Below, piece by piece: positions 1 through 64,000 of a stretch of 64,000 bases of DNA. The stretch is from Bacillaceae bacterium. GTDB taxonomy: Bacteria; Bacillota; Bacilli; JACDOE01. Numbering within the stretch: position 1 is the first letter of the stretch; every line of letters starts with the position of its first letter. The DNA lies in contig JACDOE010000005.1 in the NCBI GenBank assembly GCA_017656255.1, forward strand, positions 62,001 to 126,000, written 5' to 3'. Both the position numbers and the translations under genes were made by a program. Below the pieces are notes generated by a model. That model was not told the origin of the DNA. It did not search any database and saw only the letters and a program-made list of their open reading frames with translations.

Positions 1-1
1 C

Positions 2-316
2 GGAGATGTATTTATGCATCTGGGCATGCATAATTCAAACACATATGGAAATGCCCAGGGCGGTGCCCTTTATACCCTGGCGGACGTCGCCATTGGCTAC
101 AGAATCCTTGACGGGCTTGAAGCCGGTGAAAAAGTTTACACCCTCGAGATGAAAGTCAACTATTTAAAGCCGGGACAGGGAAATAGATTAAGAGCCAGGC
201 CGGAAATTGTGCACCAGGGACGTAAAACCGTGGTGGGACAGTGCCGCATCGAAGATGAGCAGGGAGATCTTGTGGCACAGGCTTTGGGAACCTTTTATAT
301 TGTTCGTTCACGTTAA
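2..316 (+). CDS. PaaI-type hotdog thioesterase, 5' end cut by window edge
   Basis: The frame is open from base 2 to a TAA at 314-316, so the gene begins before the window. The visible residues include a GDVFMHLGMHNSNTYGNAQGG-like stretch, where an N..G..QGG pattern matches the active-site loop of PaaI/YbgC-type hotdog thioesterases, followed by a strand-rich C-terminus ending VAQALGTFYIV. Proteins of this family hydrolyse acyl- or aryl-CoA thioesters in the cytoplasm; the substrate cannot be read from the sequence. There is a Met codon at 14, but the conserved motif begins before it, so that is probably not the start. The fumarase genes follow 45 bases downstream in the same direction. Confidence 0.75.
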   Translation, partial: GDVFMHLGMHNSNTYGNAQGGALYTLADVAIGYRILDGLEAGEKVYTLEMKVNYLKPGQGNRLRARPEIVHQGRKTVVGQCRIEDEQGDLVAQALGTFYIVRSR

Positions 317-361
317 AGGGTCATGTCATGTTTCGATATATATTGTGAAGGAGGTCTTGTT

Positions 362-1204
362 GTGCGGGAGGTATCATACCAGCAGATTGTCAGTGCCGTG
401 AAAGACATGTGTATTCAAGCCAACTATAATCTGGGCGATGATACACTGAAAGCTTTTCGCGAAGCACTGAAACAGGAAGAATCAGAAACCGGTAAAGATG
501 TCCTGAACCAGCTGATCGAGAATGCGCAAATCGCCTCGTCCGAACAGGTGCCCATGTGTCAGGATACCGGCATGGCGGTGTTTATCGTTGAACTGGGCCA
601 GGACTGCCATATTACGGGCGGCAGTCTATATGATGCGATCAACCAGGGAATACGCGAGGGGTATGGTGACGGTTATCTGCGCCAGTCCGTTGTGAAAGAT
701 CCCCTCGACCGCAAAAACACGGGCGATAATACCCCCGGTGTGGTTCATATCGAACTGGTGGAAGGGGATCGCTGTACGATTCATATGGCGGCTAAAGGAT
801 TCGGCAGTGAAAATATGAGTCGTCTGCAGATGTTGAAACCGGCTGACGGGCTGGAAGGCGTTAAACAATTTATACTGGAAACGGTGAAACTGGCCGGCCC
901 CAATGCCTGTCCGCCGATGGTTGTCGGCGTCGGCATCGGCGGGACATTCGAGAAGGCCGCCTATCTAGCCAAAAAATCCCTTTTTCGCGAGGTGGGAGAG
1001 CGAAATCCGCGTCCGGACCTCGCGGAACTGGAACAGGATTTAATCGAACAGATTAACAAACTGGGAATTGGTCCCCAGGGGATGGGTGGACGCACCACCG
1101 CGCTGGATGTTCATATTGAGACGTTTGCCACGCACATTGCGGGGCTTCCGGTGGCGGTCAACATCAATTGTCATGCCACCCGGCACAAAACGGCGGTATT
1201 GTAA
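362..1204 (+). CDS. class I fumarate hydratase, alpha subunit
   Basis: This is the N-terminal (alpha) subunit of the two-subunit iron-sulfur fumarase/tartrate dehydratase family, which interconverts fumarate and malate. The 280-residue protein has the family's cysteines in [24 protein letters not shown] and the C-terminal [12 protein letters not shown], expected to hold the 4Fe-4S cluster. I chose the GTG at 362 because AAGGAGG at 348-354 sits 7 bases before it; an in-frame ATG at 323 lacks a ribosome site and would add residues unlike the family. The beta subunit begins 15 bases after the stop, so the pair is an operon. L-tartrate dehydratase is the alternative substrate assignment. Confidence 0.88.
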
Positions 1205-1219
1205 TAGGAGGTTTTCGAC

Positions 1220-1780
1220 ATGTCAGTCAAAGAAATTAGGGTTCCCGGTGACGAGCAACAATTTTTGCAGTTAAAATCAGGTGATCGCGTCCTGATAACC
1301 GGCACACTCTATACGGCCCGTGATGCCGCTCACAAGCGGATGATCGAAACCCTGGAGGCCGGAGGAGAGCTTCCGATCAGTCTGGACGGCCAGGTCATAT
1401 ACTACGTCGGACCGACCCCGGCCAAACCCGGTCGGGTGATCGGCTCGGCGGGTCCCACAACCAGTGGCAGAATGGACAAATATACACCGCGATTACTGGA
1501 ACTGGGGTTAAAAGGGATGATCGGCAAAGGAAGGCGGAACCAGGATGTCCGCGACGCGATTGTCAAACATAAAGCTGTTTATTTTGCCGCCGTAGGTGGG
1601 GCGGCCGCCTTAATCGCCCGTTCGATTAAGTCCTCCGAGGTGATCGCCTATGAAGACCTGGGAACGGAAGCGATTCACCGGTTACAGGTCGAAAAATTCC
1701 CCGCCATCGTTGTCAATGATGCGTATGGCGGGGATCTGTACGAACAGGGCGAAAGACAATATCGTATTGATGAATCCTAG
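1220..1780 (+). CDS. class I fumarate hydratase, beta subunit
   Basis: This 186-residue protein matches the C-terminal (beta) domain of class I fumarase: LITGTLYTARDAAHKRM near the N-terminus, YYVGPTPAKPGRVIGSAGPTTSGRMD in the middle (substrate-binding loop), and IAYEDLGTEAIHRLQVEKFPAIV near the end. It combines with the alpha subunit encoded just upstream to form the active iron-sulfur enzyme of the TCA cycle. A TAGGAGG-like ribosome site lies at 1205-1211. Its TAG stop overlaps, tail to tail, the last four bases of the aldo/keto reductase gene on the other strand, so there is no room for a separate terminator. Confidence 0.88.
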   Translation: MSVKEIRVPGDEQQFLQLKSGDRVLITGTLYTARDAAHKRMIETLEAGGELPISLDGQVIYYVGPTPAKPGRVIGSAGPTTSGRMDKYTPRLLELGLKGMIGKGRRNQDVRDAIVKHKAVYFAAVGGAAALIARSIKSSEVIAYEDLGTEAIHRLQVEKFPAIVVNDAYGGDLYEQGERQYRIDES

Positions 1781-2808
1781 TTATGTTTGTTAGCGGCCAG
1801 TTCATTGCCTGCTGCGATAACGGTCTCCCGGATCGGCAAATGATAGGGGCAATCCTGCTGGCACAGCGGCTGTTCACGACAGGGTTCGTATTCGGCACAT
1901 TGCTGATAGAGATCCTGATGCTTTTCAAGAAAACGTGTTCCTTTATCGGCCAGTCCATATTTCCGGTGAACGATGCTGGAAATCATGGTATCCGGAATAC
2001 GAATCTCAAGCGGACAGGAACAATAATTGCAGCGCCGGCATCCGTGAGCGCTTAACACTTCAGCCAGCCCGGCCAGCTCATTTTTCTCTTCCGGATCGAT
2101 CTTCATTTCCAGAGCGGCCAGGTTGGCTTTTACTTCCTCTTCTGTTTTCATTCCGGAAAGGACCACATGAACATCCGTACTGTATGAAAAACGCAATGCC
2201 TTCTCCACCGGCTGAACGAAACCGCCGGAGAGGGGTTTCATCCCGATCATCCCGATGTTGTTTTCAAGGCAAAATGGGACCAGATCGTCGATGGCAAATC
2301 GCTGGACCAGGCTCATATGAAAAAGGACGGTATCAAAATGGCCGGTCCCCAGCCATTTGGCCAGCAATTCGGGCCGGTGTCCCGTAATCCCGATATACCG
2401 TACTTTTCCTTCCTCTTTCGCCCGAATCGCGGCTTCAAGGGCACCCTCGACATCGGACAGTTCTTTAAACTCCGAAGGATAGTTGACATAGTGCATCTGC
2501 AGTAGGTCGACATGGTCGGTTTTCATTCTTTTCAGGCTTCGTTCAATCTCTTCCCGGGCTTCTTTGTAATGCCGTTTCTGGGTTTTGGTCGCCAGAAAAA
2601 ATTCCTGGCGGCGGTGGGAAATGGTTTCCCCGATGATCTCCTCGCTGTTTCGATAGGCGGCGGCTGTATCGATGTAGGTAATGCCGTGGTCCAGAGCATA
2701 GTTCAGTGCCCGGCGGGAGATTTCGAGATCCTGTCCCGGCAGGTTCATCGCACCGAATCCCAGACGTGACACTTTTTCCCCGGTTCTTCCAAGCATCGTG
2801 TATTGCAT
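1777..2808 (-). CDS. aldo/keto reductase with C-terminal cysteine-rich (4Fe-4S type) domain
   Basis: The 343-residue protein begins with an aldo/keto reductase barrel: FGAMNLPG, then DTAAAYRNSEEIIG (Asp/Tyr of the active site), KTQKRH (Lys) and LLQMHYV (His). Two cysteine groups follow near residues 255-262 (CRRCNYCSCP) and 300-325 (CAEYEPCREQPLCQQDCP), as in the iron-sulfur AKR subgroup. Such proteins reduce or oxidise unknown carbonyl substrates. The ATG at 2808 is preceded by AAGGGGAGGA. The gene is monocistronic and convergent with the fumarase operon. Confidence 0.85.
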   Translation of the reverse strand: MQYTMLGRTGEKVSRLGFGAMNLPGQDLEISRRALNYALDHGITYIDTAAAYRNSEEIIGETISHRRQEFFLATKTQKRHYKEAREEIERSLKRMKTDHVDLLQMHYVNYPSEFKELSDVEGALEAAIRAKEEGKVRYIGITGHRPELLAKWLGTGHFDTVLFHMSLVQRFAIDDLVPFCLENNIGMIGMKPLSGGFVQPVEKALRFSYSTDVHVVLSGMKTEEEVKANLAALEMKIDPEEKNELAGLAEVLSAHGCRRCNYCSCPLEIRIPDTMISSIVHRKYGLADKGTRFLEKHQDLYQQCAEYEPCREQPLCQQDCPYHLPIRETVIAAGNELAANKHN

Positions 2809-3010
2809 GAGTGTTTCGTTCCTCCCCTTTTATAGTCAAAATCCTTTATTCGTTTTCAGGATTAAAGTTTTGGATCAAAAAAATAATGTTTCTTTACTGA
2901 TAGCCTATATTGTATCAAAAATAGAGACATTTTTCTTTCAGTTAGACTTGATCAATTATTAATTTGGAGTAAAATGGTATCTAAAAAATTATTTGTTAGG
3001 GGGAGGAGCG

Positions 3011-3814
3011 ATGATTCGAAAGCTGACGAACCGGGATCACCAGTCGGTCATAAAATTTCTGGTCGAGAAGGCCGCTCTCAATACGTTCATCATCGGCGAT
3101 ATTGAAAACTATGGTTATGACCAGGACTTTCAGGAAGTCTGGGGGGAAGTGGATGAACAGGGAAACGTCACCGCTGTCCTGTTAAGGTATTATCACGCTT
3201 ATATGTTTTATGCTGATGGAGATTTTGATCCGGCCCCTTTTGCAGACATTATTAAACAGGATCCGGATTTTGAAGTGCTGCAGGGGCCGAAAGAAATTGT
3301 GAGCCGTTTTCGCGATTTCATCTCAATCGGCGACGTAAAGGAGACGTATTTTGCTGAACTGGATGACGGACGCTTATTGCCGGAAGAGATACCGGATGGC
3401 ATTCGGGTTGAAAAAGCCACGATTGATGATGTGGATGAGATTCTGGCACTGAGACGTCAAATCAAGGAATTTACAATCGGGCCGAATGCCCGTGAGATGA
3501 TGATCCGGAAGTTTAAAACCGGTGCCGGTAAAATCTACATCATCCGGAAGGAAGGCAAAATGATTGCGACGGCCTCAACGACAGCCGAGAATTCTTATAC
3601 GGCGATGATTGTGGGGGTGGCGACCCTTCCGGAATACCGTAACCGGGGATATGCAACGGCCTGTATGGCCCAACTCTGCCGGGATTTGCTTGCGGAAGGG
3701 AAGAAATCTTGTCTTTTCTATGATAATCCGGCAGCCGGATCTATTTACAGGCGGATCGGATTTCGGGAAACGGGTCTCTGGCATATCTATTACGGTCCGG
3801 TTTCTGAGTCATAA
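3011..3814 (+). CDS. GNAT-family N-acetyltransferase
   Basis: The 267-residue protein has a C-terminal acetyltransferase fold with the acetyl-CoA loop motif in VGVATLPEYRNRGYATACMAQL (the R/Q-x-x-G-x-G/A pattern appears as RNRGYA) and FYDNPAAGSIYRRIGF near the end, the usual GNAT motifs A and B. The N-terminal ~130 residues are a second, degenerate GNAT-like half, typical of the YjdJ/YobR-type two-domain proteins. The ATG at 3011 is preceded by GGGGGAGGAG; a TTG at 2993 is in frame but lies within the ribosome site region. Substrate unknown. Confidence 0.8.
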   Translation: MIRKLTNRDHQSVIKFLVEKAALNTFIIGDIENYGYDQDFQEVWGEVDEQGNVTAVLLRYYHAYMFYADGDFDPAPFADIIKQDPDFEVLQGPKEIVSRFRDFISIGDVKETYFAELDDGRLLPEEIPDGIRVEKATIDDVDEILALRRQIKEFTIGPNAREMMIRKFKTGAGKIYIIRKEGKMIATASTTAENSYTAMIVGVATLPEYRNRGYATACMAQLCRDLLAEGKKSCLFYDNPAAGSIYRRIGFRETGLWHIYYGPVSES

Positions 3815-3832
3815 GGGATGATGGTTGATGCC

Positions 3833-4969
3833 TCAGAAGGTCAATTGTACCGCCCGTGCCAGTATTTCACTTCCGTGGATCAGGGCGTCCCGGTTAAAGG
3901 TCATGCGCGGATGGTGCAGACCGGGCTTTAAATCACATCCGAGGGCCAGCATGGTTGCTTTAATGTGCGGACGCTTCAGGGTGTAAAAATGAAAATCTTC
4001 TCCGCCCGGTGTATAGACATCAGATGCCAGGTTCGCTTCTCCCAGGGTCTGTTCAATTGCTTTTGCCAGTCTGTGTCTGGTATCTTCATGGACCACCGAG
4101 GCCGCGGTTTTGGGTCCGGGGTTCAGTATAATCCTGGCTCCCGTCAGCTCAGCTGTGGCCCTGACTTTTTCTTTGGTTTTTTCAAACAGTTCATTCAGTG
4201 CGTCATTGGTCTGTGCCCGGATGTCCAGGGAGAACTCGGCATATCCCGGAATGATATTGGCGCTTTCCCCACCGGCATTGATGCGCGTCATTTTAATGGA
4301 GGAAGGAATCATCGGATTGATGTGCAGGGTTTGCAGGCTGTTTAACAGCAGGAAAGCTGTTTCGATGGCGTTGATCCCCAGATGAGGCCTGGCACCATGG
4401 GCGGAAACACCGAAAATCTCACCATCTATGAAAATGGATGCACCATTATAGATGGCCGGGGCTGCTTTGCCCAGCGGCAGTTCTTCAACCGGACGCAGAT
4501 GGACGCCGTACAGGTAGTCGACGTCATCCACGACTCCTTTTTCGACCATTTTCAAAGCACCTGTTCCCTTTTCTTCAGCGGGCTGAAAGATGATCTTCAA
4601 CGTTCCGGGCGGTGAGAAACCACTTTTTTTGAGCAGCATGGCGGCACCAAGCACAATGGTCATATGGGCGTCATGGCCGCAGGAATGGTTGGCGCACCAG
4701 ACCCCGTCCACTTCCTGCCAGAGGGCGTCCATATCCGCTCGCAGTGCGACGGTAGGGGCTGACGAGTCAGAGCCTTTCCATTCTCCGACCACACCGGTAC
4801 AATCGTCAAAGGTGTGCGTTTGAAAACCCAGGTCCTGCAGTTTTTTCTGCAGGTATTTGGTGGTGTTGACTTCTTTCCAACTTACTTCGGGATGATGGTG
4901 GAGATAGTCGAAGGTTTCAAGAAGTTCGCCTTCTATTTGCGGGATCACATTCTTAAGATCATTTATCAT
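3833..4969 (-). CDS. M20-family amidohydrolase (AmhX-like)
   Basis: This 378-residue protein is an M20D metallo-amidohydrolase of the AmhX/aminoacylase group. Visible motifs: LHHHPEVSWKE at residue ~25, ALRADMDALWQE (metal-side Asp), NHSCGHDAHM (metal-binding Cys/His pair), QPAEEKGTGA (Glu-Glu catalytic and ligand pair) and PGGEDFHFY near the C-terminus. The enzymes remove acyl groups from N-acyl amino acids in the cytoplasm. AAAGGGAGGGAG lies just before the ATG at 4969. It ends 18 bases from the convergent GNAT gene. The exact substrate is not predictable. Confidence 0.85.
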   Translation of the reverse strand: MINDLKNVIPQIEGELLETFDYLHHHPEVSWKEVNTTKYLQKKLQDLGFQTHTFDDCTGVVGEWKGSDSSAPTVALRADMDALWQEVDGVWCANHSCGHDAHMTIVLGAAMLLKKSGFSPPGTLKIIFQPAEEKGTGALKMVEKGVVDDVDYLYGVHLRPVEELPLGKAAPAIYNGASIFIDGEIFGVSAHGARPHLGINAIETAFLLLNSLQTLHINPMIPSSIKMTRINAGGESANIIPGYAEFSLDIRAQTNDALNELFEKTKEKVRATAELTGARIILNPGPKTAASVVHEDTRHRLAKAIEQTLGEANLASDVYTPGGEDFHFYTLKRPHIKATMLALGCDLKPGLHHPRMTFNRDALIHGSEILARAVQLTF

Positions 4970-5109
4970 TATGCTCCCTCCCTTTGTCCTCTATTTTACA
5001 GGTTTGATGATGATTTGTAGAATAATTTTAAATTTTTAAATGACGTTGTTTTTTTATAAAATAGATTTGTAGACATGGATACACCAAGATAGAAAAGAGG
5101 GGAGTTACC

Positions 5110-6015
5110 ATTTACATACCGCTACTCTTAGTGGGGATCACGTTTGTCTGGGGATACGCGTGGGTGATGATGAAAGTCGGCCTGGATTTTATGGGACCGT
5201 TCACATTCTCCACGCTTCGATTCAGTGTGGGGACGCTGGTCATGTTCGGAATCGTGTTCTGGAAACGACTGCCCCGCCCCAGAGGTGAGGAATGGATTCA
5301 TCTCATTTTCCTGGGGTTATTGCAGACCACGTTTGTATTTGCGTTTGTCATGTACGGCATGCAATTTGTCAATGCCGGCAAATCTTCGATTCTGCTTTAC
5401 TCTATGCCGATCTGGAGTATGGTCCTGGCCTGGATTTTTTTAAACGAGGCCGTCACGGTGAGAAAACTGGCCAGTATCCTGTTCGGAACGGCCGGGCTTC
5501 TGTTCATTATCGGATGGGATATGTTCATGAAGCAGAATCTGCAGACGATTATCGGAGAGGTGCTGATTGTGATCGGCGCATTTTCCTGGGGAGCCGCCAA
5601 TGTTCTGTTGAAAAAGAAGTTCCGCGAGCACAACAAGTTGCAGATTTCAGCCTGGCAGATGTTTTTCGGCACACTGGGGCTGATTGTGGCCATGATGTTA
5701 ACGGAATGGGGAGAGCCGGTTCACATCACCCCGATGTCTGTTTTTGCCGTTCTTTTTTCCGGTGTCCTGGCATCGGCATTCAGTTTTACAGCCTGGTTTG
5801 TGGTCGTGTCCAAAATCGACACCACGGTGGCGTCCGTATCGCTGTTATTTGTCCCCGTTTTCGCCATTATCCTGAGTTGGATTCAGTTGAATGAAACACT
5901 GGATCTCGGCATTATGATCGGGACGATTCTCATCAGTACCGGTGTTTATCTGGCAACGGTACAGAAGAAACGAAAAACAACGATAGAGAAAAAGACAGTT
6001 GCCGGCAATTCATAA
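5110..6015 (+). CDS. EamA/DMT-superfamily transporter, probable ATT start
   Basis: This is a ten-helix drug/metabolite transporter: two EamA repeats, with LASILFGTAGLLFIIGWD closing the first and VSLLFVPVFAIILSWIQLNE in the second. It is an inner-membrane exporter or importer of an unknown small metabolite. The frame has no ATG, GTG or TTG between the upstream stop at 5062 and a GTG at 5131, but starting at 5131 would remove half of helix 1 and leave the ribosome site (AGAGGGGAG, 5096-5104) 26 bases away. ATT at 5110 is 5 bases after that site and gives a normal first helix (IYIPLLLVGITFVWG), 301 residues in all. A sequence error at the start codon is the alternative. Confidence 0.8.
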   Translation: MYIPLLLVGITFVWGYAWVMMKVGLDFMGPFTFSTLRFSVGTLVMFGIVFWKRLPRPRGEEWIHLIFLGLLQTTFVFAFVMYGMQFVNAGKSSILLYSMPIWSMVLAWIFLNEAVTVRKLASILFGTAGLLFIIGWDMFMKQNLQTIIGEVLIVIGAFSWGAANVLLKKKFREHNKLQISAWQMFFGTLGLIVAMMLTEWGEPVHITPMSVFAVLFSGVLASAFSFTAWFVVVSKIDTTVASVSLLFVPVFAIILSWIQLNETLDLGIMIGTILISTGVYLATVQKKRKTTIEKKTVAGNS

Positions 6016-6030
6016 AAACAGATCATAAAA

Positions 6031-6087
6031 CCGCTCCTTTGTCCATATACATGGAACAAGCAAATCCATGAAAGGAGGGGCTTTTTT
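6031..6087 (+). promoter_or_regulatory. possible hairpin masking the ribosome site of the AtoE gene
   Basis: CTCCTTT at 6034-6040 is exactly complementary to AAAGGAG at 6071-6077, which is the ribosome-binding site of the next gene. Between them TCCAT (6042-6046) can pair with ATGGA (6051-6055), and the same ATGGA can instead pair with TCCAT (6065-6069). So two exclusive inner hairpins sit inside an outer helix that would hide the ribosome site. This is read directly from the sequence; a regulatory role is inferred. Confidence 0.35.
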
Positions 6088-7401
6088 ATGATGAAGGCAC
6101 TGACGAACGGAAGTGTTCGGCTGGTCAGCCGGTATCTTCCGGACCCCTTTTTGTTTGCCGTTATTCTGACGCTTATCGTTTTCTTTCTGGGGCTTTTTAT
6201 CGGGAATACGCCGGGTCAAATGGTGCAGTTCTGGGGAGACGGGTTCTGGAATCTGCTCGCTTTTTCCATGCAGATGGTTCTGATTCTGGTAACGGGTCAT
6301 ACGCTCGCCAACACGCCTCTCTTTAAACGAATTCTTAACGGGATTGCGTCACTGGCACGTACTCCCGGTCAGGCGATCATGCTGACGACGGTGATCTCTG
6401 CGGCGGCTGCCTGGATCAATTGGGGATTTGGGCTGGTGATCGGCGCACTGTTTGCACGGGCCATAGCCAGACAGGTGGAGAGAGTTGATTATCGCCTGTT
6501 GATCGCCAGTGCATACAGTGGTTTTATTGTTTGGCATGCCGGACTCGCCGGTTCGATTCCCCTGACGATTGCCACGGAAGATCATTTTACCCAGGATATG
6601 ATCGGCATTATCCCCACCAGTGACACGATATTTGCTCCGCTTAATTTGACTCTTGTCATTGTGCTCGTTATCCTGCTGCCGATTATTAACCGCATGATGA
6701 TGCCGGAGCCCGGCAGGGAGATCACGTTTCAGAGGTATGACAAACTGGATGATGAAACACCGTTTTTCCCCCGGATGGCCACGCCGGCCGACCGGATGGA
6801 AAACAGCCGGGTGTTGTCGGTCCTCATATCGATCATCGGCTTCTGGTTTATCCTTGATTATTTTGCGAGAAATGGCTTTCAACTGAATCTGAATATTGTG
6901 AATCTGACCTTTTTGTTCCTCGGTATTCTGCTTCACGGGACCCCGCGACGGTTCCTGAATGCGATGACGGAAGCGGTCAAGGGAACAATGGGGATCATTG
7001 TTCAGTTTCCTTTTTATGCCGGAATCATGGGGATGATGGTTTCGTCCGGTCTGGCCGGGCTGATCTCCGAGTGGTTTGTCAGCATTTCCAATACGACGAC
7101 CTTTCCGTTCTTCACCTTCCTGAGTGCCGGACTGGTTAATATCTTTGTACCTTCTGGAGGTGGCCAGTGGGCGGTGCAGGCTCCGATCATGCTGCCTGCC
7201 GGTGCAGATTTGGGTGTTGATCCGGCCACAACGGCGATGGCGGTGGCCTGGGGGGATGCCTGGACTAACCTGATTCAGCCGTTCTGGGCGCTTCCCGCAC
7301 TGGGGATTGCCGGACTGGGTGCCCGGGATATCATGGGGTACTGTGTGGTGGCGTTGTTGTTTTCCGGTGTTATCATCTCGCTGGGATTGCTTTTATTATA
7401 G
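6088..7401 (+). CDS. short-chain fatty acid transporter, AtoE family
   Basis: The 437-residue, strongly hydrophobic protein has about 11-12 membrane helices and the AtoE-family signatures: YLPDPFLFAVILTL near the N-terminus, INWGFGLVIGALFARAIAR, WHAGLAGSIPLTIAT, and VPSGGGQWAVQAPIM near residue 350. Members carry short-chain fatty acids such as acetoacetate or butyrate across the inner membrane. The ATG at 6088 follows AAAGGAGGGG (6071-6080). No acetoacetate-degradation genes lie beside it. It is followed by a strong terminator. Confidence 0.87.
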   Translation: MMKALTNGSVRLVSRYLPDPFLFAVILTLIVFFLGLFIGNTPGQMVQFWGDGFWNLLAFSMQMVLILVTGHTLANTPLFKRILNGIASLARTPGQAIMLTTVISAAAAWINWGFGLVIGALFARAIARQVERVDYRLLIASAYSGFIVWHAGLAGSIPLTIATEDHFTQDMIGIIPTSDTIFAPLNLTLVIVLVILLPIINRMMMPEPGREITFQRYDKLDDETPFFPRMATPADRMENSRVLSVLISIIGFWFILDYFARNGFQLNLNIVNLTFLFLGILLHGTPRRFLNAMTEAVKGTMGIIVQFPFYAGIMGMMVSSGLAGLISEWFVSISNTTTFPFFTFLSAGLVNIFVPSGGGQWAVQAPIMLPAGADLGVDPATTAMAVAWGDAWTNLIQPFWALPALGIAGLGARDIMGYCVVALLFSGVIISLGLLLL

Positions 7402-7427
7402 GTGGGATTCACATAGGGATACTGCAG

Positions 7428-7456
7428 AACCGGACCCCCGGGGGTTCGGTTTTTTG
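7428..7456 (+). terminator. rho-independent terminator after the AtoE gene
   Basis: AACCGGACCCCC (7428-7439) folds on GGGGGTTCGGTT (7440-7451) with one G-T pair and is followed by a run of T residues to 7456. Confidence 0.85.
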
Positions 7457-7522
7457 TGGTCACATGGGGGGAGTGTCCATAGAATAGAAGGAAAACATTT
7501 TTGTGGAAAGGGGTTCTGTTTC

Positions 7523-7714
7523 ATGGATGTGATCAGAAGGCTTTTTTATGTTTTTGTCGTCGGTTTCGGCTTCTCTGTGATTCCGGTTCCCCGTTTCTTT
7601 TTCTGGTCGGGTATTGTCGATCAGATTGCGTCTTTTATTCACAGTATTGGCTTTATCATGGCCATGATCGCCGGAATCATGCTGATGGTAGAAATATCGC
7701 GACGAAGGAGGTAG
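7523..7714 (+). CDS. small membrane protein, unknown
   Basis: A 63-residue protein with two hydrophobic segments (VFVVGFGFSVIPV and IGFIMAMIAGIMLMVEI) and a basic tail SRRRR, predicted to sit in the membrane. AAAGGGG at 7507-7513 is about 9 bases before the ATG at 7523. It lies alone between a terminator and the YdbC-like gene. I do not recognise a family; the ribosome site and the membrane pattern are the only evidence that it is real. Confidence 0.6.
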   Translation: MDVIRRLFYVFVVGFGFSVIPVPRFFFWSGIVDQIASFIHSIGFIMAMIAGIMLMVEISRRRR

Positions 7715-7800
7715 TTCGTATTTTCAGGTTTGCTGAAAAAAACATTTTTTGTGATAAAATGAAACCGAATTGACGCAAATACCGGAAGGGCGGATACGTG

Positions 7801-8445
7801 ATGCTGATCAAATGGATTGTCTGCACGGTGAGCAGAGAAAACCGGGAAGCTTTTTCACAGGCCCAGGAAAAATGGATGAAGCTCAAACATATACCGGGTT
7901 TTCTCGGGCAGGTGGGTGGCTGGAATATCAGCCAGCCCGGGGAAGCCTGTATACTCTCACTGTGGCGGGATGAAGCGGTCTATCGACACTTTATGAACCA
8001 GATACATGATGTGATTTTTCACAGTTCCGGCCAGCAGGACACCTATGAGACGATACAGGTTCGGCTTTATGAGCGATTATTTGACATTCCCGGTGGTGTA
8101 TCGCATCTTCAGGGTGCGCTGGATAAAGGAACTTTAATCCGAATGGCGGATCCGCTCATCTACCGGGAGCGCATTCCCCATTTTGTGGACACACAGAAAA
8201 AGATCTGGAATCCCGGTATGGCTGAAGCCGAAGGGATGCTTGCCGGTGTTTTCGGGGTGGAAAAAGAGAATGAGAGGCGATTCCTTGTGGCAACACTATG
8301 GAAGGATGAAGCCTCTCATATGGCATATGTACAGAACATGTTTCCGACGCTTAATGTCCGGGCGCAGGTCGGAGAAGATATTGAGGAGATTGCAGGGAAA
8401 ATGGTACGTTTGATACCGACCTGGACGGTGATCGGACAACATTGA
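7801..8445 (+). CDS. YdbC-like protein with two dimeric alpha/beta-barrel repeats
   Basis: The 214-residue protein starts WIVCTVSRENREAFSQAQEKW, resembling the DUF4937/YdbC group of small monooxygenase-like ferredoxin-fold proteins. The fold appears twice: SLWRDEAVYRHFMNQ in the first half and TLWKDEASHMAYVQN in the second sit at equivalent places, so it is an internal duplication of a protein that is usually about 115 residues. No function is established. A GTG at 7798 directly before the ATG at 7801 is an equally possible start. The stop is 3 bases from the convergent aminoglycoside acetyltransferase-family gene. Confidence 0.7.
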   Translation: MLIKWIVCTVSRENREAFSQAQEKWMKLKHIPGFLGQVGGWNISQPGEACILSLWRDEAVYRHFMNQIHDVIFHSSGQQDTYETIQVRLYERLFDIPGGVSHLQGALDKGTLIRMADPLIYRERIPHFVDTQKKIWNPGMAEAEGMLAGVFGVEKENERRFLVATLWKDEASHMAYVQNMFPTLNVRAQVGEDIEEIAGKMVRLIPTWTVIGQH

Positions 8446-8448
8446 GGC

Positions 8449-9267
8449 TCAGCTATCAGGCAAGGCATTTTTCTTCTTTCGGTACTTTGTTATCCAGTTG
8501 ACAGCAAAATCGACGGCCGGTTGCTGGCGGAACAATCGACAATTGGCCTGCCCCACTTTTCCTTTTCGAATGTCGATGTTTCGCTCCATGTCCTGGCCGA
8601 TGGTTTCAAAGATGTCGGTGTTGAACAGGATATCCCGATACGTTTTCCAGACTCGTTTTCCGTCCTCCATGATCGGGGCACCGGCCATTACTTTTCTGTT
8701 ACCCGGGGCTCGGTACTCTGCCAGGTGAAAAGAGGTATTGGTTTCATAATCGGTACCCAGGAAGAGAACATGGGCGTCTCGTTCATAAAGCCTGGCGAGT
8801 GGGGAGTTTTCTCCCAGCGCATCATCCAGGGAATGGCCGTTTATGATTGGTTCTGCGTGTTTTCCCCAGGCGGCAAAGGATAAAGCCGGATGGGCACTGC
8901 GAATAACGCCCGGCCACCGGCGAAAGGTTTCCACGATGACCCCCATGCCCAGGGTGGGCGTGATTTCCGGTTCATAAGCCGGCATGGTGTCCCGAATGGT
9001 CTGCCACCAGTCATCGGGTACCGGAGGTTTTTCCCAGGCGGAAGGATCGGAATAATCACCGGACTGGGTCGGCATCACGATGGTTCCATCGGGTGTGACA
9101 ACGTCCATCAGGGCCTGTATCACCGTCACCGGTCCACCGCACACCCATCCCAGAGATTTGAGGGAGGAGTGGACGAGGACGATCAATCCCAGTTGGCGAA
9201 GATCCCGTGCCAGGGATTCGCGTGTGTTGGGTGAGGGTGTGTTTTTAATAATGTCATACTGGCTCAT
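8449..9267 (-). CDS. AAC(3)-family aminoglycoside N-acetyltransferase-like protein
   Basis: The 272-residue protein is a full-length member of the antibiotic N-acetyltransferase (AAC(3)/YokD) family: VLVHSSLKSLGWVCGGP near residue 31, GTIVMPTQSGDYSDPSAW, SAHPALSFAAWGKHA and a central FLGTDYETNTSFHLAE. Family enzymes transfer acetyl from acetyl-CoA to the 3-amino group of aminoglycosides, but many chromosomal bacillar members, like YokD, have no proven resistance role. CGGAGG precedes the ATG at 9267. It may form an operon with the DUF488 gene upstream (25-base gap). Confidence 0.83.
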   Translation of the reverse strand: MSQYDIIKNTPSPNTRESLARDLRQLGLIVLVHSSLKSLGWVCGGPVTVIQALMDVVTPDGTIVMPTQSGDYSDPSAWEKPPVPDDWWQTIRDTMPAYEPEITPTLGMGVIVETFRRWPGVIRSAHPALSFAAWGKHAEPIINGHSLDDALGENSPLARLYERDAHVLFLGTDYETNTSFHLAEYRAPGNRKVMAGAPIMEDGKRVWKTYRDILFNTDIFETIGQDMERNIDIRKGKVGQANCRLFRQQPAVDFAVNWITKYRKKKNALPDS

Positions 9268-9292
9268 TTTTTATACCTCCGATAATTGAAAG

Positions 9293-9661
9293 TTACGATT
9301 TTCGTTCCGGATTGAGCAGGACATGTTGCAGAACACGGGCATGGTTGCAATCGGGGTCCCGGGCGGCATAAAGCAGGGTGATGGTTTCCTGTGTAGCCCA
9401 ATCGCGGAGTTGTTCCAGTTTTTCAATATGCACCGGATCCTGTGTCAACTCGTTCCGGTAAAGGCGGCTGAATTCATCAAACCGTTCCGGCCGGTGCCCG
9501 AACCATTGGCGAAGTTCGGGGGATGGCGCCACTTCTTTCATCCAGACATCCAGTCGGGCTTTTTGTCTGGACACCCCGCGGGGCCATAAACGGTCCACCA
9601 GTATTCGTTTTCCATCCTGTGGATGGGGTGGTTCATAGATGCGTTTGATTCGGACGTCCAT
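9293..9661 (-). CDS. DUF488-family protein (YeaO-like)
   Basis: A 122-residue protein with the family's hallmark RILVDRLWPRGVSRQKARLD at residues ~19-38 and the Phe/Trp/His-rich RQWFGHRPERFDEF that follows. DUF488/YeaO proteins are short cytoplasmic proteins of unknown biochemical role. The ATG at 9661 has AGAGGG a few bases upstream; an in-frame TTG at 9667 is less likely. It is divergent from the methyltransferase gene and close upstream of the AAC(3)-type gene on the same strand. Confidence 0.82.
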   Translation of the reverse strand: MDVRIKRIYEPPHPQDGKRILVDRLWPRGVSRQKARLDVWMKEVAPSPELRQWFGHRPERFDEFSRLYRNELTQDPVHIEKLEQLRDWATQETITLLYAARDPDCNHARVLQHVLLNPERKS

Positions 9662-9759
9662 AGGCAACCCTCTTTTTCAGGTTGTGTAAGTTTATGGTAG
9701 CGGTACAGGTTGTTTTTGGCAAGGAAAAAGGGGTTTTTAAAAGGAGAGGAGGATAGGGA

Positions 9760-10335
9760 ATGTCGCAGCAGGATCGGGACAAGTGGAACCGTAAATACAG
9801 AGAGAAATTGAAGCGGGAACCGTCTTTTGATCCGGAGCCGAACCCGACGCTGGTGGAGTTATCTACTGAGTTAACCGGCGGAAAAGCGCTGGATATTGCC
9901 TGTGGTCTGGGTGGAAACAGTCTGTTTCTGGCCCGGCTCGGATATGAGGTGACGGCGCTGGATGTATCGGAGGTTGCCATAGATTACGTGCGGGAGTTGG
10001 CGGACAGGGAAGGGTTGTCTATTCATCCGGAACGGGTGGATCTGGAACAGGTTTCATTGCCTGAGGAAACATTTGATCTGGTTGTGGATACGTATTATCT
10101 GGATCGGGGTGTGCTTCAATCGGCGCAGCAGGGGGTGAAGCCGGGAGGTCTGTTTTTTATGGAGACGTTTTTGAAAACGAATGTGGGGGGGAAGGATGGG
10201 CATGCTCCGGTTCGGGATGCGTTTAAACTGAATCCGGGGGAGTTGCGGGAGATATTTAAGGGATGGGAAATGAAGCTGTACCGGGAGGATGAGGAAGCGG
10301 GTACGGTTTCGATGCTGGCGGTTAAAAAGGGGTAG
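9760..10335 (+). CDS. class I SAM-dependent methyltransferase (TehB-like)
   Basis: The 191-residue protein has the SAM-binding motif I ALDIACGLGGNSLFLARLG at ~43-61, motif II ALDVSEVAIDYV, and a DLVVDTYYLDRGVL motif IV, the pattern of the small tellurite-resistance TehB-like methyltransferases. The N-terminus WNRKYREKLKREPSFDPEPNP also fits that group. The methyl acceptor is unknown. AGAGGAGGA lies before the ATG at 9760. It is the last ordinary chromosomal gene before the tRNA and the island. Confidence 0.82.
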   Translation: MSQQDRDKWNRKYREKLKREPSFDPEPNPTLVELSTELTGGKALDIACGLGGNSLFLARLGYEVTALDVSEVAIDYVRELADREGLSIHPERVDLEQVSLPEETFDLVVDTYYLDRGVLQSAQQGVKPGGLFFMETFLKTNVGGKDGHAPVRDAFKLNPGELREIFKGWEMKLYREDEEAGTVSMLAVKKG

Positions 10336-10445
10336 GTAACGAGTGGTCTGGTTGTGTGTTTAATTCCATGGTTTCCCTATTGAAAAGGAATGGGGGATGT
10401 GGTAATATACCTTCTGTGAAAAGTGTATGACAAAAAATGAGTTGT

Positions 10446-10521
10446 GCTGATGTAGCTCAGTTGGTAGAGCAACGCACTCGTAATGCGTAGGTCGGAGGTT
10501 CGAGTCCTCTCATCAGCACCA
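10446..10521 (+). tRNA. tRNA-Thr (anticodon CGT)
   Basis: A 76-base cloverleaf. Acceptor arms GCTGATG (10446-10452) and CATCAGC (10511-10517) pair fully, the discriminator is A and CCA is encoded at 10519-10521. The anticodon stem ACGCA/TGCGT encloses loop CTCGTAA, so the anticodon is CGT (10479-10481), reading ACG threonine codons. The T arm is GGAGGTTCGAGTCCTC. A foreign-looking AT-rich region starts just after its 3' end, a usual place for element integration. Confidence 0.97.
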
Positions 10522-10540
10522 TTTATAAATCTTGTCGTTA

Positions 10541-10577
10541 AGCGGTTTTTGCTCGTTGGCAAAACCGTTTTTTTTTG
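10541..10577 (+). terminator. terminator after tRNA-Thr
   Basis: CGGTTTTTGC (10543-10552) pairs with GCAAAACCG (10559-10567), with one bulged T, followed by nine or more T residues. Confidence 0.85.
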
Positions 10578-10652
10578 TTGTAAGATCTGATTGCAAACAT
10601 TCTTGCTAACCTTTAGTTAGCTGTTTTTTCTTACCGAATAAGGTCTCATCAA

Positions 10653-11207
10653 ATGTGTCTTCTTACTGGAGTCCAAAAATACGGGGTTTACCAGAACAAA
10701 TCGATCTTGCAGGCTACGTTAATCGGTATCGAAACAAAGTTAAATAAACCCTTCGGTGTGGTAACGATTGGGAATATTCGGGGATATATCCCTCTGGAGT
10801 TTTCCGGTTGCGACAATATTCGCCAACTTCGCAAATTAACCGGAAGTCAAGTCGCCTTTAAAGTAATGAACTTTGACCGTGAAGGTGAGGTTTTTACCGC
10901 CTCTCGTAAAGCGGCCCTGGAGCATATGGCATCAGTGACCTGGAAACGGCTTGAACAGGATCAAATTATTTTCGCTGTCGTCAGGGAAGTAGCAAACAAT
11001 TATGTAATGACAGATATCGGAGGGGTTCAGGTAAAGATCCCGATTGAAGAAGTGGATTACGGGTGGATTGATGATTTACATGAAAAAGTTAAGGTGGGGG
11101 ATCACTTAAAAGTCAAAGTAATCGAATTCATTTGCCTTGTTCGTTTTCTGAATCGGATCAGCCGATTGATATTGCTGCTGACAACCTGCCTTTTTAAGGT
11201 GTTTTGA
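10653..11207 (+). pseudogene. S1-domain RNA-binding protein, truncated
   Basis: The 184-codon frame resembles the two-to-three-repeat S1-like proteins found on bacillar plasmids and integrative elements: KPFGVVTIGNIRGYIPLEF, then TWKRLEQDQIIFAVVREV and VKIPIEEVDYGWIDDLHEKVKVGDHLKVKVIE, an S1-type strand pattern. After VKVIE the family look ends abruptly and the sequence becomes a hydrophobic tail (FICLVRFLNRISRLILLL), so the C-terminal S1 repeat has been lost by frameshift or deletion near 11,125. There is no good ribosome site before the ATG at 10653, so the 5' end may also be cut. It is the first gene of the tRNA-linked island. Confidence 0.65.
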
Positions 11208-11222
11208 ATGATTTATTCATTC

Positions 11223-11675
11223 TCACGCCTGAACCTTTATGAAAAATGCCCCTTTCCCGCTTGGCACACTAACTTGTTTAGAAAGTGAGACGATTGAAGA
11301 ATTATAATTAGTTAATGACCCCACTGTAACTACATCTTTCCATTGCTCTTCTGACGAGTCCCATCGTTGTAAATACAAGTTAATTGTAATGCTATCCACG
11401 TATGTATAAGCTTTTGTATCCCTACCGACCCTTACCTTTGTGCTGGAAAGACGATCAATAAAAGAACTTGCACTCATAAGATATTGAGTAGATTGAATAC
11501 TAATATCAGAAACTCCACCTTCCCAATTCTTTAAGTTTTTAGATGGGGTTCCTTCGGTTGGTGCAGACGGTTGTTCTTTTGTACCAGCCACTCCTATCTC
11601 TTGTTGTGCAATTAAACTGGAAAAAATCATTGCAAAAGCAATCGAAAGAAATACTAATTGCTTCGATTTCATTAT
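11223..11675 (-). CDS. secreted protein, DUF6147-like
   Basis: The 150-residue protein has a signal peptide (MKSKQLVFLSIAFAMIFSSLIA) and a C-terminal part with SITINLYLQRWDSSEEQWKDV, SLTNYNSSIVSLSKQVSV, which resembles the small beta-rich DUF6147 secreted proteins of bacilli. The end (GKGAFFIKVQA) is shorter than I would expect for that family, so it may be clipped. AAGGGGTGA precedes the ATG at 11675. It is AT-rich and belongs to the island; function unknown. Confidence 0.55.
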   Translation of the reverse strand: MMKSKQLVFLSIAFAMIFSSLIAQQEIGVAGTKEQPSAPTEGTPSKNLKNWEGGVSDISIQSTQYLMSASSFIDRLSSTKVRVGRDTKAYTYVDSITINLYLQRWDSSEEQWKDVVTVGSLTNYNSSIVSLSKQVSVPSGKGAFFIKVQA

Positions 11676-12193
11676 AAATTCACCCCTTGTAGTATTTTTC
11701 CATAATTTAAACGTAATAAAAAAAATCGTTCCCATTTACTGAGTCCGTTAAAGAGTTTCCAACTAGCGATGGGAGTTGTTTATGTTGTAAATAGTACATA
11801 GTTTTCAAAAGTTTTATAAAAAAATAGAAAAATAGGGAACGATTTTTCCAATTTGATCGTCCTGTTTAATAGAAAGATATCACATAGTTTGATTTTGACT
11901 CTGTGATGGTAAAGGTATGATCCTGTCGTAAATATAAAAATTAAAACAACTAATTTTTATTAAATCAGAATCTATTATTAAAATTAGGCAAAATTCTTCC
12001 ATCTACATATATTATCTTTAAGCTTGTAAACTTGAGCTGTTTATTTAGCTTAAGTTTGCAATAAATAAGCCGAACACCAGGGAGGAACTTTGAGTGAATA
12101 CCCTGGTGTTCTATCGGCACGACCCCTAAAAAGGGATCTTAGTATCTAAATTAACACTAAGATCAATAAATTGGAAGGGGTTAGTTTGCCAAT
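11676..12193. other. AT-rich intergenic stretch with three consecutive hairpins
   Basis: No gene is supported from 11676 to about 12190. The second half holds three inverted repeats in a row. AAACTTGAGCT (12028-12038) faces AGCTTAAGTTT (12047-12057), with one G-T pair. GAACACCAGGG (12072-12082) faces CCCTGGTGTTC (12101-12111) exactly. GATCTTAGT (12135-12143) faces ACTAAGATC (12156-12164) exactly. None has a terminator-like T run. The first half shows no recognisable signal. Confidence 0.6.
12028..12164. repeat. array of three inverted repeats
   Basis: Three separate hairpins (11, 11 and 9 base pairs; loops 8, 18 and 12) lie within 137 bases in a mobile-element relic. Such groups occur at single-strand or transfer origins of plasmids and elements, and in structured leader RNAs; I cannot tell which, if either, this is. 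Confidence 0.4.
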
Positions 12194-12289
12194 ATGGGAG
12201 GTGCTTGGTTTGATTTAGATTTAAGAAACACAGTCTCTAAAAAACTGGGAGTAAAGGGTAAAAAACTTGAGAAATCAGTAGTATTTTAA
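12194..12289 (+). CDS. possible 31-residue peptide
   Basis: An ATG at 12194 opens a 31-codon frame ending at TAA 12287-12289. The peptide starts MGGAWFDLDLRNTV and ends with a lysine-rich KKLGVKGKKLEKSVVF. GGAAGGGG lies about 13 bases upstream, slightly far. I recognise no family. It could be the clipped 5' end of a lost longer gene, since it lies in a decayed region. Confidence 0.25.
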   Translation: MGGAWFDLDLRNTVSKKLGVKGKKLEKSVVF

Positions 12290-12323
12290 GGTAAAACCAA
12301 ACAAATAGAGGGAGGAATAAACT

Positions 12324-13064
12324 ATGAAAAAGAGATTTATGAAAACATTATTTTTGACACTTTCTTTAGCGTTACTTTCAATTCCCCTTGTAAATGCAAC
12401 TGAGACTGTAAAAACTAAAACAACTAGTGACATTCCTGATGCATTAACAAAAGTCGGTAAAGAAAATGCTTTAAAATCTTTTCAAGAACAAATGGAAGAA
12501 AAACAAAAAAACAGGAAATTTGTATTAAATAAAATTTTCACCGACAAGTATGAATATGAACATCCAGATGGAAGCATTAGTAAAATAGTTGTTGAAACTG
12601 TCAATGTGAAAAAAGAAAATAAAAACATGGTAAAACTAATAGATGGCAAGATTAAATTAGACCGCAGTTTATCCCAGTCACAAGTAAATACAAATAATAA
12701 TGAGCCTGTTACATCTTTTTCTACCGCTTCATTTACTGACTATGTCCAAGAAGAAGGATATGAAACCTACGTTTATACGTATTACGGTCAAAAACTATAT
12801 GGGGCATTCACTTATGAACCTGGTGTTAATGGGTCCATGGAAAAGGCCTATCATTATCAACCACCTCAAGCTGATGCAGGTATTCATGTAAGTGCTGGTG
12901 ATCCTAAACCAGGAGAATTAATTTTAGATGGAGAAAATGCAGCTCATGTATATAGCAATTGTCGATTTGACATTAATTTGGAGGGAGAGGACATTGTTGA
13001 AAAAGATCAACGAGTTATCATTGTTTACGATATCAACGGAAACTATAACGTGGTAATAGAATAA
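12324..13064 (+). CDS. secreted protein of unknown function
   Basis: The 246-residue product has a clear signal peptide (MKKRFMKTLFLTLSLALLSIPLVNA), then a charged, lysine- and glutamate-rich segment (residues ~28-110), and a tyrosine-rich C-terminal part (YETYVYTYYGQKLYGAF, QRVIIVYDINGNYNVVIE). It is probably exported and perhaps wall-associated. AGGGAGGAA lies just before the ATG at 12324, and a long hairpin follows the stop. I do not recognise the family. Codons are AT-rich like the rest of the island. Confidence 0.7.
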   Translation: MKKRFMKTLFLTLSLALLSIPLVNATETVKTKTTSDIPDALTKVGKENALKSFQEQMEEKQKNRKFVLNKIFTDKYEYEHPDGSISKIVVETVNVKKENKNMVKLIDGKIKLDRSLSQSQVNTNNNEPVTSFSTASFTDYVQEEGYETYVYTYYGQKLYGAFTYEPGVNGSMEKAYHYQPPQADAGIHVSAGDPKPGELILDGENAAHVYSNCRFDINLEGEDIVEKDQRVIIVYDINGNYNVVIE

Positions 13065-13078
13065 TACTAGTTGGTAAA

Positions 13079-13128
13079 TAAGGGCTTCTGTCTCGAAGTA
13101 TACCAGAATTACTTCGGGACAGCCCTTC
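13079..13128 (+). terminator. terminator-like hairpin
   Basis: AAGGGCT...TGTCTCGAAGTA pairs with TACTTCGGGACAGCCCTT across 13079-13128, closing the secreted-protein gene. The following T content is weak. Confidence 0.6.
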
Positions 13129-13175
13129 TCAAGTATTAATTGTTATTTTTAAATATATGTAAAGGAATGATGTTT

Positions 13176-13361
13176 ATGTTAATTAGTTTTACTTTATTCA
13201 AGTATATTATGATCACCTTTATAATTGTATTTCTAGTTTACTTTCTTCTTAGCCTCTTAAATATTATGAGACAACATCTAACAATTAAAAGAGAATTTCT
13301 AAAAATTATAAAAGAATTAAAAGATGAAGTGAAGAATTCAATAAAAAATCAAAAAAACTAA
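13176..13361 (+). CDS. small membrane protein
   Basis: A 61-residue protein with one long hydrophobic helix (MITFIIVFLVYFLLSLL) followed by a basic, amphipathic tail (KREFLKIIKELKDEV, KNQKN), which suggests a single-span membrane protein with a cytoplasmic coil. AAAGGA at 13161-13166 gives good spacing to the ATG at 13176; ATGs at 13167 and 13170 are too close. Unknown family; it is an island gene. Confidence 0.5.
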   Translation: MLISFTLFKYIMITFIIVFLVYFLLSLLNIMRQHLTIKREFLKIIKELKDEVKNSIKNQKN

Positions 13362-13960
13362 AGGGGGAGCTAATTTTTACTTCTTGTTTATTCACCTCCT
13401 TTCCAGTTATGGTCACATATATTCCACTGAACCCGTGATATTTTTTTTGAAAACTCATCAACATAATGGAAAAAGGCATATTCTTCGAATTAACATCAAA
13501 ATAATCTTCTTCTAGATCTGATCTATTCTTAAAAAATACGTTGGATATCCCACAGTTCACTCCATACCCAGGTGCTGTCGGTAAATGTTATTCAATAGAA
13601 ACCTTCAGAAGTGGTTAAAACAAACGCTCATTACTAGTGTAGCCACCCGATATATTTTGCATGGAGAGGTTTTATACATATTGAATCATTCCGCCAGGAT
13701 CATTTTAATTGTAACTGGCTTTTTTGATCTCAAAAAGGTTACTTCTTTCCCCCGAGTTCACAGTAGAACAGCTATTTCAGTAACTTAAAAATTTCTGACC
13801 CCTTGATTTCAAGGGATTTCTTTTTACTTAACTGGTTATGGTTGCCAGCGCACTTCAACACCATTGAACCTAGTTTACATACTTGATAAAATTATAATAT
13901 ATCTAATAACCCTGTCGACAACTTTAAAATGTCGAAAGCTAATGAACCTCTACATTAAGG
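13362..13960. other. gene-poor AT-rich stretch
   Basis: I find no supported gene here. Short open frames on both strands lack ribosome sites. CCCTTGA (13800-13806) and TCAAGGG (13809-13815) form a perfect short hairpin followed by a T-rich stretch and may be a terminator left from a lost gene. Confidence 0.5.
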
Positions 13961-14186
13961 TCAAGAGGAGGATTAGCAAAAAAGCAAGCCCACATACTTC
14001 CTATTGATACAGGAAGTAGGGTGAACGGCAATGGAAACACCGCTTTGAAAATTCCTTCCAGCCTAAAGAATCTAAGAAACTTTGGGTGATGTTGGATCAC
14101 TTGTGAAGAAGCACAAGGATAAAATAAACATAAATCGTCATGTGCTACCTATTAAAGGTATGCGTATGCGCCACAGATACATTTAA
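13961..14186 (+). pseudogene. decayed coding remnant, unknown
   Basis: A broken frame can be followed across at least two shifts: QAHILPIDTGSRVNGNG, then FENSFQPKESKKLWVMLDHL, then VKKHKDKININRHVLPIK and a TAA at 14184-14186, directly before a terminator. The pieces have natural amino-acid composition and join head to tail, which suggests a dead gene rather than noise. I do not recognise the family. Confidence 0.35.
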
Positions 14187-14229
14187 AAGCCGATTGTTCT
14201 CTGTAATTCGGAGACGATCGGCTTTTTTG
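14184..14229 (+). terminator. terminator
   Basis: AAAAGCCGAT...CTC pairs with GGAGACGATCGGCTTTTTT, ending in a run of six T residues near 14228. Confidence 0.85.
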
Positions 14230-14262
14230 TGTTTAAAAAGCAAAAAAAAGGAGGGAACGAAG

Positions 14263-14673
14263 ATGTTGTGTAAAAACCCTGAACTGTGTAAAAGCTAGCA
14301 CCAACAGTGGAAAAAGCATCAGGAGAAATTAATCCCTGTTGGGGAGGGGATTCTCGATGGTATTCTTGAAAGATTCGAAGAAGGAATCGATATTCCTTTT
14401 TCAGATCACGGAAACAAAAGAAGTTTGTTTCGTGCATTTCCTATTCGAGAGATACGAAATGCCATTTTAAATGGATGGGTCATCGAATATGACAGCAACA
14501 GAGAAACACTGTTTGTGTTGTATAACTTCTAGGTGGCTGCCGGTACATACCGGCCAATACATGTTGTGATAGGACTTCATGACAAACCTAAAATTATCAC
14601 CTGTTACGATCCACGAAGTAAACCGTGGAAGTGGGACAAAAGTTATCAAGAACGTATTTGTTTCTGTCGATAA
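14263..14673 (+). pseudogene. DUF4258-like toxin gene with two in-frame TAG codons
   Basis: From ATG 14263 (preceded by AAAGGAGG) one reading frame runs to TAA 14671-14673 and is interrupted only by TAG at 14296 (codon 12) and TAG at 14530 (codon 90). The conceptual protein of about 136 residues reads REIRNAILNGWVIEYDSNRE, then TYRPIHVVIGLHDKPKIITCYDP, the strand pattern of DUF4258 proteins, RelE/MqsR-like toxin candidates. It lies directly before a YgiT-type zinc-finger gene, the usual antitoxin partner. The stops most simply mean a dead toxin whose antitoxin survives. Amber readthrough cannot be excluded, but other genes here use TAG as a normal stop. Confidence 0.6.
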
Positions 14674-14743
14674 TTTTTGTCGTGCAAAAAATAATCACTT
14701 TGGGTATAATAAAGGTAAAGTGAACGAAAAGGGGCTGAAAGGA

Positions 14744-15199
14744 ATGGCTAAAAGAGGTCGTCCGAAGTCTGATAATCCTCGTTCTTTTACCGTACCCGAA
14801 GTGAGGTTAACGAAGAAGGAAATGAGGATGTTTACATTAAAAGCGGGTTTTTTCGGGGGAAGTACAGCAGCGTTGATTCGAAAAGCGGTCGAAGCATACG
14901 AACCCCGGCTTCAAAAGAATGAGTGTTGCGGCAAGGAAATGGAAGTGATGAAAGAAGATGAATCGTTTGTGTTCAAACATGGAAACCATGAATGCAAGAT
15001 AACTGTTAAAAACGTTCCTAAATGGCGTTGTAGTAAATGTGGTGAAGTGGAAGCTGGTTTATCCTTGATTGCCGCGATAGAAAAAGTGGTCGAACAGGAG
15101 TTTGAAAGTAGAATCAATACTCCGGGTAGTCAAGTGCCAGACGAAATCACACTGAACTTTGATGAAATGCTACAAATTAAAGAACCACAAAGGGCTTAA
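14744..15199 (+). CDS. YgiT-type zinc-finger protein, probable antitoxin
   Basis: The 151-residue protein begins MAKRGRPKSDNPRSF, a basic N-terminus seen in ribbon-helix-helix-type DNA binders, and continues with VRLTKKEMRMFTLKAGFF. It then has a cysteine pair (ECCGKEMEV) and, about 35 residues on, WRCSKCGEVEAG, the YgiT/MqsA-type zinc motif. In MqsRA-like and DUF4258/YgiT pairs this protein neutralises the toxin and represses the operon. ATG 14744 has AAAAGGGG 9 bases upstream; the frame is open farther upstream to 14579. It is complete while its partner is broken. Confidence 0.6.
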   Translation: MAKRGRPKSDNPRSFTVPEVRLTKKEMRMFTLKAGFFGGSTAALIRKAVEAYEPRLQKNECCGKEMEVMKEDESFVFKHGNHECKITVKNVPKWRCSKCGEVEAGLSLIAAIEKVVEQEFESRINTPGSQVPDEITLNFDEMLQIKEPQRA

Positions 15200-15213
15200 T
15201 TTAAGCCACTTTT

Positions 15214-15256
15214 AAAAACAAACGTGTTTACCCACCTGGGTAGATGCGTTTTTTTA
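15214..15256 (+). terminator. terminator after the zinc-finger gene
   Basis: AAACGTGTTTACCC pairs with GGGTAGATGCGTTT around the loop ACCT, followed by a long T-rich run. Confidence 0.7.
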
Positions 15257-15286
15257 TTTTTAAAAAATGAAGGAGAGTGATGGAAC

Positions 15287-15878
15287 ATGACCATCGATAT
15301 TCAAAATGTGACGGGCTGTAAAAGATGAAAAACAACAGGGGATTATTGGGCATCTAACCTGGTATTCGGTGAGTGAACACCTGGTATCAAGAGAGGAATT
15401 GCACAACAAACTGGTTAACTCCGGGCTGGATGAAGGCTGGATGCCAAATGAAATTCGGAGTTCAGATGCTTTCAGACGTGCTACAAAGTCCATTCAAACA
15501 AGGAAAGCCACAGCTCAAAGCAATATTTTTGAAAACTATCCGGTTCGTGAGGTATACAGCGACAAGGTTATGATTCAACGAAATATTGTATGTGAAGTCG
15601 TGGATCAGAAAGGGAAGCGACTGGACGATGATGGACAGGCGGCCATAATGATTCTAGATAAGACAACCGACACCGTAAACATCAAAGGATCATCAAAGGT
15701 GGCTCAGGAAGCTAAAAAGTTATTCCATATCTACAAAAATCACTATTCAGCCCAAACGGATCAACTTACAAAATACTTTATGAACTCCCTTGAAAAAGGT
15801 GAAAGCTTGAAGGTGCCATTAGTGAACAGCCAGGATAACCGTCAAATGGTTAACCCACTTAAATGGCATTTTAAATGA
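15287..15878 (+). pseudogene. DUF6744-like gene, frameshifted and 3'-truncated
   Basis: ATG 15287, after GAAGGAGAG, starts MTIDIQNVT, but a run of three G at 15313-15315 shifts the frame to an early TGA. Dropping one G joins it to AVKDEKQQGIIGHLTWYSVSEHL and the long downstream frame. That frame continues through GWMPNEIRSSDAFRRATKSI, VMIQRNIVCEVVDQKGKRL and ends MVNPLKWHFK. The protein resembles the DUF6744 group of phage or element proteins of roughly 290 residues; here about 195 remain. An internal deletion near SAQTDQLTKYF is likely from memory of the family and should be checked by alignment. Confidence 0.55.
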
Positions 15879-15979
15879 GTGCCAAAAAAGTTTAAATGGT
15901 GACCTCAAAATGGATGGGTTAAATTAGCACACTCGTTTTTTAATATTTCCTCAATTCCTGTCTCCCAATTTCCCGGCAA

Positions 15980-16309
15980 TTAAATAAACGTCATTGTCAT
16001 ATCCAGAACATAATTAAGCAAAACAATGATTGACAGGGGAAGAAGATTTGCCACAATGATTTGTAAAAATAAGATTTCCGTCTTATTTATCGTTTTCAGA
16101 GTACCGATTTTTCTTAGAATAAGCAAAGTAACGATATAAGAAAAAAGAGACATGATAAAAAACATAGGTATAAATATAATGAAAAACAATTCAAAGAATG
16201 GTACATATAAACGATGTATATGATTCATCGCTATATAAAATCCTTCAATTAAACCCAGGAAAGGCAATAAAACATATATACCGGCAATAACCCAATATTT
16301 ATTTTTCAC
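15980..16309 (-). CDS. small membrane protein, three to four helices
   Basis: The ~109-residue protein has hydrophobic segments at WVIAGIYVLLPFLGLIEGF, YVPFFELFFIIFIPMFFIMSLFSYIVTLLIL and ILFLQIIVANLLPLSIIVLLNYVL, and no recognised motif. The start is uncertain: GTG at 16309 or TTG at 16315, both after a weak GAGG. It ends just past the island and overlaps nothing. It is just downstream of the DinB gene on the same strand, so the two may be co-transcribed. Confidence 0.5.
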   Translation of the reverse strand: MKNKYWVIAGIYVLLPFLGLIEGFYIAMNHIHRLYVPFFELFFIIFIPMFFIMSLFSYIVTLLILRKIGTLKTINKTEILFLQIIVANLLPLSIIVLLNYVLDMTMTFI

Positions 16310-16327
16310 GCCCAAAGAACCTCACAT

Positions 16328-16816
16328 TCATCCCAACAACTCCTCAATCTCCCTCATTTGCTCCAGATGACGTCTCTCATGGAGCCCGATAAATTCAACC
16401 ACCTGTGCCACACTCATCGTACCGAAGAACGGATGTTTAACGGAGTTCTCCAGTAGATCCGATTCATCACAGGACTGCAGTAATGCCATTAAAGCTGCCC
16501 GTGATTCATCCAGAGAGGCTTTGGCGGCTTCAACAGACGCAAAGGTTCCTTTTGGCTGAATAAAGTCAGGGGCATCTACCTTATTCGTCCGGTCCAGCGT
16601 TAAATGAATCGGTTTTTCTTTCTCGGCCCGCTTTCTTTCGTTTTTGTCGAGCGCTTCTTTTATCAGCGTGGTCATTAATTTTTCAGAATAATAGAGATGC
16701 TCAAGGTTGTCGAGCATGGACCAGGTACTGGCGTCCGGTTTTTTCTTGATCGTTTCATCCGAGAATCGAGAAACAAATTCATAAATTTCTTGACGGGCTT
16801 CCGAAATACCATACAT
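16328..16816 (-). CDS. DinB-family protein
   Basis: The 162-residue protein has the four-helix DinB/YfiT fold signatures: STWSMLDNLEHLYYSEKLMTTLI (first metal His in the LEHL turn) and the C-terminal VVEFIGLHERRHLEQMREIEELL with the HERRH metal-binding pair. DinB-like proteins are metal-dependent transferases or hydrolases, some acting with bacillithiol; the substrate here is unknown. AAAGGAG lies 9 bases before the ATG at 16816; the TTG at 16825 is only 2 bases from it. Confidence 0.82.
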   Translation of the reverse strand: MYGISEARQEIYEFVSRFSDETIKKKPDASTWSMLDNLEHLYYSEKLMTTLIKEALDKNERKRAEKEKPIHLTLDRTNKVDAPDFIQPKGTFASVEAAKASLDESRAALMALLQSCDESDLLENSVKHPFFGTMSVAQVVEFIGLHERRHLEQMREIEELLG

Positions 16817-16936
16817 GTATATCAACGCTCCTTTCCAGTTATAAGGAATGCATGCCGTTTATTCAAGTAAAGTTTATATAATTTTTTTAAAATTTACAAT
16901 ATAAATTAATGCGCTGATTGATGAACGGAAAGAATC

Positions 16937-16974
16937 AAGACCGGCATCGTCTCAGATCGACGACACCGGTCTTT
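16937..16974 (-). terminator. hairpin after the symporter operon
   Basis: AAGACCGG (16937-16944) pairs with CCGGTCTT (16966-16973) with extra inner pairs. It lies just past the stop of the minus-strand symporter gene and is moderately followed by T on that strand. Confidence 0.6.
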
Positions 16975-16984
16975 TCTCATCCCT

Positions 16985-18517
16985 TTATTGAGCAACTCCC
17001 GAATGGCCATCGGCCGACGGTGCAGCTCCACCATAAATATCATCAATAAACTTTTGTGGCATCGGTCGGGTCAACAGCGTCACTATCACCATTACGGGTA
17101 CTGCTACCATAATTGAATAGGCAGAAGCAGCAAACGGATTTTTAATTGCTTCAAGACCCGGAACCCATCCGAGATACAGGAAAGCGTAGCATAGGACACC
17201 AACGACGAAGGAAGCAATGGCCCCCTGTTTATTCGCACGTTTCCACAGACCGCCAATGGCCAGCGGACCCGCCAGTCCGGACACCATACCACCAACACCG
17301 ATCCACAGGAAGATGGCCAGAGAGGCCGGCGGATTGTATGCCATCCAGATCCCCAAAAAGATACAGGCAATAACCGCGATTCGTCCAATGATCAGGGAAT
17401 TTCGCTCCACTTGTTCCTGATTGGGATTGTTTCGGGCAATCGTTTTCCGGTAAAGGTCATTGGCAAAAATCTGGGAAAATGCAACAATTAACCCGTCACT
17501 GGTTGATAAAATGGCTGACAATACAACCACGGCCAGCAGCGCTGCCACAAAGGGTGGGAATAGTTCAACAAAGAGCTGGGGAATGACGGAATCCGGATGA
17601 TCCAGTGGCTGATCCAGTACCGCTAGTCCCAGTATGCCTCCCAGAGCCATCATGGGAAGCAAGGCACCGGAAACCACACAAATACTCAGAAAAGTCTTCA
17701 ATTGTTTTCCACTTTTCAGCGCAAAAAACTTGTTTCCGAGATGAGGCAGGACTCCGAACGGGATATGAGCCAGCAAGATCAAGAATGCCAGCCAGGCACT
17801 GCCGTAAGTGTTGTGACCGGGAATAAACAGGGTGTCCCATCCGGCAGTGGGGTTCTTGGCCACGACCGCCTCGTTCACTGCAGCTGCTCCCCCGTCCATT
17901 CCGGCACCGGTAAAGAACATAATGGTTACCAGGATAGCAATACAGATCATCAGAAACCCCTGTACAGCGTCCGTCATAATATCAGAATGGGATCCACCCA
18001 GTACAAGGTAAATCGCCAGAACAATCGCAGTCAACCAGAGTCCGGCTGAATAACTGAGTCCCATCATTGTCTCAAACATCAATGCTGCGGCTACCAGCTG
18101 GGCCACAATGTAGAAAATCAACAGCAGGGACAGAATAGCCAGTCCCACCCGCAGAAAATCGCTTTGATAGCGTTCCCCGACAATCTCGGGAATGGTTCGG
18201 TTACTGAATTTATCTCCCATCATCTTTACCATCCGGGCAGTCAAAAGCATTCCGCCGTAAATCCCGATGGGATAGAGAATCGGATACCACAGGCTGGCAA
18301 ATCCAAGACTGTAAGCTTGTCCGGGCATTCCCATAAACGTGGACCCAGATGCTGTGGTGGCTGCCACGGCCAAACCCAGTGCCACCGGTCCGTAACTGGA
18401 CCGAGCCGTTGCGAAATCATCCGCGTTTTTGGTCTTTTTCATTCCGGAATAACCAAGATAAAGCATAAAACCGATAAACAGAATCATCAAGGTCCACGAC
18501 CATGTGATAACTGACAT
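16985..18517 (-). CDS. sodium:solute symporter (SSS family, PanF-like)
   Basis: The 510-residue protein has about 13 membrane helices and SSS-family signatures: LAVAATTASGSTFMGMPGQAYSLGF near residue 50 (sodium- and substrate-site helix), GGSHSDIMTDAVQGFLM near 180 and VVVLSAILSTSDGLIVAFSQIFANDLY near 335. It imports a small organic substrate with sodium across the inner membrane; similarity to the PanF/carboxylate branch does not settle which. AAAGGAGGCGG precedes the ATG. It is the last gene of the sigma-54-type operon and follows a 32-residue accessory gene. Confidence 0.87.
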   Translation of the reverse strand: MSVITWSWTLMILFIGFMLYLGYSGMKKTKNADDFATARSSYGPVALGLAVAATTASGSTFMGMPGQAYSLGFASLWYPILYPIGIYGGMLLTARMVKMMGDKFSNRTIPEIVGERYQSDFLRVGLAILSLLLIFYIVAQLVAAALMFETMMGLSYSAGLWLTAIVLAIYLVLGGSHSDIMTDAVQGFLMICIAILVTIMFFTGAGMDGGAAAVNEAVVAKNPTAGWDTLFIPGHNTYGSAWLAFLILLAHIPFGVLPHLGNKFFALKSGKQLKTFLSICVVSGALLPMMALGGILGLAVLDQPLDHPDSVIPQLFVELFPPFVAALLAVVVLSAILSTSDGLIVAFSQIFANDLYRKTIARNNPNQEQVERNSLIIGRIAVIACIFLGIWMAYNPPASLAIFLWIGVGGMVSGLAGPLAIGGLWKRANKQGAIASFVVGVLCYAFLYLGWVPGLEAIKNPFAASAYSIMVAVPVMVIVTLLTRPMPQKFIDDIYGGAAPSADGHSGVAQ

Positions 18518-18563
18518 ATAACCGCCTCCTTTATTATTTTATTCATGATCATGACTGATCCCA

Positions 18564-18662
18564 TCAATCATCAAATTTGAACACATTCGTCTTGAACATG
18601 AGTAACCCGATAATCACCCAGGATGCCAGAATAATAATGGCGCCATATTGCAGCACGTTCAT
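18564..18662 (-). CDS. symporter small accessory protein, 32 residues
   Basis: ATG at 18662 (GGAGGTGAG upstream) opens a 32-codon frame ending TGA at 18564. The peptide is one membrane helix (YGAIIILASWVIIGLLMF) with a short charged tail KTNVFKFDD, just the layout of the tiny proteins encoded before SSS symporter genes and named symporter small accessory proteins. It lies 46 bases upstream of the symporter start. It probably binds or stabilises the transporter. Confidence 0.7.
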   Translation of the reverse strand: MNVLQYGAIIILASWVIIGLLMFKTNVFKFDD

Positions 18663-18714
18663 GTGACTCACCTCCAAATTAAAAACTGGCCAAATGTATT
18701 GAATATCTAATGCC

Positions 18715-19341
18715 TCATTTCATTTTTGAATCGGAGAGGAAACATTTCTCGGCTTCCTCTTCGATCCAGCTCCTAATCTCTTTCATTCTGGAAGTAAGTG
18801 TTACAACGCCTGTAAAGGGTTCCATGACCCATAAGCGTTTTATATTCCCGTATTTTCTTTCAGCGTAAACATGATAGGGCATATAAATCAGTGACCGGCG
18901 AACCAACTCATAGAAAGGCGGTTTCAGAGGACGCATCGTTCGGAAAACAATGTTTTCCAGCGTACGACGTGCCTCTTCTTCCTCTGTTTTTTCTCCTGCA
19001 AGTGGACGGATTAATCTTGACGCGTCAACCGTTTCAGATTGGGTATCCGGCCATATATCCGATAGTGAGGCCGATCCGGTTACACCGTTTACCCCGACCC
19101 GGTAAAGGGCTTTTCCATCCCTGAACACATACCGGGGAACCGTCACTTTCCATTCAGAAAAATAGTAAGGGTAATAAAAACTGAATAACGGAAGCACATC
19201 TCGATCTGCTATTGAAAAGGGAAATCTTTTGATTTTGGAAAGGACCCGTTTTTTACCCTCTACCAGGGTCAGGTTACAGGCCATCAAATCTACCAATTCG
19301 GTAGATTCCCCGGAATACGTTTTGTTTAAAACCTGTTCCAT
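18715..19341 (-). CDS. conserved-looking protein of unknown function
   Basis: A 208-residue, soluble-looking protein with no signal peptide. It is rich in aromatic residues (FSFYYPYYFSEWKVTVPRYVF) and has a helical C-terminus (RMKEIRSWIEEEAEK). I recognise no domain. AGGAGATGAA precedes the ATG at 19341. It is the second gene of the sigma-54 operon, 19 bases after the dehydrogenase, so its role is probably linked to the same substrate. Confidence 0.7.
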   Translation of the reverse strand: MEQVLNKTYSGESTELVDLMACNLTLVEGKKRVLSKIKRFPFSIADRDVLPLFSFYYPYYFSEWKVTVPRYVFRDGKALYRVGVNGVTGSASLSDIWPDTQSETVDASRLIRPLAGEKTEEEEARRTLENIVFRTMRPLKPPFYELVRRSLIYMPYHVYAERKYGNIKRLWVMEPFTGVVTLTSRMKEIRSWIEEEAEKCFLSDSKMK

Positions 19342-19360
19342 GAGCGTTCATCTCCTGTCA

Positions 19361-20446
19361 TTATGACATCACAATGGAAGCACGCGTGATTTTTCTGGCA
19401 GCGGATTGGTCGAGGGCCTCCTGAACTTTTTCAAAAGAGAATTCTCCGTCAATCATGTCGGCAAACGGGTATTTATCAATGTTGCGGGACAAAAATTGCA
19501 ATGCCTTGTCCAGATACCAGGGTTGATAGCGTACAATCGGAATAATTTCGATGGATTTTCGGGTTAACAGACCGGGATCGAACTCAGTGAGCTGCCCTGG
19601 CGAGACATTACCGATCGTCACATATTTTCCACCGGTCCGAATCAGATGAATCCCTTCAGAAAAAGCAGCGGGTACACCCGTCAATTCAATGCCCACATCG
19701 GCGCCCCGGCCGTTGGTCAGGGAATGAATGATTTCGACCCGTTTTTCAAGGGTGTCGTATTCATTCATGTTGATAACATGATCTGCTCCGAACTCTTTTG
19801 CTTTTTCCAGTCGGGATTGGACGGAATCAATGATGATGACGCCGGCGCCCTTTTCCTTGGCAACACTGGCAGCATTCAAACCCAGTCCGCCAGCTCCCTG
19901 AATGACCAGAGTGTCTCCATAGGTGAGTTCACCCTGTTCCAGCCCGAAGTAGACCTGGGATAAGGCACAGTTGGCGCTTGCGGCAGCAATATCCGGTACA
20001 TTATCCGGCACTTTGTAGAAATACATGTCCGGGTGAACGTAATAGTGAGAAGCGAAAGCACCGTGAAAATGGGGGGCCTGATCCGGATCCATGTTCCAGA
20101 AATGATAGGCATTTTCGCACAGATTGAATTTTCCCTGCTGGCACATTCGGCATTTCCGGCATGTCTGGTAGTAGGTCGTGGCTATCCGGTCTCCTTCTTT
20201 AATCGGCCGGCCGGCGTAGTCCGTTGTTACACCCTCTCCCAATTTTTCAATCACACCGATCATCTCGTGTCCGAGAACTCCCGTTTTTTTGGTGGGATGG
20301 TGCCCGCGCCAGATATGCAATTCAGATCCGCAGACGTTGGCGCGCTGTACTTTAAGCACCAGGGCCCCTTTTTCAGGTTCGGGCACGTCATATTCCCGAA
20401 TTTCCATCTTCATAGGTTCGACCATCATGGCGACTTTTCCCTTCAT
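19361..20446 (-). CDS. zinc-dependent alcohol dehydrogenase (MDR family)
   Basis: The 361-residue protein is a medium-chain dehydrogenase. The catalytic-zinc site is seen in NVCGSELHIW and GHEMIGVIEKLG, the structural zinc in TCRKCRMCQQGKFNLC, and the NAD-binding GAGGLGLN. It oxidises an alcohol or polyol or reduces its carbonyl, with NAD(P). The start at 20446 follows GAAAGGGG; the frame is open upstream. It is the first gene after the -24/-12 promoter at 20500-20516, so its substrate is probably what the operon's symporter imports and its activator senses. Confidence 0.87.
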   Translation of the reverse strand: MKGKVAMMVEPMKMEIREYDVPEPEKGALVLKVQRANVCGSELHIWRGHHPTKKTGVLGHEMIGVIEKLGEGVTTDYAGRPIKEGDRIATTYYQTCRKCRMCQQGKFNLCENAYHFWNMDPDQAPHFHGAFASHYYVHPDMYFYKVPDNVPDIAAASANCALSQVYFGLEQGELTYGDTLVIQGAGGLGLNAASVAKEKGAGVIIIDSVQSRLEKAKEFGADHVINMNEYDTLEKRVEIIHSLTNGRGADVGIELTGVPAAFSEGIHLIRTGGKYVTIGNVSPGQLTEFDPGLLTRKSIEIIPIVRYQPWYLDKALQFLSRNIDKYPFADMIDGEFSFEKVQEALDQSAARKITRASIVMS

Positions 20447-20499
20447 AAGTATGAAACCCCTTTCAATAAAATTTAAAAACAATGGCATAATTAATAAAA

Positions 20500-20516
20500 T
20501 GCAAATTTGATGCCAA
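20500..20516 (-). promoter_or_regulatory. sigma-54 (-24/-12) promoter
   Basis: On the minus strand the site reads TTGGCATCAAATTTGCA, matching the -24 (TTGGCA) and -12 (TTGCA) elements with the required 10 bases between the GG and GC. It lies 54-70 bases before the dehydrogenase start and beside the gene for a sigma-54-dependent activator. Confidence 0.85.
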
Positions 20517-20648
20517 GTTTAGAAAAGATAGATTTTTCAGATAAAACAAGCTATAATCAACATAAATATATTGCAAAACGACAACATTTATGACTGATGG
20601 CTACAACTATTTTTTATTAAATTCTGGTATATCAATGTTTAGACCTGT

Positions 20649-20672
20649 GTTGTTATTTAACAACAGTGTTGT
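20649..20672. promoter_or_regulatory. paired palindromes, possible activator sites
   Basis: GTTGTTATTTAACAAC (20649-20664) is a perfect 7-base inverted repeat and overlaps ACAACAGTGTTGT (20660-20672), a 5-base inverted repeat. They lie 130-170 bases upstream of the sigma-54 promoter and just before the regulator gene, the usual distance for enhancer-binding sites. The binding protein is inferred. Confidence 0.5.
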
Positions 20673-20710
20673 AAAAACGCAACGAAATGGTGTTATGGGG
20701 GTTGTTTAGG

Positions 20711-22153
20711 ATGGGGACGCTTCACAAAACGGATTATTCATTACCACAGGATGAGTTGAAACTGGAAGAGGAAAGAAATCGTCGACGGGAGCTGGAAGCA
20801 GCGTTAAATGCCTGTCAGGAAGGGATATATTTATGTGACTCCGAATTGAGGTGCCTCTGGGTAAATCCGGCTTACCAGAGGGTTACGGGTATCCCGGCAA
20901 GCAAACTACTGGGTAAAACCAGTTATCAACTGGAGGAAGAAGGGATTATATCCCAATCGGTGGGAAAACTCGTTCTGGATAAAATGGAGGAAGTTTCACT
21001 GATACAAACCTTTCAGGGATCAGGCAAAAAAGTGCTGGTAACGGGAAAGCCTGTTTTTGACTCGGATGGAAGCCTGTTTCGCATCGTGATTACGGCACGA
21101 GATGTAACGGAATTAAACCGGCTTGAAAACAAACTCAGGGATACTCAGGAAAAATCGGAACAATATGTGAGGGAACTGAGCAGCCAGTTAAAAAGGCTGC
21201 AATTCTCGCAGAATATTGTCGCTGTCAGTTCAAGCATGGTTCATATTTTGGAGACGATTCCACGCATTGCCCAGGTGGATTCTCCGGTTCTGATACAGGG
21301 AGAGTCAGGTACGGGAAAAGAAGTGCTGTCCAAATTAATTCACGACACAAGCCAGAGGGAATCCCAACCATTTATAAAAATAAATTGCGGTGCCATTCCT
21401 GGAGATTTACTGGAATCAGAGCTGTTCGGATATGTTAAAGGGGCTTTTACCGGTGCCGATCAGAAGGGAAAACCGGGGCTAATTGAAATAGCGCATAACG
21501 GGACACTTTTTCTGGATGAAATTGGGGAGATGCCGCCCAATCTGCAGGTTAAATTTCTCAGGGTGTTGCAGGATTTTGAAGTGAGGAGACTGGGAAGTAC
21601 GAGTCCGAAAAAAGTGAATGTTCGGGTGATTTGTGCGACCAATCGCCCGCTGCAGAAATTGGTCGAAAAAGGTGAATTTCGCGAAGACCTGTATTACCGG
21701 ATTAATGTTATTCCAATCCATATTCCGCCATTAAGGGAGAGACGGGAAGATATTGAACCGTTAATCAGGCAGATGATGAAAAAACTGACGGAGAAGTACG
21801 GATTTGATAAAAAATTATCGCTGGAAGCTCTTTACGAACTGGAGCAGTATCACTGGCCCGGAAATGTGAGAGAACTTCATAATCTCATTGAACGATTGTA
21901 TATTATGACTTCTGAGGACGTCATTGAAGCCAGACATTTACCGCCGCACATCCGTTCTGAAAGGGAAAGATACAAAACTAAAACCAGACAAACCTTGAAA
22001 AGCCGTTTGCAACGGGTCGAGCAGGATATCATACGGGATGTACTAAAACAATCTTGCAGTCTCCGTCAGGCTGCGGCAAAGCTGGGAGTGGACCCGTCCA
22101 CACTGTCGAGAAAATGTCGGAAATATGGAATTGAACTGACCGAACTAAGTTGA
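20711..22153 (+). CDS. sigma-54-dependent enhancer-binding regulator with PAS domain
   Basis: The 480-residue protein has, in order, a PAS domain (residues ~20-125, CQEGIYLCDSELRCLWVNPAYQRVTG), a coiled linker, an AAA+ ATPase (Walker A GESGTGKE; ESELFGYVKGAFTGADQ with the GAFTGA loop; ATNRPL; RINVIPIHIPPLRER) and a C-terminal Fis-type helix-turn-helix (LRQAAAKLGVDPSTLSRKC). It should open the -24/-12 promoter of the divergent dehydrogenase-symporter operon. The ATG at 20711 has GGGGG 9 bases before it; an ATG at 20687 lacks a site. Confidence 0.88.
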   Translation: MGTLHKTDYSLPQDELKLEEERNRRRELEAALNACQEGIYLCDSELRCLWVNPAYQRVTGIPASKLLGKTSYQLEEEGIISQSVGKLVLDKMEEVSLIQTFQGSGKKVLVTGKPVFDSDGSLFRIVITARDVTELNRLENKLRDTQEKSEQYVRELSSQLKRLQFSQNIVAVSSSMVHILETIPRIAQVDSPVLIQGESGTGKEVLSKLIHDTSQRESQPFIKINCGAIPGDLLESELFGYVKGAFTGADQKGKPGLIEIAHNGTLFLDEIGEMPPNLQVKFLRVLQDFEVRRLGSTSPKKVNVRVICATNRPLQKLVEKGEFREDLYYRINVIPIHIPPLRERREDIEPLIRQMMKKLTEKYGFDKKLSLEALYELEQYHWPGNVRELHNLIERLYIMTSEDVIEARHLPPHIRSERERYKTKTRQTLKSRLQRVEQDIIRDVLKQSCSLRQAAAKLGVDPSTLSRKCRKYGIELTELS

Positions 22154-22188
22154 GCGAAATGTCATGTGAATAATAGGAAAACGGGTTG

Positions 22189-22218
22189 GCCGGGATTTAT
22201 GATATTTCCCGGCTTTTT
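22189..22218 (+). terminator. terminator after the sigma-54 regulator gene
   Basis: GCCGGGA (22189-22195) and TCCCGGC (22207-22213) form a stem followed by TTTTT. Confidence 0.85.
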
Positions 22219-22330
22219 GTTAAAGATTTATGGGGATAACGGCATATCGGATGTTTTAAAACTGAATATTCAGACAATATAGGTGCCATATCTCATTATC
22301 TATAGTATAATAAAGATAGAGGTGATGTTT

Positions 22331-22495
22331 ATGAAACTCATCAAATATTTGGAGTTTTGGTCAGCTGGAATTGTAAGCGCTTTCTTGGTTTTGATGACTT
22401 TAACTTTGCTTCCGGTGATGCTGATCACGCAGGATACCAGTTTGATTGAAAACGTACTTAACGTTGTGGGAAATGGATTTATAGACAAGAAATAG
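22331..22495 (+). CDS. small membrane protein, unknown
   Basis: A 54-residue protein with a single hydrophobic stretch (IVSAFLVLMTLTLLPVMLI) and a short polar tail. AGAGGTGATG lies just before the ATG at 22331. A hairpin with AAACCGGT/ACCGGTTTT arms follows at about 22508-22541, so it is probably transcribed alone. No family recognised. Confidence 0.6.
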   Translation: MKLIKYLEFWSAGIVSAFLVLMTLTLLPVMLITQDTSLIENVLNVVGNGFIDKK

Positions 22496-22809
22496 AGGTA
22501 TAGATTAAAACCGGTGGCTCAAGCAGCTTGATACCGGTTTTAATTTGAACTATTTCTTTAAATGCATTGGGATTGAATCCATGGATCCATCCATTCAGTT
22601 CCATTGAGCTGAAACCCTTGATTTTCAAATTTTTTAAGATTAAAAAATCAAGAGGAAGTGGACAGGCTGGCAAGTTTTTTCAAATATTGGCAAGAACATT
22701 CGAGAAATGCCAGTCAAATTCTGAAAAGTCCGACTAATTATGACATATTTTGTGAAGATCCCTGTGGAATTCCGTATGACATTGTCCACTGTTTATAGAA
22801 CAGATCCCA
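22496..22809. other. intergenic stretch with one terminator
   Basis: A terminator hairpin (AAACCGGTGGC.../...ACCGGTTTTAA) lies at 22508-22541. Beyond it, to 22809, I see no gene or regulatory motif. Confidence 0.5.
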
Positions 22810-23109
22810 TCAAGCCGATGATGACTGCACTTCCTCCAGACAATTTTTACAATAAGACCAGGAATCACGGCGAACCTCTTTCACATAAGCCAGCAACTCA
22901 TCCAAATCAGACGAACAGACCTTGGCATACGTTGCCGTTCGTTTTCCTTCATCCTGCTTCCGCAACAGATGACGGCAACCGGCCGCATGTACCTTGTTCT
23001 CACTGGAACGAGAATCCGGTCCACCAAAATGATTAAACACATATCCGTCGGGATGTTTCCTCAACCATTTTTCATAAGCGCGATCATCATTTTTAAAAGA
23101 TACGATCAC
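22810..23109 (-). CDS. short protein with histidines and cysteines, unknown
   Basis: The GTG at 23109 is placed by GGAGGTGGGACAC just upstream and gives 99 residues: VSFKNDDRAYEKWLRKHPDGYVFN, then HAAGCRHLLRKQ and, near the end, SYCKNCLEEV. The paired Cys/His residues suggest metal binding, but I do not recognise the family. The frame is open farther upstream into the peroxiredoxin gene region, but that part crosses a terminator and is not coding. Function unknown. Confidence 0.55.
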   Translation of the reverse strand: MIVSFKNDDRAYEKWLRKHPDGYVFNHFGGPDSRSSENKVHAAGCRHLLRKQDEGKRTATYAKVCSSDLDELLAYVKEVRRDSWSYCKNCLEEVQSSSA

Positions 23110-23216
23110 GTGTCCCACCTCCTCTGACAAGAGTTTAACATAAAATCCCGTACAATGGCATAAAATGGACGAATGGGGACACATTCGTAGCCGCCTGTCT
23201 ACACCATCCATCAAGA

Positions 23217-23256
23217 CATAAAAAATAGCCGGGAGACCATGATCAGTTTCCCGGCC
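23217..23256 (-). terminator. terminator after the peroxiredoxin gene
   Basis: On the minus strand GCCGGGA and TCCCGGC (plus 23228-23234 and 23249-23255) form a stem followed by TATTTTTT. Confidence 0.8.
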
Positions 23257-23281
23257 TTTCTTTTGTCCGCCCGTGTAGAGT

Positions 23282-23950
23282 CTATATATTTTTTCTGCAA
23301 AGGAACCAGTCCACACAATCCATCCCGGTCTCTTGTGATCTTTCCGCTGCTGCTTCCTGGGTCTTTGGCGGCGGCACGATGACCTGATCTCCCGGGCGCC
23401 AGTTGGCGGGGGTTACCACACCGTGTTTATCCGTCGTCTGCAAAGACTGAACCAGCCGTACAAACTCATCCATATTGCGTCCGGCAGACATCGGATAATA
23501 AATAATCGCCCGGATCGCCTGATTTTCATCTATCACAAATACGGAACGTACTGTCTCCGTATTGCTTTCATCCGGCATGAGCATCCCGTACCGGGTCGAG
23601 ACTTCCCGGTCCAGGTCCGCAATAATTGGAAACTCAATTTTAATTCCCATTTTCTCCTCAATGGTGCTTACCCAGGCGATATGAGAGTATACGCTGTCAA
23701 TGCTGAGGCCCAAAAGTTCCGTATTCATCTCTCTTAATTTTGGATAGATTTCTTGAAAGGCAATAAATTCAGTCGTACAAACCGGTGTAAAATCAGCAGG
23801 ATGTGAAAATAAAATCAGCCATCTTCCTTTATAATCATCCAGGCGGAGTTTACCGTGAGTCGTCACGGCTTCAAAATGCGGGGCGGGCGAACCGATTCGT
23901 GGCAAAGCATAGACCGTTTGATCATCCGTTTGATTTTCCAAATGGTCCAA
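23282..23950 (-). CDS. 1-Cys-type (Prx6-like) peroxiredoxin
   Basis: The 222-residue enzyme has the peroxidatic-cysteine motif FSHPADFTPVCTTEF near residue 50, and the Prx6-type extension with VRSVFVIDENQAIRAIIYYP and GDQVIVPPPKTQEAA. Two further cysteines lie in DCVDWFLC near the end, as in archaeal-type Prx6 proteins. It reduces hydrogen peroxide and organic peroxides in the cytoplasm. The start is placed at TTG 23950, 10 bases after AAAGGAG; a GTG at 23959 is only 1 base from the site. Confidence 0.85.
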   Translation of the reverse strand: MDHLENQTDDQTVYALPRIGSPAPHFEAVTTHGKLRLDDYKGRWLILFSHPADFTPVCTTEFIAFQEIYPKLREMNTELLGLSIDSVYSHIAWVSTIEEKMGIKIEFPIIADLDREVSTRYGMLMPDESNTETVRSVFVIDENQAIRAIIYYPMSAGRNMDEFVRLVQSLQTTDKHGVVTPANWRPGDQVIVPPPKTQEAAAERSQETGMDCVDWFLCRKNI

Positions 23951-24044
23951 TTTTCTCACACTCCTTTAAAAGATTGCAATACAAACATTTACATTATTTG
24001 CAAGTCCGCCTGTTTTATACCACGTATGTTCAGACAGTTTAGAA

Positions 24045-24073
24045 TTGACGAATCCTTAGATTGAACATAAAAT
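24045..24073 (+). promoter_or_regulatory. sigma-A promoter of the hut operon
   Basis: TTGACG (24045-24050) and TAAAAT (24068-24073) are separated by 17 bases, 74 bases before the hutP start. Confidence 0.65.
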
Positions 24074-24146
24074 AACCTTAAGTTACCAGTTTATGCGAAG
24101 ATCAGGACCCGTTTGTCAGACATTCCTATCATGCGGGTGAGAAAAA

Positions 24147-24599
24147 ATGGAAGAACGAACCGAAACACCGATCGGAAAGCATGCGATGTATCTCGCGCTC
24201 TTCGGCCCTGAAGAGGCGGATTCATCCTTTCTTCAGAATCTCACTCGGTCGGGATGCCGATTTTGTACCGGAAAAGTCGGTGCCATGGAAATGCATAAAA
24301 TCGTGGCCGCCATTGAAACGGCGGCGAAGAAACACGGTGTGATTCAGTCCGGCATTTACCGGGAAACCCATTCCCTCTACCATGCCATTATGGAAGGGTT
24401 GCATGGGGTCACCCGCGGCCAGCTTCAACTGGGATCCGTATTGCGGACCGTTGGCCTCAATTTTGCAGTTGTACGCGGCCAGCCGTATCCCCGTGACAAT
24501 GAAGGGGAATGGATTGCCGTCGCCCTGTACGGGACCATCGGGGCACCGGTTAAAGGGCTGGAACATGAAGTGCTCGGACTGGGCATCAATCATATCTAA
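24147..24599 (+). CDS. hutP: HutP, hut operon antiterminator
   Basis: The 150-residue protein is full length and matches Hut[57 protein letters not shown] and [14 protein letters not shown]. HutP is an RNA-binding protein that, bound to L-histidine and Mg2+, grips NAG-triplet repeats in the leader between hutP and hutH and stops a terminator from forming. Both the repeats and the terminator are present just downstream (24616-24710). This gene heads the operon hutPHUIG. Confidence 0.95.
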
Positions 24600-24615
24600 A
24601 ATGGAATACATGCCA

Positions 24616-24710
24616 TAGCCCACAGTTGTCAGATACAAGGGGGCTGTATCGAACATAGAGCTCGGCTCGCAATGCCGCAGCTTTATCGGTACAGTCCCCT
24701 TTCATTTTAC
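24616..24710 (+). promoter_or_regulatory. HutP target: NAG triplet repeats and attenuator
   Basis: TAG, CAG, CAG and AAG (24616-24618, 24623-24625, 24630-24632, 24637-24639) occur at 7-base intervals, the NAG-N4 repeat that HutP binds. They overlap the 5' arm of a long hairpin: AAGGGGGCTGTATCGA (24637-24652) against TCGGTACAGTCCCCTT (24686-24701), which ends with a T-rich run (TTCATTTT). Histidine-loaded HutP would cover the repeats and stop the terminator folding. Confidence 0.8.
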
Positions 24711-24769
24711 TCTGGTAAAGGAAGAAAGAATCACCATGGATAACAGCGAGAAAGGTGGCGAGAACGCAT

Positions 24770-26307
24770 ATGATCGAACTGTCGGGTCATACATTGACAC
24801 TGGAAGAAATCTTCGACGTTTTATATCGGGGAGCGAAAGTGACGGTCGCACCCGAAAGCCTGAAGCGCCTGGATGCCGGACGTGACGCGGTGGAAAAGAT
24901 TCTGGCGGAAAACCGGGTGGTGTACGGCATCAACACGGGATTCGGCAAGTTCAGCGATGTGCTCATCGCCCCCGAAGACACGGCACAGTTGCAATATAAC
25001 CTGCTGAGAAGTCATGCCTGTGCGGTGGGGGAGCCTTTTTCCATTCCGGTAAGCCGGGCCATGCTGCTGTTGAGGGCCAATGCCCTGCTAAAAGGGTATT
25101 CCGGTGTACGCAGGCAGGTGGTCAACCAGCTGTTGACCCTGTTGAACCGGGAGATCACGCCGGTCATCCCCAGCCAGGGTTCGCTGGGGGCAAGCGGGGA
25201 TCTGGCGCCGCTGGCCCACCTGGCCCTGACCCTGATCGGCGAAGGGGAAGTCTTTTATCGGGGAAAACGAGTTCCTGCAATGGAAGCATTACGGCAGGAA
25301 GGCATTCAACCGATTGAACTGGCTGCAAAAGAAGGGCTGGCTCTGATCAACGGCACCCAGGCGATGACAGCGGTGGGAGTAGTCACTTATCTGGAAGCAG
25401 AGCAGCTGGCTTATCAGGCGGAATGGATTGCCGCCATGACGATGGAGGGCCTTCATGGCATTGTTGACGCGTTTGATGATAAGATCCACATCGCCAGAGG
25501 TTATCCGGAACAGGTCGAGGTGGCGGAGCGCATGCGGCGGTACCTGGAAGACAGTCACCTCGTTACCCGGCAGGGGGAGCTACGCGTGCAGGATGCCTAT
25601 TCCCTGCGCTGTATTCCCCAGGTTCACGGCGCCGTCTGGCAGGCGCTGGGTTATGCCAGAGATAAACTGACGATTGAGATTAATGCCGCCACCGACAACC
25701 CGCTCATTTTTGATGAAGGACAGCGCGTGATCTCCGGCGGTAACTTTCACGGACAGAGTATGGCTTTTGCCATGGATTTTATGGGGATCGCGGTGGCGGA
25801 ACTGGCCAGTATATCGGAACGCCGGGTAGAGCGGCTGGTCAATCCCCAGCTGAGTGACCTGCCCCCTTTTCTCAGTCCGCAGCCGGGATTGCAATCCGGA
25901 GCGATGATTCTGCAATATGTCGCGGCTTCCCTGGTTTCAGAAAACAAGACCCTGGCTCATCCGGCCAGTGTTGATTCGATCCCGTCTTCCGCGAATCAGG
26001 AGGATCATGTCAGCATGGGGACCACTGCCGCCCGCCATGCTCACGAGATTGTCACGAATACGCGGCGGGTGCTGGCTATCGAGCTGATCTGTGCCATGCA
26101 GGCCGTCGAATACCGCGGCCCAACCAAAATGGCGCGACTTACCCGTCGCCTGCTTAAAAAGGGGAGAGCCGTCGTTGCGCCCATCACGCAGGATCGCCCC
26201 TTTTCACAGGATATTGAAAATCTGTCCCGCTGGATGAAGGAAGACTGGGATCTGTCGCGTGCCTCATCAACCGCCCCATTAAATTCAATTAAAGGAGGAG
26301 ACTGTTC

Positions 26308-26329
<22 letters not shown>
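24770..26329 (+). CDS. hutH: histidine ammonia-lyase
   Basis: The enzyme deaminates L-histidine to urocanate. [17 protein letters not shown] near residue 142 holds the Ala-Ser-Gly that forms the MIO cofactor; [16 protein letters not shown] and [15 protein letters not shown] are also in place. The ATG at 24770 gives 519 residues, near the family's usual ~508; a GTG at 24755 would overlap the ribosome site. The C-terminus runs over the hutU ribosome site and 22 bases into hutU, ending SCHRQNV, which is unusual and may reflect a late frameshift. Confidence 0.93.
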
Positions 26330-30213
<3,884 letters not shown>

Positions 30214-30225
30214 CCTAACGCTTGG

Positions 30226-30274
30226 CCGGTGTCTGTTACAAACATACTCACGGGTATGGATGTAACAGACACGG
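30226..30274. repeat. long palindrome, copy 1 of a dispersed 34-bp element
   Basis: TGTTACAAACATAC (30234-30247) is followed by a 6-base loop and by GTATG (30254-30258), GA and TGTAACA (30261-30267), with extra pairing outside (TGTC/GACA and beyond). A nearly identical element lies at 44412-44445. There is no T run, so it is not a typical terminator. Confidence 0.75.
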
Positions 30275-30301
30275 ACTGACGGAAGGGTGAAAAAAGCGGT
30301 A

Positions 30302-30490
30302 TTACTGGCGCTCGAAAGTATCTTCGTCTCGAATGACTTCGATTTCACGGGGAGCTTCTACGAAATAAGGTTCCTCTTCCGTGTGAATGTCATTTCCTTC
30401 GGTCTCATAAGGGACTGTATCCGGACTGGTCCGAAACTTTTTCAATGGCGATTCTTTTTCTTTTCTGCGGGAATCACGATGGTCTGTCAT
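30302..30490 (-). CDS. small hydrophilic protein, unknown
   Basis: A 62-residue, highly charged protein (DSRRKEKESPLKKF, then acidic HTEEEPYFVEAPREIEVIRDEDTFERQ) with no signal or membrane segment. AAAGGAG lies just upstream of the ATG at 30490, supporting a real gene. No family recognised. Confidence 0.6.
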   Translation of the reverse strand: MTDHRDSRRKEKESPLKKFRTSPDTVPYETEGNDIHTEEEPYFVEAPREIEVIRDEDTFERQ

Positions 30491-30556
30491 GGGGGTATCG
30501 CTCCTTTGTGGTGTTTAACTGTAGTATGACGGGGAAAACGTGTCAATATTCATCTC

Positions 30557-30592
30557 CAAAAAAGGCGATCCGTACTGGACCGCCTTTTTTTA
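30557..30592. terminator. bidirectional terminator
   Basis: AAAAAAGGCG and CGCCTTTTTT form a stem around a 13-base loop, with A and T runs on both sides, so it could serve either strand. Confidence 0.75.
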
Positions 30593-30709
30593 CAGGTTGC
30601 GATAACTGTGAATAAAATTCGGATGAGGTTGATGCGACATACAGGGGCGCAAAACAATTTCCGCTATTCAATCCACTTCTGAATCCGCTCTCCGACCTTC
30701 TGACCTCCG

Positions 30710-31339
30710 TTACCGGCTGATAAACATCTGTGTCCAGTAATGGCCATACCCGCCACCGGATGCGTATCCTACACCAATCTCAGTGAAAGAAGGATTAAGA
30801 ATATTTTGCCGGTGCCCCGGGCTGTTCATCCAGCCGTTCATCACCTGCTGCGGGGTCGCCTGTCCCGCTGCGATATTTTCACCGGCTGAACGAAACGAAA
30901 GACCGAAATTGCGAATCATGGTAAAAGGACTTCCATAAACGGGAGAGGTGTGTGAAAAGTAATGCATGTCCCGCATATCCTGTGACTTGAACCGTGCCAC
31001 CCGTGAAAGTTCCCAGTTGGGTTTTAACGGTTGCAGGCCTCGCTGCGTTCGCTCCTGGTTAACCAGTTGAATTACCTGATATTCCATTTGTTTGATCCCG
31101 GTTAACAACGGAATGTTGATCTGATCACCCGGATAAATTAAGTCAGGATTCGACAATTCTGGGTTGGCTGCGATAATTTCCGACAGGCCGATCTGATAGC
31201 GAAGTGATATTTTCCAGAGCGTATCGCCCGGCTGAACGGTATAGGTTTGGGTATCCCGGGCCGCTTCAGCAGGCGGCATGGTCAGTCCACTGACGACAGC
31301 TAACATCACAAGACATAACAAAATAAGACGTCGGATCAT
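30710..31339 (-). CDS. secreted LysM-CAP (SCP/YkwD-like) protein
   Basis: The 209-residue protein has a signal peptide (MIRRLILLCLVMLAVVSG), a LysM repeat (YTVQPGDTLWKISLRYQIG...NPDLIYPGDQINIP) at ~35-80, and a CAP/SCP domain (LVNQERTQRGLQPL, HYFSHTSPVYGSPF, AGENIAAGQATPQQVMNGWMNSPGHRQNIL). It is probably exported and bound to peptidoglycan; similar bacillar proteins act at the spore or cell surface. The start at ATG 31339 is 10 bases after AAAGGAG. Function in the cell is not known. Confidence 0.83.
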   Translation of the reverse strand: MIRRLILLCLVMLAVVSGLTMPPAEAARDTQTYTVQPGDTLWKISLRYQIGLSEIIAANPELSNPDLIYPGDQINIPLLTGIKQMEYQVIQLVNQERTQRGLQPLKPNWELSRVARFKSQDMRDMHYFSHTSPVYGSPFTMIRNFGLSFRSAGENIAAGQATPQQVMNGWMNSPGHRQNILNPSFTEIGVGYASGGGYGHYWTQMFISR

Positions 31340-31432
31340 TTGAACCATACTCCTTTTTACAGGTATATATCTAATATGCTTCAAATGACCGCGAACCATG
31401 CTGGTAAAGTTAGAGGACTAATGTCGCAAGGG

Positions 31433-31585
31433 CTATCTCCGGTTCATCCGAATCACCTGTACAAGGGTGATGACAACGAGCGCAACGACGAGACCGGTGG
31501 TGATCGGGTTATTCCAGAAACCCCGTATACCGATAAGCAAGGCGATCAAGACAATTAATACCGTGATAAGTGTTTTGTTGTTCAT
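31433..31585 (-). CDS. possible small membrane protein, 50 residues
   Basis: The frame from ATG 31585 to TAG 31433 encodes two hydrophobic helices (TVLIVLIALLIGI and LVVALVVITLVQVI) with a basic end RMNRR. The ribosome site is weak: GGAGG is about 35 bases upstream, and AGGG closer in lies within a small hairpin. The composition is clearly that of a membrane protein. Real but uncertain. Confidence 0.45.
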   Translation of the reverse strand: MNNKTLITVLIVLIALLIGIRGFWNNPITTGLVVALVVITLVQVIRMNRR

Positions 31586-31811
31586 CGTTTGAGAAGGAAG
31601 GTCTGGCCTTCCCTCTTCGGCACCTCCAGAATAAGAGTCAGGTCGACTAGAATACCCACATTTTCAAAAAAAGAACATTTTATCACAAAAAATTTCGACA
31701 ACTTCTGTCATTTCATGTAACATTATTGTAGAATGAAAAAAAAGAATGCATTGCTAAGTTTTTCTATCTAATAAACGGCTAATATTATTGATCAAGACGG
31801 GTGGTGATCAT

Positions 31812-34800
31812 GTGGATCGGAAAAGCTTCGCTTTTCAATCACTGGAAAAAGCATCCGCTGATTTTGAACGCATGATGAGCAAAAAATCGTTGAAAAGTAT
31901 ATTTTCCCTGTTTTTTACCCTGTTTATTATATTACTGGTTGTCCGAATCTTTCAACCTGACTTCCGGTTTCACCACTCCTATTATTTGACCCTACATACG
32001 TTGCTGGAGACGTTTACGATTCTCGTATCAGTCATGGTTTTTTCAGTGGGCTGGCATGCTTCTAATGAAAATCGTGCCAGTAATCTGATATTTGTCTCGA
32101 CGGCCTTTCTTGCTGTCGGTATGCTGGATTTTGCCCATACACTCTCCTATCAGGGGATGCCTGACTTTTTTACACCAAGTGACCCCGAGAAAGCGATCAA
32201 TTTCTGGTTGATCGCCAGATTGACGTCGGGACTTGCCCTTCTTGCCATGATTGTCCTCCCCTGGAAACCGATTAAGTCTGAGATAACCCGGTACAGGTTT
32301 CTGTTTTTGAGTCTCGGATTCGGGTTTTCCATGATCACAATCGGAACGTTCTATCCCGATTTGTTTCCCGACACATTTATACCCGGAGAAGGATTGACAC
32401 GGTTCAAAATCGGCATGGAGTATTTGATCTTGTCTATTTTTGTAATAGCGACTGTTATTCTCTTGATCCGCTCTCGAAAACCACAGGAGTATGATGCGGG
32501 TAATTTGCTGGGTGCCACATCGCTCATGGCATTGAGTGAGCTCTGTTTTACCATGTATACCAGCGTCACCGATGCCTACATTTTTCTCGGTCATGTCTAT
32601 AAAGGGATTGCTTTCATATTTTTGTACCGGGCGGTGGTCCTTGATTTTGTTGAGCAAACCCGGCATCGCATGAAATATTCGGAACAGGTTCTTCGCCGTA
32701 ACCAGAACTGGTTTAATACGACCTTGACGAGTATCTATGATGCCGTCATTACAACGGACACAGAGGGAAGAGTCACCTTTATGAATCCGGCAGCAGAACG
32801 GTTGACCGGATGGGCGCTCAAGGAGTGTGCGGGAAGGAGTCTGACCGACATATTTCAAACGGATGATCGTCAGGTGCTGGAAAATATGTGTGAGAAAAAG
32901 TCACAACGGGGCTCATTTATCGAATCCCGTTTAAAGACCCGGTTTGGTTTCTACCTCCCCATTCAACTCAGTGTTGCCCCGATCAAGTTTAACCGGCAAT
33001 CCCTGGGGACGGTAATCGTATTCCGTGACATTTCTGAAAGGAAAGAATCTGAAGAAAGACAGAACCGGCAGGTAGCCATTCTGGAAGCTACCACGGACTT
33101 TGTTGTCACAGCGGATGCAAAGGGGCGCATTCTGTATTTAAATCAGGCGGCTAAAGATTTTCTCGGCGTCGATGAAACGGATGAATCGGACGGTTCAAGT
33201 TTTGATCACAATCATCCGGAATGGGCGGCCCGCATGATTTTTCGCGAGGGATTTCCGATTGCAGCCCGGGAAGGGGTCTGGAGCGGGGAAACGGTGTTCC
33301 TGTCCCATAAGGGGGAAGAGATACCCGTTTCTCAGGTCATTATCGCACATAAAAACAAATCAGGTGAGGTGGAGTTTTATTCCACCATTGCCCGGGATAT
33401 CCGTGATATCAAACAGGCGGAAGAAAAAGAACTGCTGGCCGGCAAAGTGCTGGAGAATATCACGGAGAGTGTAGTAGTCACCGATGCAGACACCCGAATC
33501 ATATCCGTTAATCCGGCATTTACAGAAATTACCGGGTATATGGAAGCGGAAGTGCTGGGGAAAACACCGAAAATCCTCAGTTCCGGACGTCACGGGCCCG
33601 AATTTTATCAGAAAATGTGGTCGGCCATACATCGATCCGGGCGCTGGCAGGGAGAAATCTGGAACCGGCGCAAAGATGGCGAGATTTATCTGGAAGGGAT
33701 TACGATCAGTGTCGTTAAAGATGAACTCGGCAATATCACCCACTATGTCGGGGTGATGAAAGATATCACCCTGCGCAAAAAACTGGAAGATCAGATTCAG
33801 TATCAGGCCTATCACGACACTTTGACCGGACTTCCCAACCGGGTGCTTTTGTATGACCGCCTGAAGCAGGGAATCATTCACGCTCGGCGTCAGAATAAAA
33901 AGCTGGCTGTTATGTTTCTTGACCTGGACCGGTTTAAACGGATTAACGATACACTGGGTCATTCCACCGGCGATCAGCTGTTGAAGGCCGTAGCGGAACG
34001 CCTGTCAGGCTGCATGGGGGAAAGAGATACAGTGGCGCGTCAGGGTGGGGATGAATTTATCATCTTACTGCCTGAAATCGAACATACGGGAGAAGCCGCT
34101 GAATTATCGAGTAAAATTATTGAAACCCTGAAAAAGCCTTTTTTCCTGGAAAACCATGAACTGTTTATTACAACCAGTATCGGAATCAGTATTTATCCGT
34201 CGGACGGGACGAATCTCGAGACCTTGATACAGAATGCGGATACGGCCATGTATCGGGCGAAAGAACAGGGACGTAACAATTTCCAGTTTTTCACCCCGGT
34301 TGCCCATGATCCGAGTCTGGAACGACTGACCCTGGAATCACATATGAGAAGATCCCTGGATAAAGGAGACTTTGAGATTTATTACCAGCCGCGGGTCGAC
34401 TTGAAATCCGGCCGAATCAAGGGAATGGAAGCATTGGTCCGCTGGTATCATCCGGAACTGGGTTTGCTTATGCCGGATAAATTTATTCCACTGGCGGAAG
34501 AGACGGGGTTAATCATCCCTCTGGGTGAGAAAGTTCTGCGAGAGGCGTGCCGGCAAAACAGGGAATGGCAGCGGGACGGCTATCCTGATTTGCAGGTCGC
34601 GGTCAATTTATCCATGCTTCAGTTTAAACAGCCGGATCTGGCGGAAATGATCGAGTCAGTACTGGTGGATACCGGTCTCGATCCCGGTTGTCTGGAACTG
34701 GAAATCACCGAGAGTATTGTGATGAACAATCCCGATGTCACACTGAATACACTGAACAAATTAAAAATGATGGGGGTTAAAATCGCACTTGATGATTTTG

Positions 34801-35114
34801 GAACCGGCTATTCTTCTCTCAATTATCTGAAACGGTTTCCCATCGATACCTTGAAAATCGACAGATCTTTTGTACAGGATGTGACGGCCAACCAGGATGA
34901 CCGGGCGATTGTAACTGCGATGATCAATCTCGCACACAGTCTTCAGCTCAAAGTTGTGGCCGAAGGTGTGGAAACGGAAGAGCAACTGCTTTTACTTAAC
35001 GAATACCACTGTGATGAAATACAGGGTTATTTCTGCAGTCATCCCCTTCCGGCTGATCAATTCAGCCAGTTGATTCTGGACAGGGAAGGGCAGATGGAGT
35101 GTCTGGACGGATAA
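31812..35114 (+). CDS. MASE3-PAS-GGDEF-EAL cyclic-di-GMP enzyme
   Basis: The 1100-residue protein has a MASE3-type membrane sensor (about seven helices, residues 30-280), three PAS domains (first YDAVITTDTEGRVTFMN; second ATTDFVVTADAKGRILYLN; third SVVVTDADTRIISVNPAF), a GGDEF domain with intact GGDEF but no RxxD inhibitory site upstream (GERD there), and an EAL domain with GMEALVRW and LDDFGTGYSSLNYLK. It may both make and break c-di-GMP. Start at GTG 31812 after GGGTGGTGATC; a TTG at 31788 is the other choice. Paralogous to the next gene. Confidence 0.85.
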   Translation: MDRKSFAFQSLEKASADFERMMSKKSLKSIFSLFFTLFIILLVVRIFQPDFRFHHSYYLTLHTLLETFTILVSVMVFSVGWHASNENRASNLIFVSTAFLAVGMLDFAHTLSYQGMPDFFTPSDPEKAINFWLIARLTSGLALLAMIVLPWKPIKSEITRYRFLFLSLGFGFSMITIGTFYPDLFPDTFIPGEGLTRFKIGMEYLILSIFVIATVILLIRSRKPQEYDAGNLLGATSLMALSELCFTMYTSVTDAYIFLGHVYKGIAFIFLYRAVVLDFVEQTRHRMKYSEQVLRRNQNWFNTTLTSIYDAVITTDTEGRVTFMNPAAERLTGWALKECAGRSLTDIFQTDDRQVLENMCEKKSQRGSFIESRLKTRFGFYLPIQLSVAPIKFNRQSLGTVIVFRDISERKESEERQNRQVAILEATTDFVVTADAKGRILYLNQAAKDFLGVDETDESDGSSFDHNHPEWAARMIFREGFPIAAREGVWSGETVFLSHKGEEIPVSQVIIAHKNKSGEVEFYSTIARDIRDIKQAEEKELLAGKVLENITESVVVTDADTRIISVNPAFTEITGYMEAEVLGKTPKILSSGRHGPEFYQKMWSAIHRSGRWQGEIWNRRKDGEIYLEGITISVVKDELGNITHYVGVMKDITLRKKLEDQIQYQAYHDTLTGLPNRVLLYDRLKQGIIHARRQNKKLAVMFLDLDRFKRINDTLGHSTGDQLLKAVAERLSGCMGERDTVARQGGDEFIILLPEIEHTGEAAELSSKIIETLKKPFFLENHELFITTSIGISIYPSDGTNLETLIQNADTAMYRAKEQGRNNFQFFTPVAHDPSLERLTLESHMRRSLDKGDFEIYYQPRVDLKSGRIKGMEALVRWYHPELGLLMPDKFIPLAEETGLIIPLGEKVLREACRQNREWQRDGYPDLQVAVNLSMLQFKQPDLAEMIESVLVDTGLDPGCLELEITESIVMNNPDVTLNTLNKLKMMGVKIALDDFGTGYSSLNYLKRFPIDTLKIDRSFVQDVTANQDDRAIVTAMINLAHSLQLKVVAEGVETEEQLLLLNEYHCDEIQGYFCSHPLPADQFSQLILDREGQMECLDG

Positions 35115-35189
35115 CACACCGGGAAACTTGTCGTTTCATAGCCCCCATGTCAGTGGGGCTCTATTTTTTCTCTTTTGAGGTGGGATGTC

Positions 35190-37844
35190 ATGAATCGCTA
35201 TTATTCAGAGGTTGTCCGTCGCCTGCTTGGGATTCAGGAAAACGAGTCCCCTCCCAAGACGTTTAATGGTATGTTTGCCGTTCTACTTCTTCTGGCTGTC
35301 ATTCAACTGGTTCTGATATTCATTAAACCTGAGTGGCGCGTACCGGAAAGTATCCATCGATCGATTCACCTCTTGTTTAGCAACTATGTGGTGATTGTTT
35401 CATTTCTTGTTTTTATTCTGGGATGGAACAGTGATCATAAGAAACCGGATCGAAACCTGTCCATTCTGGCCGGTGCCTACCTGGGGGCAGGGTTGATCAA
35501 TCTGGTCAATCTTTTGGCCGGGCAGGGAATTCCGATGTTTGCCATACTGGATCGGGAATGGCAGAATTTTGTTTACGAGAGTGCCAGCCTCCTCCTGATC
35601 CAGATCGCTCTGCTTCTGGTTGCGGTGTTACCGTTACAGCCCCATTCGTTCAGACGGCGAATTTATCTGACGGCCGTTCTTGTTTTTACCGGAGGGGTGA
35701 TCGGAGCAGGGCTGGGTAACGCATGGTTTCAAATAGAAACAGGGGAAACCGCGATACAATCGGTCATGACCATCCTTCTTTCAGTGACTGCTGTTTTTCT
35801 GTATCACCGTTATCGCGGGTCACGACCTTTTGAGAGAGGCTATCTGCTTGCCGTTGTTTTATTCGGGATGCTGAGTCAGATCAGTTTCATCTACTCCGTT
35901 GCAGAGGATGATATATTCCGGGGAACCGGATATATCTATCAAATGATTGCATCGGCCCTGATATTGCAGGGGGTTATCTATGAAAATATGCTGAAGCCTT
36001 TTCGGCGTCTGCAAAAATCGGAACAGATATTAAGCAAGAGTAAAAACTGGCTGACCTCCATATTAAAAAGTGTCTATGACGGTGTTGTGATAACGGATCG
36101 GAACGGGAAAATTACCTTTATGAACCGAAATGCGGAGAAAATAACGGGCTGGACCTGGCCGGAGGCTTCGGGCCAATCCGTTATGAAAGTGTTTCAAGTG
36201 ACGGAAGGTGAACATCCTGTTTCGAAAGTGATGCAAGATGTGAATGAGAGTGGATTTATCAGCGAGGTGAAAATTCGGGATCGGACAGGCCGGGAACGTT
36301 ATATTCAGAGCAGTGCCACCCTGATTCGGGAAAATCAGGAGGAACAGACCGGCGTTATTTTTATCTTTCGGGATATCACGGTTCGAAAAAAGACAGAAGA
36401 AAAGACACAGCGGTTGATTGCCATTCTGGAAGCGACATCAGACTATGTGGCGACCATGGATGCCAGTGGCAGGATATTGTATCTGAACAAGGCGGCCCGG
36501 GAATTTTTAGGGGTAAGCGGTTCAGAAGGTCTGTCTATCAACGATATTTCATATATTTTTTCTGAAACAGAGCGGGAAAACATCCTGAAAACGGGGCTGG
36601 GAGAGGCAGCACAAAAAGGGGTATGGAAAGGTGAAACGGTCTTTTTTAACCGGGATGGCCAGAAAATACCCGTTTCCCAGGTGATCATCGCACATCCGGG
36701 CACCACGGGAGACGTCGCCTATTATTCGACGATTGCCCGGGACATTCGTGACCTGAAAGAGGCGGAGGAGAGGTTGCTTTTTTCCGCCACGGTTTATGAC
36801 AATATATCAGAAGGCGTTCTGATCACCGATAAACATAATAAAATACTGTCGGTGAATCCGGCGTTTACACGTATTACCGGCTACCGGGAAGAGGAAGTAA
36901 TCGGCGAGGATCCCGGTGTGTTAAGCTCCGGCAAACATGACCGGAATTTCTATGAGAAAATGTGGTCGGAAGTGATGTCAGAAGGTAAATGGAAAGGAGA
37001 AATCTGGAACCGCCACCGGGATGGGACACTCTTTCTCGAAGAGATCAGTATTAAGGCGATTTATGATGATCAGGGCAATATCATTCATTATGTGGGCCTG
37101 TTCAAGGATATCACGGAACAAAAGAAAACCGAAGAATTGTTGAAAAAATCGGACCGGCTGGCGGTGGCCGGGCAACTGGCGGCGGGAATCGCCCACGAGA
37201 TCCGAAATCCGTTGACGTCGATTCGCGGGTTCATTCAATTCATGCAAATGAATTCTGAAAAAGAAAATCAATATTTTGATATCATCCTGACTGAACTGGA
37301 CCGAATCAATGAAATCGTCAGTGAACTGCTTGTATTGGCCCGACCACAGGCCGTCCATTTTCAGAAGCATGACATGAAGGTGCTGATTGAGGAAGTGGTC
37401 ACCCTTTTTCAAAGCCATGCTGTGCTCAACAATGTACAGATCATCAGTCGGATCGAACCCGGATTACCCGGTGTCTATTGTGAGAAAAACCAGTTAAAAC
37501 AGGTGTTGATCAATCTGTTGAAGAATGCACTGGAATCGATGCCCGATGGTGGAAAAGTGAGCATTGATGCCTCTGTCAGAGGGGACGAATTACGGGTCCG
37601 GATCACGGATGAAGGGGTGGGTATCAAGAAAGAACACCTGCCCCGGCTTGGAGAACCGTTTTACAGTACAAAGGCGGACGGTACCGGTCTGGGACTGATG
37701 ATCAGCCAGAAAATTATCGAAGATCATCACGGTAGAATTGAGATCTCCAGCGAGGAAGGGAAAGGCACCACCGTGGATGTCGTACTTCCGTTATCAACAT
37801 CTCTGGAGAAAAGCACTGAAAACCGGGGGGCGCGGCTAGAGTGA
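35190..37844 (+). CDS. MASE3-PAS histidine kinase
   Basis: The 884-residue protein has the same MASE3 sensor and PAS domains as the gene before it, but ends in a HisKA dimerisation domain (LAAGIAHEIRNPLTSIRGF, phosphorylated His) and an ATPase (NLLKNALESMPDGGKVSI, GVGIKKEHLPRLGEPFYSTKADGTGLGL, HHGRIEISSEEG). The kinase module is like the sporulation-type KinA/KinE group. GAGGTGGG precedes the ATG at 35190. No response regulator is encoded beside it. Its 3' end overlaps the convergent pucR-type gene by 9 bases. Confidence 0.87.
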   Translation: MNRYYSEVVRRLLGIQENESPPKTFNGMFAVLLLLAVIQLVLIFIKPEWRVPESIHRSIHLLFSNYVVIVSFLVFILGWNSDHKKPDRNLSILAGAYLGAGLINLVNLLAGQGIPMFAILDREWQNFVYESASLLLIQIALLLVAVLPLQPHSFRRRIYLTAVLVFTGGVIGAGLGNAWFQIETGETAIQSVMTILLSVTAVFLYHRYRGSRPFERGYLLAVVLFGMLSQISFIYSVAEDDIFRGTGYIYQMIASALILQGVIYENMLKPFRRLQKSEQILSKSKNWLTSILKSVYDGVVITDRNGKITFMNRNAEKITGWTWPEASGQSVMKVFQVTEGEHPVSKVMQDVNESGFISEVKIRDRTGRERYIQSSATLIRENQEEQTGVIFIFRDITVRKKTEEKTQRLIAILEATSDYVATMDASGRILYLNKAAREFLGVSGSEGLSINDISYIFSETERENILKTGLGEAAQKGVWKGETVFFNRDGQKIPVSQVIIAHPGTTGDVAYYSTIARDIRDLKEAEERLLFSATVYDNISEGVLITDKHNKILSVNPAFTRITGYREEEVIGEDPGVLSSGKHDRNFYEKMWSEVMSEGKWKGEIWNRHRDGTLFLEEISIKAIYDDQGNIIHYVGLFKDITEQKKTEELLKKSDRLAVAGQLAAGIAHEIRNPLTSIRGFIQFMQMNSEKENQYFDIILTELDRINEIVSELLVLARPQAVHFQKHDMKVLIEEVVTLFQSHAVLNNVQIISRIEPGLPGVYCEKNQLKQVLINLLKNALESMPDGGKVSIDASVRGDELRVRITDEGVGIKKEHLPRLGEPFYSTKADGTGLGLMISQKIIEDHHGRIEISSEEGKGTTVDVVLPLSTSLEKSTENRGARLE

Positions 37845-39539
37845 GTCCTGATCCTGCGCCATTCCCGTTGTCCACAGTTTAATGCTGAGATCGAGCAAAA
37901 AGAGATCATCGGGATCCAACAGGGAGCGACCGGTCAGGGATTCGATTTTGCGCAGGCGGTACAGGAGGGATTGACGGTGCAGATTGAGCGCCCGTGCCGT
38001 CTGGCTGACGTTTCGCTGGTGGCGGATATAAGTGGCCAGGGTCCGGATGAGATCGAGTCCTTTTTGCTGGTCATGCTCGATCAAGGTTCCGATGGTGGAC
38101 AGGGCAATTTCCCGGATTTCTTGGTTGCTGGCCAGTTGCTGCAACGAACGGTATATGCCGGTATTGGCATAGGTACTCCGGTGACCGGGCCCTTTTTGCC
38201 GCCGTCCGATGTTTAAGGCGATTCGGGCGTCATTGAAACTCTCATGGAACGAATTGACGCCGGCGGTATTTTCACCGATCCCCCAGGATAGAATGATACC
38301 CGGCAGCATTTCTTGCAGGGCCTGTTCCGTCTGATCCAGGTATTTTTCAATGTCTTCTTGAATCCGGCCCGGATGGTATTCCAGAAAGATCACGAAATGC
38401 TCCTGCTGATAGGTGGTCATCATCTGTATCTTCCGTTTTTTTGCAACGCGAATAAATTGCTCCTCGATGTTTCGGACAATGCTCTCACGCCACTGCTCAA
38501 AGGAGGGCTGGTCCGATTTTCTTTTCCCGTACAGGTGTGTCAGATTTTCCGGATAGCCGACCAGGCAGACGTAGGGCAGGTCAACCCGGTAATGAAGGGA
38601 CTTTGCCTGAGAGATCACGGTGTCCCACGATTCAAAGTCCCCCCGGGCCAGGCTCCATACAAAATCCCCCCGCAGCCGCATCTCGGTTTCCAGAACCGCA
38701 TTTTCCCGCTGAAACCACAGGGAGGATGCGGTGACGGCATGCTCCAGGATATTGGCGTTTCCCCCTTCCAGGAAGGTTTCCGGCAAAATGTCAGATGGAA
38801 TGGAGAAGACCAGATACCCCTGAATCCGATTGCCGAATCCGACGGATGCCCGGATCATGCTGTCTTCTCCTGTGGTGGCCCAGGTGACGTTGGACAGGAG
38901 TCTTTCATCTGTCTGAAGGGGTTGCCAGTTCAGGGCGTGGTCCATAAACAGACTGTGCTCCTTCCACTTGTTGACCAGTTTCTCGGAACCGGGGCTGGTT
39001 CCCTTAATCTGGCCTTCCCGGTCGATCACGATGACCGGGCGTCCCAGTTTCTGCTTCAGCACCCGGGCAAAAACGGACAGATCCGCTTCCCGGATAAAAA
39101 GGCTCAACAGTTCTTTTTGCATTTCCTCCGATTCTTTGAGTACGGAGCGTTGCCAGTTCTGCAGGCGTCCCAGCACTTCACGCATAATGTCGGCAAAGCG
39201 GACTTCCCATGGGACTTCGATAATCGGAAAGCCTTCCTGTTCCGCCAGGTTGATGACCGGTTCCGGAATCTCGAAGATATGTCTCCCTGTCGCGACAGCC
39301 AGTGCCGAGGCCCGGGAGTTCATCACATCTTCGACGAAGTTCTGAAACATCCCGGGGTCATGCCCGCACCCGACCGCTGTGCTTAATACAAATTCATTTT
39401 TTTGTACAAAATCTTCAACCGGAATCTCAATGACGGAAATGGAATTGACCGGACGATGTTTCAGATTGTCGCGTGCTGATTTTACCCGGGCCCGTTTCAT
39501 CACATCCAGGTTGATCACATCCTGCATGGTAAACTGCAT
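37836..39539 (-). CDS. PucR-family transcriptional regulator
   Basis: The 567-residue protein has a PucR-type N-terminal domain (SISVIEIPVEDFVQKNEFVLSTAVG), a central linker domain and a C-terminal PucR helix-turn-helix (RTLATYIRHQRNVSQTARALNLHRQSLLYRLRKIE). Such proteins sense catabolic metabolites and activate or repress nearby genes. It lies 30 bases after eutB on the same strand, so both are expected in one operon, divergent from the ectoine genes. It would stand in for the GntR-type EnuR regulator of proteobacterial clusters. AAAGGGGGAG precedes the ATG. Confidence 0.88.
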   Translation of the reverse strand: MQFTMQDVINLDVMKRARVKSARDNLKHRPVNSISVIEIPVEDFVQKNEFVLSTAVGCGHDPGMFQNFVEDVMNSRASALAVATGRHIFEIPEPVINLAEQEGFPIIEVPWEVRFADIMREVLGRLQNWQRSVLKESEEMQKELLSLFIREADLSVFARVLKQKLGRPVIVIDREGQIKGTSPGSEKLVNKWKEHSLFMDHALNWQPLQTDERLLSNVTWATTGEDSMIRASVGFGNRIQGYLVFSIPSDILPETFLEGGNANILEHAVTASSLWFQRENAVLETEMRLRGDFVWSLARGDFESWDTVISQAKSLHYRVDLPYVCLVGYPENLTHLYGKRKSDQPSFEQWRESIVRNIEEQFIRVAKKRKIQMMTTYQQEHFVIFLEYHPGRIQEDIEKYLDQTEQALQEMLPGIILSWGIGENTAGVNSFHESFNDARIALNIGRRQKGPGHRSTYANTGIYRSLQQLASNQEIREIALSTIGTLIEHDQQKGLDLIRTLATYIRHQRNVSQTARALNLHRQSLLYRLRKIESLTGRSLLDPDDLFLLDLSIKLWTTGMAQDQDSL

Positions 39540-39569
39540 CGTACTTGCTCCCCCTTTTTGCTCTAAACC

Positions 39570-40556
39570 TCAGTTATGGGAATCGGCAATGTCAAACAAA
39601 ACACCGAGGTCGACATTACTTCCCGTGATGATCCCCACGGCCTGGCGGACATCCCCGCTGACCTTTCCGCTTATAAAAGCGGCGATCGGTGTAGCGGCAG
39701 CTCCTTCTACAATCATCTTATGCGTTTTCAACATATAATTCATTCCTGCGGCGATGGCATCTTCGGGTAGGAGAATGGTCTGATCAATATAAGCTTTGAC
39801 CATGGGATAGGTGTAGCGGTTGTTCAGTCCGATTCCTCCCAGCAGGCTGTCCGCCAGCGTATCCTGCTCCTCAAGCACGATAGGTTTTCCGGCTTTCAGG
39901 CTCTCGTGCATCACCGCTGACTTCTCCATGGAAACACCGATAATCCGGATGTCGGGCACACTGGTCTTGAGGGCCAGGGCAATCCCGGCAAGAAGCCCGC
40001 CTCCGGACAGAGGAATGATCACCGTATCGACGCGGGGCAGTTGTGCCATAATCTCCAGGCCGATGGTCCCCTGTCCGGCGATCACATGGGGATCATCAAA
40101 CGGTTTGATGACCGTCAACCCTTCCTTATCCTGCAGATTGTAGCAGGCCTTTTCCGCGTCATCCTGACCTTGCCCGCAGAACTTGATATCAGCACCCAGG
40201 CTGCGGATGGCTTCGATTTTGGCCGGGGCCACCCGGTTGGACACACAAATGACGGCACGGATTCCCAGTTCCCGCGCGATATAAGAAACGGCGAGGCCGT
40301 GATTGCCGGTAGAGAAAGTGGTGACGCCGCGTTGCCTCTGTTCCTCGGTCAGGCTCAGGATTTTGTTGGCCGCTCCCCGGATCTTGAACGCCCGGATCTG
40401 ATGAAGGTTTTCCAGTTTGAGATAGACATCGGCATGGGTGTGATCCTTAAGGCCGGTGGTGGGGATGAGTGGTGTTTCATTGACAAAAGGAGCAATGCGC
40501 CTGCGGGCCTCCCAGATATCCCGAATGGTGATGTCGGCCGGTGGAGATGCCGTCAT
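39570..40556 (-). CDS. eutB: EutB-like PLP dehydratase (threonine dehydratase family)
   Basis: The 328-residue fold-type II PLP enzyme has the lysine motif HQIRAFKIRGAANKIL (PLP Lys), the phosphate-binding GGGLLAGIALALK, and STGNHGLAVSYIA. By family it resembles threonine dehydratase; by context, next to DoeA and EutC, it is best read as EutB, which acts on the hydroxyectoine branch. GAAAGGAG precedes the ATG at 40556. It forms an operon with the PucR-type gene. Confidence 0.75.
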   Translation of the reverse strand: MTASPPADITIRDIWEARRRIAPFVNETPLIPTTGLKDHTHADVYLKLENLHQIRAFKIRGAANKILSLTEEQRQRGVTTFSTGNHGLAVSYIARELGIRAVICVSNRVAPAKIEAIRSLGADIKFCGQGQDDAEKACYNLQDKEGLTVIKPFDDPHVIAGQGTIGLEIMAQLPRVDTVIIPLSGGGLLAGIALALKTSVPDIRIIGVSMEKSAVMHESLKAGKPIVLEEQDTLADSLLGGIGLNNRYTYPMVKAYIDQTILLPEDAIAAGMNYMLKTHKMIVEGAAATPIAAFISGKVSGDVRQAVGIITGSNVDLGVLFDIADSHN

Positions 40557-40885
40557 GGTCTCAGCTCCTTTCTGAAATGGGGTGGAGATGAAAACGCCTC
40601 CATATGAGGATAAAACTGTATTTATGACGACTGTTCATCCGTTTATTTCTGACTGGAGTATAAAATGTGAAGAAGCTCTCCGTCAACTGATATGACTGAA
40701 TTATACGAATTTTTATTAAAATTGTCTACAAATATCTTAAAAACTTCATACAATTTTAACGTTGTCTGTTAAAAGTAAAGTTTCATATGATGAGAGTATT
40801 GAAGGATATATTTCATCTGATAGGGTTTCTGTAGTTATTTGAAAATTTCAGATCGGCGAAGGAAGCCCGGGAGGGAGTGTTGGTG
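40557..40885. other. divergent promoter region of the ectoine cluster
   Basis: This 329-base intergenic region separates eutB (minus) and doeA (plus) and holds promoters for both. On the minus strand TTGACG and TATACT (plus 40681-40686 and 40657-40662) are 18 bases apart. On the plus strand TTGTCT (40761-40766) and TATGAT (40785-40790) are 18 bases apart. TTAAC/GTTAA (40755-40771) flanks the plus-strand -35 and could be an operator. A second TTGTCT occurs about 34 bases earlier. Confidence 0.5.
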
Positions 40886-42055
40886 ATGTTGTCATTTGAT
40901 ATCACAGAATATCAAGAGAGATTAAGAAATGTTAAACAAAAAATGGCAGCGGAAGGGATTGACGTTTTGTTAATCACAGATCCCGCCAACATGAATTATT
41001 TGTCCGGCTATGACGGCTGGTCATTCTATGTTCATCAAATGCTCATCGTCATCCTGGATGAGGAACAACCTTTCTGGATCGGGAGAGGGATGGATGCGAG
41101 AGGAGCCGAGTACACCACCTGGTTGGACTCCGATCATATCATTCCTTACGCCGATGATTATGTCCATTCCACCGTCAAACATCCGATGGACTTCGCGGCT
41201 GAGATTCTGAAAGAAATCGGTCAGGCCCGCCGAACCATCGGTGTGGAGATGGATTCTTTCTATTTTACAGCCCAGAGTCTTGAAAGTTTAAGAAAAGGGC
41301 TCCCCGAGGCGACTTTCAAAAATGCCAATGTCCTGGTCAACTGGGTGCGGATCATCAAGTCACCCCGGGAAATCGAATACATCCGCAAAGCGGCAGTACT
41401 TGCCGAACTGGCGATGCAGAAAGCAATCGATTCTATCGATGTCGGGGTCCGGGAATGTGATGTGGTAGCCAATATCTATCACGCACAGATCAGCGGTACC
41501 GATCAATTCGGAGGCGACTATCCCGCGATTGTTCCGATGCTGCCTTCCGGTGAACAGACCAGCACACCGCATCTGACCTGGACCGATTCCAGATATAAGG
41601 ACGGAGATTCCGTCATCATTGAACTGGCCGGATGCTATAAACGCTATCACTGCCCGATGGCCCGGACCGTCGTGCTCAATTCTCCCACGCAAAAAGAACA
41701 GGACCTGTCGAAAGTGGTGCTGGAAGGTTTGAACGAAACGCTGGACTCGATCAAGCCCGGCATGACCTGTGAGGATGTGGAAGCCATCTGGCGAAAATCG
41801 ATTGAGAAAAGCGGGTTTAAAAAAGAATCCCGTATCGGCTATTCCACCGGCCTCAACTATCCGCCGGACTGGGGAGAGCGTACCGCCAGTCTTCGGCCCG
41901 GTGACAAGACAGTGCTAAAGCCCAATATGGTCTTTCACTTGATCCCGGCCGTATGGCTCGACGACTGCGGCATTGAAATCAGCCAAACTTTTCGCGTTAC
42001 GGAAAACGGGATTGAAACCATGACCCAGTTTCCCAGGCAGTTATTTATCAAGTAA
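40886..42055 (+). CDS. doeA: ectoine hydrolase DoeA (EutD), M24-like
   Basis: The 389-residue protein matches DoeA, which hydrolyses the ectoine ring to N-alpha-acetyl-L-2,4-diaminobutyrate. Evidence: NMNYLSGYDGWSFYVHQML, WIGRGMDARGAEYTTWL, IIPYADDYVHSTVKHPMDF, and the C-terminal pita-bread fold. The usual M24 metal ligands are partly replaced (IELAGCYKRYHCPMARTVV), as known for DoeA. ATG 40886 is placed by GGGAGGG upstream; GTG/TTG codons before it are alternatives. It is the first gene of the plus-strand operon. Confidence 0.87.
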   Translation: MLSFDITEYQERLRNVKQKMAAEGIDVLLITDPANMNYLSGYDGWSFYVHQMLIVILDEEQPFWIGRGMDARGAEYTTWLDSDHIIPYADDYVHSTVKHPMDFAAEILKEIGQARRTIGVEMDSFYFTAQSLESLRKGLPEATFKNANVLVNWVRIIKSPREIEYIRKAAVLAELAMQKAIDSIDVGVRECDVVANIYHAQISGTDQFGGDYPAIVPMLPSGEQTSTPHLTWTDSRYKDGDSVIIELAGCYKRYHCPMARTVVLNSPTQKEQDLSKVVLEGLNETLDSIKPGMTCEDVEAIWRKSIEKSGFKKESRIGYSTGLNYPPDWGERTASLRPGDKTVLKPNMVFHLIPAVWLDDCGIEISQTFRVTENGIETMTQFPRQLFIK

Positions 42056-42112
42056 GCTGCCTTTAACCGGGGACATGACGGACACAAATCCATGGAAAGG
42101 GGTGGTGATCCG

Positions 42113-43105
42113 ATGTTTCTCTTTCAGGAAGCGGAGATTCAGAAAGTGGTCACGTTAAATCAGGCGGCTATATTGAGAGTGGAAGATGCTTTCTCAAAAC
42201 TGGCTGCCGGAGATGCGGTCATGCCTCCGATTATGCGGGTGGACATCGAAGAGAACAACGGGGAAGTGGATGTAAAGACGGCCTATATCCGGGCCTATGA
42301 CAAATTTGCGATCAAGATTTCTTCCGGTTTTTTTAATAATCCTTCCCTGGGCCTGCCGAGTGGCAATGGCATGATGTTATTGATCAGCACGGAAACGGGT
42401 ATCCCGCAGGCGGTTCTTCTCGATAACGGGTATCTGACCGATGTACGCACAGCCGCAGCGGGTGCTGTTTCCGCCCGGTACCTGGCACCGAAAAAAGTGG
42501 ACACGGTGGGCATCATCGGGGCAGGAACCCAGGCCGGTTATCAACTGCTGGCTCTGGACCAGGTCCGGGATTTTGACCACGTACTTATCTACAGCCGGAC
42601 CCGCGAACGCACGCAACAACTGATCGACAGGGTCGAGGGAAAAATCAGCGCCGATATCCGGCCGGCAGAGAATCCGGAAGAAGTGGTCCGACAGAGTCAG
42701 GTGGTGGTCACAGCCACACCGTCCCGGGATCCGATCATCAGGCGGGAATGGCTTCATCCCGGATTGCATATTACGGCGATGGGATCTGATGCCGAACACA
42801 AGCAGGAACTGGATCCGAAGCTATTGCCGGAAGTGGATGTGCTGGCCTGTGACCACAAAGAACAGTGTTTCCGGTTGGGCGAACTGCACCACGGCCTGGC
42901 ATCCGGCGTCCTTTCCAAAGATCATGACATTGTTGAACTGGGGCAACTGACGTCCGGTTCCCGTCCGGGAAGGACCGACGACCGGCAGATTACCGTCTGT
43001 GATCTGACCGGTACCGGTGTTCAGGATACGGCGATCGCCCTGTTTGCTTATCATGAATTGGCCTCAGCCGGAATGGGAATGAAGGTAGGCGAAACATCCC
43101 GTTAA
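42113..43105 (+). CDS. eutC: EutC, ornithine cyclodeaminase/mu-crystallin family
   Basis: The 330-residue NAD(P)-binding protein has the ornithine cyclodeaminase-family motifs DNGYLTDVRTAAAGAVSARYLA and VGIIGAGTQAGYQLLAL (dinucleotide loop), TATPSRDPIIRREW and GSDAEHKQELDP. In ectoine clusters EutC is thought to act with EutA and EutB in turning 5-hydroxyectoine to ectoine. No EutA (Asp/Glu racemase-type) is seen in this window. AAAGGGGTGGTGATC precedes the ATG at 42113. Confidence 0.82.
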   Translation: MFLFQEAEIQKVVTLNQAAILRVEDAFSKLAAGDAVMPPIMRVDIEENNGEVDVKTAYIRAYDKFAIKISSGFFNNPSLGLPSGNGMMLLISTETGIPQAVLLDNGYLTDVRTAAAGAVSARYLAPKKVDTVGIIGAGTQAGYQLLALDQVRDFDHVLIYSRTRERTQQLIDRVEGKISADIRPAENPEEVVRQSQVVVTATPSRDPIIRREWLHPGLHITAMGSDAEHKQELDPKLLPEVDVLACDHKEQCFRLGELHHGLASGVLSKDHDIVELGQLTSGSRPGRTDDRQITVCDLTGTGVQDTAIALFAYHELASAGMGMKVGETSR

Positions 43106-43163
43106 ATCGGGCTTGAAGATAAAGAGAGATCATGGACCAAACATCTTAAAAGGAGTGAGACGG

Positions 43164-44390
43164 ATGTCCAATCAAAAACCGAAACATGTGAATGCGAGAA
43201 TGGGGACACAATCGATCTGGGGTGGGGAAGACGAGTACCTCATGCAGGGAGCGACGCAGGTTCCGGTGGTTCACAGTGTATCCTTCGGATATCACGATAT
43301 TGATACCTGGCACGATGTTGCCCTGGGTAAAGAAAAAGGACATATTTACGGCAGAAATACCAATCCGACGGTGGAAGTGTTTGAAGAAAAAGTACGCATT
43401 CTGGAAGGGGCTGAAGCAGCCACCAGCTTTTCAACAGGAATGGCGGCCATCAGCAATGCCCTTTTCACGCTGCTTTCTCCCGGAGACCGTGTCGTCTCGG
43501 TGAAAGACACCTATGGCGGAACCAACAAGATTTTTCTGGAGTTCCTGCCTCGTTTTCAGGTGGATGTCAGTCTGATCGATACGACGGACCATGAAGCACT
43601 GGAAAAGGAAATCGCCAGGGGATGCCAGGTGGTCTATCTGGAGACTCCGACCAATCCGACGCTGAAAGTCATTGATCTGAAGCGCCTGATCGACGCCGCT
43701 CATAAAGTGGGAGCCACGGTGATTGTGGACAATACGTTCGCCACGCCGTTGAATCAGAATCCGCTTGAACTGGGAGCCGATCTGGTTCTGCACAGTGCGA
43801 CTAAGTTCCTCGGCGGTCATGCCGATGCGCTGGGCGGTATCATCTGCGGGTCAAAGGAACTGATCGAAAAAATCTATCACTTCCGGGAAATCAACGGTGC
43901 CACCCTTCATCCGATGGCGGCTTATCTGTTGTTGAGGGGGATGAAAACCCTGCACCTTCGTATTAAACAGCAAAATGAGAGTGCGATGAAAATCGCCCGT
44001 TTTCTGGAATCTCATCCGCTGGTGGAAGGCGTCTATTATCCGGGTCTGGAATCCAATGAAGGCCATGAAATTGCGAAGAAGCAAATGCGGGGATTCGGCG
44101 GTATGCTCAGTTTTTCACTGAAAGGTGGCGTCGATTCCGTAAGGGAATTCCTGCCCCGCCTGCAATATGCCCATCTGGCGGCCAATCTCGGTGCCGTGGA
44201 AACGATCGCTGCACCCCCGCGTACCAGCAGCCATGTGGAGTGTACGGAACAGGAGCGTGCGGCAATGGGAATTCCGGAAGGGCTCATCCGCTATTCTGTC
44301 GGTATTGAAGATACGGAAGATCTGATTGCCGACCTGCAGCAGGCTCTCGATCATCTGGAAACGGCACTGAAAGCTTCATCGGTTCAATAA
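43164..44390 (+). CDS. cystathionine gamma-synthase-family PLP enzyme
   Basis: The 408-residue fold-type I PLP enzyme belongs to the Cys/Met metabolism family: IYGRNTNPTVEVFEEK, SFSTGMAAISNALF, VDNTFATPLNQ, and HSATKFLGGHADALGG with the PLP lysine. Members catalyse gamma-elimination or replacement on homoserine esters, methionine and similar compounds. It is in an unusual place, inside the ectoine operon between eutC and the deacetylase. There is no aminotransferase there, so it may act on a diaminobutyrate- or homoserine-derived compound. AAAGGAGTGAG precedes ATG 43164. Confidence 0.8.
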   Translation: MSNQKPKHVNARMGTQSIWGGEDEYLMQGATQVPVVHSVSFGYHDIDTWHDVALGKEKGHIYGRNTNPTVEVFEEKVRILEGAEAATSFSTGMAAISNALFTLLSPGDRVVSVKDTYGGTNKIFLEFLPRFQVDVSLIDTTDHEALEKEIARGCQVVYLETPTNPTLKVIDLKRLIDAAHKVGATVIVDNTFATPLNQNPLELGADLVLHSATKFLGGHADALGGIICGSKELIEKIYHFREINGATLHPMAAYLLLRGMKTLHLRIKQQNESAMKIARFLESHPLVEGVYYPGLESNEGHEIAKKQMRGFGGMLSFSLKGGVDSVREFLPRLQYAHLAANLGAVETIAAPPRTSSHVECTEQERAAMGIPEGLIRYSVGIEDTEDLIADLQQALDHLETALKASSVQ

Positions 44391-44411
44391 TAGTGACATG
44401 TTACAGGTTAA

Positions 44412-44445
44412 TGTTACAAACATACCCGCGAGTATGTTTGTAACA
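44412..44445. repeat. 34-bp perfect palindrome, copy 2
   Basis: TGTTACAAACATAC (44412-44425), loop CCGCGA, GTATGTTTGTAACA (44432-44445): a perfect 14-base inverted repeat in the ectoine operon between the PLP gene and the deacetylase gene. It matches the palindrome after hutG (30234-30267) in 29 of 34 positions. No T run follows. Confidence 0.8.
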
Positions 44446-44492
44446 GCCTGATTGTGAGGCCAGAGCGCCCCATTAAGAAAGAGGTGATGATC

Positions 44493-45701
44493 ATGTCTGT
44501 CCATTCAGAATCGATGGTGGCGAAAGCGGGTACCATCGCCAATCAGCTGGTGGAATGGCGTCGTACCCTTCATCAGAATCCGGAACTCAGCTTTCAGGAA
44601 TATGAGACCTCGGAAATGGTGGCCCGACTTCTGCGACAAATTCCGGGAATGCAAGTACAGACAGGGATTGCCGGAACAGGCGTCGTCGGTGTCCTGACTA
44701 CCGGTAAGGGACCGGTCATCGGCATTCGCGCGGATATGGACGCCCTGCCGATCTGTGAACAGGCCGATCACGACTACTGTTCGAGAAGGCCGGGGGTGAT
44801 GCATGCCTGCGGACATGATGCCCATACCTCGATCTTACTGGGAACGGCTTATCTACTGGCTGATTATTTTCATAAAGGACGGTTGTCCGGCACCGTGAAA
44901 TTTATTTTCCAGCCGGCTGAAGAAGCCCCTGATGAAAATGGGTTAAGTGGCGCTCCCTATATGATCCGGGCCGGTGTTCTGGAAGATGTGGATGCGGTTC
45001 TGGCCCTGCATATGGACCCCGAAAATCCGGTGGGGACAGCGCGGGTTCATGACGGATTCAGTATGGCCAACGTCGACGTATTTCGGGGCAAAATAACCGG
45101 GACCGGCGGCCATGCTGCCTATCCCCATCTGGGTACCGATCCGGTCTGGATGCTGGGACCGGTCCTGCAGGCCATAAACGGCATTGTCTCCCGCCGGGTT
45201 TCGCCACTGGATGAAGCCGTTGTCAGCATCACACAGATTCATGCCGGTACCGCCAGCAACGTGATCCCGACAGAAGTTGAACTGGAAGGAACGCTGAGAA
45301 GTTACAAACCGGATGTCAGAGAGTTTCTGATCCGGCAGGTGGAAAATGCGTTTGCCCTGGTGTCGAACCTGGGCGGAAACTATCAGGTGGAAGTCATCCG
45401 CGGTGAACCGGCGCTCAACAATCATCCCCTCATCAATCAATGGCTCACCCAGACGATTCAGGATCTGTTCCCCGGATTTCATATCAAAAATGAACCATTC
45501 GGACTCGGCGGAGAAGACTTCGGACATATGACCCAGGTTGTTCCGGGCGCGATGTTCTTTCTCGGTTGCGCCTTCAATGACGACGTGCCGCGTGAACTGC
45601 ACACCCCCGTTTTTGATATCGATGAAAAATGTCTTCCCGTTGGCGCGGCGATTATGGCCGAAACAGCCCTGCGTTTTCTCTCAGGTGAGTATTTCATATA
45701 A
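44493..45701 (+). CDS. M20-family deacetylase, DoeB2-like
   Basis: The 402-residue M20 metallo-hydrolase has LHQNPELSFQEYETSE, GIRADMDALPICEQADHDYC, HACGHDAHTSI and QPAEEAPDENG, and the C-terminal FGLGGEDFGHM. In ectoine clusters an M20 enzyme named DoeB2 removes the acetyl group from N2-acetyl-L-2,4-diaminobutyrate, instead of the AstE-type DoeB. The start at ATG 44493 follows AAGAGGTGATG; ATG 44487 is an alternative. Confidence 0.78.
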   Translation: MSVHSESMVAKAGTIANQLVEWRRTLHQNPELSFQEYETSEMVARLLRQIPGMQVQTGIAGTGVVGVLTTGKGPVIGIRADMDALPICEQADHDYCSRRPGVMHACGHDAHTSILLGTAYLLADYFHKGRLSGTVKFIFQPAEEAPDENGLSGAPYMIRAGVLEDVDAVLALHMDPENPVGTARVHDGFSMANVDVFRGKITGTGGHAAYPHLGTDPVWMLGPVLQAINGIVSRRVSPLDEAVVSITQIHAGTASNVIPTEVELEGTLRSYKPDVREFLIRQVENAFALVSNLGGNYQVEVIRGEPALNNHPLINQWLTQTIQDLFPGFHIKNEPFGLGGEDFGHMTQVVPGAMFFLGCAFNDDVPRELHTPVFDIDEKCLPVGAAIMAETALRFLSGEYFI

Positions 45702-45746
45702 CGTTGATTTAACGCGCGCCCCTATTTTATAAAAGGAGGAATTGGC

Positions 45747-46787
45747 ATGGCCCACAAACTGGCATTAATCGGATTTGGCACAGTCGGTCAGGGACTGGCG
45801 GAAATACTGCTGGAAAAAGCAGATCCCCTGCGGGAGGAAGAAGGTTTTGAAGCGAAAATTGTGGCCATTTCAGATATGATGAAAGGTTCTCTCTATCATC
45901 CGGACGGACTGGATATCCGGAAGGTGCTCGAGGTCACCCGGGAAACCGGAAGTCTTGAGGGCTATCCGGATACACCCGGACTCATCCGGGGATGGGACAG
46001 TTTTGAAACCATTGAAAAGAGCAATGCCGATACCATCGTGGAAATTACATTTACCGATATCAAAACCGGCCAACCGGCGATTGATCACTGCCGGGCCGCT
46101 TTTGAAAACGGAAAAAATGTGGTGACCAGCAACAAAGGCCCGGTTGCACTGGCTTATCCGGAACTGTCTGAACTGGCACGTAAAAACGGCGTCAAGTGGG
46201 GAATCGAAGGTTCAGTCATGAGTGGAACGCCGGCGCTTCGCATCCCGAGGGTCTCCCTGGCCGGAAATGAAATCAAGGAAATTCGCGGTATTCTAAATGG
46301 AACCACCAACTATATCCTGACCAAAATGGAAGAAGGCCTCACTTATGATGAAGCATTGAAAAAGGCACAGGAACTCGGTTATGCGGAAGCGGATCCAACC
46401 AGTGATGTGGAAGGCTATGACGCCCTGTACAAAGTGGTCATTCTGGCCAATGTCATCATGAAAGCGTCGCTCACGAGAGATCAAGTGGAACGAAAAGGGA
46501 TTACCGGGTTGACGCCGGATGACATTGAACAGGCCCGGCAGGAAGGGAAACGCTGGAAACTGCTGGCTGAAATCAAAAAAGGACAGGATGGCGTTAGAGC
46601 CAGCGTATCTCCGGTAAAAATCCCCCTCGATGATCCGCTTGCCGGTGTCACCGATGCAACCAATGCCGTAACCTATGTCTGTGACCTGGCGGGTCCTGTA
46701 ACACTTGTCGGTGCCGGTGCCGGGCGGACCGAGACCGGATTTTCACTCCTGATCGACCTGATCAACATTGAACGGGGGCACCTATAG
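45747..46787 (+). CDS. homoserine dehydrogenase-like oxidoreductase
   Basis: The 346-residue protein has an NAD(P) loop GFGTVGQGLAEILL, the homoserine dehydrogenase signature TSNKGPVALAYPEL and GILNGTTNYILTKM, and YAEADPTSDVEGYDALYKV. It would interconvert aspartate-4-semialdehyde and homoserine. No ACT domain follows (catalytic-only, shorter than the ~430-residue biosynthetic form). In this operon it could draw off the aspartate semialdehyde from diaminobutyrate. AAAGGAGG lies before ATG 45747. Confidence 0.82.
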   Translation: MAHKLALIGFGTVGQGLAEILLEKADPLREEEGFEAKIVAISDMMKGSLYHPDGLDIRKVLEVTRETGSLEGYPDTPGLIRGWDSFETIEKSNADTIVEITFTDIKTGQPAIDHCRAAFENGKNVVTSNKGPVALAYPELSELARKNGVKWGIEGSVMSGTPALRIPRVSLAGNEIKEIRGILNGTTNYILTKMEEGLTYDEALKKAQELGYAEADPTSDVEGYDALYKVVILANVIMKASLTRDQVERKGITGLTPDDIEQARQEGKRWKLLAEIKKGQDGVRASVSPVKIPLDDPLAGVTDATNAVTYVCDLAGPVTLVGAGAGRTETGFSLLIDLINIERGHL

Positions 46788-46831
46788 ATTCAACATTTTG
46801 AAGATTCCAGGATGAAAGGTGGTATCTGATT

Positions 46832-48280
46832 ATGACGGCCAAAACGACGCCTCGCCGAATATTGATTGGAGGAAAATGGGTCACTTGTGATAGAATAATA
46901 GAAGTAACAGATCCACAGGACAACAGTCTCATTGATACGGTACCGGCCGCAACGGTTGATGACGTGCTTGAAGCGATTGAAAAAGCCCGCTCCGGGGTCA
47001 GGATCGCGGCAGAAATGCCCGTTCATCAGCGCATCAGTGTCCTCAATCGAACGGCAGACATCATTGAAAACAAAAAAGAGCTTTACGCAACGACCATTGC
47101 TCGAGAGGGTAGCAAAACCATCAGAGAAGCAAGGAAGGAAGTTGCACGCTGTATTCAGACTCTGCGTGTAAGCGCAGAAGAAGCACGGCGGATCAATGGC
47201 GAAACCATAGCCTTTGATCAAATGCCGGGAAATGATAAACGTATCGGTTATTACTATTATTTCCCCATTGGTATAGTCAGTGCCATTACCCCTTTTAATG
47301 ATCCGCTTAATCTCGTGGCGCACAAGGTTGGACCTGCTATCGCATCAGGAAATGCCATCATTGTGAAACCAGCCACCGTCACACCGCTTAGTGCACTCTT
47401 GCTTGTTGAGGCCTTTATAGAGGCCGGTCTTCCTCCAGAGGTTTTATCCATTGTAACGGGTTATGGAAGTGAGATTGGGGATGCCCTGGTCACTCATCCG
47501 GATATTCGCAAGATTTCATTTACCGGCGGCCTTGCTGCCGGCACGGAAATCAGCCGAAAAGCCGGGCCTAAACGCATGAGTATGGAACTCGGTTCCAATT
47601 CTCCCGTGATTGTCCTGGAAGACGCTGATCTCGATCAGGCTGTGGAAGCCAGTGTTTCCGGCGCTTATTCTGCAGCCGGCCAGAATTGTCTGGGGGTTCA
47701 GCGCATATATGTGGAAGAGGCTGTTTTCGAAACATTTCGGGACCGTTTCGTAGAAAAAACCCTCCAATATCGGGTCGGGGACAAAATGTCTGAAGACACC
47801 GACATGGGACCGATGATCAATGAAAAAGAAGCGAAACGGGTGGAAAGTTGGGTCAATGACGCTGTGAAGGAAGGTGCCAGTCTACTTTGCGGCGGTCAGC
47901 GAAACGGGGCGTTTTATATGCCCACGGTTTTGACGAATCTCCCAGAACATTGTAAACTAAGCCAGGAAGAGGCATTTGGGCCAGTTGTTACCATAGAAAA
48001 GGTGTCGGGTTTGCAGGAAGCCATTGAAAAATCAAACAGTGTCAATTACGGTCTGCAGGCTGGCATCTTTACCCGGAACATTCATCAGGCCTTTCATGCC
48101 ATTCATGATCTGGAAGTTGGGGGGGTGATGATTAATGATAGTAGCGACTTCCGGATAGACAGCATGCCTTTCGGAGGCGTAAAAGGGTCCGGAGTCGGTC
48201 GCGAAGGCGTTCGTTATGCGATTGAAGAGATGACAGAGAAGAAGGTTGTCTGTTTTAATCTGGCACAGCCAGGCATGTGA
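46832..48280 (+). CDS. aldehyde dehydrogenase, DoeC-like
   Basis: The 482-residue NAD(P)-dependent aldehyde dehydrogenase has FPIGIVSAITPFNDPLNLV, the Glu motif MELGSNSPVIVLEDADL and the catalytic cysteine in SAAGQNCLGVQR. In ectoine catabolism DoeC oxidises aspartate-4-semialdehyde to aspartate, and position in the operon supports this. A general succinate-semialdehyde-type role cannot be ruled out. AAAGGTGG precedes ATG 46832. Confidence 0.82.
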   Translation: MTAKTTPRRILIGGKWVTCDRIIEVTDPQDNSLIDTVPAATVDDVLEAIEKARSGVRIAAEMPVHQRISVLNRTADIIENKKELYATTIAREGSKTIREARKEVARCIQTLRVSAEEARRINGETIAFDQMPGNDKRIGYYYYFPIGIVSAITPFNDPLNLVAHKVGPAIASGNAIIVKPATVTPLSALLLVEAFIEAGLPPEVLSIVTGYGSEIGDALVTHPDIRKISFTGGLAAGTEISRKAGPKRMSMELGSNSPVIVLEDADLDQAVEASVSGAYSAAGQNCLGVQRIYVEEAVFETFRDRFVEKTLQYRVGDKMSEDTDMGPMINEKEAKRVESWVNDAVKEGASLLCGGQRNGAFYMPTVLTNLPEHCKLSQEEAFGPVVTIEKVSGLQEAIEKSNSVNYGLQAGIFTRNIHQAFHAIHDLEVGGVMINDSSDFRIDSMPFGGVKGSGVGREGVRYAIEEMTEKKVVCFNLAQPGM

Positions 48281-48395
48281 TAAAAGGGGGTTCACTTGTC
48301 AAACATTCTGTCTGAATGTTTGATGGGATTGAAATTTTTGGTTTTTTTCAAAAATTACCTTTTATCAGGAAAATTAAACAGGGGGTTTTACATTT

Positions 48396-49310
48396 ATGAA
48401 AAAACTTTTACCGGTTATTCTTGTAGCTTTTCTCTTTGCGCTTGCTGTAGGGTGCGGAAACAATGCGACAACAGAAGAAGGAACTTCCGGCGAAACAGGA
48501 GGCGGCGAAGGGGAAGCAGCGGCCCAGTCCAAGCTTGACGAACTAAGAGAAGCAGGGGTTGTCCGTGTCGGATTTGCAAACGAAGCACCGTATGCCTATG
48601 AAGAAAATGGTGAATTGAAAGGGGCTGCGGTTGAAATCGCCAAAGCTGTTTTTAACGAACTGGGAATTGAAAAAGTGGAAGGACACCTGGCCCAGTGGGA
48701 TCAGCTGATTCCCGGTCTAAAAGCGCAGAAATTTGATGCGATCACGGCAGGTATGGCGATCCTCCCCAAACGCTGTAAGCAGGTAGACTTTTCTCAACCT
48801 ACCGTGAAATACGGTGAAGGTTTGATCGTTAAGAAAGGAAATCCGCTGGATTTGCACAGCTACGAAGATATTGCTGCCAATCCGGATGTTAAAGTTATCG
48901 TTATGTCCGGTGCAACCGAGAATGATTTTCTGGTACAGGCCGGTGTGAGCGAGGATCAAATCAGCAATGCGCCTGATATCGCAGCCACCCTTTCTGCCGT
49001 ACAGGCTGGACGTGCGGATGCGACAACCGCTACCGAAATGACGGTTAAAAAAGCCGTTCAGGAAATGGGTGAAGACAGCGGACTGGAATACGTGACAGAT
49101 TTTGAACAGCCCGATGTACCCGGTGTACCGAGTTATGGAGGTACAGCCTTCCACCCGGATCACGATGATCTGCGTGAAGCTTACAATGCAAAGTTGAAAG
49201 AACTGAGAGACAACGGAACCATCGCTAATATATTTGAAGACCTTCCGCTCTGGGGAGAAGAGAATATTCCGGAAGATGGTGTGACAACTGAACAACTTTG
49301 CCAGGAATAA
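48396..49310 (+). CDS. ehuB: ectoine ABC transporter substrate-binding lipoprotein EhuB-like
   Basis: The 304-residue protein has a lipoprotein signal (LLPVILVAFLFALAVGCGN, lipobox cysteine) and a family-3 binding domain, with VRVGFANEAPYAYEENGELKG, EGHLAQWDQLIPGLKAQKFDAITAGM and CKQVDFSQPTVKYGEG. The pattern matches EhuB, the periplasmic ectoine/hydroxyectoine binder; here it would be anchored outside the membrane. It is adjacent to two permeases and an ATPase, all in line. Confidence 0.85.
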   Translation: MKKLLPVILVAFLFALAVGCGNNATTEEGTSGETGGGEGEAAAQSKLDELREAGVVRVGFANEAPYAYEENGELKGAAVEIAKAVFNELGIEKVEGHLAQWDQLIPGLKAQKFDAITAGMAILPKRCKQVDFSQPTVKYGEGLIVKKGNPLDLHSYEDIAANPDVKVIVMSGATENDFLVQAGVSEDQISNAPDIAATLSAVQAGRADATTATEMTVKKAVQEMGEDSGLEYVTDFEQPDVPGVPSYGGTAFHPDHDDLREAYNAKLKELRDNGTIANIFEDLPLWGEENIPEDGVTTEQLCQE

Positions 49311-49334
49311 GGGTGAGAGACTCTAAACAGATTT

Positions 49335-49358
49335 CAGGCACCCGCCTCAGGGTGCCTG
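49335..49358 (+). terminator. hairpin between ehuB and ehuC
   Basis: CAGGCACC (49335-49342) and GGTGCCTG (49351-49358) form a strong stem followed by TTATTTC, likely a partial terminator or mRNA-stabilising end that keeps the binding protein more abundant than the permeases. Confidence 0.6.
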
Positions 49359-49378
49359 TTATTTCATCGAAAGGGTGA

Positions 49379-50026
49379 TTGGCGATTAGTGGATATTTAG
49401 ATATACTTTCTGTCTTATCCAGGGGATTATATTATACTATCTCGATTCTGATCGTATCCGCCATCATCGGATATATCATCGCTTTTGTTGCGGGATTCGG
49501 TCGGATTTCCAGGTTTTCGTTTATTCGCAGATTTACCATGATCTATGTAGAGTTTTTTCGTGGTACTTCGCTGATTGTACAATTATTCTGGTTTTATTAT
49601 GTCCTCCCGCTTCCCAATTTTTGGGCCGGAACCCTGGCAATCGGACTGAATTATGGGGCTTATATGTCCGAAATCGTAAGGGGATCAATTCTGGCGGTTC
49701 CCAAAGGGCAAACGGAAGCGTCTATTGCATTGAACATGAGTAACTGGCAGCGTATGAGGCTGGTCATTCTTCCGCAGGCGTTACGGATGATGTTGCCGGA
49801 ATTCGGGAATTATCTGATTCAAATGGTTAAGGCGACATCACTGGTTTCCCTGATCGGCCTGACCGATATTACGTACCAGGCCATGGTTTATCGCGCTTCA
49901 AATATTCCTCAGTCAATTGAGGTATTTGTCATTCTGTTGATCGTCTATTTCCTGATTGCATTACCGCTTATTGCACTGACACGCTGGCTTGAACGGATGT
50001 CCTCGAAGGGGGTGGCGCGTGAATGA
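49379..50026 (+). CDS. ehuC: ectoine ABC transporter permease EhuC-like
   Basis: The 215-residue polar-amino-acid-type permease has five helices and the EAA-type loop (GQTEASIALNMSNWQRMRLVILPQALRMMLP). It forms the membrane channel with EhuD. The start is unclear: TGA at 49376-49378 blocks upstream reading, so TTG 49379 lies only 3 bases after AAAGGG; an ATT at 49385 has better spacing. Its stop overlaps the ehuD start by 4 bases (ATGA). Confidence 0.83.
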   Translation: MAISGYLDILSVLSRGLYYTISILIVSAIIGYIIAFVAGFGRISRFSFIRRFTMIYVEFFRGTSLIVQLFWFYYVLPLPNFWAGTLAIGLNYGAYMSEIVRGSILAVPKGQTEASIALNMSNWQRMRLVILPQALRMMLPEFGNYLIQMVKATSLVSLIGLTDITYQAMVYRASNIPQSIEVFVILLIVYFLIALPLIALTRWLERMSSKGVARE

Positions 50027-50748
50027 ATATGATCAGAGAATGGGATTGGTCCACTGTTATCGATGCTTTTCCCCTCATTTTTAAAGCGATGTGGATCACG
50101 CTTGGTATGACCATCGCCTGTTATGCGTTCGCACTCGTATTCGGACTGGTCTGGACGTTCATCAGACGGGTCAGGATCAAACCGCTGCAAAGATTGATCA
50201 GTTTTATTATGGAATTTATTCGTACAACCCCCCCGCTTGTTCAACTGTACTTTATTTATTATGCATGGCCGCTGGTTCCGTACGTCGGGGTCACTCTGGA
50301 TCCGATCACCACATCGATTCTTGGACTGGGGATTCATTTCAGCACTTATATTTCTGAGATCTATCGCTCCGGTATTGAATCAGTGGACAAAGGACAGTGG
50401 GAAGCAGCAACGGCCCTCAACTTTTCGACACGGCAGAAATGGACCAAAATTATACTGCCGCAGGCCATTCCTCCGACCATTCCGATGCTGGGAAATTATC
50501 TGATTATCATGTTTAAAGAGATACCGCTCACGGCGGCGGTGGGAGTAGGCGGAATGCTTTTGACAGCTCAAAAATACGGGGCCAAATTCTATGAATATAT
50601 GGAACCGTTGACGCTGGTTGCCTTATTCTTCCTGCTGCTCAGTTATCCGTCCTCGATTCTGGTACAGAAACTGGAACAGAAGATGAACCGTCGTTTTGAT
50701 AAAAAACCGGGCGGCTCTAATAATGGAAAGGAAGTGACAGCATCATAA
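50023..50748 (+). CDS. ehuD: ectoine ABC transporter permease EhuD-like
   Basis: The 241-residue permease has the same polar-amino-acid transporter fold as the gene before it, with [21 protein letters not shown] and the EAA loop [31 protein letters not shown]. It pairs with EhuC. GAAGGGGGTGG lies before ATG 50023, and its TAA overlaps the ehuA start by one base (TAATG), so the three genes are translationally coupled. Confidence 0.85.
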
Positions 50749-51527
50749 TGGAACCGATCGTTAAATATGAAGATGTGCATAAATCTTTCGGGGATCTGGA
50801 AGTCCTGAAAGGGATTGATCTCAACATCGCACCGGCGGAAAAAGTTGCCCTGATCGGGCCCAGCGGATCCGGGAAAACGACCATTATCCGCCTGCTCATG
50901 ACACTGGAAAAGCCCACTTCCGGATACATCGAGGTGGACGGGGACCCGCTCTGGCACAAGGAGGTCAATGGGAAACTGGTTCCGGCCGATGAAAAACATC
51001 TGCGTGAAGTGCGCGGAAAAATTGGAATGGTGTTTCAGCATTTTAATCTGTTTCCCCATATGACCATTTTAAAAAATTGTACCGTGGCCCCAATCAATGT
51101 ACTGGGAATGGACAAGGAAGAAGCCGAACAACGTGCCGTTGAAATGCTGGAAAAAGTCGGGCTGGCTGATAAACTGGAGGCTTATCCGTCGCAGTTGTCC
51201 GGTGGACAGAAACAACGGGTGGCCATGGCCCGGGCTCTCGTTATGCGTCCGAAAGTGATGTTGTTTGATGAAGTCACCTCGGCCCTTGACCCGGAGTTGG
51301 TGGGAGAAGTGCTGGAGGTGATCCGGGAGATTGCTGAAGAAGGCGAAATGGCGATGATCCTCGTAACTCATGAAATGGATTTCGCCCGTGATGTCGCCGA
51401 TCGGGTTGTCTTTCTCGATAATGGGGTGATCGCCGAGCAGGGAAAACCGAAAGACATTCTGGAGAACCCGCAGAGCGAACGCCTGCAGTCCTTTCTGGAG
51501 CGTTTTCGTACCAGTTCGTCTTCTTGA
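50748..51527 (+). CDS. ehuA: ectoine ABC transporter ATPase EhuA-like
   Basis: The 259-residue ATPase has Walker [11 protein letters not shown]-loop [11 protein letters not shown], signature [15 protein letters not shown], and Walker [15 protein letters not shown]. It drives uptake with EhuBCD. A longer segment ([17 protein letters not shown]) between Walker A and the Q-loop matches the amino-acid/ectoine importers. The last gene of the cluster; a strong terminator follows at 51603-51646. Confidence 0.87.
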
Positions 51528-51894
51528 TCAGGGGTTACCGGATCTTGAAATGGAAGGACTGGCAAAGTTTAAGCCTCATATACTGATGATAGAAAATGAT
51601 TTAAATGCTTGCAGAGCATCCAGAGTTGTTTCTGCAAGCATTTGTTATTAATTTTTCGATAGGTGATCAATCATGTCCGGGTCTGTTTGGAAATTCATCG
51701 CCCTTATTTCTATTGGTATAAACGTCATTTACTATGAAATTTGATTTGGTTTCCCTCTCTTTTTCTCAGGTTCGTGATAGAAGGTCTCACAGCCATCAAT
51801 GAACACGGCCTGGCAAAGTGTTGCGTTCTCTTTCATCATGTTGCCGGGAATGATAACATCTTAATAGATGCATTGCAAAAGGAGGAAGCCGCGG
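51528..51894. other. intergenic stretch with operon terminator
   Basis: The main feature is the terminator at 51603-51646. A 23-codon frame from ATG 51673 (GGTGAT upstream) is hydrophobic but too weak to call. Otherwise nothing is seen before the next ribosome site (AAAGGAGGAAG, about 51879). Confidence 0.5.
51603..51649 (+). terminator. terminator of the ectoine operon
   Basis: AAATGCTTGCAGA (51603-51615) pairs exactly with TCTGCAAGCATTT (51631-51643), followed by a T-rich run. Confidence 0.85.
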
Positions 51895-52803
51895 ATGAAG
51901 AAAAATCAACTGGGGCAATCGGATTTATATGTGACGGAAATCGGACTGGGCTGTATGACCCTGGGAACGGATGAAGACAAGGCGACCCGGATCATTCATG
52001 AAGCGCTGGATCGGGGGGTCAATTTTTTTGATACGGCTGATCTGTACGATTACGGGCAAAATGAAGAAATCGTCGGGAAAGCCCTGCAGGGTAAACGGGA
52101 CCAGGTGATACTGGCAACCAAAGTAGGAAACCGGTGGAACGAGAACAAAGACGGCTGGCACTGGGACCCTTCCAAAGCATACATAAAAGAAGCCGTCAAA
52201 GAGAGTCTGCGAAGGCTCCGGACCGATTATATCGATCTCTACCAGCTCCATGGCGGGACTATCGACGATCCGATCGATGAAACCATCGAAGCCTTCGAGG
52301 AGTTGAAAGAAGAGGGGTGGATTCGCTATTACGGGATTTCTTCCATTCGGCCCAATGTGATTCGGGAATATGTCAAAAGATCCAATATTGTAAGCGTCAT
52401 GTCCCAGTACAGCATCCTGGACCGACGCCCGGAAGAAGAAACGTTGTCGCTGCTCCATCAAAATGGAATCAGCCTGATCGCCCGAGGACCGGTGGCGAAA
52501 GGACTGCTGTCAGAACGGGTATTTGATAATGGGGCGGCGGATTATCTGGATTATTCAGCAGAAGAAGTCCAGGAACTTGTAGAAAAATTGAAAGGTCTGA
52601 CGGACAGCAACCGAAGTATCACCCAGACCGCTCTGCGTTATACCCTGGCCCATCCCGCCGTTGCGACGGCCATACCGGGAGCAAGCAGGCCGGAACAATT
52701 GATCCACAATGTTCAGGCGGGGGACGTAGCGGGGTTAACCAAAGATGAGATTGAGAAAATCAGAAGCTGGTCGAAAGCCAACCATTATCAACAACATCGA
52801 TAA
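51895..52803 (+). CDS. aldo/keto reductase
   Basis: The 302-residue protein is a typical single-domain AKR: LGLGCMTLGTDED, DTADLYDYGQNEEIVGKAL (active-site Asp and Tyr), ATKVGNRW, YIDLYQLHGG and the NADP-binding IPGASRPEQL. It reduces an unknown carbonyl. The ATG at 51895 follows AAAGGAGGAAG. A strong terminator with GAGCCGTT/AACGGCTC arms lies after it at 52813-52853. It lies outside the ectoine operon. Confidence 0.85.
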   Translation: MKKNQLGQSDLYVTEIGLGCMTLGTDEDKATRIIHEALDRGVNFFDTADLYDYGQNEEIVGKALQGKRDQVILATKVGNRWNENKDGWHWDPSKAYIKEAVKESLRRLRTDYIDLYQLHGGTIDDPIDETIEAFEELKEEGWIRYYGISSIRPNVIREYVKRSNIVSVMSQYSILDRRPEEETLSLLHQNGISLIARGPVAKGLLSERVFDNGAADYLDYSAEEVQELVEKLKGLTDSNRSITQTALRYTLAHPAVATAIPGASRPEQLIHNVQAGDVAGLTKDEIEKIRSWSKANHYQQHR

Positions 52804-52812
52804 GATAAAATG

Positions 52813-52853
52813 AGAGCCGTTTGATCAAAAGCGATCGAACGGCTCTTTTTTTA
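52813..52853 (+). terminator. terminator after the aldo/keto reductase
   Basis: GAGCCGTTTGATC pairs with GATCGAACGGCTC and is followed by a run of T. Confidence 0.85.
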
Positions 52854-52870
52854 AACAAGTTCAGCACGAT

Positions 52871-53083
52871 TCACGTATTCGATTCATAGCTGTACATACT
52901 GTCCTTCCAATCTCCGGAATCATGATATTTCATATAATAGTACTCCAGTTTCTGTACATGATACAAGTGTTTCTGATAATAGTGAATGTGTCGTGCCGGA
53001 TCCACATATTCATATTTTTTGGCCAGCAGAAAATACAAATTGGCTTTGTCAAGATAATACTTCAGTTTGTTTTCCTTGCCCAT
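52871..53083 (-). CDS. small tyrosine-rich protein, unknown
   Basis: A 70-residue soluble protein (YYLDKANLYFLLAKKYEYVDPARHIHYY, then KLEYYYMKYHDSGDW) with about one quarter aromatic residues and no cysteine. AGGAGGGTG precedes the ATG at 53083. The helical aromatic pattern suggests a small coiled or coat-type protein, but that is inference; no family recognised. Confidence 0.6.
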   Translation of the reverse strand: MGKENKLKYYLDKANLYFLLAKKYEYVDPARHIHYYQKHLYHVQKLEYYYMKYHDSGDWKDSMYSYESNT

Positions 53084-53229
53084 TTTCACCCTCCTCAGTG
53101 TCTGTGTCACTAGTCAGAATATGTATCTATAGGGAAATGTGTATAAGACAGTTGACCATTTTGCAGGAATTGGGCGATTGATGCTTATTTCAACATGACG
53201 ATGGTCTTTCGTCAGGTGTCAGGTTATGG

Positions 53230-53280
53230 TAAAATAAACACATGTTTTGTTATGTGATAATAAGTTTCATCTAATGAAAC
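53230..53280 (+). promoter_or_regulatory. promoter region with palindrome before the VOC-methyltransferase gene
   Basis: TAAAAT at 53230-53235 looks like a -10, preceded by TTATGG. GTTTCAT (53264-53270) and ATGAAAC (53274-53280) form a perfect 7-base inverted repeat with a 3-base centre, just before the AAAAAGGAGG ribosome site. It may be an operator or 5' hairpin. Confidence 0.35.
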
Positions 53281-53298
53281 AAAAAGGAGGAGTTTTTT

Positions 53299-54441
53299 AT
53301 GATCAAGGTCAGGAGATTGGATCATGTACAGATTTGCGTACCGGTGGGTCAAGAAGCGAAAGCACGGGAATTTTATGGTGGCATTCTGGGGTTCCAGGAA
53401 ATTCCAAAACCTGAGTCACTGGTACCGAATGGCGGTCTGTGGTTTCAGGCGGGTGATGTGGAACTGCATATCGGGGTGGAACCAATGGATGTGACACCCT
53501 CGAAGCGCCATCCTGCTTTTCAAATTGAAAATGTTGAAGACGTACGGAGATATCTGGAGCAAAACGGGATCCGGACACAGGATGAAAAACCGATTCCCGG
53601 TGTAACCCGCTTTTCCTTTTATGATCCGTTCGGAAATCGAATCGAATTCCTGGAGCGAACTCCTCATGAACTCAAACAGAAAATCCAGGAACGCTTCGGG
53701 CGCAATGCCCGCTCCTATGTGACCAGCCAGGTTCATGCCGGTGGGGAAGATTTAAATTATCTTAGAAAAGAGGTGGAACGGACGGGAGGACAGCGTGCGC
53801 TTGATGTGGCAACGGGAGGCGGCCATGTGGCTCATACACTCGCCCCCTTTTTTGATCGGGTCACGGCCTATGATCTGACTGCGAACATGCTGGAATCCGC
53901 GCGTGATTTCATAGAAGGGAATGGTATCCAGAATGTTGATTTCACGCAGGGGGATGCGGAATCGATGCCGTTCCAGGATGAAAGTTTTGATCTGGCGGCC
54001 TGTCGGGTTGCGGCACATCATTTTACAGATGTACGGTCTTTTTTGCATGAAACCCATCGTGTTCTCACTCCCGGGAGCCGTTTTCTGTTGATCGATAACG
54101 TCAGCCCGGAACAGGATGACTGGGACCGTCTCTATAATGAGATGGAGAAAAGAAGGGATCCCGGCCATCATCGTGCTCTGAAGAAATCAGAGTGGTTACG
54201 CCTCATCGAATTAAGTGGCTTTGAACCTGTGGCATGTCGGGTTTTTCAAAAACAGTTACAGTTTGACGACTGGTGTGACCGTATGCAACTGTCTGAACAG
54301 GAGAAAATAGATTTGACCCGGTTCATGCTCGATGCACCCCGGGGTTTTCGAGATTATTTTCGTATGCAAACGGACCCGCAGGATCGGATTGTTGCATTTC
54401 AATTACCCACACTCTATGTGAAAGCGGTTCGATCATCATAG
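53299..54441 (+). CDS. VOC domain-methyltransferase fusion protein
   Basis: The 380-residue protein joins two domains. Residues 1-120 are a VOC/glyoxalase domain (RRLDHVQICVPVGQEAKAREFYGGILGFQE, ELHIGVEPMDV, GVTRFSFYDPFGNRIEFLE). Residues 130-380 are a class I SAM methyltransferase (ALDVATGGGHVAHTLAPF motif I, AYDLTANMLESARDF, GDAESMPFQDESFDLAACRVAAHHF). It probably binds and methylates an unknown substrate, with the VOC half as binding or sensor unit. AAAAAGGAGG precedes the ATG. Confidence 0.8.
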   Translation: MIKVRRLDHVQICVPVGQEAKAREFYGGILGFQEIPKPESLVPNGGLWFQAGDVELHIGVEPMDVTPSKRHPAFQIENVEDVRRYLEQNGIRTQDEKPIPGVTRFSFYDPFGNRIEFLERTPHELKQKIQERFGRNARSYVTSQVHAGGEDLNYLRKEVERTGGQRALDVATGGGHVAHTLAPFFDRVTAYDLTANMLESARDFIEGNGIQNVDFTQGDAESMPFQDESFDLAACRVAAHHFTDVRSFLHETHRVLTPGSRFLLIDNVSPEQDDWDRLYNEMEKRRDPGHHRALKKSEWLRLIELSGFEPVACRVFQKQLQFDDWCDRMQLSEQEKIDLTRFMLDAPRGFRDYFRMQTDPQDRIVAFQLPTLYVKAVRSS

Positions 54442-54554
54442 CCCTTTACAGGGAATCATATTTCCATGTAAGATAAAAGAGGAAATCCGATTTGTTTACT
54501 TGGAATAATAGAAGACGGGAGAGTATGGAACCCCGTACGGGAGGTTTTGAGGAC

Positions 54555-55511
54555 ATGAATCAGCCCGATAAAGAGGCAAAAGTAGTGGAAAACATTTCCG
54601 ACTTGATCGGGGAAACCCCGCTGGTCAAAATCAATCGGTTAACCGGTCAAAATGATGCTGATGTTTATGTCAAACTGGAATATTTCAATCCCAGCCGCAG
54701 TGTGAAAGACCGGGCCGCTTACAATATGATTATCGCGGCAGAAAAGGCCGGCCTGTTGAAACCGGGCGCGACGATCATCGAACCGACATCCGGCAATACC
54801 GGGATCGGGCTGGCGATGAATGCTGCTGCCCGTGGTTACCGGGCCATCCTGGTAATGCCGGACAACAGTACCCGTGAGCGAATCAATCTGTTAAAGGCAT
54901 ACGGAGCGGAAGTTGTTTTGACCCCCAGTGAAGAGAAAATGCCCGGTGCCATAAGAAAGGCCGAAGCATTACACCGCGAAATTCCCGACAGCTTTATTCC
55001 CCAGCAATTTGAGAATCCGGCCAATCCGGATGTACACCGTCATACGACGGCCAGAGAAGTGATCGAACAGGTCAAAGAAATCGGCGGTCATCTGGAAGCC
55101 TTCGTGGCATCGGCCGGGACCGGGGGAACGATCACCGGCACGGGAGAAGTGCTGAAACAAGCATATCCCGATCTTTACATTGCCGTGGTTGAACCGGAGG
55201 GTTCCCCGGTCCTGTCCGGAGGAAAACCGGGAAGGCACAAACTGGTAGGGACCAGCCCGGGTTTTATCCCGGACACACTCAATACGGAAGTCTATGATGA
55301 GATCATCCGGGTCAAGGATGATGAAGCCTACCAGACGGCTCGTGATCTGGCCAGACTGGAAGGCATTCTAGTCGGCCCGTCATCGGGGGCAACGGTTTTC
55401 GCCGGTCTGAAATTGGCCCGCAAACTGGGATCCGGCAAAAATGTCATCTGCATTGCACCGGATACCGGAGAACGCTATCTGTCCAGCGATCTGTTCCGTT
55501 TTGACAAATAA
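54555..55511 (+). CDS. cysteine synthase (O-acetylserine sulfhydrylase), CysK-like
   Basis: The 318-residue PLP enzyme has the sulfhydrylase motifs YFNPSRSVKDRAAYNMI (PLP Lys), EPTSGNTGIGLAM (substrate loop) and VASAGTGGTITGTGEVLK. It makes cysteine from O-acetylserine and sulfide. ATG 54555 follows GGGAGG by 10 bases; the frame is open further upstream to 54492. It heads a short operon with the rhodanese gene. Confidence 0.85.
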   Translation: MNQPDKEAKVVENISDLIGETPLVKINRLTGQNDADVYVKLEYFNPSRSVKDRAAYNMIIAAEKAGLLKPGATIIEPTSGNTGIGLAMNAAARGYRAILVMPDNSTRERINLLKAYGAEVVLTPSEEKMPGAIRKAEALHREIPDSFIPQQFENPANPDVHRHTTAREVIEQVKEIGGHLEAFVASAGTGGTITGTGEVLKQAYPDLYIAVVEPEGSPVLSGGKPGRHKLVGTSPGFIPDTLNTEVYDEIIRVKDDEAYQTARDLARLEGILVGPSSGATVFAGLKLARKLGSGKNVICIAPDTGERYLSSDLFRFDK

Positions 55512-55526
55512 AAGGGAGGGTTCAGA

Positions 55527-55865
55527 ATGAGTCAGGAAAAAGAAGGGATCAGGCAGGTAAATCCCGAAGAATTATTGAAGATTTATGAAAACGGCGGTGA
55601 ACATGTCACCCTCGTCGATGTACGGACGCCTGAGGAATTTGTAGCCGGGCACATTCCCGGTATTGAGTGGATTCCCATGGATCAAATTCCCCGGGAAATG
55701 AATCAACTTGACCGGGAAAAAGAATATATATTTGTCTGCCGCAGCGGCAACCGGAGTCAAAAGGTGTGTCTATTCCTGAAAGAGAATGGCTTTGAGCGGG
55801 TCGCCAATTTTTCAGGCGGCATGCTGGGCTGGACTGGACCTGTTAAAGAAGGCATGGAAAAATAG
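55527..55865 (+). CDS. rhodanese-like domain protein
   Basis: A 112-residue single rhodanese domain with VDVRTPEEFVAGHIPGIEWIPMDQIP and the active-site loop FVCRSGNRSQKV (cysteine near residue 71). It carries sulfane sulfur. It follows the cysteine synthase gene by 15 bases and shares its operon; AAAGGGAGGG precedes the ATG at 55527. Confidence 0.85.
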   Translation: MSQEKEGIRQVNPEELLKIYENGGEHVTLVDVRTPEEFVAGHIPGIEWIPMDQIPREMNQLDREKEYIFVCRSGNRSQKVCLFLKENGFERVANFSGGMLGWTGPVKEGMEK

Positions 55866-55919
55866 CTGTTTTTTGAGAAAACAGAAGTGGTCAGGATAAC
55901 AGGAAGAAAGGGATAGCAT

Positions 55920-57290
55920 ATGAGTCACTCGGAACAGGTCAACACAGGCTGGAGAAGAATTGTGATCGTGGTCAGCATTACACTGGGGATGCTTCTGGCT
56001 GCTCTGGATACCATGGTCATGTCCACGGCGATGCCGGACATTCAGGAAATACTGGGGGACTTCCAACTCTATAGCTGGGTCTTTTCAGCGTATATGCTGG
56101 CCAGTACCGTGACCGTTCCCATATTTGGAAAACTGGCGGATATGTACGGCCGTAAAAGAATATTTTCCCTGGCTCTATTGCTGTTTATCGGGGGGTCGGC
56201 CCTGTGCGGAATATCATCGTCGATGGTGGAACTGGTGATCTACCGTGCTGTGCAGGGGCTTGGCGCCGGCGGGGTGATCCCATTGACGGTAACCATCGCA
56301 GGCGACCTTTACAGCGTTGAAAAACGGGGAAGAATTCAGGGTCTGTTCAGCAGCATGTGGGCGATTTCCGGGATTGCCGGCCCTGTCGTGGGGGGATGGA
56401 TTATCGAAAACTGGCACTGGAGCTGGATTTTCTGGATGAACGTGCCGATTGGATTGCTTGCCATGGCCGGTTTTCTTTTATTTAACGAGCAGGTGGAGCC
56501 TTCCCGTCAGAAAATTGATTACACCGGCGCGCTGACGTTATCTATCTCCATTTTGCTGTTCCTGTTTACCACCATTGTGCCATATCTCTGGCTGGTTCCT
56601 CTCCTCCTCCTGATGAGCGGTCTTACGTTCCGGTTATTTTTGCAGATTGAACGGAACAAGTCCCATCCCCTGATTCGAGTCGATTTCTTCCGTAATCCCA
56701 TGTTAAAATGGGTCAATATCACGGCCTTTCTGGTATCGATGGGATTGTTTGCCGTTCCCAGCTTCGTACCCCTTTTTGCCCAGCAGGTGATGGGCTATGA
56801 TCCTCTGGAAAGCGGACTGGTCCTGATGGGACAAGTGCTGGGATGGAATATACTTGCCGTTCTTTCCGGAAAAATGATTATCCGTTATGGCTATAAAAAG
56901 TCGATTTTAAGCGGCATTTCCCTGCTGGTGGCAGGCGGTCTGATCCTGCTTCTGTTTGCGTCCCGCATGACCTATCCGATTTTGATCGGAGCTCTGTTTG
57001 TGATGGGGATGGGATTTGGTCTCGGGATGACCACTTTCACCATTTCCGTACAGGAAGCGGTCGAGCCGAGGGAGCGAGGAATTTCGACATCCATTCAAAT
57101 GTTTTTCCGGAATGTGGGAGCCACCCTGGGCGTTTCGCTGGTGGGGGGTGTGATGAATATGACTTCCGGACTTTTCACACTGCAAGCCAGCTTTATGTTC
57201 GTGTTTGCCCTGAGTCTTGCCATCACATTTTCAGCCCTTTTTACCGGGATTTATGTCCCGCATCATGTGATGAGAACCCCATCTTCTTAA
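55920..57290 (+). CDS. MFS drug-efflux-type transporter (DHA2 family)
   Basis: The 456-residue protein has an MFS pattern with about 14 helices: LAALDTMVMSTAMPDIQ (motif typical of EmrB/QacA transporters), GKLADMYGRKRIFSLAL (motif A), RAVQGLGAGGVIPLTVTI and GPVVGGWIIENWHWSWIFWMNVPIG (motif C region). It is a proton-linked exporter in the inner membrane; substrate unknown. A ribosome site AGAAAGGGA is just upstream of ATG 55920. Confidence 0.84.
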   Translation: MSHSEQVNTGWRRIVIVVSITLGMLLAALDTMVMSTAMPDIQEILGDFQLYSWVFSAYMLASTVTVPIFGKLADMYGRKRIFSLALLLFIGGSALCGISSSMVELVIYRAVQGLGAGGVIPLTVTIAGDLYSVEKRGRIQGLFSSMWAISGIAGPVVGGWIIENWHWSWIFWMNVPIGLLAMAGFLLFNEQVEPSRQKIDYTGALTLSISILLFLFTTIVPYLWLVPLLLLMSGLTFRLFLQIERNKSHPLIRVDFFRNPMLKWVNITAFLVSMGLFAVPSFVPLFAQQVMGYDPLESGLVLMGQVLGWNILAVLSGKMIIRYGYKKSILSGISLLVAGGLILLLFASRMTYPILIGALFVMGMGFGLGMTTFTISVQEAVEPRERGISTSIQMFFRNVGATLGVSLVGGVMNMTSGLFTLQASFMFVFALSLAITFSALFTGIYVPHHVMRTPSS

Positions 57291-57400
57291 ACAAAAATGA
57301 AAAATTTTGAACGTTTTTGTACATATTAAAAGTAGGTGCTTTACCCGATTTAAAAAATGAATTATGATATTAGAAGATAAATCGAAATAAGGGGATGTGG

Positions 57401-57580
57401 ATGACCATGATGGAAGTCATTATGTTTTTGATTACGATCGTACTTCTGTATTCAACAGTTCGTCAATTTAGGGAACAGAATAAATTTGGTGCAGCGTTCA
57501 CCTTGATCTCTTTTATCGTTTTTGCTGTTATTGATATCATCATTTTGTACGAAATGTTTTCAAGTGGCGCACAGGGATAA
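57401..57580 (+). CDS. small membrane protein, unknown
   Basis: A 59-residue protein with two helices (VIMFLITIVLLYSTV and LISFIVFAVIDIIILYEMF) separated by RQFREQNKFGA. AAGGGG lies 6 bases before ATG 57401; an earlier ATG at 57395 is too close to the ribosome site. A short hairpin with a T run follows near 57603-57621. No family recognised. Confidence 0.6.
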   Translation: MTMMEVIMFLITIVLLYSTVRQFREQNKFGAAFTLISFIVFAVIDIIILYEMFSSGAQG

Positions 57581-57652
57581 CGTGCGTTTCTCTCAGTCGC
57601 TCAAAAAAGGGCGGCTTTTTTCATTTTGCCAGCAGAACAGGGGGAATTTTCT

Positions 57653-57943
57653 ATGAAATACGTGGCTTTTCTACATATTGTTGATGCGGAAAAAAACCGG
57701 CAGGTGCGGCCTGCTCACCTGGATTATGTGAATCGGCTCTATGAAGAAGGAAAAATATTGATGGCCGGCCCTTTTACAGATGGAAAGGGCGGTATGGTGG
57801 TCTATGAAGCACCGGATATCGAAACGGCAAAGAAACTGGCGGAGAACGATCCGGTGATTGTCGAAGGAGCAAGAACCCTGGAATTAAGGGAATGGAACAT
57901 GCTCGATCTTCCTGTGGACCCGTCTTCGACTGGAAAAAAATGA
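57653..57943 (+). CDS. YciI-family protein
   Basis: The 96-residue ferredoxin-fold protein has RPAHLDYVNRLYEEGKILMAGPFTDGKGGMVVYEAPD and AENDPVIVEGARTLELREWNML, the YciI/muconolactone-isomerase-like pattern with the conserved His and Asp. Its reaction is not known. GGGGGA lies before ATG 57653; the frame is open upstream. Confidence 0.83.
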   Translation: MKYVAFLHIVDAEKNRQVRPAHLDYVNRLYEEGKILMAGPFTDGKGGMVVYEAPDIETAKKLAENDPVIVEGARTLELREWNMLDLPVDPSSTGKK

Positions 57944-58001
57944 GGGGGAAAAGAAGCCGTCTCACGGTATATCCTAAGGAAACAAAGGAGGTTGATTTCA
58001 A

Positions 58002-58157
58002 ATGAAACGAGATCAAAACCAGTTTCCTGACATGGATATCCCGGAAATCACAGAAGTGAACCGGCCGGAAATCGGGGAAACCACCCCGCATCCAGCCTCG
58101 CCGGATGATCCTCAGGTTGGTCCGGAACGGGAAGCCGGGCGGGAACAGGAGCGGTAA
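58002..58157 (+). CDS. small hydrophilic protein, 51 residues
   Basis: ATG 58002 follows AAAGGAGG with good spacing; the frame ends at TAA 58155-58157. The product is charged and proline-rich (FPDMDIPEITEVNRPEIGE, then PASPDDPQVGPEREAGREQER) with no signal or membrane part. It lies between the YciI and ispH genes. The ribosome site is its best support; no family recognised. Confidence 0.55.
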   Translation: MKRDQNQFPDMDIPEITEVNRPEIGETTPHPASPDDPQVGPEREAGREQER

Positions 58158-58231
58158 CCGTTTATTGCTTTTCATTCTCCCCCTCAAAAAGGTATAATAC
58201 AGAAGAACATGAGTGAAGGGGGACGACGATT

Positions 58232-59176
58232 GTGGACGTAATCAAGATTTCCCCGCGCGGTTATTGTTACGGGGTTGTGGATGCCATGGTCCTTGCGCAA
58301 CAAACGGCACGCAACCTGGATCTGCCGCGTCCGATTTATATTCTGGGAATGATTGTACACAACAAATATGTCACGGATGCTTTTGAAGAACAGGAAATTA
58401 TCACGCTGGACGGTGAAAATCGCCTGGAACTGCTGGATGAGATCGACCATGGAACCGTCATTTTTACTGCCCATGGTGTTTCACCGGAAGTTCGCCGGAA
58501 AGCCCGGGAAAAAGGGCTGTCCATTGTGGATGCCACCTGTCCCGATGTCACGCGGACCCATGATCTGATTCGGGAAAAAGTGGCCGAGGGTTATGAAGTC
58601 ATTTATGTCGGGAAAAAGAAACATCCCGAACCGGAAGGAGCTGTCGGTGTGGCGCCGGAACATGTTCACCTGGTTGAAAATGAACGGGATGTCGACCAGC
58701 TTTCCATTTCCCATGATAAAATTCTGGTGACCAACCAGACCACGATGAGTCAGTGGGATGTGAAAAATCTGGTCAATTATATTCTCGCCAAATTCCCGAC
58801 GGCCGAAGTGCACAATGAAATATGTCTGGCCACCCAGCAACGCCAGGAAGCAGTTGCGGAGCAGGCCGGCGAAGCGGATCTGCTGATTGTCGTGGGAGAT
58901 CCCCGCAGTAACAATTCCAACCGGCTGGCCCAGGTCGGCGAAGAAATTGCCGGCGTGAAAGCTTATCGTGTGGCAGATGTTTCGGAAATCAAGACGGACT
59001 GGTTGAAAGGGGTTAAAAAGGTAGCGGTGACAGCCGGTGCTTCAACGCCCACACCGGTGACCCGGGAAGTGGTCGATTACCTGGAACAGTTTGACCCGGA
59101 TGACCCCTCTACCTGGGAGGTACAGCGAACGCTTAATAAAAAGCGGATTCTACCTCCGGTGAAAAAAGCAAAATAA
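58232..59176 (+). CDS. ispH: 4-hydroxy-3-methylbut-2-enyl diphosphate reductase
   Basis: The 314-residue IspH (LytB) makes isopentenyl and dimethylallyl diphosphate in the last step of the MEP pathway. The three cluster cysteines are seen in PRGYCYGV (residue 12), [14 protein letters not shown] and [14 protein letters not shown], with [11 protein letters not shown] and [15 protein letters not shown]. It starts at GTG 58232, after AAGGGGGA. A TATAAT at 58193-58198 is a likely -10. Followed by a terminator. Confidence 0.93.
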
Positions 59177-59182
59177 GATGTG

Positions 59183-59213
59183 ACACCCGGATCTTCAGGA
59201 TCCGGGTTTTTAA
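59183..59213 (+). terminator. terminator after ispH
   Basis: ACCCGGATC pairs with GATCCGGGT around TTCAG, followed by TTTT. Confidence 0.85.
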
Positions 59214-59257
59214 TTAACATTTTGGCCAAATGATGATACAAAACAACGCACGGAAAG

Positions 59258-59581
59258 TTATTTTTTTGTCAGCTTTGTAAATCTAAAAATGGCAGCCAGC
59301 AGACTCATCATGCTTAATGCCCAAAACACCCCGGCATATCCCACCTGCAGTGAATTTTCTTCCGAAGCCATCGGATGGTTGTAATCCAGTTCAGGTGTAA
59401 CGACATTCATAATGAAATAAAATGAAATGGATAACAGAAACAGGTGAAACAAAACCAGCAGATATGCTGTTCCGTTCTGCTTGTTTTTTGCCCACAACCG
59501 AATCGTTGATACGGCCACAATCGAAATAACCACAATAAAACCCGTCATTAACAATTCAGGTACTTCCTGTTCCAGTGGCAT
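59258..59581 (-). CDS. membrane protein with three helices, unknown
   Basis: The 107-residue protein has hydrophobic spans at LLMTGFIVVISIVAVSTI, AYLLVLFHLFLLSISFYFIMNV and YAGVFWALSMMSLLAAIFRF. ATG 59581 has AGGAGGGGAAG upstream. I do not recognise it; it is probably an inner-membrane protein. Confidence 0.65.
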   Translation of the reverse strand: MPLEQEVPELLMTGFIVVISIVAVSTIRLWAKNKQNGTAYLLVLFHLFLLSISFYFIMNVVTPELDYNHPMASEENSLQVGYAGVFWALSMMSLLAAIFRFTKLTKK

Positions 59582-59673
59582 CACAACTTCCCCTCCTATC
59601 CCCAGTTTAACAGACCGTATAATGTTATCCAATTAAAAAACAAACCTGTTATATAATAATTTTAAAAATGGGG

Positions 59674-59702
59674 TTGCTGTTGTAAAACGATTCTGTTATA
59701 AT
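59674..59702 (+). promoter_or_regulatory. sigma-A promoter
   Basis: TTGCTG (59674-59679) and TATAAT (59697-59702) are separated by 17 bases, 37 bases before the gene at 59739. Confidence 0.75.
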
Positions 59703-59738
59703 ACAGGTAACATTAAGGGAGTGGGAGGGCACATTGTT

Positions 59739-59933
59739 ATGCAACACTATATTGGAGAAACCTATTGCTTCTGTGATGAAAGAGAACATTTTCAGGTGGA
59801 AGAGGCGGATCGTTTATTTTTCATCTGCCGTTTTAAGGGTACCCAGGAAGGTTTCGTCATGGAGAAAGAAGTGTTTGACAGACAGTTCCGCAAAGGGCGG
59901 ATTGTAAAGCAAATGGCATCCGTTGCGGTATAA
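59739..59933 (+). CDS. small protein of unknown function
   Basis: A 64-residue protein (YIGETYCFCDEREHFQVEEADRLFFICRF, then FVMEKEVFDRQFRKGRIVKQM) with three cysteines and no membrane segment. GGGAGG lies 10 bases before ATG 59739, and a good sigma-A promoter stands 37 bases upstream. No family recognised. Confidence 0.6.
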   Translation: MQHYIGETYCFCDEREHFQVEEADRLFFICRFKGTQEGFVMEKEVFDRQFRKGRIVKQMASVAV

Positions 59934-60017
59934 GACATAGAAGACCGTAATCCTGTCATACATTCATAACTGTTGCCGCTCTATCGCTGGTAAAGATCAG
60001 CGACTTCTCTGATATAC

Positions 60018-60057
60018 AAAATCGGCTTCCTCTCCCCATGGAAGAAGCCGATTTCTA
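60018..60057. terminator. bidirectional terminator
   Basis: AAATCGGCTTC pairs with GAAGCCGATTT, with A/T runs on both sides, between genes that read toward each other. Confidence 0.75.
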
Positions 60058-60102
60058 TTATGTTTTAACAGCTTCGAGACATCAAAGTTTATTTTGCATC
60101 GC

Positions 60103-60435
60103 TTACTGCCTTCTGGAACATACCGGCGGGGGAATGAGCCTGCCGATGGGGATGGCTGTCAATTCGGTGGAGGAGGGGAATCTTCCCCAGGCCATCACAC
60201 CATTGAGATATTCAACCGTAAAAGATTCCTCATACCCTTCGACCTGGTAGGTCTCATTCTCGCGGATCGTTTTGGGATCCGTGTAATAAGAGCGGGCCAT
60301 ATAATATTTTTGTTCCAGAATGGGAAGCAGGGTGTGATTACCGTTCTTTTGGGCTTCTTCAGCTTCCCGGGCCAGCTTATCCATTTCGGACAACAGTTCT
60401 TCTTCAGACATTTCGCTGTATCTTTTTGACGCCAA
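60103..60435 (-). CDS. yfhH: YfhH-family (DUF1811) protein
   Basis: The 110-residue protein matches YfhH of bacilli: KRYSEMSEEELLSEMDKLAREAEEA, LEQKYYMARSYYTDPKTIRENETYQVEG, and FTVEYLNGVMAWGRF. Its function is not known. The start is TTG 60435, placed by AGGAGGG 7 bases before it; the first ATG of the frame lies upstream of that site. Cytoplasmic, no membrane parts. Confidence 0.8.
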   Translation of the reverse strand: MASKRYSEMSEEELLSEMDKLAREAEEAQKNGNHTLLPILEQKYYMARSYYTDPKTIRENETYQVEGYEESFTVEYLNGVMAWGRFPSSTELTAIPIGRLIPPPVCSRRQ

Positions 60436-60544
60436 TCTTAATCCCTCCTGTTGGACAACACATCGTTCCATTGCAACAATCAATTTTAAGTGAAATAATG
60501 AATAAAAGTATACAGCAAGTTTCTGGAGAAAGCGAGGATGGAAT

Positions 60545-60835
60545 GTGAAGCATGCAAATGAAAATATACCTGAACTGGACGATCTGATCTACAAATTCAC
60601 AGAACTTCTTACTGGAGAAGCCAGTGATGAAATGGTGGAAAAAGTGGTCACCTGGTCTCTCTACAGTCACATGTTGAAAGTTATGCCACCCCTTGTTCAT
60701 CACTGGACGGCAGATCACCCGGAAGCCAAGGCGCAAATCAGGGAAATCTTCGAACAAATACAGCGTTTGAATCAGGAAAACAAGGAGAAAATTCGCCGCC
60801 AGCAAAACAAACATCTAAACCAGAAAAAGGATTAG
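60545..60835 (+). CDS. YusU-like (DUF2573) protein
   Basis: The 96-residue, helical protein (LDDLIYKFTELLTGEASDEMVEKVVTWSLYSHMLKVMPPLVHHW, then IREIFEQIQRLNQENKEKIRRQQ) resembles the DUF2573/YusU family. Function unknown. It starts at GTG 60545 with GAGG about 10 bases upstream. A run of Gln/Asn/Lys ends the protein. Confidence 0.65.
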   Translation: MKHANENIPELDDLIYKFTELLTGEASDEMVEKVVTWSLYSHMLKVMPPLVHHWTADHPEAKAQIREIFEQIQRLNQENKEKIRRQQNKHLNQKKD

Positions 60836-60920
60836 GGTCCTCTTTCTTTTATTTTATAACAAAACAGTGTGTGTGCCGACTCCCTGACTCTAACCATATC
60901 ATGAGACTGGGGAGGACATG

Positions 60921-61310
60921 ATGGATTCTCCGACAATCTTTCTGGTTGAAGACCATTGTGACAATGGAAAACTGTTTAAACAGTACCTGGAATGGGAAGG
61001 GTTCAGAACAATCTGTGTGCACCAGGGCAGCGAGGTCATGTCAAAACTGAACCAGATTCGTCCGTCACTTATCCTGATGGATATCTTAATGCCGGAACAA
61101 AATGGCCTGGACATTGTCAAAGAATTAAAGCAACATCCGGAATTCCATCACATCCCGGTGGTGGCTTTTTCAGCTCTGTCTTCTGCAGATGACATTGAGA
61201 AAGCCCTGGCAGCCGGATGTGACGGATATATTACCAAACCGGTACGATTGCCGGAACTGGTGTCGAGGATTAAAGAATTCGTCCGTATTCCTGAAGATTC
61301 AAGCAGCTGA
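60921..61310 (+). CDS. single-domain response regulator (CheY-like)
   Basis: The 129-residue receiver domain has the acidic pair in IFLVEDHCDNG, the phospho-acceptor Asp in LILMDILMPEQNG, a Ser in place of Thr (VAFSALSS) and the Lys in GYITKPVRLPE. There is no output domain, so it passes a phosphate or acts by binding a partner. Its kinase is not beside it; the orphan kinase at 35.2 kb is a possibility. GGGGAGG lies before ATG 60921. Confidence 0.83.
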   Translation: MDSPTIFLVEDHCDNGKLFKQYLEWEGFRTICVHQGSEVMSKLNQIRPSLILMDILMPEQNGLDIVKELKQHPEFHHIPVVAFSALSSADDIEKALAAGCDGYITKPVRLPELVSRIKEFVRIPEDSSS

Positions 61311-61312
61311 AA

Positions 61313-61357
61313 AAAACACCTCCGTCGATCTTTGGATCGAAAACGGAGGTGTTTTGT
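61313..61357 (+). terminator. terminator after the response regulator
   Basis: AACACCTCCGTCGATC pairs with GATCGAAAACGGAGGTGTT, followed by TTTG. Confidence 0.8.
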
Positions 61358-61387
61358 GTTCATCCGGCTCTGACAAGATAGGCTGTT

Positions 61388-61765
61388 TTACTGTATCTGA
61401 GTCGTTGAATAGGGAAATTGGGAGGCGTAACCGCTGAACTGCTGATAGGCTTGATCAAGATGCTGTTGTTGCTCGGCTTCCAGTTTGTAAGCCCCTTTTC
61501 GAAACATCAGCAGGTACATCTCATACTGCAGTTGATGAGTTTCATTCAAAATCGTCATATAATCACGATGCAGGGCCTCGTGGCTGGCTTCACGAGCTGC
61601 CGTATTGAAACTGTCCGTCAAATATTTTTCCGTCACCAGTGCGTCGTTAATCCGATCACGGTCGTTCATCTCCGGGGTTTTTTGCTTGCCCATGGAAGGT
61701 TGTTCAATGCTTTTATCTTTCGGGTTGGAAATTTGATTGGGGTTCTGGGTTTGCATGTTCGGCAT
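61388..61765 (-). CDS. spore coat protein, CotF-like
   Basis: The 125-residue protein begins with a polar, Gln/Asn/Pro-rich tail and continues with the coat-F pattern: DRDRINDALVTEKYLTDSFNTAAREASHEALHRDYMTILNETHQLQYEMYLLMFRKGAY. Coat-F proteins are helical and assemble in the outer spore coat late in sporulation. It lies in an operon with a second, similar gene (18-base gap) upstream. Confidence 0.78.
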   Translation of the reverse strand: MPNMQTQNPNQISNPKDKSIEQPSMGKQKTPEMNDRDRINDALVTEKYLTDSFNTAAREASHEALHRDYMTILNETHQLQYEMYLLMFRKGAYKLEAEQQQHLDQAYQQFSGYASQFPYSTTQIQ

Positions 61766-61782
61766 CGGGATACTCCTCCTTT

Positions 61783-62070
61783 TTATTGCGTCATCTGTTG
61801 CTGCACGTTGGCCATTTCCTGCGTATTGTTATTCTGGAGATGTTTTAACAGCATCTGGTAATGGCGCTGGTGGGTTTTTCCCGCTTTATCCAGGGCCTGT
61901 TTCACCTCAGGATTAGTCGCTTCCTGGGCAAAATGATGACACTTTTTCATGGCGTCCAGAAGCCAGGACATTCCATCTTTCAGATACAGGTAGTCCTTGG
62001 TGGTAATGACCTGTGGAGGCTGGGGAATGACGGGCTGTTGCGTTTGCTGTCCTGTCATTTGTTGTTGCAT
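61783..62070 (-). CDS. coat-F-related small spore protein
   Basis: The 95-residue protein has a Gln-rich start and then TTKDYLYLKDGMSWLLDAMKKCHHFAQEA and LDKAGKTHQRHYQMLLKHLQ, a two-helix coat-F-like pattern. AAAGGAG lies 8 bases before the ATG at 62070 (an ATG at 62076 is too close). Likely expressed with the coat-F gene downstream during sporulation. Confidence 0.65.
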   Translation of the reverse strand: MQQQMTGQQTQQPVIPQPPQVITTKDYLYLKDGMSWLLDAMKKCHHFAQEATNPEVKQALDKAGKTHQRHYQMLLKHLQNNNTQEMANVQQQMTQ

Positions 62071-62131
62071 AAGCATGTCTCCTTTTCACTTTTTTCTGTC
62101 ATTTAGTATGTGTGAAAAGGAGAGATTTATA

Positions 62132-62956
62132 TCACGTTTTCGGAAAAATTTTATCGATCGAAATTCGGATATCCCGTATTTCCAGATTCAAATGTTGATC
62201 AATGGTATCAAACACGCGCTGTTGAATCTGTTCCGCCTGTTTGAGCAGGGAGGTCTCTTTTTCATGGATGATGCCGATATGCAGTTGGGCGTAGGGGGAA
62301 GACCCGGTCTCCACTTTTATCTTTTGAAAACGGACGTACGGGGTCAGGTCGCGGCAGGCATAGAGTACAATTTTTTTCAAAGTGTTCTCATGAATCAAAA
62401 TACGGCCTCTGTGAAAGCGCGGCATCACGATGGTTCGCTCACCCACCGGATTGGCATCCCCATTTTTGCCCGTCAATATGTTTTCCACACTGTCCATCAG
62501 GCGACGAAGCAGGTGCCTTTCAACCTGAATGCGGGGAATGGGAATCACATGTTTCCCTTCTGTTTCCCGACTGTACAGGGCGGCTTTAATGTCGCCGGTA
62601 TCCCTGACGTCTGTGATGGAGATATATTCGGTAACGGATGGCAGTTCCAGCGATTCGGTGATCCGTCTGATCATCTTGCGTGACGTGCCGAGAATGAGCA
62701 GACGGGTAATCTGATTTTCCCTGAGAGCTTTTTTGATTTCTTCAGCATGTTGCGGATCTATGAAAATGGCCCGTTTGACGGCCTGGATTCGCGTTTTCTC
62801 ATACTTGGCTGAAGAGCCGGCAATCTTCCGTCCATTATATATAAGTAGCCCGTCGTCGATGATTGCCGGAATCTCGTACTCATAGGCGACCTGAAGCGCA
62901 ATTGAACTTTTTCCGGTACCACTCGGGCCATACAGGGCATACACATCCATATCCAT
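62132..62956 (-). CDS. P-loop protein with possible Asp23-like C-terminus
   Basis: The 274-residue protein starts with a Walker A motif (YGPSGTGKSSIALQVAYEYEIP, residues ~9-31), then RLLILGTSRKMIRRITESLE and a central helical part. The last ~70 residues (RFQKIKVETGSSPYAQLHIGIIHEKETSLLKQAEQIQQRVFDTIDQHLNLEIRDIRISIDKIF) have the strand-helix pattern of Asp23/Gls24-family domains. No Walker B is obvious. Start at ATG 62956 after AAAGGA; upstream in-frame codons lack a site. Function unknown. Confidence 0.6.
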   Translation of the reverse strand: MDMDVYALYGPSGTGKSSIALQVAYEYEIPAIIDDGLLIYNGRKIAGSSAKYEKTRIQAVKRAIFIDPQHAEEIKKALRENQITRLLILGTSRKMIRRITESLELPSVTEYISITDVRDTGDIKAALYSRETEGKHVIPIPRIQVERHLLRRLMDSVENILTGKNGDANPVGERTIVMPRFHRGRILIHENTLKKIVLYACRDLTPYVRFQKIKVETGSSPYAQLHIGIIHEKETSLLKQAEQIQQRVFDTIDQHLNLEIRDIRISIDKIFPKT

Positions 62957-62990
62957 GTCATCGATCCTTTCTACTGCGTATGGCAATTGT

Positions 62991-63833
62991 TTATTTCAAT
63001 TTTACCTTTCCCTCAGCTAATTCACCCAGTTCCCGGGAACGTTCCGCTGCCCGACGGATTGCCGCGATGATCGCCTCCTGAAAACGGAAAGCATCCAGTG
63101 TTTCCAGTCCGGCCATGGTTGTGCCGCCGGGACTGGTTACTTTTTCCCGCAGCGTTGCCGGCTCTTCATCGGAGGACTGAAGCATATGAGCCGCTCCCAG
63201 CAGGGTTTGAACAGTCAGGGCTCTGGCCGTTTCAGGGGACAGTCCTTCTTTTTGTGCCGCTTCTTCCATCGCCTCTACCAGGTAGTAAATGTATGCCGGT
63301 CCACTGCCGGACAACCCGGTAACAGTATCAAGGTCTTTTTCCTCGACCAGGCAGACCGAACCGATCGCTGCAAAGATTTTTTTCGCCTGTTCGATATGTT
63401 GGGAAGTGGCATACGCCCCTGCTGCCATCCCGGTGGCGGACATGCCGACCTGGGAAGAGGTGTTGGGCATGGACCGGATAATGGGAATGTTTCCGGACAA
63501 ATGTTTTTGTATAAAATCGATGGAGATACCCGCCAGAACGGAGATAACCAGCTGGTCCGGGCGAACGAGATCCCCGATGTCGGACAGGGCATCCTTCACA
63601 TCCTTCGGTTTCATGGCCAGGATGATCAGATCACAACTGTCGATAGCGTTGCGTTTATTTTTTTCCGTTTGGACCCCGTACCGGTTGTGAAGCATCTGGA
63701 GGCGCTCATCATCCGAACGGTTAGTCATCATAATCTGTTCCGGTTTGACTGTTTTCCGGCTGATCAAACCGGAGATAATGGCTTCCGCCATGGAACCGGC
63801 ACCGACAAAACAGATTTTCTGGTTCTCTAACAT
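62991..63833 (-). CDS. proC: pyrroline-5-carboxylate reductase
   Basis: The 280-residue enzyme makes proline from pyrroline-5-carboxylate with NADPH. Seen: ICFVGAGSMAEAIISGL (dinucleotide loop), VISVLAGISIDFI, IIRSMPNTSSQVG and GLSGSGPAYIYYLVEAMEEAA, and EKVTSPGGTTMAGLETL. The start is ATG 63833, after GGGAGTGG. It follows proA (63855 on the same strand) by 21 bases, so both are in one proline operon. Confidence 0.93.
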   Translation of the reverse strand: MLENQKICFVGAGSMAEAIISGLISRKTVKPEQIMMTNRSDDERLQMLHNRYGVQTEKNKRNAIDSCDLIILAMKPKDVKDALSDIGDLVRPDQLVISVLAGISIDFIQKHLSGNIPIIRSMPNTSSQVGMSATGMAAGAYATSQHIEQAKKIFAAIGSVCLVEEKDLDTVTGLSGSGPAYIYYLVEAMEEAAQKEGLSPETARALTVQTLLGAAHMLQSSDEEPATLREKVTSPGGTTMAGLETLDAFRFQEAIIAAIRRAAERSRELGELAEGKVKLK

Positions 63834-63854
63834 GTTATCCACTCCCGTCTCATT

Positions 63855-64000
63855 CTAACGCACCTGGCCGTTTCCGTTAATCACATATTTATAAGAAGTC
63901 AGCGCAGGCAGGCCCATTGGTCCTCTGGCATGCAGTTTCTGGGTGCTGATGCCGATCTCTGCGCCGAACCCGAATTCAAATCCGTCTGTAAAACGGGTTG
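63855..64000 (-). CDS. proA: gamma-glutamyl phosphate reductase, 3' end
   Basis: Only the last 48 codons are in the window: [18 protein letters not shown], then [18 protein letters not shown] and VINGNGQVR, ending TAG at 63855. This is the C-terminal part of ProA, which reduces glutamyl phosphate to the semialdehyde in proline synthesis. The 5' part lies past the window's right edge. Confidence 0.9.

Follow-up and report, generated by a model that had tools for sequence, protein, structure and literature searches.

Two neighbouring genes in a Bacillaceae genome raise the question of whether a single sensor feeds two different signalling outputs. Within the window analysed here (64,000 nucleotides of contig JACDOE010000005.1), a gene ending in GGDEF-EAL, hereafter D, is followed in the same direction by a gene ending in a histidine kinase core, hereafter K, and both begin with a MASE3 domain followed by three PAS domains (Table 1). 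The initial annotation considered the two genes to be duplicates with swapped outputs, through which the same signal might reach both c-di-GMP and a phosphorelay, possibly that of sporulation. Pfam confirmed the swap of outputs, GGDEF-EAL in D and HisKA-HATPase_c in K, and D and K, side by side, were the only MASE3 places detected genome-wide.

The open frame of D (31788-35114) begins with a TTG at 31788, and an in-frame GTG at 31812, which has a GGTGGTG-like ribosome site ahead of it, is probably the better start. The open frame of K (35175-37844) begins with a TTG at 35175, but translation more likely begins at the ATG at 35190, which follows GAGGTGG. Residues of both proteins are numbered from the TTG codons. 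The two frames are 60 bases apart (35115-35174), and the gap contains a terminator-like hairpin. Twelve such sites were counted in the region (mean of shuffled sequences 7.8, sd 2.8), the hairpin in the gap had a z of -1.49, and its role as a terminator is only suggestive. The hairpin weakens the case for an operon without overturning it; transcription of K may reach it past the hairpin by read-through or start at an unseen promoter. Upstream of D lies a divergent gene for a LysM-CAP protein and, further upstream, HutP, a histidine-ammonia-lyase-type enzyme and urocanase; downstream, a convergent gene for a PucR-type regulator overlaps the end of K by nine bases. Among the neighbours checked (PucR, PALP, M24 peptidase and LysM-CAP) there was no other two-component gene, making K an orphan kinase.

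Table 1. Features of the D-K locus (positions are those of the window).
Feature	Position	Strand	Evidence
Gene D, MASE3-PAS1-PAS2-PAS3-GGDEF-EAL	31812..35114	+	ORF, Pfam, start region
MASE3 of D	31977..32645	+	Pfam; AlphaFold pLDDT 94.7, eight helices
PAS2 of D, carrying the motifs quoted in the initial annotation	33084..33422	+	Pfam, alignment
PAS3 of D, W611 and N626	33447..33767	+	Placed via gap-free alignment with K
GGDEF domain of D, signature intact, GxxD at the I-site	33807..34280	+	Pfam, motif
EAL domain of D	34344..35045	+	Pfam, motifs
Terminator-like hairpin between D and K	35143..35158	+	Six pairs, then T-run CTCTATTTTTT
Gene K, MASE3-PAS1-PAS2-PAS3-HisKA-HATPase	35190..37844	+	ORF, Pfam, start region
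MASE3 of K	35361..35999	+	Pfam; fold predicted; residues compared with D
PAS2 of K, carrying the motifs quoted in the initial annotation	36420..36767	+	Pfam, alignment
PAS3 of K, W597 and N612	36810..37118	+	Aligned with FAD determinants
Inferred splice point, about K residue 651	37119..37169	+	GGDEF-EAL-type PAS3 before, PAS-kinase-type core after
HisKA and HATPase_c core of K	37170..37796	+	Pfam, motif boxes, PDB matches

The output half of D scored 189.6 bits for GGDEF and 263.8 bits for EAL with Pfam. Its GGDEF signature is at residue 753, and in the EAL domain we located the EAL, N, E, DD, K, E and Q motifs, which we take to be the catalytic ones. It had been noticed beforehand that this GGDEF domain lacks the inhibitory RxxD site, and indeed the I-site reads G-E-R-D-TVARQ-GGDEF, in which the D of RxxD is present and the R is absent. 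An I-site without the R is not unusual, since RxxD was absent from 15 of the 26 GGDEF motifs of the MASE3 set (D included) and present in 11. The inhibitory RxxD site is dispensable for diguanylate cyclase activity.

We then compared the sensor halves of the two proteins. BLASTP aligned D and K over 713 positions (E = 2e-140), about 630 of them within the sensor half (K residues 27-657), with the domains in the same order, which bears out that the adjacent genes have related MASE3 and PAS regions. By segment, identity was 52/207 (25%) in MASE3, 38/107 in PAS1, 60/113 in PAS2 and 60/107 (56%) in PAS3, MASE3 being the least alike domain. The four motifs quoted in the initial annotation as signs of duplication were all exact, and all are located in PAS2, outside MASE3. 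A PAS2 of this type (>45% identity) occurred only in D, K and the proteins of genomes G115 and G005 among the loci compared, and the PAS1 domains of D, K, G081 and G005 formed a starred clade in the tree (100/97). The likeness of PAS3 is weak evidence by itself, because the PAS3 domains of other PAS-GGDEF-EAL proteins match those of D and K about equally (about 50-60%). It is therefore the similarity in PAS2, together with the common domain order, that carries the homology case, and it supports the descent of both sensor halves from one ancestor.

Duplication in the sense of common origin thus stands, whereas a recent tandem duplication is not borne out by identities or trees. D is nearer to the G115 protein than to K by identity in MASE3, PAS1 and PAS3, the reverse being true in PAS2, and the trees leave the placement of K undecided: D and K were grouped in one tree (75/81), D and G115 in another (60/50), and no alternative was rejected. 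In two concatenated trees the terminal branch of K was 2.3 to 2.5 times as long as that of D, and such a long end branch makes the position of K in the trees unsafe.

Judged by its sequence, K is a chimera. Its 13 best non-self PAS3 rows, headed by D, corresponded to ten genes, of which nine are of the GGDEF type and the tenth, in G081, breaks off within GGDEF where its contig ends. When 57 PAS domains were placed in a tree, K fell in a branch of 27 rows (83/85, not starred) and alone there showed a kinase pattern, which was absent from the ten unclassified rows of that branch as well. The six best matches of the K core were PAS kinases (52.5-55.8% identity), none of which is a listed MASE3 place; compared with K, six such kinases reached 52-56% in the core and 20-35% in the PAS domains, except for one stretch of 33 residues at 42%. 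Since PAS3 matches the GGDEF type and the core matches PAS kinases, the swap is placed near residue 651, where a GGDEF-EAL-type sensor half is joined to a PAS-kinase core, and we infer that its direction was from c-di-GMP enzyme to kinase. The possibility that MASE3 was added to an older PAS-PAS-PAS kinase to give K was tried and rejected: the PAS kinase of G105 (L184), whose alignment with K extends from PAS1 into the core, matched PAS1 and PAS3 of K at only 22-27%, gave no PAS2 match at E 0.01, and was 52% identical in the core. D and K are thus domain-shuffled sensor paralogues, and what is new here is the chimeric nature of K.

The core of K resembles those of sporulation kinases. The H-box (HEIRNPLTSIRGFIQF, with its His at residue 674, nt 37194) and the N, G1, F and G2 boxes were found, and the best PDB match was Sporulation kinase B (3d36, 169.5 bits), followed by ZraS (158.5 bits). 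The predicted HisKA specificity residues listed for Bacillus are TAGFQL in KinA and KinE, TVGFQL in KinB, TSGFQI in KinC and TGGFQL in KinD (PMC6136694, Table 1); for seven orphan kinases of D. acetoxidans, the same source gives TTGFQ[M/L/F] in six and TAAFEL in one. The residues predicted for K, TSGFQF, fit the pattern TxGFQ[L/I/M/F], and the same offsets applied to 3d36 give TAGFQL. Within 1.264 Mb of the genome, two of the six kinases with a readable H-box fitted the sporulation pattern, K and one in L243. Being an orphan with a PAS domain, as K is, counts in the cited work as a mark of a Spo0 phosphorelay kinase (PMC6136694). The genome has Spo0A (Spo0A_C, 155.6 bits) and Spo0B (36.6 bits, cut-off 27), the latter flanked by L27 and Obg (identified by eye), which is its published neighbourhood (PMC6136694). 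Because K is an orphan PAS kinase with TSGFQF and a best match to Sporulation kinase B, in a genome with Spo0A and Spo0B, it is likely a Spo0 phosphorelay kinase, and sporulation, previously a mere suggestion, becomes the likely route of its output.

Whether the two proteins receive the same signal depends largely on their MASE3 domains. Both passed the curated Pfam cut-off (PF17159, 31 bits), with 232.3 bits for D and 71.4 bits for K. D retains H70, E74, W89, H117, R144, T204, K207, D262, H269 and K272, and thus has every one of the residues (H, E, H, R, K, H) that stood out when 37 well-scoring MASE3 domains were compared. We compared proteins by a set of four residues, E74, H117, R144 and H269 in D, which is a pattern derived here and not the Pfam definition. 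D has all four and K has none, the corresponding residues being S69, N112, L139 and Y253. Among 21 further MASE3 proteins of the kinase type, 18 retain the whole set and three retain three residues, "kinase-type" being a count by sequence pattern, with Pfam applied to only ten proteins of the 97 others. Across all outputs, 50 of these 97 other MASE3 domains keep four residues and five keep none, and a MASE3 group of family f4 is also without E and H269; the loss is therefore not unique to K. The MASE3 of K is also without 12 residues opposite about D 188-199, where the alignment, and hence the counterpart of K207, is unsure. The sample comprised 85 of 93 listed MASE3 places (seven from family f4 and one G081 contig-end piece were omitted), to which the phylum scan contributed 20 hand-picked stretches. 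Of the 85 places, 73 (score at least 45, stretch >200) entered the first conservation table; the residue comparison included 99 of 103 proteins (85 + 18), those matching with >150 aligned residues, and the structure alignments 66 rows (score >100, <75% mutual identity), one without usable coordinates being omitted.

Relative-rate counts (Tajima) located the excess of change in K within the same domain. The K:D counts in MASE3 were 61:22 with G115, 51:13 with G040 and 64:19 with G081, genomes that are true outgroups only if K is not farther from D than they are, the contrast between MASE3 and PAS alone counting otherwise; with G005 the count was 37:23 (p 0.07, not significant). No PAS domain showed a significant rate excess of K with any of the four outgroups, and Fisher tests of the contrast between MASE3 and PAS gave p values of 0.036 (G115), 0.014 (G040), 0.030 (G081) and 0.72 (G005). 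The AlphaFold models predicted eight helices in both MASE3 domains, with a pLDDT of 89.0 for K compared to 94.7 for D. The 50 best structure matches listed for each model were all GPCRs or receptors with a GPCR-type fold, the best having a Z of 11.8 for D (rmsd 4.8, 208 aligned) and 13.2 for K (rmsd 5.0, 223 aligned), values to be read knowing that a Z below about 13 may reflect a common helical-bundle arrangement; Foldseek TM-scores were low (0.30 to 0.45). With Z near or below 13, we therefore describe MASE3 only as an eight-helix domain, and a sequence profile search found no solved MASE3 structure (best E 0.027). As far as the models tell, K seems to have kept the MASE3 fold while losing the residues that probably serve the signal. 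D and K probably lack a common membrane signal, and it is doubtful that the same signal reaches both at the membrane.

A common input through the cytoplasmic PAS domains is possible, and above all through redox sensing by PAS3. The FAD determinants described for PAS domains of the MmoS/NifL type are a Trp in helix F alpha and a conserved Asn (PMC10468136, PMC9668731), and both residues are present in PAS3 of D and of K. Both PAS3 domains had 3ewk (MmoS) as their top PDB match, with 2gj3 (NifL) among the next, and these two proteins are FAD binders (PMC8694187). Of seven relatives compared, six have the Trp and only two have the Asn. FAD binding by PAS3 of D and K, as redox domains, is thus a lead. 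PAS2 was also considered as a flavin domain and rejected: its closest PDB match is MmoS, yet in a hand alignment the helix F alpha Trp is replaced by Phe in D and by Leu in K.

Taken together, these results suggest a history and a mechanism that, as a whole, we hold to be about evenly balanced between right and wrong. A D-like MASE3-PAS-PAS-PAS-GGDEF-EAL gene would have been copied to give the ancestor of K, whose GGDEF-EAL end would then have given way, immediately downstream of PAS3, to a core from a PAS sporulation kinase of the Bacillus type. D would make and/or break c-di-GMP, and K would autophosphorylate and most likely feed the Spo0F-Spo0B-Spo0A phosphorelay. The membrane signal would no longer be common, D having kept the polar MASE3 residues that K lost with the fold retained, and the remaining common input would be the cytoplasmic part, above all PAS3 with its FAD-type residues in both proteins. 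The pair may in this way couple c-di-GMP and the sporulation decision via a cytoplasmic, perhaps redox, input, the membrane input being private to D or altered in K. The proposal of one signal for both outputs is therefore doubtful at the membrane and could hold for PAS2 and PAS3. The sequence itself shows the architecture, the common origin, the splice point, the lost residues and the specificity residues; what is said here of enzyme activities, FAD, ligand, phosphorelay target and coupling is a proposal built on it.

Other readings differ in how much the two proteins still share. Both MASE3 domains could detect one membrane signal, which would then branch to c-di-GMP and to a phosphorelay. 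The two domains are of the same family and their genes are adjacent, as the only two MASE3 genes of the genome, and such a fork is plausible in general, because in a pair of G707 neither copy has lost the conserved residues, the sensors being identical at 106 of 243 positions. We nevertheless find this fork quite improbable here, given that K has none of the E, H, R, H residues that D keeps, that MASE3 is where the two are least alike and that it changed faster in K with three of the four outgroups. It is rather unlikely that D and K are independent, with the MASE3 of K a drifting anchor, PAS domains alone driving K, and adjacency a trace of duplication: all eight predicted helices of that MASE3 are intact, more than a bare anchor requires, and the genes are adjacent and codirectional, against which stand the lost residues in a retained fold, the hairpin between the genes and the absence of a K gene beside the closest relative of D, in G115.

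The target of K allows a further alternative, namely that K, as an ordinary kinase, serves some regulator that is encoded elsewhere and is not Spo0F. The strongest NCBIfam model for K was AtoS (391.8 bits, below its cut-off of 646), and K also remained under the cut-off of KinD (NF053867; 216.4 vs 775 bits). Moreover, three short receiver proteins were found in 1.264 of 3.41 Mb, none recognised as Spo0F. With the TSGFQF residues, Sporulation kinase B as the best PDB match and no two-component gene among the neighbours checked, this alternative is unlikely. It is very improbable, but would be of consequence, that D and K still act as a unit, K serving as a pseudo-receptor: its degenerate MASE3 would have ceased to bind the ligand and would pair with the MASE3 and PAS domains of D, so that the membrane signal of D and a common flavin redox signal would jointly set c-di-GMP and Spo0A phosphorylation. 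If true, second-messenger signalling would be tied directly, at the molecular level, to the decision to sporulate.

On the preferred reading, an output-swapped copy of a D-like gene with a diverged membrane input, the locus is a legible case of sensor re-wiring, in which one ancestral sensor half, with a sharp splice after PAS3, serves a c-di-GMP output in one protein and that of a likely Spo0 kinase in the other. Decay of the membrane sensor is lopsided, confined to the re-wired copy, and the contrast between D and K points to E, H, R and H as a handle on the MASE3 ligand. A literature search found no relevant paper on the MASE3 domain. The signal of KinA is described as open (PMC5552956), and flavin redox is a testable guess at what a sporulation kinase senses.

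The same pair was sought in other genomes. Among 398 genomes of the class, no other was found to have the architecture of K (two candidates per genome, E 1e-95). At this threshold, only D and the proteins of the GGDEF type in G115 and G005 gave matches that covered the MASE3 of K, all others being PAS kinases starting at PAS1 or later. Within the G115 family, only G115 among 11 genomes matched the K sensor half (E 1e-40), and within the G081 family two of four genomes did, in the PAS parts only. Neighbouring MASE3 genes occurred in five of 778 genomes (this one, G059, G228, G063 and G707), the 778 comprising the 398 class genomes and 380 further ones, among which split assemblies can hide more pairs. 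The neighbours in G059 are two EAL proteins whose GGDEF domain is without the signature, and those in G063 are two kinases, one of them split; the G063 pair includes a 28.5-bit piece below the Pfam cut-off. In G059, G228 and G707 both MASE3 copies keep E, H, R and H. Outputs are swapped between the neighbours in three genomes (this one, G228 and G707), and among these three the sensor has degenerated only here.

Compared with known systems, D is closest in architecture to the MASE3-PAS-PAS-PAS-GGDEF-EAL protein of G115 (L055), which is 53.7% identical over 1069 residues and keeps the MASE3 residues. That protein, unlike D, has RxxD and no kinase twin, and it adjoins apparent chemotaxis genes, CheA-, CheY- and receptor-like (named by eye), so that unrelated neighbours in a relative, which the initial annotation had regarded as evidence against its reading, were found in part. 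The pair in G707 (L159), from another family of the phylum, consists, as D and K do, of adjacent codirectional MASE3 genes with HATPase (kinase-like) and GGDEF outputs, but the order is reversed and the architectures are MASE3-PAS-HATPase and MASE3-GAF-GGDEF. In G228 (L048) the outputs are also swapped, a MASE3-PAS protein with a SpoIIE-type phosphatase being encoded near a MASE3-PAS-GGDEF-EAL protein, but about 1.5 kb, with one open frame on the opposite strand, separates the genes, and there is no kinase. Proteins described by NF047874 (MASE3_PAS_HK), like K, carry a histidine kinase core on the same chain as MASE3 and PAS. K scored 216 bits with this model, below its cut-off of 560, and differs from them in having three PAS domains of the type linked to GGDEF-EAL and in the loss of the conserved MASE3 residues. 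Finally, K resembles KinA-KinE of Bacillus, including Sporulation kinase B (3d36), in its core, its predicted specificity residues and its being an orphan with PAS domains, and departs from them in a MASE3-PAS sensor half that appears to come from a c-di-GMP enzyme.

Neighbouring MASE3 genes were also found in other genomes, with outputs of several kinds. Besides D, the MASE3-PAS gene ending in GGDEF-EAL, and K, the adjoining MASE3-PAS histidine kinase gene, a second neighbouring pair combines kinase-like and GGDEF outputs (G707), in the reverse order to that of D and K. The conserved sensor residues are present in both of its MASE3 copies, and the stretch before residue 91 of the kinase-like frame contains no ATG, GTG or TTG. 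In G063, the split kinase is divided between two frames, one of 204 residues carrying the sensor and one of 462 residues carrying the PAS-kinase part. The tandem proteins of G059 are probably phosphodiesterases. The SpoIIE-type phosphatase of G228 represents a third kind of output next to the same MASE3-PAS sensor.

Location of features in the window and in the compared genomes
Feature	Location	Remarks
Histidine-use cluster	window 24147-27972	consecutive genes for HutP, an aromatic amino acid (histidine-type) lyase and urocanase; upstream of D and K
MASE3 of D	window 31977-32645
MASE3 of K	window 35361-35999
PucR-type regulator gene/K end	window 37836-37844	nine-base tail-to-tail overlap; PucR-type gene on minus strand
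Stand-alone response-regulator receiver	window 60918-61310	130 residues; 23 kb downstream of D and K
Further kinase	L243 16065-17321 (window's own genome G000, contig C1)	specificity residues TSGFQL (sporulation-type)
MASE3 pair, HATPase (kinase-like) and GGDEF	L159 4885-8672 (G707)
MASE3-PAS-SpoIIE-type phosphatase near MASE3-PAS-GGDEF-EAL	L048 5653-11655 (G228)
Two tandem MASE3 kinases	L049 4958-8822 (G063)	one split
Tandem MASE3-GGDEF-EAL genes	L047 5389-10057 (G059)	GGDEF signature absent
Relative of D	L075 4943-7537 (G005)	864 residues; ends shortly past GGDEF

The stand-alone receiver of the window was not identified as Spo0F or CheY.

For the AlphaFold models of both MASE3 regions, the 50 PDB entries listed per model were GPCR-fold receptors, with top Z values among the listed matches of 11.8 (D) and 13.2 (K). 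MASE3 may form a GPCR-like bundle, subject to the caution that the tool itself gives for matches between helical bundles.

No EAL domain was recognised in the G005 relative of D, which is possibly a shortened gene. Finally, a MASE3-GGDEF-EAL group whose GGDEF lacks the signature is common in the genomes of family f4 (e.g. L086, L090, L107-L111). In its MASE3 the conserved E and the last conserved H have been lost, which parallels the losses in K, where none of the four conserved residues (E, H, R, H) is kept.
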